DNA of 34,383 bases from assembly GCA_020344375.1 (NCBI GenBank), contig CP070823.1, positions 1,929,463 through 1,963,845 of the forward strand, written 5' to 3'. The notes beneath the pieces are model-generated. The model had not been told where the DNA came from. It made no database searches and saw only the letters and a program-made list of their open reading frames with translations. The position numbers and the translations under genes are program-made. Below are positions 1-34,383 of the stretch, piece by piece. Position 1 is the stretch's first letter. Every line of letters begins with the position of its first letter. This DNA comes from Gemmatimonadota bacterium. Lineage in GTDB: Bacteria; Gemmatimonadota; Gemmatimonadetes; Palauibacterales; KS3-K002.

Positions 1-1137
1 ACGCTGGCGGAGCGTAAGATCGCGGCCTGGATCCAGGACCGCAGTGGGCCCAACCGTGTGGGCCCCTGGGGTGTGCTCCAGCCCATCGCGGATGGGTTGA
101 AGAACTTCGTCAAGGAAGAGAACCTCCCGGGCGGCGCCAGCCGCTGGCTCTTCTACCTGGCGCCGGTCATTTCGATGTTCCCGGCTTTCGTTGTGTTCGC
201 TGTGATACCCTTCGCGGCTCCGCTGGCCACGCCCTGGGGAACCGTGAACATGATCGTCGCGGATCTGCCGATCGGCTTCCTGTTCATTGTCGCGTTGAGC
301 TCGCTCGGTGTCTACGGGCTGGTGCTGGCCGGTTGGTCTTCGAACAGCAAGTACCCGTTCCTGGGCGGTGTGCGTGCCTCGGCGCAGATGATCAGCTACG
401 AGGTAGCGTTGGGGCTCAGTCTGGTGCCGATACTCATGCTGTCCGGCAACGTATCGCTGCCCGAGATCGTGCGGCAGCAGCAGACCACGCTCTGGTACGT
501 GCTCCCGCTGCTGGTCGGGTTCCTTTGCTTCGCGGTCTCGTATTTTGCGGAGACGAACCGACTGCCCTTCGACTTGCCGGAGGCGGAGTCGGAGTTGGTC
601 CACGGTTTCCATACCGAGTACTCGGCGATGAAATTCGCGATCTTTCTGCTGGCCGAGTACGCGAACCTGATAACGGCTTCCGCACTGATGGCAACCTTCT
701 TCTTCGGCGGTTGGGATATCCCCTTTTGGTCCGGGGACAACATGGCCGTTGCCGCCGACGGTACGGTCGTTGGCGCTACGCCCGCTTGGTGGATCACCAT
801 GCTGACAGCCGTCGTCTTCGCGCTCAAGACGGCGTTCTTCGTGTTCGTCTTCATCTGGGTGCGCTGGACCGTGCCACGCTTCCGTTACGACCAGGTGATG
901 GCGCTGGGCTGGAAGGTGCTGATCCCGCTGGTCGTTGTGTACATCGCGGTTCTTGGGGTCGCGATGCTGGTGCTGAGCGGGGCTGGCATCGAGTTCGGGC
1001 TCGCCTATGTCGGGTGGCTTGCGGCCTTGAACGTGGTTCTGTTCTTGGCGGTCTTCTTCTGGCTGGATAGGAGTCGTGTGGTTACAGGGGCTGGCTGGAG
1101 GCAGGTTCGCTCCTATCAGCTCCAGTCACGGAGATAG
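1..1137 (+). CDS. nuoH: NADH-quinone oxidoreductase subunit H (5'-truncated)
   Basis: Membrane subunit of respiratory complex I. It joins the peripheral arm to the proton-pumping membrane arm and helps form the quinone-binding chamber. The reading frame is open from base 1, so the true start lies upstream and 378 codons are visible. The first visible residues include the family block AWIQDRSGPNRVGPWG. Further in is ETNRLPFDLPEAESELV followed by FHTEYSAMKFA, the acidic loop that borders the quinone site. About seven or eight hydrophobic segments fill the rest. An apparent GTG start at 58 lies inside the conserved block and is not the real start. It is followed 3 bp later by nuoI in the usual complex I order, and subunits A-G are presumably upstream of the window. 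Confidence 0.97.
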   Translation, partial: TLAERKIAAWIQDRSGPNRVGPWGVLQPIADGLKNFVKEENLPGGASRWLFYLAPVISMFPAFVVFAVIPFAAPLATPWGTVNMIVADLPIGFLFIVALSSLGVYGLVLAGWSSNSKYPFLGGVRASAQMISYEVALGLSLVPILMLSGNVSLPEIVRQQQTTLWYVLPLLVGFLCFAVSYFAETNRLPFDLPEAESELVHGFHTEYSAMKFAIFLLAEYANLITASALMATFFFGGWDIPFWSGDNMAVAADGTVVGATPAWWITMLTAVVFALKTAFFVFVFIWVRWTVPRFRYDQVMALGWKVLIPLVVVYIAVLGVAMLVLSGAGIEFGLAYVGWLAALNVVLFLAVFFWLDRSRVVTGAGWRQVRSYQLQSRR

Positions 1138-1140
1138 CGT

Positions 1141-1638
1141 ATGGCGATTGGCGTGGTGACAGTCGAAAGGCCGGAACAGGGGGTCTCCTATCTGCGGGCG
1201 ACGCTCAAGGGTATGGCGCTGACCTTCAAGCATCTCGTAAGGCCGATAACGGTCAGCCAGCAGTATCCTGAGGAGAAGTGGGAGCTTGCCCCGCGTTGGC
1301 GCGGCACGCACCGGATGGCCGTGCATGAAGATGGGCGCGCCAAGTGTGTGGCCTGTGGCCTGTGTCCGACAATCTGTCCCGCGAATTGCATTAAGCTGGT
1401 CCCTGCGGAGGATGAAAACGGGGAGCGGTACGCAGCTGTGTACGAGATCGACGAGTTCCGCTGCATCTTCTGCGGATACTGCCAGGAAGTCTGCCCAGTC
1501 GAGGCCATACACGTGGGAGTTCATTATGAGGCCGCCGAGTACAGCCGAGAGAGGTTCGTCTATGATCTCGAGCGGCTGTGCGCGCAGGACCACCCCTTTA
1601 CGCAGCTCTGGGATCCGGAGGATCCCGCATCGGAGTGA
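1141..1638 (+). CDS. nuoI: NADH-quinone oxidoreductase subunit I (two 4Fe-4S ferredoxin)
   Basis: Complex I subunit that carries two [4Fe-4S] clusters (N6a and N6b) passing electrons toward the quinone site. The protein is 165 residues, a normal family length. Two CxxCxxCxxxCP motifs are visible, with cysteines at 69, 72, 75, 79 and at 108, 111, 114, 118. The second begins CIFCGYCQEVCP. The start ATG lies 3 bp after the nuoH stop, with a CGGAG ribosome binding site just upstream. It lies between nuoH and nuoJ as in most nuo operons. Nothing unusual is seen. Confidence 0.98.
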   Translation: MAIGVVTVERPEQGVSYLRATLKGMALTFKHLVRPITVSQQYPEEKWELAPRWRGTHRMAVHEDGRAKCVACGLCPTICPANCIKLVPAEDENGERYAAVYEIDEFRCIFCGYCQEVCPVEAIHVGVHYEAAEYSRERFVYDLERLCAQDHPFTQLWDPEDPASE

Positions 1639-1652
1639 AGGCTAGGTTCGCC

Positions 1653-2165
1653 ATGGATCTGAGCCAGATCGTATTTTACCTCTTCGCCGGCGTCGCCGTG
1701 GCCAGCAGCGTGCTGATGGTCACGCGCAAGAACCCGGTCTACGCCGCCCTGTACCTTGTATTGACACTATTCTCTATCGCCGGACTCTTCGTGCTGCTCG
1801 ATGCCCATTTCCTGGCGGCGCTTCAGGTTGTGGTCTATGCCGGGGCTATCCTGGTGTTGTTCCTCTTCGTGATCATGCTGCTCAACCTGGGACACGCCTT
1901 CGAGCCCGACATTCGAGGGCGCTTCTGGTGGGTCTTCGCCGCCGGGCTCGGCCTCGTTCTGCTCGCCGAGCTGGTGGCGGTGATGCGGGGCGCTCCGGAG
2001 CGGCCCGAGGCTGATATCGTGGGGCCGCTGCTGGAGGCCAGGGGGGCGGTCGCGGCCGTCGCCGAACCACTGTTCCAGAGCTACGTGGTGGCCCTTGAGA
2101 TCACGGGTATCTTGCTACTGGTCGCGATGGTGGGTGCGGTGGTGATCGCCAAGCGGAAGGCGTGA
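1653..2165 (+). CDS. nuoJ: NADH-quinone oxidoreductase subunit J
   Basis: Small polytopic membrane subunit of complex I, 170 residues with about five hydrophobic segments. The family signature is visible in [20 protein letters not shown] and in the glycine-rich [18 protein letters not shown], which forms the mobile TM3 pi-bulge region in known structures. The frame is open further upstream to 1578, but that would overlap nuoI by 61 bp. The ATG at 1653 begins [11 protein letters not shown], matches the family N-terminus and follows the nuoI stop by 14 bp. It ends 4 bp before nuoK. Identification rests on sequence signature plus position. Confidence 0.95.
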
Positions 2166-2169
2166 CGGC

Positions 2170-2463
2170 ATGCTCATCGAATCTCTATTGCTCAGCGCGA
2201 TCCTGTTTGCCGTTGGCGTGGCGGGCGTGCTGCTGCGTCGCAACGCTATCGTGATGTTCATGTGCATAGAGCTGATGCTGAATGCTGTGAACCTCTTCTT
2301 GGTCGCGGTGTCCAGATACGCCGGGATCGAGGGGCAGGTGTTCGTGATATTCGTGATGACGGTTGCAGCTGCCGAGGCAGCCGTGGGGCTGGCCATCATT
2401 ATTTCGATCTTCCGCCACTACGAATCCGTTGACGTCCGCAACTTCAGGCTACTGAGATGGTAG
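2170..2463 (+). CDS. nuoK: NADH-quinone oxidoreductase subunit K
   Basis: Small membrane subunit of complex I, 97 residues with three transmembrane helices, homologous to the MrpC antiporter subunit. The conserved block [20 protein letters not shown] contains the buried glutamate of TM2 (E in CIELMLNA). The second conserved glutamate is in [11 protein letters not shown] in TM3. Both are known proton-channel residues in this family. The last 7 bp overlap the start of nuoL, so translation of the two is probably coupled. Confidence 0.97.
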
Positions 2464-4517
2464 GAGTGCCAGTTCTGGATTCCATGCTTGCGCTGGTTCA
2501 GGAAGCGACGACGCACGAGCGGGCCTACGTGCCGTTCCTCCCCTCCTGGATGATCTTGCTGCCGTTCATCGGGTTCGTGATCAACGGAGCCGTGGGATAT
2601 CTGGCGCCGGATCGGCGCAAGCTGGTGAGCGCCGTCGGCCCCGGGGTCCTCGGGCTGTCGTTTCTGGTCGCCGCAGTGAACCTCGTGCTGCTAATAGCGG
2701 CGCATGATGCGGAGCCGGTTATTCGGAGCTATTGGACCTGGATGGAGGTCGGGCAGCTTCGCATCGAGGCGGCGCTGCAGCTCGATCAGCTCTCCGTCAT
2801 GATGGCGCTGGTCGTCACGTGCGTGAGCTTCATCATACACATATACAGCATCGGCTACATGGGGGAGGATCCGGGCTACGCGCGCTACTTCTCCTTCCTC
2901 AACCTGTTCGTCTTCTTCATGCTCGTGTTGGTCCTCGCAGCGAACTTCCCGCTGATGTTTGTCGGTTGGGAAGGGGTCGGGCTGTGCTCGTACCTGCTTA
3001 TCGGCTTCTGGTTTACCGAGCCCGCGAAGGCCGATGCCGGGCAGAAGGCTTTTATCGTTAACCGAATCGGCGACTTCGGCTTCTTGGCGGCGATGTTCGC
3101 CCTGTTCGCCTACCTGGGGACGCTGGACTTCCAGGCGGTCTTCGCCATTGCTCCACGGGGGTTCGAGTACGGCGGTGCTGCCGTAACGCTGATTACGCTG
3201 TTCCTCTTCCTGGGTTGCACGGGCAAATCGGCACAGATCCCGCTTTACGTGTGGTTGCCGGACGCCATGCACGGGCCGACGCCGGTTTCGGCCTTGATCC
3301 ATGCAGCTACAATGGTCACGGCCGGCGTCTACCTGGTGGCCCGCACAGGTGTGCTCTTCGCGCTTGCACCACTGAGCATGACGGTGGTTGCCGTTGTCGG
3401 AGCCGTAACCGCCCTTTTCGCCGCGACAATCGCAGTCCAGCAGTTCGACATCAAGCGGGTCATCGCCTACAGCACGATCTCGCAACTCGGCTACATGTTC
3501 CTGGCAGTCGGTGTTGGCGCCTACACAGCGGGCATCTTCCACCTGGCGACCCACGCCTTCTTCAAGGCGTTGCTCTTCTTGGCTTCTGGTGCGGTGATCC
3601 ATGCCATGCATCACGCGCTCGAGCACGCGGGCGAAGAGGCGGGTGAGGATGTGACCCAGGACATGCGGAACATGGGTGGGCTGAAGGCCTACCTGCCGAC
3701 GTCGTTCAGGACCGCATGGATAGGCGCGCTGGCGCTGGCGGGGGTCTTCCCGCTGGCTGGATTCTTCTCGAAGGATGAGATCATCTGGTCGGCAGGCGCG
3801 CGAGGGCAAACGCTTCTCTGGGTGCTGGCGGTTCTCACGGCGCTGCTCACAGCGGGCTACATCACGCGCTGGCTCGTGATGGTGTTCCACGGTGCGAGCC
3901 GCGTTGGCGAGGGTGCTCGGAGGTATCTCCGCGCAGCGCCGAGCGTGATGCTCGTCGCGCTTGTTTTGCTCGCCGTTGGCTCCGTGGTGAGCGGCTGGGT
4001 GAACGTTCCGGAAGCGCTGCCTCTGCTGCCCGAATTCACCTGGCTGCACCAGTTCCTCCATCCCAGCTTTGAGGCCGCCGAGCACGTGCTGGTCGAGCAC
4101 ATGGGCGAGCCGGCGCACGTGGCGCCGCTCGGCGGCGGGGAAGGCACCTGGGCAGTCCTATCCACGACCGCGGCGATCTTGGTGGTGATCTTCACGTTCA
4201 TGGCGCTGCGCGGGAAGCGGTACCTGTCGGCACGGGAAGCGGCCGAGCCGACCGGATTGTGGCGTCTCCTGTACCGCAAGTGGTATGTGGACGAGCTCTA
4301 CGACCTAGTGATCGTGAAACCGTTCAAGGCGTTGTGCATGGTCTCGTGGCGCGTGATCGATCAGGGGTTGATCGATGGCGCGCTGGTCGACGGCGTGGCC
4401 TACACGACGCGATTCGGAGGCTGGGTGGTCAGCCGTTTCCAGACGGGATACGTCGGGACGTACGTGCTGATCATCGTGATTGGCATTCTCATCATCCTCG
4501 GGGCCGTGGCCCTATAG
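2457..4517 (+). CDS. nuoL: NADH-quinone oxidoreductase subunit L (antiporter-like)
   Basis: Distal antiporter-like proton-pumping subunit of complex I, 686 residues. Key charged residues of the family are present: Glu172 in [18 protein letters not shown], Lys257 in [18 protein letters not shown], and Lys439 in [10 protein letters not shown]. The histidine-rich TM8 region is also there ([12 protein letters not shown] and [11 protein letters not shown]). The last ~90 residues contain the amphipathic lateral helix and the final TM helix, which separates NuoL from NuoM and NuoN. The chosen ATG overlaps nuoK by 7 bp. A second ATG at 2484 ([13 protein letters not shown]) is a possible alternative start. 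Confidence 0.97.
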
Positions 4518-4529
4518 GGAATAGGCGCC

Positions 4530-6107
4530 ATGTCACAACTGGCGACTCTGTATAGCAGTCACTGGATCATAACCTTCCTGGTCTTCTTCCCGGCCGTCGC
4601 GGGGCTGGTCTGCCTCTTCCTGCCCAGGGAGCGAATACGCTACTGGGCGTTCACAGCCGCGATGCTGGAATTCCTGGTCTCGCTGCCGCTGTTCTGGACC
4701 TTCAAGATCGGGCGGGTGGGTTGGCAGAACTTCGTCACGGAGCCGTGGATTCCCGACTGGGGCATCTCTTATGCGCTGGGGGTGGATGGGATCTCGCTGC
4801 TGCTCATCCTGCTGACGACGTTCCTGTTGCCGATATCGGTGCTGGTCTCGTGGGACCAGATCAAAGAGAAGGAGCGCGCTTACTATGCGATGCTTCTCAT
4901 TCTGGTGACCGGCATCCTGGGTGTCTTCGTCGCGCTCGACCTCTTCCTTTTCTACGTCTTCTGGGAAGTCACCCTGATTCCGATGTACTTCTTGATCGGC
5001 GTGTGGGGACACGAGCGCCGGATCTATGCGGCTGTCAAGTTCTTCCTGTTCACGGCGCTCGGCTCCCTGCTCATGCTGGTCGCCATCTTGGTGCTCTTCT
5101 GGCTTCACATCGACCAGTTCGGCGTCACGAGTCTGGGGTACGCGGACATGCTGAGGGTCGAGGTGCCAGGATCGCTGCAGTACTGGCTATTCGCGGCGTT
5201 CGCCCTCGCTTTCGCGATCAAGGTGCCGATATTCCCCTTCCACACATGGTTGCCCGACGCACACGTGGAGGCACCGACGGCAGGCTCGGTGATTCTGGCC
5301 GCCGTCCTGCTGAAGCTGGGCGTCTATGGCTTCCTGCGGTTCGCCATCCCGTTTTTCCCGAGCGCGGCACTGAGCCAAACCGTGCTCATGACCATGATGG
5401 CCTTGGCGCTGATGGGGATCATCTACACGGCGTGGGTGGCGGCCGTTCAGCCCAACCTCAAGAAGCTGATCGCCTACACGTCGGTGGCTCACCTGGGGTT
5501 CATCATGGTGGGGACATTCGCTCTGACCAGTCACTCGGTGACGGGCGGCGTCCTGCAGATGGTCAATCACGGGCTCTCGACAGGGGCCCTGTTCATTCTG
5601 GCGGGCTTCCTCTACAATCGGCGCCACACGTATGAGATCTCGGAGTACAGCGGGCTGGCCAAGGTGATACCGGTCTATTCGGGTTGCCTGGTCCTCGTCG
5701 CGCTGTCGTCTATTGGATTGCCTGGCCTGAACGGCTTCGTCGGGGAGTTCCTCATCCTGATCGGCTCTTTCGGCCGGCATCCCTGGATTACGCTGCTGGC
5801 CACGACGGGCGTGATCTTCGCAGCCTACTATATGCTGCCGATGATCCGGCGTGCCGTGTGGAACGACTTGAGACATGATGAGAATCGGCAGCTGCTTGAC
5901 CTTTCGCGCTTGGAGCTGGCGATCATCGTTCCGCTGCTGATCATGATCGTGCTGATGGGAGTCTATCCCAAGCCATTCATTGACCGAATTGCCGCCTCCG
6001 CTGAGTCGTTGAGCGAAGAAATCGTGCTCATCGCCGGCCAGGATGCCCAGCCGCAGCAGCGCGTGGTCGCTGGCGACTTCACGGGAAGCCGGGCGGGAAC
6101 GCAGTGA
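4530..6107 (+). CDS. nuoM: NADH-quinone oxidoreductase subunit M (antiporter-like)
   Basis: Middle antiporter-like proton-pumping subunit of complex I, 525 residues and around 14 hydrophobic segments. The conserved glutamate is Glu146 in FYVFWEVTLIPMYFLIGVWG. The conserved lysine is Lys231 in AFAIKVPIFPFHTWLPDAH. The TM8 histidine block YTSVAHLGFIMVG and the lysine-bearing LKKLIAY are also visible. It lies 12 bp after nuoL and ends in a 4-bp GTGA overlap with nuoN. The C-terminal ~30 residues, after YPKPFIDRIA, are not conserved in the family and look disordered. Confidence 0.97.
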   Translation: MSQLATLYSSHWIITFLVFFPAVAGLVCLFLPRERIRYWAFTAAMLEFLVSLPLFWTFKIGRVGWQNFVTEPWIPDWGISYALGVDGISLLLILLTTFLLPISVLVSWDQIKEKERAYYAMLLILVTGILGVFVALDLFLFYVFWEVTLIPMYFLIGVWGHERRIYAAVKFFLFTALGSLLMLVAILVLFWLHIDQFGVTSLGYADMLRVEVPGSLQYWLFAAFALAFAIKVPIFPFHTWLPDAHVEAPTAGSVILAAVLLKLGVYGFLRFAIPFFPSAALSQTVLMTMMALALMGIIYTAWVAAVQPNLKKLIAYTSVAHLGFIMVGTFALTSHSVTGGVLQMVNHGLSTGALFILAGFLYNRRHTYEISEYSGLAKVIPVYSGCLVLVALSSIGLPGLNGFVGEFLILIGSFGRHPWITLLATTGVIFAAYYMLPMIRRAVWNDLRHDENRQLLDLSRLELAIIVPLLIMIVLMGVYPKPFIDRIAASAESLSEEIVLIAGQDAQPQQRVVAGDFTGSRAGTQ

Positions 6108-7621
6108 GTTTGGAGATGCAGATAGATTTCTCGAACTACCTCGACTATCTGTGGGCGTTGCTGCCGGAGACGGTTCTCGCGACGGCGGCGCTGATCCTGC
6201 TTTTGTACGACGGGTTTGCGAGAAAGAACGCCTCCGGCATTCGAGCCCTCGCATGGGCGAGCGTAGTGGCCATTGCGCTGGCCGCGGTCGCCAACGTTTG
6301 GCTGATGGGGGTCCAGGAGGTAGGGCGGACCGGGCAGATCGCGATCGACGGCTTTCGGATCTTCACCAACTTCCTGTTCCTGGGCGCAGCCGCCTTGGTG
6401 GTCCTGATCTCGTTCGACTACACGGAGCGCGAGGGGATCACGCAAGGCGAGTTCTACGCGCTCCTGCTGTTTGCGGTTGTCGGGATGATGCTGTTGGCAG
6501 GTAGCCGCGACTTGATCCTCATCTTCCTCAGCTTCGAGCTGATGTCGTTGGCCGTCTATGTGCTGGTGGGATTCAAGCGGCGGGATCCCAGGTCGGCGGA
6601 AGCGGCGTTGAAGTACTTCCTGCTGGGGGCATTCTCGAGCGCGTTCCTCCTCTACGGGATGGCAATGCTGTTCGCGGCGGGCGGCACGACTAACCTGGGT
6701 CTGATGCGGGAGACGCTGGACGCGGGCGCGATCGGTGCGCTGGCCCTAGTAGGCATGGCGCTGCTCGCGATCGGCTTTGGATTCAAGGTCTCAGCGGTGC
6801 CGTTCCATGTCTGGACACCCGACGCTTACGAAGGGGCACCGACGCCCATCACGGCTTTCCTGGCAGCGGCTATCAAGGCGGCCGCCTTCGCCGCTTTCAT
6901 TCGCATATTCGTCGTGGGGCTGGGCGATCTCCACGTGCACTGGGAGCGACTGATCTGGTGGCTCGCCATGCTAACGATGATCGTTCCCAACTTGATCGCC
7001 CTCGTGCAGAACAATATCAAGCGACTGCTTGCCTACTCTTCGATTGCGCATGCGGGGTACCTGCTCGTGGCGCTGGTCGCGGCCAACGAGTCGGGCATGG
7101 CATCCTTTTTGTTCTACCTGGTGGCCTATACCGTGATGATCGTGGGTGCGTTCGCGATCGTCTTGATGCTGGCTGGTCAGCAGGACCGTCGCCAGGGCCT
7201 GTCCGACTACGCTGGGCTAGGCTGGAGCCATCCCTGGGCCGCGGCCATCCTTTCGCTCTTCTTGATCTCGCTTGCGGGATTGCCGCCGACGGCGGGATTC
7301 GTGGGGAAGTTCTACATCCTGAGGGCGTCCGTGGAGGCCGGCTACGTCAATCTCGCCGTGATCCTGGCCGTCACGACGCTCATCTCGTACTGGTACTATC
7401 TCCGCGTTATCGTGACCATGTACATGAAGCCGTCGATCGAGCCCATAGGACGCGTGCCTTGGGGGAACTCACTGCGTGCCGCGCTGGTTGTGTGCTCGCT
7501 CATCACCGTCTTGCTCGGGATCCTTCCGTCGTGGCCGCTGCTGAAGGCGCGCCAGAGTGTGGAGGGGCTGAGACGCGTGGTTGAGCGCGTAGAAGACTCC
7601 AACCCCCTAACACAGCCCTAG
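6104..7621 (+). CDS. nuoN: NADH-quinone oxidoreductase subunit N (antiporter-like)
   Basis: Third antiporter-like proton-pumping subunit of complex I, 505 residues. Conserved charges are Glu145 in FLSFELMSLAVYVLVGFKR and Lys228 in GFGFKVSAVPFHVWTPD. The block NNIKRLLAYSSIAHAGYLL is typical of the family. The start is the GTG at 6104, which overlaps the nuoM stop (GTGA). An ATG at 6116 (MQIDFSNYL) is an alternative with no better ribosome binding site. This is the last gene of the nuo set. It is followed by 60 bp without a gene and then by an unrelated phosphohexomutase. Confidence 0.97.
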   Translation: MSLEMQIDFSNYLDYLWALLPETVLATAALILLLYDGFARKNASGIRALAWASVVAIALAAVANVWLMGVQEVGRTGQIAIDGFRIFTNFLFLGAAALVVLISFDYTEREGITQGEFYALLLFAVVGMMLLAGSRDLILIFLSFELMSLAVYVLVGFKRRDPRSAEAALKYFLLGAFSSAFLLYGMAMLFAAGGTTNLGLMRETLDAGAIGALALVGMALLAIGFGFKVSAVPFHVWTPDAYEGAPTPITAFLAAAIKAAAFAAFIRIFVVGLGDLHVHWERLIWWLAMLTMIVPNLIALVQNNIKRLLAYSSIAHAGYLLVALVAANESGMASFLFYLVAYTVMIVGAFAIVLMLAGQQDRRQGLSDYAGLGWSHPWAAAILSLFLISLAGLPPTAGFVGKFYILRASVEAGYVNLAVILAVTTLISYWYYLRVIVTMYMKPSIEPIGRVPWGNSLRAALVVCSLITVLLGILPSWPLLKARQSVEGLRRVVERVEDSNPLTQP

Positions 7622-7681
7622 ACGTCTCCCGAGCAGCAGCCGGATACTTAGGATGGAGCGGATCCCTGCGGAGGCTGAAAG

Positions 7682-9052
7682 ATGACGCGGGTGAGCCATC
7701 ACATCTTTCGCGAGTACGACATCCGAGGCGTAGTCGGGAAGGACTTGACGCCGGCGACGGCAGCGCACGTAGGTCGGGCATTCGGGAGCCAAGTCCGTGA
7801 GGATCTAGGCCTGGTTGGCCCGGCCATCGCCCTCGGGCACGACAACCGCCTGAGTTCTGTCGAGCTGGCTGCCGCGTTCGCGGACGGGTTGACGGCGAGC
7901 GGGGCGCGTGTGCTCCACGTCGGTCTGGTGCCGACGCCGGCGCTCTACTTCGCCGTTCACGACCTGGAAGCCGACGCGGGCATTCAGGTGACCGGCTCGC
8001 ATAACCCGCCAGAGTACAACGGTTTCAAGATGCTGACTGCGCGCGGCCCGTTCTATGGCAAGGCGATCCAGAAGTTGCGAGAGCGCATCGAGTCCCAACG
8101 ATTCGCCGAGGGGCCGGGGCAGCTTGAAGAGCATCCTATCCTAGACGCCTACTTGGCTGACTTGATGGGGCGTTTCCGCTTGAAGCGGCCGGTCAAGGTT
8201 GTCATCGATTGCGGCAACGGTACAGGCAGTCTGGCTGCGGTACCTGCGCTGGAGGGGATCGGAGCGAGCGTCGATGCCCTTTATTGCATCTCGGATGGCA
8301 GCTTCCCAAATCATCATCCGGATCCGACGGTTGATGCGAATCTCCTCGAGCTCATCGAGCGAGTCCGTGCTACCGGTGCCGAGCTCGGGGTCGCCTTCGA
8401 CGGCGACGCTGACCGCATCGGCGCGGTCGATGAGAACGGCACGATCGTGCGTGGCGACTACCTGTTGCTGATCTATGCCCTCGATGCGCTGCGGAGGAGT
8501 CGAGGCGAGCAGATCATCTTCGATGTCAAGTGCTCGCAGGTACTGGAGGACAGCATCCGCAAGGCCGGCGGGCGTCCGATCATGTGGAAGACCGGCCACT
8601 CGCTGATCAAAGAGAAGATGCGCGAGACGGGCGCCCGGATCGCCGGGGAGATGAGCGGTCACATGTTCTTCGGCGACGACTATTACGGCTTCGACGATGC
8701 GCTGTATGCCGCCTGCCGGCTCGTGGATATCATCTCGCGTGAGGGCAGGCCGCTGTCCCGCCTGCTCGAGGGCGTCGCTCGCCCGGCCTCGACGCCAGAG
8801 ATCCGGGTGGACTGCGAGGATGAGAAGAAGTTCGAGGTCGTCGCTCGTGCCGTCGAGTACTTCAAGCAGCAATACGACGTCATCGATGTGGATGGTGCGC
8901 GCATCCGTATGCAGGACGGCTGGGCCCTGATCCGGGCGAGCAACACTCAGCCGATTCTGGTGCTGCGCTTCGAGGCTGCCAGCGAGGAGCAGCTCGAGGC
9001 CATCCGCGCTGAGGTGAACGGCTGGCTGCGAGGCCAGGGGCTCGACGTCTAG
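7682..9052 (+). CDS. Phosphomannomutase/phosphoglucomutase (AlgC-type)
   Basis: Alpha-D-phosphohexomutase that interconverts hexose 1- and 6-phosphates. This feeds sugar nucleotides for envelope polysaccharide and also glycogen or glycolytic pools. The 456-residue protein has all four family motifs. The phosphoserine loop is TGSHNPPEYNG (Ser106). The Mg-binding loop is DGDADRIG (Asp240, 242, 244). The sugar-specificity loop is GEMSGH (322-327). The C-terminal phosphate-binding loop is RASNTQP (418-424). GEMSGH and the overall layout match the AlgC/PMM-PGM subgroup, which uses both glucose and mannose, rather than GlmM. The start ATG has a GGAGG site 8 bp upstream. The symbol could be algC or manB; substrate preference cannot be fixed from sequence alone. 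Confidence 0.92.
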   Translation: MTRVSHHIFREYDIRGVVGKDLTPATAAHVGRAFGSQVREDLGLVGPAIALGHDNRLSSVELAAAFADGLTASGARVLHVGLVPTPALYFAVHDLEADAGIQVTGSHNPPEYNGFKMLTARGPFYGKAIQKLRERIESQRFAEGPGQLEEHPILDAYLADLMGRFRLKRPVKVVIDCGNGTGSLAAVPALEGIGASVDALYCISDGSFPNHHPDPTVDANLLELIERVRATGAELGVAFDGDADRIGAVDENGTIVRGDYLLLIYALDALRRSRGEQIIFDVKCSQVLEDSIRKAGGRPIMWKTGHSLIKEKMRETGARIAGEMSGHMFFGDDYYGFDDALYAACRLVDIISREGRPLSRLLEGVARPASTPEIRVDCEDEKKFEVVARAVEYFKQQYDVIDVDGARIRMQDGWALIRASNTQPILVLRFEAASEEQLEAIRAEVNGWLRGQGLDV

Positions 9053-9085
9053 AGAGGTCTCGTCGTCGGCCGAACGGGGGAAGGG

Positions 9086-10036
9086 ATGGTCGCAACACGC
9101 AAGACGATCGTCGTGGCCCTGGGTGGGAATGCCCTGGGCCCACCGGTGGAGAACGTCACCGTCTACGATCAGTTCCGGCACACGCGGGAGAGCCTGAAGG
9201 GTGTCATCGAGCTGGCCAAGAAGGGTTATCGCATCGCGATCGTCCACGGCAACGGACCCCAGGTGGGGGATGAGCTGCTGCGGAACGAACTGGCTGCCGA
9301 TATCTTGCCGGAGCTTCCCCTGGGCGTGCTGGTGGCATCGACGGCGGGCTGGATCGGCTACATGATTCAGCAGTCGCTGCAGAACGGGCTGCGCCGCGAG
9401 GGCGTGTACCGGCTAGTAGTCACCCAGATCACCCAGGTGGTGGTGGATCCCGCGGCGCCGGAGATGCAAAATCCAACGAAGTACATCGGCCGCGGACTGA
9501 CGGAGGAACAGGCGGAGCGACTGGGTGCGGCCTCCTGGGTGGTCAGGCGGGACGGCAAGGGTGTGCTGCGTCGGGTCGTGCCGAGCCCGAAACCCTTGGA
9601 GACAGTGGAGGGCAACACGATCCGCCGTTTGGTCTATCGGGGGATCATTGTAATTGCCTGCGGTGGCGGCGGCGTACCCGTGTATTGGCACCCGACGCTG
9701 GGTCTGGAGGGAGTCGATGTTGTGGTGGACAAGGACCTGGCGGGGGCGGTCTTGGGCTGCGAGATCGGGGCAAGCACCTTGCTCGTTCTGACGGACGTGG
9801 ACGGGGTGTACCAGGATTTCGGAACGGAGCGTGCAAAAAGGATCGAGCACCTGTCACTCAAGGGAGCCGAGGCCCTGCTGGGTACCGATCAGCTGGGCAG
9901 CGGCAGCATGGGGCCGAAGGTGGAGGCGGCGGTCCGTTTCCTCGAAGGCGGAGGCAGACGAGTACTCATCGCGCGACTCGATCAGGGCCTGGCCGCCCTC
10001 AGGGGCGAGGCGGGGACCGAGATCACAACCAAGTGA
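9086..10036 (+). CDS. arcC: Carbamate kinase
   Basis: Amino-acid-kinase fold enzyme that transfers phosphate between carbamoyl phosphate and ADP, giving ATP, CO2 and ammonia. The 316-residue length is typical of the family. Visible motifs are VVALGGNALG at the N-terminus, HGNGPQVG (substrate loop), STAGWIGYMIQQSL, ACGGGGVPV, DKDLAGAVLG (nucleotide site) and GSMGPKVEAAVRFLE near the C-terminus. The ATG has a strong GGGGGAAGGG site upstream. No arginine deiminase or ornithine carbamoyltransferase gene is in the window, so this is not part of a local arc operon. Its frame ends 4 bp before sucC. The alternative of an archaeal-type carbamoyl phosphate synthetase is less likely. Confidence 0.93.
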   Translation: MVATRKTIVVALGGNALGPPVENVTVYDQFRHTRESLKGVIELAKKGYRIAIVHGNGPQVGDELLRNELAADILPELPLGVLVASTAGWIGYMIQQSLQNGLRREGVYRLVVTQITQVVVDPAAPEMQNPTKYIGRGLTEEQAERLGAASWVVRRDGKGVLRRVVPSPKPLETVEGNTIRRLVYRGIIVIACGGGGVPVYWHPTLGLEGVDVVVDKDLAGAVLGCEIGASTLLVLTDVDGVYQDFGTERAKRIEHLSLKGAEALLGTDQLGSGSMGPKVEAAVRFLEGGGRRVLIARLDQGLAALRGEAGTEITTK

Positions 10037-10040
10037 TGAC

Positions 10041-11177
10041 ATGAACATTCACGAGTATCAGGCCAAGGAGATCTTCAGGCAACACGGCATCCCGGTACCT
10101 CCAGGGGAGGTTGCGACGACTGCAGAGCAGGCAGAGAAGATCGCAGCCAAGTTGGGCACGAAGGTCGTCGTGAAGGCGCAGGTCCACGCCGGCGGGCGCG
10201 GCAAGGCCGGGGGCGTCAAGCTGGCAGCCACGCCAGCGCAGGCCAGGGAAGTGGCCAGCGAGATCCTGGGTATGCAGATCAAAGGGCTCACAGTGGCCAG
10301 AGTGCTTGTGACACCTGCCGAGGAGATTGAGCACGAGGCGTACGTGGGCGCGATCGTGGACCGCGCTTCTGGCACCGTGGTGCTGATGGCATCACCGGAG
10401 GGGGGAATAGACATCGAGGAGGTGGCGGCGAAGACGCCGGAGCTGATCTTCAGGGAGCACGTAGATCCCCGGTACGGCTTACTCCCTCATCAGGCTTCGC
10501 GGCTGGCCCACAAGCTGTACCCGGGCGACCCGGGTCGCGCGCGCCAGGCAGCGGATATCATCCGCAAGCTCTACGCATCGATGGTTGATGCAGGTGCGTC
10601 GCTCATCGAGATCAACCCGCTGATCACGACCCCGTCGGGCGAGCTGCGGGCGATCGATGCGAAGATCAACATTGATGACAACGAGTTGTCACGTCGTGAA
10701 GAAATCTCCGCCTTGCGCGATATCGAGAGCGAGGCGCCGGCGGAGGTAGAGGCCCGTTCCAAGGGTCTGACGTACATCAAGCTAGAGGGCAACGTGGGTT
10801 GCTGCGTCAACGGCGCAGGGCTCGCCATGGCAACGATGGATCTCGTCAAGCACTACGGCGGTGAGCCGGCCAACTTCTTGGACATCGGCGGCTCGTCGAG
10901 CCCGGAGAAGGTCGTTACCGCACTGCGGATCATTATGGCGGACCCGGCGGTCAAATCAATTCTCTTCAACATCTTCGGTGGCATTACCCGCTGCGACGAT
11001 GTAGCGAACGGAATCGTCGAGGCGAGCAAGGGCATCGAGCTGAAGGTACCGATTACGATTCGCTTGACCGGGACCAACGAGCAACAAGCCGTCAGGATAC
11101 TCGAAGGTGCCGGGTTCAGCGCCATGACCGACATGGATGAAGCCGTGCGTAAGGCGGTTGAGCTGGCTGGGAACTAG
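10041..11177 (+). CDS. sucC: Succinyl-CoA synthetase (ADP-forming) subunit beta
   Basis: Beta subunit of the TCA-cycle enzyme that makes succinate and ATP from succinyl-CoA. The protein has 378 residues, close to the E. coli 388. It has an N-terminal ATP-grasp domain (MNIHEYQAKEIFRQHG, VKAQVHAGGRGKAGGVK) and metal-binding NPLITTPSGEL...AKINIDDN. A C-terminal CoA-ligase domain contains DIGGSSSPEKV and FNIFGGITRCDDVA. The frame is open upstream to 9831 but that is arcC coding sequence. The ATG at 10041, 4 bp after the arcC stop, starts exactly at the family N-terminus. No clear ribosome binding site is seen, so translation may be coupled to arcC. Confidence 0.97.
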   Translation: MNIHEYQAKEIFRQHGIPVPPGEVATTAEQAEKIAAKLGTKVVVKAQVHAGGRGKAGGVKLAATPAQAREVASEILGMQIKGLTVARVLVTPAEEIEHEAYVGAIVDRASGTVVLMASPEGGIDIEEVAAKTPELIFREHVDPRYGLLPHQASRLAHKLYPGDPGRARQAADIIRKLYASMVDAGASLIEINPLITTPSGELRAIDAKINIDDNELSRREEISALRDIESEAPAEVEARSKGLTYIKLEGNVGCCVNGAGLAMATMDLVKHYGGEPANFLDIGGSSSPEKVVTALRIIMADPAVKSILFNIFGGITRCDDVANGIVEASKGIELKVPITIRLTGTNEQQAVRILEGAGFSAMTDMDEAVRKAVELAGN

Positions 11178-11195
11178 CTGAAGGGTGCGACTTCG

Positions 11196-12071
11196 ATGGC
11201 GATATTCGCGGACAGCAGCACACGGGTAGTCGTCCAGGGCATCACGGGACGGGATGGGTCGTTCCATTCCGCTCAGATGCTTGAGTACGGGACGAAGATT
11301 GCAGCGGGCGTGACGCCGGGCAAAGGCGGTCAGAAGTTCGATGGGAAGGTCCCGATCTTCGACACGGTCGAGGAGGCAGTTCGCAAGGAAGGTGCGACGG
11401 CGAGCGTCATCTACGTGCCGGCAGCGTTCGCGGCGAGTGCGATCTGTGAAGCGGCGGATTCCGGGGTCAAGCTCATCGTCTGCATCACCGAGGGGATTCC
11501 CGTCCTCGATATGCTGAGGACGACGCGGTACGTGGCCGATAAAGGGGCGCGCCTCATTGGCCCCAACTGCCCGGGCATGATCTCGCCGGGTCAAGCCAAG
11601 CTGGGTATCATTCCCGGCCAGATCGTCGAGCAGGGTCCGATCGGCGTGGTCAGTCGCTCGGGGACGCTGACCTACGAGGTGGTCTGGGCGCTGACTCGCG
11701 AGGGCTTCGGCCAGTCGAGCTGCATCGGCATCGGCGGTGATCCTGTGATCGGCACCAACTTCATTGACTGTCTCGACGCCTTCGAGCAGGACCCCCAGAC
11801 CGAAGCGATCGTGCTGATCGGGGAGATCGGCGGCGCCGATGAGCAGAACGCCGCCCGTCACATACGCGAGCATCTCTCCAAGCCCGTCGTGGGGTTCGTG
11901 GCCGGCCGCACGGCGCCGCCCGGTCGTCGTATGGGACACGCGGGAGCCATCATCTCGGGCAGCCAGGGCACGGCGGCTGAGAAGATCGCCACCTTCCGCG
12001 ACAACGGTGTCGAGGTCGCCGAGCGTCCCGTCGACGTACCGGCGATCGTGTCCAAACAGTTAAATGTCTAG
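11196..12071 (+). CDS. sucD: Succinyl-CoA synthetase subunit alpha
   Basis: Alpha subunit of succinyl-CoA synthetase. It binds CoA and carries the histidine that is transiently phosphorylated. The 291-residue protein shows the CoA-binding start [14 protein letters not shown]...GVTPGKGG, then [23 protein letters not shown], and the active-site GHAGAIISG with His248. Its length matches the family (about 290). A GAAGGG site precedes the ATG by about 10 bp. The gene overlaps the following EIIA-CBS gene by 8 bp, which suggests the regulator-like protein is co-translated with the TCA enzyme. Confidence 0.97.
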
Positions 12072-12960
12072 CCAGGTCTCGATAGCCAGGCTCCTTGCAC
12101 CGGATCGCATCCTCGCTGGGCTGAAAGCGAAGACCTACCGGGACGCCGTCGTGCAGCTGCTGGACCGGCTTGATGCCGCCGGCTTGATTAGCGACCGGGC
12201 CGCTGTAGAGGAACTTGTGGACGCCGAGATCGCGGCTGGCGCTCTGCCGACGCTCGGCCCCCATGCGCTTCTCGCCCACTATCGCACCGACGCGGTGCAA
12301 GAGCTCGCAGTCGCTATCGCCACGTCACCGAGACCGTTCGCGTTCGCTCCACCCAAGGCTGCTGAGGCCGTCTTCGTTGTCCTGATCCTCGTCCCCAGGT
12401 CGGCCGCCAGATACTACCTAAAGACCCTTGCGGGCCTGAGTCGGCTTCTGCGAAACCCGGAGGTCGCCGAGGGCTTGGCAAGAGCCACGTCGCCTGATGA
12501 GTTCCTAGAGCTTGTCACGCAGAGAGATGTCGTGATCCGACCGGAGTTGACCGTCCACGACCTCATGAGTCGCGACGTGCACTCCGTCTCTCCCGAGGCG
12601 CTTCTGTCCGAGGCCCTGCACCTCATGGTGCGACATCGGCGCCGAGGCCTCCCCGTCCTCAGTGACAACGGTGAGGTACTGGGCATGATCAGCGAGCAGG
12701 AGGTTCTGCAGCACTTCCTCCCCCAGGTCCTTGGCGGGGCGACACGAGAGGGAGAACAGCCCGAGATCGAGGATGTCGAAGTGCGCTACGCCATGCAGCG
12801 AAGCGTGATGTGCCTCTCCGAGGATCAACTCATCTCGGATGTGCTGGGGACGATGCTGACCGAGAGCGTCTCCCAGTTTCCGGTCGTTCGCGAAGGCAAG
12901 CTGGTGGGCTTCCTTTCGCGCACGGACATCATCAGGAAACTACTTGAGCACTCCGTATAG
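12064..12960 (+). CDS. PTS EIIA-like domain fused to two CBS domains
   Basis: A probable regulatory or sensor protein of 298 residues; its exact role is unknown. Residues about 10-155 resemble the PTS EIIA (mannitol/fructose/nitrogen) fold: LLDRLDAAG, a stretch like the usual GIAIPHAR but written [15 protein letters not shown], then [30 protein letters not shown]. His72 is the best match to the phospho-acceptor histidine, and His67 is nearby. Residues about 163-298 form two CBS motifs ([20 protein letters not shown] and [20 protein letters not shown]), a module that usually binds adenine nucleotides. There is no EI, HPr or EIIBC gene in the window. The ATG overlaps sucD by 8 bp and ndk follows 8 bp later. 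I infer an energy- or nucleotide-sensing role, not a transport role. Confidence 0.75.
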
Positions 12961-12963
12961 AAT
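12958..12963 (+). promoter_or_regulatory. Candidate -10 element before ndk
   Basis: TAGAAT matches the bacterial -10 consensus at five of six positions and lies 5 nt before the ndk ATG. No -35 match is visible at the usual 16-18 bp spacing, and no ribosome binding site precedes ndk. It could drive a leaderless ndk transcript. Chance occurrence is possible, since the region is the end of the upstream gene. Confidence 0.3.
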
Positions 12964-12968
12964 TCGCT

Positions 12969-13391
12969 ATGAGTCTTACACTTGCCATCATCAAGCCAGA
13001 TGCCGTCGAGGGACGTAAGGTCGGCCCCATCCTTGCGCGATTGGAGGAGGAGGGGTTCAGGATCCGCGCCGCCAAGTTTCTGCGGCTCGACCCCGATCAG
13101 GCCGGTGCGTTCTACGCAATACATCGGGATAGGCCCTTCTACGAGCCCTTGAAGACGTTCATGACCTCCGGGCCGGTTCTCGCCCTCGCTCTTGAGCGGG
13201 AGGATGCGGTGCCGAGGCTGCGGGAGGTCATCGGCGCCACTGATCCGGCGGAGGCCGAGGCGGGAACGATCCGTGCTCTCTGTGCTGAGAACAAGGAGCG
13301 GAACGCCATTCACGCCTCCGACTCGGAGGAAACAGCCCGGTGGGAGCTGGGTTTCTTCTTCTCGACCCGGGAGCTGCTGGGAGGCGCGTAG
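12969..13391 (+). CDS. ndk: Nucleoside diphosphate kinase
   Basis: Cytoplasmic enzyme that uses ATP to phosphorylate other nucleoside diphosphates through a phosphohistidine. The 140-residue length is standard. It starts MSLTLAIIKPDAVEG, which includes the conserved lysine of the P-loop-like site. The active-site block is NAIHASDS with His115, followed by the family's WELGFFF end. It lies 8 bp after the EIIA-CBS gene. No Shine-Dalgarno sequence is visible upstream, but a TAGAAT hexamer is. It is also next to succinyl-CoA synthetase, and association of Ndk with that enzyme is known in other bacteria. Confidence 0.97.
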   Translation: MSLTLAIIKPDAVEGRKVGPILARLEEEGFRIRAAKFLRLDPDQAGAFYAIHRDRPFYEPLKTFMTSGPVLALALEREDAVPRLREVIGATDPAEAEAGTIRALCAENKERNAIHASDSEETARWELGFFFSTRELLGGA

Positions 13392-13419
13392 GCGGCGATT
13401 CCTGGCTTGACCTGCCGCG

Positions 13420-13448
13420 TTGACAGGGATAGGGCCCTTCTGTAGACT
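13420..13448 (+). promoter_or_regulatory. Sigma-70-type promoter for the DUF177-rpmF unit
   Basis: A perfect -35 TTGACA at 13420-13425 and a TAGACT -10 at 13443-13448 are separated by exactly 17 bp. This lies in the 65-bp gap after ndk. The GTG start codon of the DUF177 gene at 13457 is 8 nt past the -10 box, so the predicted +1 is at or within about 3 nt of the start codon. The transcript would be leaderless or nearly so. Confidence 0.8.
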
Positions 13449-13456
13449 ATCAGGCC

Positions 13457-13966
13457 GTGTTGATTATAGACTTACGGCGTCTGGAGCGGGCGCCGGTGGA
13501 GGTGCGGGGCGAGATCGCCTGTGACGACGCACTTTGGCACGATGTGGCCGTCGCTCTGGCCACACCCGTGGCAGTCCAGGCGGTCGCGGAGGGATCTGCG
13601 GTCCGGGGTGTGGTGGTTCGCGGTACGCTGACGGGTCGAATTCGAGCGGCTTGCCGCAGGTGCTTGGAGCCGCTCGAGCTGGAGGTCAGCGACGAGTTCG
13701 ACCTGCTTTTCGACCCGAAGACCTCTGAGAGCGATGAGGATGTCTCGCTCTATGCTCTGGCCCCGGGGGTGGATGAGCTGGACCTGAGCACGCCGTTCAG
13801 GGAACGGTTCTTGTTGACGGTGCCAGCCTATCCGGTTTGTGGGGAAGCGTGCAGGGGGTTGTGCGCGCGCTGCGGCGCGAACCTCAATGAGGGTGACTGT
13901 GGCTGTAGGGCGGAGGAGCGTGACCCTCGTTGGCGACCGCTGCAGGGTTTGCGCAGTGAAACGTGA
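13457..13966 (+). CDS. YceD/DUF177 family protein
   Basis: Member of the YceD (DUF177) family, usually encoded beside rpmF and linked in bacteria and plants to 23S rRNA accumulation or ribosome assembly. The protein has 169 residues. Cysteine pairs typical of the family are visible: CRRCLEPLEL around residues 69-72, then a C-terminal cluster CGEACRGLCARCGANLNEGDCGC that probably binds zinc. The GTG at 13457 is the only start codon placed correctly after the promoter. A TTG follows it directly. No ribosome binding site is present upstream, in line with a leaderless message. It ends 24 bp before rpmF, the classical partner. Function in this organism is inferred from family and neighbour. Confidence 0.88.
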   Translation: MLIIDLRRLERAPVEVRGEIACDDALWHDVAVALATPVAVQAVAEGSAVRGVVVRGTLTGRIRAACRRCLEPLELEVSDEFDLLFDPKTSESDEDVSLYALAPGVDELDLSTPFRERFLLTVPAYPVCGEACRGLCARCGANLNEGDCGCRAEERDPRWRPLQGLRSET

Positions 13967-13990
13967 GCGGAACGGGTTTCGAGGAAGAGG

Positions 13991-14176
13991 ATGGCTGTAC
14001 CGAAGAAACGGACATCCAAGGCGCGCAAGAGGAAGCGCCGCACGCATCTGAAGGCGAAAGTGTCGGCGACTCAGGCTTGCCCTCGATGTGGGGATCCGAA
14101 ACTCCCCCATAGGGTTTGCCCGACGTGCGGCTACTACAGAGACGCTGAGGTCGTTCAGGTAGAAACAGAGTATTAG
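13991..14176 (+). CDS. rpmF: 50S ribosomal protein L32
   Basis: Small zinc-ribbon protein of the large ribosomal subunit, 61 residues. It begins [17 protein letters not shown], the usual basic N-terminus. It has two CxxC pairs ([20 protein letters not shown]), the zinc-binding form of L32. A GAGGAAGAGG ribosome binding site directly precedes the ATG. Its position between DUF177 and plsX is the common bacterial arrangement, here with an unusually long gap before plsX. Confidence 0.98.
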
Positions 14177-14495
14177 CATTCGCCGTTGTAGTCGGCTCCT
14201 GAGACCCCAAGCCGCGGCCTGGTGGGAAGTGGTAGATCGTGGGACGGTCGGGCGCGGCGCGTGAACGTCTCAGGAACTGATGAGCGGTGGAGCGCGTCGC
14301 CCGATTGGAGGCGGGAGGCGTGCTCATTGTGTATTCGGGTGAGTGCCGATACCCTGTACGCTTTGGCTACTCTCACCTGCTCCCGGTCAGTCCGTCTCGT
14401 CCATCGCTCTGGCATAGACAGGATGGCGCGGTCATCCGTAGACGCGAGAGCGGGCTCGCCGGGTGCGATCACGGGGACGCTTGGACAGCGACACC
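14177..14495 (+). other. 319-bp gene-free stretch before plsX with nested inverted repeats
   Basis: No convincing gene is seen. Short open frames occur here (for example 14287-14505) but none resembles a known protein or has a good ribosome binding site. Two structured segments are visible. One is a 9-bp inverted repeat, TCCTGAGAC at 14197-14205 and GTCTCAGGA at 14267-14275, enclosing a second pair GCCGCG (14211-14216) and CGCGGC (14253-14258). The other is CGGGAG (14312-14317) with CTCCCG (14380-14385), enclosing GGTGAG (14338-14343) with CTCACC (14372-14377). This could be a structured leader of plsX or a small RNA. Some pairing is expected by chance at this GC content. No U-run follows either stem. 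Confidence 0.35.
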
Positions 14496-15485
14496 ATGCG
14501 GATAGCGCTTGACGCGATGGGAGGCGACAACGCGCCCGCCATTCCGGTGCTGGGTGCGGTGGAGGCGCTTCAGCACATTGACGCTGATCTCGAGCTGTTG
14601 CTGGTGGGCGATCTGGACGCGATCAGGCAGGAGCTGCAGGGGCTGGGTGCTCCCAGGAACCGTCTGCATATCGTTCCAGCGAGCCAGAGGATCGGGATGA
14701 ACGATCCGCCGGTTGAGTCGGTGCGTCGCAAGCCCGACAGCTCGATCGTGCGTGGCGTGGCGTTGCAGAAGAGCGGCGAGGCTGACGCGTTTATCTCGGC
14801 GGGCTCGACGGGTGCGATAGTGGCGGCATCGATCCTGGTTCTGGGTGCGCTGCCTGGCACGGATCGGCCTGCGATCGGGGCCCTGCTACCGACCGTCGCA
14901 GCTCACCCGACGCTGATGCTCGATGCGGGTGCGAATACTGACTGCCGAGCACAGCAGCTCGAGCAGTTCGCGCACCTCGGGCACATCTACATTCAGGATC
15001 TGGAAGCTCGAGCGCGGCCCCGCATCGGCCTGCTCAACATCGGCGCGGAGTCGGGCAAAGGTAACGAGTTGACGCTGGAAGCGTACGGCTTGCTTGAGCA
15101 GAGCGATCTCAACTTCGTTGGGAATGTGGAGGGGCGCGACATCGTCAAGGGCGACTGCGATGTGCTCGTGTGCGACGGCTTTGTCGGCAACGTGGTGCTG
15201 AAGTTCTACGAATCGGTGGCAGCGCACGTCGCTCAGCTCGCGAGCCAGGCGGTCGCCGGCGCGCAGATGGACGTGGATCTGCAGAATATCTGTCGCGTGC
15301 TCGACTACGCAGAACACGGGGGCGCGCCCCTGTTGGGAGTAGACGGGGTCACGATTATCTGTCATGGCGACTCACCGGCCCGTGGCATTAGGAACGCTGT
15401 GCGCGTGGCGGCGAGATCGGTGGAGATTGACATGGTTAACCATCTGAGGCGCGAGCTGTCAGGGCTCGTGAGCGCGAGGGCGTAG
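14496..15485 (+). CDS. plsX: Phosphate acyltransferase PlsX
   Basis: Converts acyl-ACP to acyl-phosphate, the first step of phospholipid synthesis by the PlsX/PlsY route. The protein has 329 residues, the family norm. It begins MRIALDAMGGDNAP, the PlsX signature. Other conserved blocks are SAGSTGAIVAASIL, LLPTVAAHPTLMLDAGAN, LLNIGAESGKGNELT, FVGNVEGRDI, VLVCDGFVGNVVLK and HGDSPARGIRNAVR. The frame is open to 14463, but the ATG at 14496 is the family N-terminus. No clear ribosome binding site is visible. fabH follows after 2 bp. Confidence 0.96.
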   Translation: MRIALDAMGGDNAPAIPVLGAVEALQHIDADLELLLVGDLDAIRQELQGLGAPRNRLHIVPASQRIGMNDPPVESVRRKPDSSIVRGVALQKSGEADAFISAGSTGAIVAASILVLGALPGTDRPAIGALLPTVAAHPTLMLDAGANTDCRAQQLEQFAHLGHIYIQDLEARARPRIGLLNIGAESGKGNELTLEAYGLLEQSDLNFVGNVEGRDIVKGDCDVLVCDGFVGNVVLKFYESVAAHVAQLASQAVAGAQMDVDLQNICRVLDYAEHGGAPLLGVDGVTIICHGDSPARGIRNAVRVAARSVEIDMVNHLRRELSGLVSARA

Positions 15486-15487
15486 AC

Positions 15488-16477
15488 GTGGCGGCTCGCA
15501 CCATTCGCCTGGCGTCGACGGGGATATGGTTACCTGCCAAGGTGCTCACGAACGCCGACCTTGAGCAGATGGTCGACACGTCGAACGAGTGGATCCTCGA
15601 GCGCACGGGCATCCGGGAACGGCGGATCGCGGGTGACGAAGTGGGTGTGGCCCAGATGGGCTGCTACGCCGCCCAGAACGCGCTGGAGGAAGCAGGCCTG
15701 GCACCGTCCGACGTGGACGCGCTCATCGTATCTACAGCCACGCCCGACCGCCTGCTCCCGGCCACGGCGTGTGATGTGCAGGCGATGCTCGGGGCGGATC
15801 GCGCGGTCGCGTTCGATGTCGGGGGCGCGTGTAGCGGCTGGCTGTACGCGCTCTCCGTGGCTCACGGACTGATCGCCGCCGGGCAAATCGAGACAGCACT
15901 GTGTGTGGCGCCGGAGAAGATGAGCGCGATCACGGATTGGAGGGACCGGGCGACGTGCGTGCTGTTCGGCGATGCTGCCGGCGCTGCGGTGGTGGTTCCG
16001 TCGGAGGAAGAGGGGCGAGGCGTGCTGGCCAGCTACATGCGCTCGGACGGAACGTTGGCGGAGCTCTTGTACCGACCGCCAGCCAGCACGGAGGTGCCGG
16101 TCGACGTAGCGGAAATCGTCATGCGGGACGGCTACATACGGATGGCGGGCCGGGAGGTGTTCAAGGCGGCCGTTCGCTCGATGTGTGAGGCGGTCGATGC
16201 CGTGCTGGAGCAGGCGGGCATCTCGAAGGACGAGGTGGACTTGCTAATACCGCATCAGGCCAACATCCGCATCATCGAAGCGACCGCGAAGTATGCGGGG
16301 GTTCCGTTGGAGCGGGTCTGGGTGAACGTGGACCGCTACGGGAATACGTCGTCAGCCTCGGTGCCGGTATCGCTGCACGAGGCCCGGGAAGCCGGTTTGA
16401 TCCGAGATGGTTCTTTGATACTAATGGTCACCTTCGGAGCAGGATTCACCTGGGCTGCAATGCTCCTGCGCTGGTAA
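15488..16477 (+). CDS. fabH: Beta-ketoacyl-ACP synthase III
   Basis: Condenses acetyl-CoA (or another short acyl-CoA) with malonyl-ACP to start fatty acid synthesis. The protein has 329 residues with a thiolase fold. The catalytic triad is visible: Cys115 in GGACSGWLYAL, His256 in IPHQANIRI and Asn286 in YGNTSSASVP. The GTG start at 15488 follows the plsX stop by 2 bp, and the downstream residues ARTIRLASTGIWLP match the family start. It is the second gene of the plsX-fabH-fabD-fabG-acpP-fabF run. Primer preference (straight or branched) cannot be read from the sequence. Confidence 0.96.
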   Translation: MAARTIRLASTGIWLPAKVLTNADLEQMVDTSNEWILERTGIRERRIAGDEVGVAQMGCYAAQNALEEAGLAPSDVDALIVSTATPDRLLPATACDVQAMLGADRAVAFDVGGACSGWLYALSVAHGLIAAGQIETALCVAPEKMSAITDWRDRATCVLFGDAAGAAVVVPSEEEGRGVLASYMRSDGTLAELLYRPPASTEVPVDVAEIVMRDGYIRMAGREVFKAAVRSMCEAVDAVLEQAGISKDEVDLLIPHQANIRIIEATAKYAGVPLERVWVNVDRYGNTSSASVPVSLHEAREAGLIRDGSLILMVTFGAGFTWAAMLLRW

Positions 16478-16489
16478 GAGATCCGAGCG

Positions 16490-17419
16490 GTGGGTGACCT
16501 TGCCGTGCTTTTCCCCGGTCAGGGCAGCCAGCACGTTGCCATGGGTGGCGAGCTGGCAGAGGCCTTCCCCAGTGCGCGGGATGTGTTCAGGGCGGCAGAC
16601 GAGGTCCTGGGCTTCGAGCTGTCCAAGATCTGCTGGGCGGGGCCAGAGGAGGAGCTGAAGCAGACAGAGAACGCGCAGCCTGCTATCCTCGTCCACAGCA
16701 TGGCGGTGTGGGCGATCATGAAGGAGGGTCTGGCCGGGCAGGTGCGGTTCGGGGCGGGCCACTCGCTGGGCGAATTCACGGCCTACGCGGCAGCCGGATC
16801 GCTCGAGCTTGAGGACGCAGTCCGGCTTGTGCGCCGACGTGGGGAGCTGATGGCTGCGTCGCCGGTGGGAACGATGTCGGCGATCGTGGGGCTAGAGCCT
16901 GCTGCGGTTGAAGAGATTTGCGAGCGCGTTAGAACTGGTGGGGGTGTGGTGGTCGCCGCGAACTACAATTCACCGGGCCAGATCGTGATTTCGGGCGAGG
17001 TCGCGGCCGTGGAGCAGGCAGGGGCGCTGGCCAAACAGGCCGGTGCCCGGATGGTGCGCCCCTTGGCAGTCAGTGGTGCGTTTCACTCCCCGTTGATGGG
17101 TGACGCTGAATCGGGCCTGCGAGCCGAGCTCGACCGCGTAACGTTCCGTGACCCTGAGTTTCCGGTTGTGTCGAATGTGACGGCGGAGCCCGTCATAGAT
17201 GCGGCGGCAGCGCGCCGTAATCTGGTGGTGCAGTTGACGGCGCCGGTTCGCTGGGCCGACAGCGTGCGACGGATCACGAGGCAAGGTGTTCGCCATTTCG
17301 TGGAACTCGGGCCCGGGAAGGTATTGACCGGGATGTTGCGGCGGATCGACCCGGAGCTCACCGGGATGGAGGTCGGGAAGCCTGAAGACGTTCAACGGTT
17401 CAAAGAGGAACTGAGGTGA
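16490..17419 (+). CDS. fabD: Malonyl-CoA:ACP transacylase
   Basis: Transfers malonyl groups from CoA to acyl carrier protein. The protein has 309 residues, the normal size. It begins LAVLFPGQGSQHVAMG, which holds the conserved GQGSQ loop. The nucleophile is Ser92 in GAGHSLGEFTAY, and the catalytic histidine is His199 in SGAFHSPLM. The GTG at 16490 is 12 bp after fabH. The stop overlaps the start of fabG, implying coupled translation. Confidence 0.96.
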   Translation: MGDLAVLFPGQGSQHVAMGGELAEAFPSARDVFRAADEVLGFELSKICWAGPEEELKQTENAQPAILVHSMAVWAIMKEGLAGQVRFGAGHSLGEFTAYAAAGSLELEDAVRLVRRRGELMAASPVGTMSAIVGLEPAAVEEICERVRTGGGVVVAANYNSPGQIVISGEVAAVEQAGALAKQAGARMVRPLAVSGAFHSPLMGDAESGLRAELDRVTFRDPEFPVVSNVTAEPVIDAAAARRNLVVQLTAPVRWADSVRRITRQGVRHFVELGPGKVLTGMLRRIDPELTGMEVGKPEDVQRFKEELR

Positions 17420-18156
17420 TGCAGGAGCTGCAGGGAGCGGTGGCCATTGTGACCGGAGCGTTTCGCGGCATCGGCCTGGCCACGGCGTGCGAGCTCGCGG
17501 CTGCTGGAGCGCGGGTCGCGATGGTGAACAAGGATCAGAGCCGCGCGGGCCCGGCCCTCGCCGAGATGCCGGAGGGGAGTGCTCGCACGTTCATCTGTGA
17601 CGTCACCGACGCAGACTGCGTCGCCGAGATGGTCGACGTGGTTGAGGCGGAGCTGGGGCCCGTCTCTATCTTGGTGAACAACGCAGGCCTGACCCGGGAC
17701 AAGCTCCTCCTGCGGATGCAGGATGAAGACTGGGATCTCGTGCTCAACGTCAACCTCAAGGCCGCCTTCAACCTGACGAAGATCGTGGCACGGGGGATGA
17801 CGCGCCGACGCGCAGGCGCGATCATTAACGTGTCCAGCGTGGTGGGACTAATGGGCAACACAGGCCAGGCCAACTACTCGGCTGCCAAGGCCGGGCTCAT
17901 CGGGCTGACCAAGTCAGTGGCCAAGGAGCTGGCACCTCGGGGGATTCGGGTCAATGCCGTGGCTCCTGGCTTCATCCAGACCCAAATGACGGCGCATCTC
18001 GACGCCGAGACGCGTGAGGGATTGCTGGGCCAGATTCCCATGGGAGAGCTGGGACGCCCGGAGGACGTGGCGCCGGTGATTAGATTCTTGGCCGGCCCCG
18101 GGGCTCGCTACATCACGGGCCAGGTGATTGTTGTGGATGGCGGCATGCTCATGTAG
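17419..18156 (+). CDS. fabG: 3-oxoacyl-ACP reductase
   Basis: NADPH-dependent short-chain dehydrogenase that reduces 3-oxoacyl-ACP in each elongation cycle. The protein has 245 residues. The nucleotide loop is [12 protein letters not shown], with Phe where most FabG have Ser. NNAG is at 87-90. The catalytic residues are Asn112, Ser140, Tyr153 and Lys157 (NYSAAKAG). The C-terminal block [15 protein letters not shown] is typical. The ATG at 17419 overlaps the fabD stop by one base (TGATG). A GTG directly before it, at 17416, is an equally possible start and adds one residue. Confidence 0.96.
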
Positions 18157-18160
18157 TTTG

Positions 18161-18183
18161 GTCTGTTTACTACACGTACAGAC
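18161..18183 (+). other. Small hairpin between fabG and acpP
   Basis: In the 59-bp gap before acpP, GTCTGT (18161-18166) pairs with ACAGAC (18178-18183). A further AC/GT pair extends the stem after a 2-nt bulge and leaves a 5-nt loop. No U-run follows, so it is not a standard terminator. It could be a processing or stabilising element that raises acpP levels over the upstream genes. This is a guess from position. Confidence 0.3.
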
Positions 18184-18215
18184 ACCACTCGAGAGGAAAG
18201 GCAAAGGAGACAACC

Positions 18216-18455
18216 ATGGCAGACATCGAGTCTCGCATCAGGGATATCATCGTCAACGAGCTCGGCGTCGAGCCTTCCAAGGTCACGCCGGAAGCCTCTT
18301 TCGTCGAGGACCTGGGCGCCGATTCGCTTGATACCGTCGAGCTGGTCATGGCGTTCGAGGAGGAGTTCGGCATCGAGATTCCGGACGAGGACGCCGAGAA
18401 GATGGAGACAGTCGGCGACGCGATCCGTTATCTCGAGGCAAAGGAAGTAGCCTAG
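18216..18455 (+). CDS. acpP: Acyl carrier protein
   Basis: Small acidic carrier that holds growing acyl chains on a 4'-phosphopantetheine arm. The protein has 79 residues. The attachment motif is [25 protein letters not shown] starting near residue 35, with Ser37 as the modified residue. A strong AAAGGAGA ribosome binding site precedes the ATG, in keeping with the high expression expected of AcpP. It lies between fabG and fabF as in most bacteria, with a 59-bp leader that contains a small hairpin. Confidence 0.98.
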
Positions 18456-18463
18456 TCTTCCCC

Positions 18464-19720
18464 ATGCCTGCCGAAAGACAACGTAGAGTAGTCATTACCG
18501 GGCTCGGCCTGATCACGGCGGTCGGGAACGACGTCGCCAGCAACTGGGAGGCGATGCTATCGGGCGTCAGCGGCTGTGCCACCATCACGGCCTTCGACCC
18601 GTCCGACTTGCCGGTGCGTTTCGCGGCCGAGGTCAAGAACTTCGACCCCACGGACTACCTGGACCGGAAGGAAGTGAAGCGGACCGATCGCTTCACGCAC
18701 TTCGCGCTCGCCGCCACGGCCCAAGCCATGGAGAGTGCGGGACTGGGGGTAACGCCCGATATCCCGCCTGACCGCTTCGGCGTGATCACCGGGAGCGGGA
18801 TCGGCGGCATCACGACCCTGGAAGAGCAGCATAAGGTGTACCTCAATCGGGGTGCTGAACGAGTCTCCCCATTCTTCGTCCCGATGTTCATCGCGGACAT
18901 AGCACCAGGCCTCATCGCGATGAAGTATGGGGCCAAGGGGCCCAACTACACTACAATCTCGGCCTGCGCCTCCGGTGCACATGCGGTGGGCAACGCGTTT
19001 TATCTCATCCGCAATGGGGTGGCCGACGTGATGGTTACGGGTGGCGCCGAGTCCTCCGTTACGCCGCTGACCATGGCCGGGTTTGCATCGATGAAGGCAA
19101 TATCGGCCCGAAACGACACGCCAGAGACCGCGAGCAGGCCATTCGACGCGACTCGTGACGGGTTCGTGCTCGGTGAGGGGTGCGGTATGGTGATGCTGGA
19201 GGAGCTCGAGTTCGCCAAGGCGCGCGGCGCTCGCATCATCGCCGAGGTTGTGGGCTACGGACAGACGGCGGACGCGCATCACATAACGGCGCCGGCCCCA
19301 GAAGGCGAGGGTGCGCAACGTGCGATGCGTCTGGCGCTGGCCGACGCAGGCGCTCAGGCCACGGACGTGGACTATATCAATGCCCACGGCACCTCGACGC
19401 CACTCAACGACCTCAGCGAAACCCAGGCCATCAAGAAGGTCTTCGGCGAGCACGCCTACAACATGGTGGTCGGCTCCACAAAGTCGATGACCGGGCACAC
19501 CTTGGGCGCGGCAGGTGGAGTGGAGGCGGCGATCTGTGCTCTGGTGGTTGACGAAGGCAAGATCCCACCGACCATCAACTTCAGTCAGCCCGACCCTGGC
19601 TGCGATCTGAATTACGCGCACAACAAGATGATCGAGCGGCCCGTGCGGCTGTCACTGACGAACTCCTTCGGCTTCGGCGGACATAACGTCTGCTTGGCGA
19701 TCAAGCGGTGGGAGGGGTAG
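18464..19720 (+). CDS. fabF: Beta-ketoacyl-ACP synthase II
   Basis: Elongating condensing enzyme of type II fatty acid synthesis. The protein has 418 residues, the usual size. The catalytic triad is Cys168 in SACASGAHAVG, His308 in NAHGTSTPLND and His345 in SMTGHTLGAAGG. The end block NSFGFGGHNVCLAIKRW is characteristic. The ATG at 18464 is 8 bp after acpP and begins PAERQRRVVITGLGLITAVG. It is the last gene of the fatty-acid group. No rnc gene follows, although acpP-fabF-rnc is common in other bacteria. Confidence 0.97.
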   Translation: MPAERQRRVVITGLGLITAVGNDVASNWEAMLSGVSGCATITAFDPSDLPVRFAAEVKNFDPTDYLDRKEVKRTDRFTHFALAATAQAMESAGLGVTPDIPPDRFGVITGSGIGGITTLEEQHKVYLNRGAERVSPFFVPMFIADIAPGLIAMKYGAKGPNYTTISACASGAHAVGNAFYLIRNGVADVMVTGGAESSVTPLTMAGFASMKAISARNDTPETASRPFDATRDGFVLGEGCGMVMLEELEFAKARGARIIAEVVGYGQTADAHHITAPAPEGEGAQRAMRLALADAGAQATDVDYINAHGTSTPLNDLSETQAIKKVFGEHAYNMVVGSTKSMTGHTLGAAGGVEAAICALVVDEGKIPPTINFSQPDPGCDLNYAHNKMIERPVRLSLTNSFGFGGHNVCLAIKRWEG

Positions 19721-20027
19721 TCCCTTCCACGGCTGTCATCCAGCCCACCCGTAGTGCGAGTCCAGGCGGGGCCCTCGAGTGACACGTTCCTCTGCGTGTG
19801 GACGAGCGGCTGACTCCTCAGTCTTGTTCCGCGTCCCCAGCCTGGCTTATTTATGGACCTCGGAAGCTTCTAATCCGAAGTAGTCGCGCCTGACCCGGGC
19901 CCGGGCGGACCTGCTTCCGACCGGGCCTCTTTGTCAGGTCGTGGCCGGGGCTTTGTCGGGTGGACTTCATTCCGCGGCTCAATCCGGCCGATTGGACGCT
20001 GACCAAACGGGACAGAGAGGGTACAGT
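19721..20027 (+). other. 307-bp gene-free stretch between fabF and ispF
   Basis: I see no gene here. Visible structure: a small hairpin GGCTG-TCATC-CAGCC at 19731-19745 just after the fabF stop, without a U-run. An 8-bp inverted repeat is at 19860-19867 (TCGGAAGC) and 19913-19920 (GCTTCCGA). A short stem TCGGA/TCCGA at 19860-19878 uses the same left arm, so the two would compete. A 12-bp palindrome CCCGGGCCCGGG is at 19894-19905. It may hold the end of the fab transcript and the promoter of ispF, but no good promoter is visible. Confidence 0.4.
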
Positions 20028-20519
20028 ATGCGCGTCGGGATCGGGTTTGACGTTCACCGCTTCGGCCCAGAGCGTCGCCTCATCCTCGCCGGCCTCGAGT
20101 TCGATGAGGAGCCCGGCCTGCTCGGGCATAGTGACGCGGATGTGCTCACCCATGCGGTGATCGATGCCCTTCTTGGTGCCGCGGGACTGGGTGACATTGG
20201 TCAGCATTTCCCTGACAGCGACGAGCGGTGGCGCGATGCCTCCTCGATCGAGATGCTCATGGCGGTCCGGCGAATGCTGGAGGCCCGGAACTACCAGCCC
20301 GTGAACGTGGACGTGTCGCTGGTGGCGGAACGCCCCCGACTTGCCGCGAGAGTGGAAGCGATGCGGGAGAGCCTGGCGTCCGCGCTCGGCATCGCACCCG
20401 CCTTCGTCTCCATCAAAGCCACCACCGCCGAGGGTCTGGGAGCTCTGGGGCGAGGGGAGGGCATTGCCGCCTGGGCGGTTGCCTTGATCGACCGCCTCGA
20501 AGTTCCCGAGCTCCCCTAG
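20028..20519 (+). CDS. ispF: 2-C-methyl-D-erythritol 2,4-cyclodiphosphate synthase
   Basis: Cyclises the CDP-methylerythritol phosphate intermediate in the MEP isoprenoid pathway. The protein has 163 residues, a normal length. It starts MRVGIGFDVHRFG, which supplies metal ligands Asp8 and His10. The third ligand is His42 in DADVLTHAVIDALLGAAGLGDIG. HFPDSD and the C-terminal KATTAEGLGALGRGEGI are also typical. The frame is open to 19941, but the ATG at 20028 is the family start. A GAGAGGG site lies about 7 bp upstream. ispD is not in the window. Confidence 0.97.
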   Translation: MRVGIGFDVHRFGPERRLILAGLEFDEEPGLLGHSDADVLTHAVIDALLGAAGLGDIGQHFPDSDERWRDASSIEMLMAVRRMLEARNYQPVNVDVSLVAERPRLAARVEAMRESLASALGIAPAFVSIKATTAEGLGALGRGEGIAAWAVALIDRLEVPELP

Positions 20520-20531
20520 GGGAACGGAGCG

Positions 20532-21236
20532 TTGAACGGACTGTGGTTGGCGCTGGCTGCCGAGTTCGCCGGTGATTGGCTGATCGAGGCGTCCGAGATC
20601 GAGGGCGTCCTTGAGCAACTGGCGTCCCTGGCACCGCGGTGGACCTATATCGTCCTGGCAGCTGGCGTCGCTATCGAGAACTTCTTCCCACCCGTGCCCG
20701 CGGACACGTTTGTCGTCTTCGGCGCGTTTCTCTCGGTGGAAGGTCGGGTCACCGGCCTCGGCGTTTTCCTGATCACCTGGCCCGTCAACACCGCCAGCGC
20801 TCTCCTGAACTACGGTTTGGCGCGCCGTTGGGGTCGTGGGTTGCTCGGCACAAGGCCGGGACGTTGGATACTAAGACCGCGACAGCTGGAGAGGTTGGCA
20901 GGGCTATACAACGCGCATGGGAGCAAGATCATCTTTGCCAGCCGGTTCCTGCCTGCCTTTCGGGTGCTCGTTCCGGTCTTCGCAGGTATCAGCCACCTGG
21001 CTTTCTGGCGCACGGCGGTTCCCCTCGCTGCCGCCTCAGCGATCTGGTATGGAGTGCTTGTATATGCCGGGGCAATGCTGGGACGTAATTGGCGTGTACT
21101 CCTGCCGGCGCTCAACGAGGTCAATACGCTGCTCCTTGTAGTCGCGACTGTCCTCGCCGTATTCCTTGTGGTTGTCTGGTGGAGAACCCGTCATCACGCG
21201 CCAGACGCGGTAAGTGGGGAAGGTGGGAGGCCGTGA
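20532..21236 (+). CDS. DedA family (VTT domain) membrane protein
   Basis: Integral membrane protein of the DedA/VTT family, 234 residues. Members act as lipid flippases or transporters; undecaprenyl phosphate and phosphatidylethanolamine are known substrates of some. The conserved re-entrant motif is AIENFFPPVPADTFVVFGAF (about 47-66). The second motif is IIFASRFLPAFRVLVPVFAG (133-152) with its two arginines. Several long hydrophobic segments follow. The start is a TTG at 20532, 12 bp after ispF, preceded by AGGGGAACGGAG. An in-frame ATG is lacking upstream. It overlaps the recombinase gene by 4 bp. Substrate cannot be told. Confidence 0.88.
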   Translation: MNGLWLALAAEFAGDWLIEASEIEGVLEQLASLAPRWTYIVLAAGVAIENFFPPVPADTFVVFGAFLSVEGRVTGLGVFLITWPVNTASALLNYGLARRWGRGLLGTRPGRWILRPRQLERLAGLYNAHGSKIIFASRFLPAFRVLVPVFAGISHLAFWRTAVPLAAASAIWYGVLVYAGAMLGRNWRVLLPALNEVNTLLLVVATVLAVFLVVVWWRTRHHAPDAVSGEGGRP

Positions 21237-22147
21237 AGGGGGAGACCGCTCGAAGTTTTTATCTTGAGAGGTTCGAGGACTACTTGCGGTTCGAGCGGGG
21301 GCTCTCATCGATGACCGCGGCGGCATACGCTTCCGATCTGGCGCAGTTCGTGACGTTCGTCGAGGGCCGCGGATTCGACTTGCCTGGGGAAGTGAGCCTG
21401 GGTGAGCTGCGCGCGTTCGTCTATCACCTCAAGGAATCGGGCCAGGCACCGAGCAGCATTCGCCGCAAACTCTCGGCCCTACGCAGCTACTTTGGATTCC
21501 TACAGGCAGAGGGGATCATCAGGTCCGACCCCAGCGAGCTCCTCGAGGGCCCCAGGACCGGTCGCCAACTGCCCACCGTCCTCACACCAGCCGAGATCGA
21601 AAGCCTGCTTGCCGTGCCGGAGGGCGACAGCCCTCTGGCGATCCGTGATTGGGCGATGCTTGAGCTCATGTACGCTACCGGTGTGCGGATCTCGGAGGTC
21701 GTCTCGCTCCGGCTCAGGGATCTCGATCTCGACGAACGGCTTGTCAGGGTGCGTGGCAAGGGCGCTAAGGAGAGAATCGTGCCTTTCGGTCGAGCCGCGC
21801 TCGAAGCCCTGGGCAGATACTTGCAGGATGCCCGCCCCGTGCTCTCGCGCGCGACTCGCAAGGGCGGCGAGGGCGTGCTGTTCTTGGCACGCCGAGGTCG
21901 CGGCCTCACGCGCAAGGGCGCTTGGGGCATCGTGCGCCGTCGCGTCGCGGCAGCGGGCATTCACAAGCGTGTAACCCCCCACACCCTGCGTCATACCTTC
22001 GCGACCCACCTGCTTCAGGGCGGCGCCGACATCGCGGCCGTACAGGAGATGTTGGGACACGCGGACATCTCTACGACTCAGATCTACACTCATCTTGATC
22101 GCACCTACCTAAGCGAAGTGCACCGGCAGTACCACCCTCGGGCCTGA
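21233..22147 (+). CDS. xerD: Tyrosine recombinase XerC/XerD
   Basis: Site-specific recombinase that resolves chromosome dimers at dif during division. The protein has 304 residues, standard for Xer. It has an N-terminal SAM-like DNA-binding domain (about 5-95) and a C-terminal catalytic domain. Catalytic residues are Arg152 in ATGVRISEVVSL, a lysine in RGKGAKER (176 or 179), His250 and Arg253 in TPHTLRHTFATHLLQGG, His276 in LGHADISTTQIYTHLD, and Tyr285. The start is the GTG at 21233, overlapping the DedA stop (GTGA), with GGTGGGAGG upstream. The frame is open to 21089, but that is DedA coding sequence. XerD is favoured over XerC on general resemblance only. No phage genes flank it. Confidence 0.88.
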   Translation: MKGETARSFYLERFEDYLRFERGLSSMTAAAYASDLAQFVTFVEGRGFDLPGEVSLGELRAFVYHLKESGQAPSSIRRKLSALRSYFGFLQAEGIIRSDPSELLEGPRTGRQLPTVLTPAEIESLLAVPEGDSPLAIRDWAMLELMYATGVRISEVVSLRLRDLDLDERLVRVRGKGAKERIVPFGRAALEALGRYLQDARPVLSRATRKGGEGVLFLARRGRGLTRKGAWGIVRRRVAAAGIHKRVTPHTLRHTFATHLLQGGADIAAVQEMLGHADISTTQIYTHLDRTYLSEVHRQYHPRA

Positions 22148-22209
22148 GAGGGGAGCTAGAAGCCGATCGAGACAGCGATTAGTAACTAGCCTTTCTATTG
22201 ATAGATAGC

Positions 22210-22215
22210 TAATAT
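22210..22215 (+). promoter_or_regulatory. Candidate -10 element, leaderless start of the beta-barrel gene
   Basis: TAATAT lies 6 nt before the ATG at 22222 in a notably A+T-rich 74-bp gap (22148-22221). No ribosome binding site precedes the ATG. A TATAAC overlaps it at 22213-22218. No -35 box at 16-18 bp is convincing. ATTAG (22178-22182) and CTAAT (22209-22213) form a short inverted repeat that includes part of the hexamer and might be an operator. Confidence 0.4.
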
Positions 22216-22221
22216 AACCTC

Positions 22222-23805
22222 ATGCAGCTTCTCTACTCAGATCGACCTTCGGGCTGTTCGCTCGCTTCCTGGCGGTGGCTGACACCCCGGGCGCCGAGAG
22301 GTGGATGGCTGGGACTCGGGGCGCTCCTCGCGGTTATCGGTGTTAGTTTGGCCGGAGGTGCTTTGGAGGCGTCGGCGCAGGCGGTGATGTTTGAGCGGGG
22401 GCGGGGTGGATTGCCGTTGGCGGATGAGGCAGTTGAGCGTGTTCTGGCGCGGGGTCAGTACCGGGTGCTGACACGGGACACGATTCTGGGCGCGGGTGAG
22501 GTGATCGGGGGGGACGTAGTGGTGTTGCAGGCGACGCTGCGAATCGAGGGCCACATCGAAGGAGATCTGATTGCGGTTCGGAGCGACGTGTTCGCGCGGC
22601 CGGGCGGCCAGATGGACGGGGCGGTGGTGGTGTTGGGGGGCGGTTTCTACGGTTCGTCTCTGGCGAAGCTGGGGTCATCTCCCGTGGATGCGTCCCGCTA
22701 TAGCTATGAGGTGGGGGAGCGTGAGGCGGGAGCGTACGTCATCAGGGCACCGGGAGGGAGGGTTGGCGTGAAGCTTCCTGGGCTCTACGGCCTCGGTTTC
22801 CCAACCTACGATCGCGTCAATGGGCTGACCTTGACTTGGAACGTCGAGCTACAGGGGGGCCAAGCGGGTTGGCTCCCTGAAGCGGGCGGACGAATCGGCT
22901 ATCGGAGCGAGCGGACGGATGTGGACGGCGATCTGGAACTCCGGTGGCCATTCGGTCGCCACGCTCTCTCAGTGCGCGGCGGTCTGACCGTCAGGTCGAA
23001 CGACCGCTGGATCAACGGCGACATGGAGAACTCGCTCTACAGCCTCACAGGGGGCGTGGACACCCGCAACTACTACGAGGCCCGTTTTGCCGAGGCTGCT
23101 CTTCACTTGGGTCATGGGACGCGTCTGCGCTGGTCGCACGATCTGGCGGTGGGCTGGGAGCGAGCGCGGTCGCTGGAGGATAGGGATCCGTTCTCGATCT
23201 TCTCGGTTCGCGGGGGCTTCCAGCGCAATCCGCCCGTTCGCGAGGCGGACATCGTTAGCCTCGCCCTTGTGAGTGCGGTGCAGACCTCGGACCGAAGCCG
23301 AGTGTCTCTTGACCTCACTCTAAGTCTGGAAGTAGCGGAACGTGACGTCGCGGGCGACCTCTCGTTCACTGTGCTCGCCGCTACCGCGCGGGGTGTTATC
23401 GGCACGGTCGGCGACCAGAGTCTGATCCTCCAGGGGTTTGGGCAGATTCCCGGGTCTGCGGGAGCGCCCCCGCAGCGCTGGCGTGCCTTGGGCGGCTGGG
23501 GGACGCTTCCCACGCTCGTGCCGGGTGAAAGGTGGGGGGATTCCAGCTGGTGGCTGGCAGCCACGTACCGCGTGCCGTTGCCGTGGGGTCTGGGCGTGCT
23601 CGGGCGGGTCGTGCCGTGGCTGGAGTACGCAGTTGGGAATGCCTGGGTGGATGACGATGAGCGCCCAACAGCGGTCCATAACCTTGGCTTGGGGGTCTCG
23701 CTGGGACGTCTTGGGGCTGCGTTATTCGCGGACCCCGGGGACGAGTTCGAGACCTTCCTCGTCCTGGGCTTTTCCCCGCGTCGCTGGCCCGGGCGGGGAC
23801 GCTAA
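22222..23805 (+). CDS. Exported protein with bactofilin-like N-terminal part and probable beta-barrel
   Basis: I do not recognise a named family. The 527-residue protein has a long basic N-region, then a hydrophobic segment (about 31-48) ending in ASAQA, which looks like a signal peptide. Residues about 85-145 read as short repeats (GEVIGGDVVVLQATLRIEGHI, EGDLIAVRSDVFARPGGQMDG, VVVLGGGFYGS), like the bactofilin/polymer-forming beta-helix. From about 190 to the end, alternating polar and hydrophobic residues with many Tyr, Trp and Gly (YEARFAEAALHLG, LRWSHDLAVGWERA, SWWLAATYRVPLPWG) suggest an outer-membrane beta-barrel. The closing strand is FETFLVLGFS, with a short basic tail. It lies alone between xerD and the Kdo operon. 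A surface-antigen barrel is the best guess. Confidence 0.6.
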   Translation: MQLLYSDRPSGCSLASWRWLTPRAPRGGWLGLGALLAVIGVSLAGGALEASAQAVMFERGRGGLPLADEAVERVLARGQYRVLTRDTILGAGEVIGGDVVVLQATLRIEGHIEGDLIAVRSDVFARPGGQMDGAVVVLGGGFYGSSLAKLGSSPVDASRYSYEVGEREAGAYVIRAPGGRVGVKLPGLYGLGFPTYDRVNGLTLTWNVELQGGQAGWLPEAGGRIGYRSERTDVDGDLELRWPFGRHALSVRGGLTVRSNDRWINGDMENSLYSLTGGVDTRNYYEARFAEAALHLGHGTRLRWSHDLAVGWERARSLEDRDPFSIFSVRGGFQRNPPVREADIVSLALVSAVQTSDRSRVSLDLTLSLEVAERDVAGDLSFTVLAATARGVIGTVGDQSLILQGFGQIPGSAGAPPQRWRALGGWGTLPTLVPGERWGDSSWWLAATYRVPLPWGLGVLGRVVPWLEYAVGNAWVDDDERPTAVHNLGLGVSLGRLGAALFADPGDEFETFLVLGFSPRRWPGRGR

Positions 23806-23814
23806 CGGCCAGTT

Positions 23815-23843
23815 TTGACAACCGTTTAACGGGTTGTTATGAT
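23815..23843 (+). promoter_or_regulatory. Strong sigma-70-type promoter of the Kdo/LPS-export operon
   Basis: TTGACA at 23815-23820 and TATGAT at 23838-23843 are separated by exactly 17 bp: a perfect -35 and a 5/6 -10. The predicted +1 is about G23850. It sits in a short A+T-rich island just after the barrel gene stop. It is the only clear promoter before a ten-gene run that reaches the end of the window. Confidence 0.85.
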
Positions 23844-23856
23844 ATTGGCGTGAAAA

Positions 23857-26327
<2,471 letters not shown>

Positions 26328-26342
26328 GGGAGGCACGGACGG

Positions 26343-27176
26343 ATGCCGGACGTGGTGAGATGGTTCCAGCCGCGCGGCGGCTTCTTCCTCATTGCCGGCC
26401 CCTGCGTGCTCGAGGATGAGGGCACCAACCTCACGGTGGCCGAGGAACTCGCTCGCATCGGCGAACAGTATCGCGTCCCGATAATCTTCAAGGCCTCATT
26501 CGACAAAGCGAACAGGAGCAGCGTCAGCTCGCCCCGGGGACCGGGCCTCGAACAAGGGCTACGCCTTCTCGAGCAGGTCAAGTCAAAGGTGGGTTTGCCC
26601 GTGACCACCGACATCCACCTGCCCGAGCAGGCGAGTCGAGCGGCCGCGATCGTTGACGTGTTGCAGATCCCGGCCTTCCTCTGCCGGCAGACCGATCTGG
26701 TGCTGGCCGCCGCAGCTACCGGCCGGCCGCTCAACCTGAAGAAGGGGCAGTGGATGGCGGCAGAGGATATGGCCCAGCAGGTCGAGAAGGCGCGCCATGG
26801 CGGGGCACGGAGTGTGGCGGTGACGGAGCGAGGGACTGCCTTCGGCTATCACAACCTGGTGGTCGATATGCGTTCCTTTTCGATCATCAAGGAGACGTGT
26901 CGCTGCCCCGCGATCTTCGATGCCAGCCATTCGGTACAGCGGCCCGGCGGTGAGGGGATCAGAAGTGGTGGGGAGCCGCGCCACATCGGAGCACTGGCAG
27001 CTGCCGCAGTAGCTGCGGGTGCCGACGCGATGTTCGTGGAGGTGCACCCGGATCCGGCGCGAGCGCTTTCTGACGCGTCGAGCATGCTGCGGCTGAATCA
27101 ACTGGAGGGCGTCGTCAGCCGTGTTCTAGCCGTGCGAGACGCGCTCGGTCTTGAGCGGGGGTCGGACGGTGCCTGA
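26343..27176 (+). CDS. kdsA: 3-deoxy-8-phosphooctulonate synthase (metal-dependent class)
   Basis: Condenses phosphoenolpyruvate with arabinose 5-phosphate to give Kdo 8-phosphate. The protein has 277 residues. Family blocks are IAGPCVLED, FKASFDKANRSS, TTDIH, IQIPAFLCRQTDL-like IPAFLCRQTDLVLAAA, NLKKGQWMA, TERGTAFGYHNLVVD and FDASHSVQRPGG. Cys21 in AGPC is the residue that binds metal in Aquifex KdsA; E. coli has Asn there. The other ligands match His196, Glu233 and Asp244. This points to the metal-dependent class. It lies 15 bp after pyrG and 10 bp before kdsC. Confidence 0.97.
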   Translation: MPDVVRWFQPRGGFFLIAGPCVLEDEGTNLTVAEELARIGEQYRVPIIFKASFDKANRSSVSSPRGPGLEQGLRLLEQVKSKVGLPVTTDIHLPEQASRAAAIVDVLQIPAFLCRQTDLVLAAAATGRPLNLKKGQWMAAEDMAQQVEKARHGGARSVAVTERGTAFGYHNLVVDMRSFSIIKETCRCPAIFDASHSVQRPGGEGIRSGGEPRHIGALAAAAVAAGADAMFVEVHPDPARALSDASSMLRLNQLEGVVSRVLAVRDALGLERGSDGA

Positions 27177-27186
27177 GCGAGCGGCC

Positions 27187-27750
27187 ATGCCGAGCGAGCT
27201 GGCCCGAGCGGTCAAGCTGGTCGTGCTTGACGTGGACGGTGTGATGACCGATGGGGGCATCTACTACGGGGTGTCGCCCTCGGGGGAGACTGTGGAGCTC
27301 AAGCGGTTCGAGATTACGGACGGGCTCGGCGTCAACCTGATGCAACGTGCCGGCATCGAGGTCGCGATCGTGACGGGGCGGCGCTCGGAGGTGGTTGCCA
27401 TGCGGGCCCGGGAGCTCGGGATCGAGGAGGTGCACCAGGATCCGGCGGCCGAGAAGCTGCCCATCGTGCGCGGTATCTTGCAGCGTAGGAACATCGATTG
27501 GGGTGCGGTGGCTTTCCTCTCCGACGACCTGGCCGACATGCCGGTGCTGGCGCGCGCAGCGCTGCCAGTGGCGGTAGCCAATGCCGTGCCTGAGATCTGC
27601 TCCGTGGCGCGGTGGCGTACCACCCGGCCCGGCGGTGCCGGTGCCGTCCGGGAGTTCGCCGAAGCACTGCTCAAGGCACGCGGAGACTGGACGAAGGTGG
27701 TGGAAGAATACCTCGAGGAGCGAGAGGAGCGGGCAGATGGATCGGCGTGA
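27187..27750 (+). CDS. kdsC: 3-deoxy-manno-octulosonate-8-phosphate phosphatase (HAD family)
   Basis: Removes phosphate from Kdo 8-phosphate to release Kdo. The protein has 187 residues from this start. HAD motifs are visible: LDVDGVMTDG with Asp15 and Asp17, TGRRSE at 63-68, Lys90, and SDDLADMPV at 112-120 with Asp113/Asp114. KdsC forms tetramers without a cap domain, in line with the short length. The ATG at 27187 is 10 bp after kdsA. A GTG at 27169 and a TTG at 27151 are in-frame alternatives that overlap kdsA. The C-terminal tail EEYLEEREERADG is charged. It overlaps kdsD by 14 bp. Confidence 0.94.
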   Translation: MPSELARAVKLVVLDVDGVMTDGGIYYGVSPSGETVELKRFEITDGLGVNLMQRAGIEVAIVTGRRSEVVAMRARELGIEEVHQDPAAEKLPIVRGILQRRNIDWGAVAFLSDDLADMPVLARAALPVAVANAVPEICSVARWRTTRPGGAGAVREFAEALLKARGDWTKVVEEYLEEREERADGSA

Positions 27751-28705
27751 GCTGATCGAGACCGCCCGTCGCGTGGTGCGTCTGGAGGGGAACGCGGTCC
27801 TCCAGTTGGAGGATCGTATCGATGACGGATTCGTGCGGGCCGTCGAGTTGTTGTCCAGGCTCAAGGGCCGGGCCATCGTCTCGGGCGTCGGGAAATCGGG
27901 GATCATCGCGCGCAAGATCGCTGCGACATTCACTTCCACGGGCACGCCGGCTTTCTTCATGCACCCGGTGGAAGGTGTGCACGGCGACCTGGGCATGGTA
28001 CTGCGGGACGATCTGCTGATCGTGATATCCAAGAGCGGCGAGTCGGATGAGTTGTACGAATTACTGCGGATCGTGAAGCGACTCGGAGTGCCGATTATCA
28101 GCTTTACTGGTAACCGGGATTCGACGCTTGCCCGACAGTCCGATGCAGTGCTCGACGTCGGCGTCAGCGAGGAGGCATGCCCACACGATCTGGCGCCGAC
28201 TGCTAGCACGACGGCGGCGCTGGCGATGGGCGACGCGCTGGCGATCACGCTGTTACAGGAAAAGGCGTTCACTTCGGACGACTTTGCCAGCCTGCATCCC
28301 GCGGGCGCGCTGGGCCGCAGGCTGCTGCGCGTCGGAGATGTGATGGTCACGGACCCGGAGAAGGTCCCTGCGCTGCCGCCGGACGCGACGCTTCGCGAAG
28401 CGATGGTCGAGATTGCGTATAAGCGAGGCACGGTGCCGATCATCGACGCGGAGCGGCGTATCGTCGGGGTTATCACGGCAGGTGACCTGACCCGCTTCAT
28501 CGATAACAAGGAGCAGTTCTTCCATCGACAGGTTCGGGAGGCGATGAATCCCAACCCGAAGACGGTGACATCCGACACGCTGGCCATCGAAGCGGTGTAC
28601 AAGATGGAGCGGCACGGCATAATGGCTCTACCGGTCTGTGATCAGGACAGCAGGCTGACAGGCATTGTCCACCTGCACGACCTGATGCGAGCACGTGTGG
28701 TATAG
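27737..28705 (+). CDS. kdsD: Arabinose-5-phosphate isomerase
   Basis: Interconverts ribulose 5-phosphate and arabinose 5-phosphate, the Kdo precursor. The protein has 322 residues with an N-terminal SIS sugar-isomerase domain and two C-terminal CBS domains (about 207-322). Matches to the family include SGVGKSGIIARKIAATFTSTGTPAFFMHP (49-77), HGDLGMV, ISKSGESDEL, EEACPHDLAPTASTTAALAMGDALA and SLHPAGALGRRLL. The frame is open upstream to 27581, inside kdsC. The ATG at 27737 has a GAGGAGCGGG site just upstream. The gene follows kdsC and precedes lptC, as in many LPS-producing bacteria. Confidence 0.96.
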   Translation: MDRRELIETARRVVRLEGNAVLQLEDRIDDGFVRAVELLSRLKGRAIVSGVGKSGIIARKIAATFTSTGTPAFFMHPVEGVHGDLGMVLRDDLLIVISKSGESDELYELLRIVKRLGVPIISFTGNRDSTLARQSDAVLDVGVSEEACPHDLAPTASTTAALAMGDALAITLLQEKAFTSDDFASLHPAGALGRRLLRVGDVMVTDPEKVPALPPDATLREAMVEIAYKRGTVPIIDAERRIVGVITAGDLTRFIDNKEQFFHRQVREAMNPNPKTVTSDTLAIEAVYKMERHGIMALPVCDQDSRLTGIVHLHDLMRARVV

Positions 28706-28708
28706 GCC

Positions 28709-29269
28709 ATGACGCGTAAGGGCTTCACGACGGCATTGCTTGCCCTGGGGCTGGGCGCCTGCGGGGAAGGTGGCGATGCACCGCTCGTCGCTGAGGAGAT
28801 CCTCAGGCTGAACAGCGAGGCGAATCAGGTCGTCATCGGCCTTGACCACTACGTGACCTCGGAGGGCATTCGGCGCGCTCACGTCGAGGCGGACACGGCA
28901 TTCTTCCTGGAGGACGAGGCGCTGGTGGAGCTCCGGGTCATGAAGGTCACGTTCTATAACGCCATCGGCGAGGTAACCTCTATTCTCACTTCAAGGGAAG
29001 GTACCTACGAGTGGGATAGCGGGAACATGGTGGCGCGGACGGACGTGGTGGTACGGAACCCGGTGGAGGGTCGCCGAATCGAGACCTCGATCCTGCACTA
29101 TGAGCGTGCAGCTGATCGCATCTGGAGCGATGCGCCGACGCAGATGATCGAGGCGGATGGGACTGTGGTCGAGGGCAGCGCGTTCGAATCGAACTCGCGT
29201 ATGGATCAAGCCGACCTCACATCGGCACGCTTGGTGAGGCCGGCTGCGGAGACGCAATCCGAGCAGTGA
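28709..29269 (+). CDS. lptC: LPS export periplasmic protein LptC, lipoprotein form
   Basis: Probable LptC, which passes LPS from the LptB2FG transporter to the periplasmic bridge. The protein has 186 residues. The N-terminus is a lipoprotein signal, with a hydrophobic stretch LLALGLGAC and Cys18 at the end of the LGAC lipobox. E. coli LptC instead keeps an uncleaved membrane helix. The body shows alternating strands such as ADTAFFLEDEALVELRVMKVTFYN and SREGTYEWDSGNMVARTDVVV, as expected for the OstA/LptC beta-jellyroll. Position between kdsD and an OstA-like gene plus lptB supports the call. It lies 3 bp after kdsD. Confidence 0.85.
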   Translation: MTRKGFTTALLALGLGACGEGGDAPLVAEEILRLNSEANQVVIGLDHYVTSEGIRRAHVEADTAFFLEDEALVELRVMKVTFYNAIGEVTSILTSREGTYEWDSGNMVARTDVVVRNPVEGRRIETSILHYERAADRIWSDAPTQMIEADGTVVEGSAFESNSRMDQADLTSARLVRPAAETQSEQ

Positions 29270-29270
29270 A

Positions 29271-30734
29271 GTGAGAAGGCTGCTAGCGTTCGGTATCGTC
29301 TCGCTACTCATCGCTCTGGCGCCGCCAGGCGCTCAGCAACGGGAGCGTTGTCAGCTGGAGATTGTCACGACGCCCGGTACGGTGACGCACTTGACCAAGC
29401 TCGGTGAAGGTGACACTCGGCTCGACGCGGGTGGCGGGGTGGAGGCGACCTGTGGCGGCAAGTGGGTGCGGGCTGACAGCGTGTCGTGGTTCGAAGGACG
29501 CGGTGAGCTCTACCTATTCGGCGATGTGGAGTACCGGGATGCAGGCCGCACGCTGGAGGCAGACCAGGCCACGTACTACCGCGACGAGGACCGAGTGCGC
29601 CCGGAAGGAAACGTGCAGCTCACAGACCACTCAAGCGGATCGACTCTGAAGGGACCGCTGCTCGACTACTATCCGCAGAACGAGAGTCGCCCGGTCGAGC
29701 GGATATTAGCGCCCGGACGCCCGCATCTCACGTTCAACCCGGATACAACCGGTGGCGATAACACCGAACCGTTCGAGGTAGACGCTGACCGCATGCACAT
29801 CTACGGTGACTCGGCGATCGCCGGAGCGGGCCGCGTTGTCGTGGTAAGGGGAGACCTGAACGCCTACGGGGATTCGCTGGACCTGGACATGGGCCGTGGT
29901 CAGCTCTGGTTGCTCAGGCAGCCCAGCGTCGAAGCCAACCAGATGCACCTACGGGGTGACTCGATCCTCGTGCTGATGGAGGATCAGCAGCTCCGTGAGA
30001 TACTCGCCTGGCCGAACGGATGGGCAGAGGGGCGCGAACTGTCCCTGACCGCACCTGCTCTGCGCCTGTACGTCGAGGCGGAGGAGATCACCCGAGCCGT
30101 CGCCTCAGCAGGAGAGCCCGCGCGGACGGGTGCGGTCGATGTGGCCGGGCGCGAGCCCTGGGCTCGCAGCGAGAGCCAGGACTATGTCCTCGTGGCAGAC
30201 TCCATCGACATACGGCGGCCCGCTGGCCAGCTGGAGCGGGTGATCGCCGTGCGTCGAGCCCGCGCCAGCAGAGTGCAGCCTGTAGTGCCGGGCGACACCC
30301 TTCTGGGCAGCGATTGGCTGGTGGGGGACACGATCACTGGGTACTTCGCGCTCGTGGATTCTGTGCCTGCCACCGTTGGGGAGGTCGAGCTCAGACGCTT
30401 GGTTTCGGCCGGGGACGCGCGCGCCCTCTATCACTTGCGCGATCAGGCGGGCGAAGGCGAGGCTGCCAACCAGCCGGCGGTGAACTACGTCATCGGACGT
30501 GTGGTGACACTCTGGTTGGAGGCTGGCGACGTTGAAGATGCGCAGGTAGTTGGCCCGGCGATCGGCGTCTACAACGAGCCGCTCCCGGCGGCGATGGACG
30601 GCGATAGCCTGGGTCTGGTCCCGGACTCGCTCGCCCAAGCGGCGCAGGACACGGCGGGCGTGCCGCGCGATTCGGTCGAGGGTTCTGAGACCGACACGGT
30701 TGTTGCGCCAACCGCAGAGGCGAGGTCACGATGA
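29271..30734 (+). CDS. OstA/LptA-like periplasmic protein
   Basis: Probable periplasmic LPS-bridge protein. The 487 residues make it far longer than E. coli LptA (185) and shorter than LptD. A signal peptide ([21 protein letters not shown]) is followed by OstA-type repeats: [71 protein letters not shown] (to about residue 120). Similar strands recur at about 165-260 ([33 protein letters not shown]). The C-terminal 60 residues are acidic and rich in Asp, Ala and Gly, probably disordered. There is no visible LptD-type barrel. The GTG start is 1 bp after lptC and the stop overlaps lptB (ATGA). It may act as a long LptA or as the N-terminal part of a split LptD. Confidence 0.78.
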
Positions 30735-31912
30735 GCGGCGGAGTCCGAGACTTCCGTAGCTACATCGAGCAATTGGCCGCCCACGAAGCGCCTACGCTGA
30801 TCGCTCTGCGCGAGCTGGTCGCTGGTGCTGACGCAGAGGGCTGCGTGTCGCGGGCTCGTTTGGTGGAAGCCTTCCGTCAAACATACCTGGCGCGCTACGG
30901 CCAAGTCGCCAGTGACGGTTCCCCAGAGAGCCGCCGCCTCTTTGAGATCCGGCGCATGACGACTGAAGAGGTCGATGTCTATCTCAACGAACAGATCCTG
31001 CAGCGCCTTGCGGCTGAGGGCTGGCTACGAATCGATGCAGGCAGTCGCGGCACTCAGATCGCCGTTGCGAGCGACGTCTGGGAGGGTATCAAGACAGATC
31101 GCGCCGGCTTCAGCGGCCTGGTCGAGCGCGAAATCGACCGGAGGTTGCATGCCCCTGTCCGTGAACCCGAGGCCCCGGTCGCTGCCGGCGACAGCCGCCT
31201 GTGGGTCGAGGGTCTTGTGAAGATCTACAAGAGACGGCGTGTCGTGGATGATGTGGATCTCGAGCTGCGCCAGGGAGAGATCGTCGGTCTGTTGGGTCCC
31301 AACGGGGCAGGGAAGACGACGACGTTCTACATGATGGTTGGCCTGGTCCCGCCGGATACGGGCGAGGTGTACATCGACGACGAGCCGCTGGCTCATGTGC
31401 CGATGTACAAGCGGGCACGCCTGGGTATCGGCTACCTCTCACAGGAACCATCCGTGTTCCGCAGACTCACCGTAGAGCAGAACATTCTCGCGATTCTCGA
31501 GACGCTTCCAATCTCCGAGAGCGAGCGTCGGGAGCGGCTCGACAGCCTGCTGGACGAGCTGTCGATCAAGCACCTGCGTAGGAATAAGGCTTACTCACTG
31601 TCGGGCGGCGAGCGGCGACGGCTGGAGATCACTCGCGCTCTCGTCACCGATCCGAAGTTCATGCTGCTGGATGAACCTTTCGCAGGTATAGATCCAATTG
31701 CCGTGGACGACATTCAGCGGATTGTGGGGAGCCTCAAGCGTCGCGGGCTGGGCGTGCTCATCACCGATCATAACGTTCGGGAGACCTTATCGATCACGGA
31801 TCGTGCGTACATTATGTTCGACGGGCGGATCCACATCGAGGGCACCTCAGAGGAGTTGGTAAACGACCCCCAGGCGCGTAAGTTATATTTGGGTGAGGAC
31901 TTCCGCCTCTAG
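30731..31912 (+). CDS. lptB: LPS export ATPase LptB with an extra N-terminal domain
   Basis: ATPase that powers LPS extraction from the inner membrane. The ABC domain covers about residues 157-393. Walker A is GPNGAGKTT (189-197), the Q-loop is Gln238, the signature is LSGGE (290-294), Walker B is MLLDEP (311-316) and the H-loop is His347. [19 protein letters not shown] and [11 protein letters not shown] are typical of LptB. Residues 1-156 are not part of normal LptB (about 240 residues). They look helical, then resemble a winged helix: [37 protein letters not shown], then [14 protein letters not shown]. The ATG overlaps the OstA stop (ATGA), which supports the long form. lptB before rpoN is the classical order. 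Confidence 0.92.
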
Positions 31913-31926
31913 GGAGGGGGACGCCG

Positions 31927-33369
31927 ATGAAAGTCGGCCTGCAACAGAGCGTTAGACTCGGGCAGGAGCTCAGGATCAATCCACGCCTGTATCAGGCAAT
32001 GGATCTCCTCTACATGCCCTTGCTCGACCTGCAGCAACATCTGAAGCAGGAGCTTGTCAACAACCCGTTCCTGGAGCTGGTGGAGCCCAGCGACGAGCCG
32101 GTCGATGATGCTTCGGAGCGCGAGGAGGCGAAGGAGGACGAGAACGAGATCGATTGGGAAGACATCCTTCTCGATGGCTATGAGAGCGGCGGCCGGCGTG
32201 AGGAATACGAGGAGCGGGAGTACTTTGAGCCTACGGCGGTAGCTACGCGCGACCTCTACGATCATCTCCGGGATCAGCTCTCCCTGCTGCGCCTGGAGAC
32301 CCGCCAGGTCGTTGTCGCGGAGGAGATCATTGGAAACATCGATGATGACGGCTTCCTCACGTGTCCGCTTGAGGCGGTTCTTGAATCGCTCAACACCTGG
32401 CTCCTCAGCGATGAGGCAAAGACGGCAGGCTTCGACGGAGAGGCACCCTACACACTCGAGGAGGTCGAGGACGTCCTAAGGATCATCCATGGCCTGGATC
32501 CTGCCGGCATAGGCGCTCGCGATCTGCGAGAGTGCCTACTCCTGCAGCTCGCCGACAGAGCCGTGACAGACGGCCTCGTCTACGGGATTGTCGACAAACA
32601 CTTCGAACAACTCGTCAATCACCGCTGGGCCGAGATATCGAAAGAGCTGGGAGTGAGCCCACAGGAAGTGCAGGCGGCGGCAGACGAGGTCGCGAAACTC
32701 GACCCGAAGCCCGGTCTGCAATATTCGGCCAGTGAGGGTAACTACATCATTGCCGATCTCGTCGTCGAGAAGGTCGACAGCGACTATGTCGTATTCCATA
32801 ACGACACGGCGCTGCCGCGCTTGAGGCTATCACGCTCCTACCGCGAGGTCGCGAGAGACAAAGCCAAGTTCAAAGGCGAGAGCAAGGAGTTCATCTCGAA
32901 CAAACTGAACAACGCCAACTGGATGCTTCAGGCGATCGAGCAGCGGCGGCAGACCATGCTGAAGGTGATGAACTTCATCGTCAACCGGCAGCGTGAGTTC
33001 TTCGAAGAGGGGATCGAACATCTCAGGCCACTCACGCTGCGAGAAGTTGCGGAAGTCATTAGCATGCACGAGTCTACGGTATCGCGCGTCACGAACCAGA
33101 AGTACGTCCAGACCCCACGTGGGGTCTTCCCGCTGAAGTTCTTCTTCTCGAGTGGCCTGTCCACAGATTCGGGTGAAGATGTCTCAGCGCGGGGTATCAA
33201 AGCGCGAATCGAGAAGCTGGTGAGTGAGGAAGAGCCAAAGAGACCGCTTACCGATCAAGCGATCGTGGATATTCTGAAACGGGAAGGCATCAATATTGCC
33301 CGCCGCACAGTCGCGAAGTATCGTGATCAGCTGGGCATCCTCTCCGCCCGTATGCGCAAGCGCGTATGA
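31927..33369 (+). CDS. rpoN: RNA polymerase sigma-54 factor
   Basis: Sigma factor for -24/-12 promoters, which needs AAA+ activators. The protein has 480 residues. Region I at the N-terminus is glutamine- and leucine-rich (GLQQSVRLGQELRINPRLYQAMDLLYMPLLDLQQHLKQEL). An acidic region II follows (DDASEREEAKEDENEIDWED). The core-binding domain includes LDPAGIGARDLRECLLLQL. The HTH is TLREVAEVISMHESTVSRVTNQKYVQTPRG. The RpoN box is ARRTVAKYRD at 458-467. The ATG is 14 bp after lptB with AGGGAGGGGG upstream. No hpf or PTS nitrogen gene follows, unlike the E. coli order. Confidence 0.98.
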   Translation: MKVGLQQSVRLGQELRINPRLYQAMDLLYMPLLDLQQHLKQELVNNPFLELVEPSDEPVDDASEREEAKEDENEIDWEDILLDGYESGGRREEYEEREYFEPTAVATRDLYDHLRDQLSLLRLETRQVVVAEEIIGNIDDDGFLTCPLEAVLESLNTWLLSDEAKTAGFDGEAPYTLEEVEDVLRIIHGLDPAGIGARDLRECLLLQLADRAVTDGLVYGIVDKHFEQLVNHRWAEISKELGVSPQEVQAAADEVAKLDPKPGLQYSASEGNYIIADLVVEKVDSDYVVFHNDTALPRLRLSRSYREVARDKAKFKGESKEFISNKLNNANWMLQAIEQRRQTMLKVMNFIVNRQREFFEEGIEHLRPLTLREVAEVISMHESTVSRVTNQKYVQTPRGVFPLKFFFSSGLSTDSGEDVSARGIKARIEKLVSEEEPKRPLTDQAIVDILKREGINIARRTVAKYRDQLGILSARMRKRV

Positions 33370-34361
33370 GCGAAGCGGTTGGCGTCCCGGACCAGCAGCC
33401 ACCGCAGGTTCATATAGGACCGGCGCTACGTAGCAATTTCTCCGTCGTCATCCCGGCGCTGAACGAAAGCCAGAACATCCCTGAGTTGTTCAGCGAAATC
33501 GAGGCCACCTTCCGTGAACATGAGCTGGATGGCGAGGTCATCTTCGTCGATGACGGGTCGACTGATGACTCGCTGGAGATCGCGAGACGCGAAGGAACAC
33601 GCCTGAAGCAATTCAAGCTCGAGCGACATAGGCGCAATCTGGGGAAGACCGAGGCGCTGATCACGGGATCCCGGGCCGCGGAGACGGACTGGATTCTGCT
33701 CTTCGATGCCGATTTGCAGCACTCGCCGAGCGAGATACCGCGTTTGTTGGCCGAAGTGGAAAAGGGCTACGATATCGTCTGCGGTCACAAGGTGGGAAAG
33801 TACAGGAAACGACTGGTCTCCGGACTCTATAACTGGCTGTCACGTAAGGCTTTCCGCGTTCCGGCCCGCGACCTCAACTCTATCAAGATCTTCCGCAAGA
33901 CGGTGCTCGACGAGATCCACCTCCGGCATGATTGGCACCGTTTCTTCGTGGTCCTCGCACACGCCCGCGGCTATCGTGTGGGCGAGATCGACGTCAGGCT
34001 CTACCCGCGCCGGAGAGGGACCCCCAAGTACGGCGGGAGTGGCCGTGTGTTCGTTGGCCTTCTCGATCTCCTGGCTGTCTGGTTCCTGCTGCTCTTCAGC
34101 CGGAAGCCAATGCTGCTGTTCGGGTTCACAGGGCTTGTACTCCTCGGCATGGCGCTGCTGGTCGGCTTGGCGGCGATCGTGATGCGAGTCATGGGACACG
34201 GCTTCCGCCCACTGCTCACGCTCGTGGTTCTGCTTGGGATCATGGGCGTCTCGCTTTTTGGCTTCGGCCTTGTTGCGGAGCTGGTCGCGACGATGAGGTC
34301 GGAGCTGGACGACCTCAGACAGTCTGTCCGCCAGCTGCACGACCGGCAGGACGAAGACTGA
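33366..34361 (+). CDS. Family 2 glycosyltransferase, polyprenyl-phosphate type
   Basis: Probable transferase that moves a sugar from a nucleotide donor to a polyprenyl phosphate or lipid, of the DPM1/GtrB/ArnC kind. The protein has 331 residues. The GT-A domain shows FSVVIPALNESQNIPELF, VDDGSTDD (61-68), RRNLGKTEALITG and the DxD-type DADLQHSP (114-121). Further in are RDLNSIKIFRK and YPRRRGTPKYGG. Three hydrophobic helices follow (about 225-310), then a charged C-terminal helix ELDDLRQSVRQLHDRQDED that may form a coiled coil. It overlaps rpoN by 4 bp (ATGA). The exact sugar and acceptor are unknown; a role in lipid A or glycan modification would fit the operon. Confidence 0.85.
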   Translation: MSEAVGVPDQQPPQVHIGPALRSNFSVVIPALNESQNIPELFSEIEATFREHELDGEVIFVDDGSTDDSLEIARREGTRLKQFKLERHRRNLGKTEALITGSRAAETDWILLFDADLQHSPSEIPRLLAEVEKGYDIVCGHKVGKYRKRLVSGLYNWLSRKAFRVPARDLNSIKIFRKTVLDEIHLRHDWHRFFVVLAHARGYRVGEIDVRLYPRRRGTPKYGGSGRVFVGLLDLLAVWFLLLFSRKPMLLFGFTGLVLLGMALLVGLAAIVMRVMGHGFRPLLTLVVLLGIMGVSLFGFGLVAELVATMRSELDDLRQSVRQLHDRQDED

Positions 34362-34370
34362 GGGACGGGG

Positions 34371-34383
34371 ATGGCGCAGGCGG
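34371..34383 (+). CDS. Start of a further gene, cut by the window end
   Basis: An ATG at 34371 lies 9 bp after the glycosyltransferase stop and is preceded by GAGGGACGGGG, a fair ribosome binding site. Only four codons (MAQA) are visible, so its identity cannot be told. It probably continues the envelope operon. Confidence 0.4.

Follow-up and report, generated by a model that had tools for sequence, protein, structure and literature searches.

The window, by which we mean the whole stretch of 34,383 nucleotides that was analysed, lies in a single-contig genome of 3.04 Mb (87.6% complete) and carries, in this order, fabF, a VTT-domain gene, xer, the gene studied here, kdsB, pyrG, kdsA, a SIS/CBS gene (kdsD-like), lptC-like, lptA-like and lptB-like genes and rpoN, where the names of the neighbours, including the kds and lpt ones, were assigned from Pfam domains. 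The gene itself is an open reading frame of 527 amino acids on the forward strand (22222-23805) with an ATG start; it is preceded by its conserved upstream neighbour, a xer-type tyrosine recombinase (21089-22147, +), and followed by a kdsB-like cytidylyltransferase (23857-24672, +). Compared over 520 codons with the copy from the same genus (L003), it gave an NG86 dN of 0.19 and dS of 0.68, with 96, 83 and 200 differences at codon positions 1, 2 and 3, respectively; the gene is under purifying selection and evolves as protein-coding DNA. The first-pass annotation had described an A+T-rich upstream region lacking a ribosome binding site, and we found the same: the intergenic stretch abutting the ATG (22171-22221, +) has a GC content of 35% in these last 51 nt against 63% across the window, and no Shine-Dalgarno sequence was seen before the start codon on inspection of the upstream sequence. 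Hexamers resembling a -10 element (TAATAT/TATAAC) lie beside the start codon, an arrangement as in a leaderless transcript; because a consensus scan gave no sigma-70 site within 22171-22221, we only infer a promoter there. The first 52 residues (22222-22377, +), a hydrophobic stretch ending in ...LEASAQ, plausibly form a signal peptide with cleavage expected after ...EASA or ...EASAQ, and Q53 is invariant in the 21-row family alignment (A1). The gene had also been said to stand alone, and in the window it does, since xer stops at 22147 and a promoter-like site (TTGACA-17-TATGAT, 23815-23843, matching the consensus at 11 of 12 positions) separates its stop codon from kdsB. However, standing alone is not a trait of the family, because in at least two relatives (L036 and L045) the gene and the upstream open reading frame overlap by 4 nt.

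Although the protein had been called unrecognised, it is no orphan: it is conserved at a syntenic locus and has a paralogue of the same architecture. At E<=0.001, 54 of 60 relatives gave a match, some of them paralogues. When a contig collection was scanned with the single protein, 64 stretches were returned and none was confirmed as a relative; scanning with A1 returned 40 candidate stretches, 34 of which were confirmed. Record titles or taxonomy place all 34 named relatives in Gemmatimonadota, in line with the restricted lineage suggested at first, with the proviso that the scan relied on one short pattern, so that members may occur in other phyla as well. Among 200 Gemmatimonadota genomes, 175 matched A1 at E<=1e-5, and at least 76, paralogues counted in, had a single match spanning both the beta-helix and the barrel. 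Members occur throughout this phylum at a conserved locus of the order xer, gene, kdsB/pyrG. A Xer-type gene lies upstream at 30 of the 34 named loci, and of the other four, three start 33-602 nt before the match and one (L052) has 6 kb without Xer; PyrG and/or KdsB lie downstream at 31 loci, the remaining three ending within ~0.5 kb. Since several loci have pyrG with no kdsB adjoining the gene, the link to Kdo is not a strict one. Two other genes of the window deserve mention. On the reverse strand, a 255-amino-acid open reading frame (19851-20618) with no Pfam match is 32-40% conserved in the same place in L032-L035, L042 and L051 and is probably a real, unnamed gene. The LptA-like protein encoded at 29271-30734 is unusually long (487 amino acids), and LptD_N scored just below its cut-off in it (19.8 versus 20.4 bits).

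An AlphaFold2 model of the mature protein, computed from the window sequence and 31 relatives, reached a mean pLDDT of 89.1 and a pTM of 0.76, and the N-terminal domain modelled alone reached a pLDDT of 92.2 and a pTM of 0.85. The pairing of a bactofilin-like beta-helix with an exported barrel, which the first-pass annotation had proposed and considered unusual, was borne out by these predicted models, in which both parts appear with high confidence, the helix before the barrel; a barrel was predicted, and no cytoplasmic family scored above cut-off in Pfam or NCBIfam, the NCBIfam search with the query giving no match at all. On the strength of the models, the architecture is very probably a signal peptide, a bactofilin-like beta-helix and an Omp85-type barrel. 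Along the forward strand, the predicted parts are the N-terminal domain (residues 53-160, 22378-22701), a linker with short strands (residues 161-194, 22702-22803), the barrel (residues 195-517, 22804-23772) and a short C-terminal tail (residues 518-527, 23773-23805 with the stop codon). By DSSP count the modelled barrel has 15 strands of at least 7 residues and a short first strand, and its loop 3 (residues 260-283, 22999-23070, +) holds a conserved helix with the group motif W..N...NSL...D.RNYY.

In a Foldseek search, the whole model matched 114 PDB chains at E<=0.001 (best E 1.1e-10), and the best 50 of these 114 all belong to the Omp85 superfamily (BamA, TamA, FhaC, CdiB, Toc75/TOC and Sam50/SAM). 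VIA-align superposed the whole model on TamA with Z 22.2 and rmsd 4.8 over 344 aligned residues, on the TamA barrel alone with Z 22.1 and rmsd 3.5 over 278 of 306, and on Deinococcus BamA with Z 21.4 and rmsd 4.2 over 296. Five strands follow the long, presumed loop 6 when counted on the model, as in a 16-strand Omp85 barrel, and a strand layout of this kind would place both the N and the C terminus on the periplasmic side. The predicted barrel is accordingly assigned to the Omp85 type, with which the family shares the fold, the place of loop 6, the base P.QR...GG and an alignable strand-13 region. At the level of Pfam the Omp85 profile (PF01103) does not match the query, nor any of 21 members at E<=1, and profile comparison by hhalign of the query family with the five canonical Omp85 proteins of the genome gave a probability of 97.4 and an E of 1.3e-11. 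Where many Omp85 proteins carry POTRA domains, the family has an N-terminal beta-helix and no POTRA match: no POTRA family was among the Pfam matches of the 21 members, and bactofilins head the fold list, a ranking that does not exclude other folds. Whole-model alignments that reach into the POTRA region from residue 1 were discounted as evidence, because the N-terminal domain alone best matches bactofilin. Weak matches to DUF5686 (PF18939) occur in 7 of 21 members (best E 3.6e-6), none occurs in the query, and nothing in the genome exceeds the cut-off of that profile; a literature search for the word DUF5686 found no paper.

For the N-terminal domain alone, VIA-align ranked the Thermus bactofilin 6rib first (Z 9.8, rmsd 3.2, 78 aligned) and the Thermus bactofilin 6ria second (Z 9.6), followed by BacA 2n3d and antigen 43 (4kh3), both at Z 8.2; a hexapeptide or pentapeptide helix as a better match was rejected on its lower Z. 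Foldseek with this domain gave no match at E<=0.001, and its placement was based on VIA-align and weak profile matches. The bactofilin profile PF04519 matches residues 87-136 of the query at 15 bits, and scored 18.6 bits in a second search, below the cut-off of 27.9, and weak matches to it occur in 16 of 21 members (best E 7e-4). Because the fold matches lead while PF04519 stays below its cut-off, the bactofilin-like reading is correct in fold and weak in sequence, and we assign the modelled domain to the bactofilin-type beta-helices. Its rungs, at residues ~79-159, are capped at one end by a predicted helix (residues 65-77), which would disfavour simple end-to-end stacking. Thus the domain has the same fold as bactofilins and, unlike them, belongs to an exported protein, is fused to a barrel, is helix-capped at one end and scores below the Pfam cut-off; the signal peptide and the barrel argue against a cytoplasmic polymer such as bactofilins form, and the family places a bactofilin-type fold outside the cytoplasm. 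Judged by mean column identity, which was 52% in the alignment of the N-terminal domain (A4) versus 41% in A3, two alignments with differing row sets, the domain is among the better conserved parts of the protein.

The suggestion that this might be a surface protein found no support, because proteins of the Omp85 superfamily, to which the barrel is assigned, normally have their N-terminal domain in the periplasm. A related reading is that the barrel, in the manner of self-translocating patatin-Omp85 proteins (PlpD), carries the beta-helix of the same protein out to the cell surface, to serve there as a surface or adhesion module. Beta-helices are frequent among exported passengers, and the N-terminal model matches antigen 43 on a level with the bactofilin 2n3d; both Thermus bactofilins score above antigen 43, however, and the domain is short, helix-capped and comparatively well conserved, whereas most surface modules are not among the better conserved parts of their proteins. 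We consider such self-translocation improbable.

Omp85 proteins carry the motif (V/I)RG(Y/F) at the tip of loop 6 (L6) and (F/G)xDxG on strand 13, and an arginine-aspartate salt bridge joins the two, R450-D492 in FhaC and closely related in TamA and BamA, as described in an excerpt of PMC4490367. In the query, the loop 6 motif PQRWRALGGWGTLPT (residues 416-431 including the preceding P; 23467-23514, +) replaces (V/I)RG(F/Y), and YAVGNAW (residues 469-475; 23626-23646, +) replaces (F/G)xDxG, with A470 instead of the aspartate. Loop 6 reads TLPT or a variant of it in the query family, and hhalign set GGWGTLPTL opposite the canonical GGLQTLRGYEY. None of the 32 aligned members has arginine at the loop-6 position (P in 23, A in 6, and Y, H and Q in one each), and none has aspartate at the strand-13 position as set by hhalign profile alignment (A in 13, S in 9, R in 6, G in 4). 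The five canonical Omp85 proteins of the same genome all keep RGY (alignment A6). Unlike Omp85 proteins such as BamA and TamA, the family has neither RG(F/Y) in loop 6 nor the aspartate on strand 13, and these alignments have shown both lid-lock residues to be replaced throughout it. This loss makes a role as a standard insertase or translocase less likely.

The paralogue, at G000:C1:1377290-1378966 (L002/L081) in the same genome, has the same two-part build, and hhalign of the query family against the paralogue family covered both parts with a probability of 99.9 and an E of 9.6e-37. It differs from the query in its locus and in scoring above the Pfam Omp85 cut-off (39.6 versus 24 bits); Pfam Omp85 matches each of the seven members in the alignment of its family (best E 4e-12), and the profile of this family found the Fusobacterium BamA structure 9ccg at E 9.2e-8. 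In total, the genome has 10 Omp85 matches at E<=1, the paralogue included, 8 of them above cut-off. Loop 6 of the paralogue family reads SLPGY, SLPGF or SLPAY in 7/7, so that the arginine is lost here too, and in contrast to the query the strand-13 motif FYDAG is retained, in at least four of the seven by a strict pattern. From these sequences, the arginine appears to have been lost first and the aspartate second.

At 7 of the 34 loci (L056-L062) the protein consists of a signal peptide, a short linker and the barrel, with no bactofilin-like domain. The Xer-type gene lies upstream at six of them, L057 beginning at a contig edge, and kdsB/pyrG lies downstream at all seven. A tree of 39 barrels, with the paralogues as the root and with some long branches, grouped the six barrel-only proteins used into one clade (support 100/100) within the bactofilin-bearing family; support for the fork that places them there was 87/90. 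That the barrel-only proteins are unrelated to the family was rejected on the shared locus neighbours and the tree position, and the simplest reading is a single loss of the bactofilin-like domain. A domain that one clade can dispense with might be a mere plug or folding aid with no separate function in a simple pore. This we regard as very improbable, since the fold matches listed are Omp85 proteins with no porins among them and the domain is well conserved outside the barrel-only clade. With domain-less versions at the same locus in some genomes, the role of the domain can be tested by swapping.

Our best overall explanation, held at about even chances, is an Omp85-derived outer-membrane barrel with a periplasmic docking domain replacing POTRA, engaged in envelope assembly or scaffolding. 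Here the barrel would anchor the protein in the outer membrane or serve as a specialised assembly aid, not being a standard insertase or translocase, and the N-terminal beta-helix would lie in the periplasm and offer a docking platform to a partner, either another envelope protein or the cell wall. Taken by itself, the functional part of this (docking domain, anchor or specialised assembly aid) is tentative, and we would put it at somewhat below even chances. The neighbourhood hints at envelope assembly, and its kds/lpt type could suit a part in assembling lipopolysaccharide or outer-membrane proteins instead of an anchoring role. Such genes adjoin the gene in most relatives, the top structural matches are TamA and BamA, and Heinz and Lithgow (2014) propose assembly roles for POTRA-less Omp85 proteins in an excerpt of their paper (PMC4104836), all of which would suit a factor that, like BamA or TamA, actively assembles membrane proteins or lipids, with the bactofilin-like domain acting as POTRA and another contact replacing the lid lock. 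Against this stand the absence of both lid-lock residues from all 32 aligned members, the several other Omp85 matches and the separate LptD that the genome holds, and the clade that dispenses with the N-terminal domain, and we judge such a factor to be rather unlikely. A role of the query as a replacement of LptD was rejected because a separate LptD is present elsewhere in the genome: the only match to PF04453 and LptD_2 is a separate 879-amino-acid frame (E 2.8e-5 and 9.2e-37).

The combination of a bactofilin-like beta-helix with a lock-less Omp85 barrel appears to be new. Heinz and Lithgow (2014) distinguished ten Omp85/TpsB subfamilies, including POTRA-less WD40, patatin-like, metalloprotease and noNterm ones (PMC4104836); a bactofilin-type architecture is not described in the excerpt of that paper. 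A literature search joining bactofilin with Omp85, with bioRxiv outside its range, found nothing, and titles and abstract beginnings in the literature on bactofilin, beta-barrel and outer membrane report no such fusion. Since the characterised Omp85 proteins named above (BamA, TamA and others) work with POTRA domains and the lid lock, a family found across the phylum that joins the barrel to a beta-helix in place of POTRA and has no lid lock amounts to a natural experiment showing which parts are needed for what. In a bolder and decidedly doubtful version, exported bactofilin-type beta-helices on degenerate Omp85 barrels would form a scaffold under the outer membrane of Gemmatimonadota, in which the domain could, by stacking or polymerising within the periplasm, organise the outer membrane or the connection between it and the wall. 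If true, this would give the bactofilin skeleton of the cytoplasm an equivalent in the periplasm.

Elsewhere in the genome, beside the paralogue (G000:C1:1377290-1382285, L002, L076), we observed a second Omp85-type gene, a 745-amino-acid frame that keeps RGY and matches DUF5686 weakly, as well as an adjoining NtrC-like regulator, recognised by eye. Furthermore, the frame at 739-2376 of L067 (G000:C1 near 2605079) begins with a signal-like N-terminus, continues with a segment resembling bactofilin (PF04519, 21.9 bits) and then shows apparent transmembrane helices; the genome may employ exported bactofilin-like domains in more than one setting.
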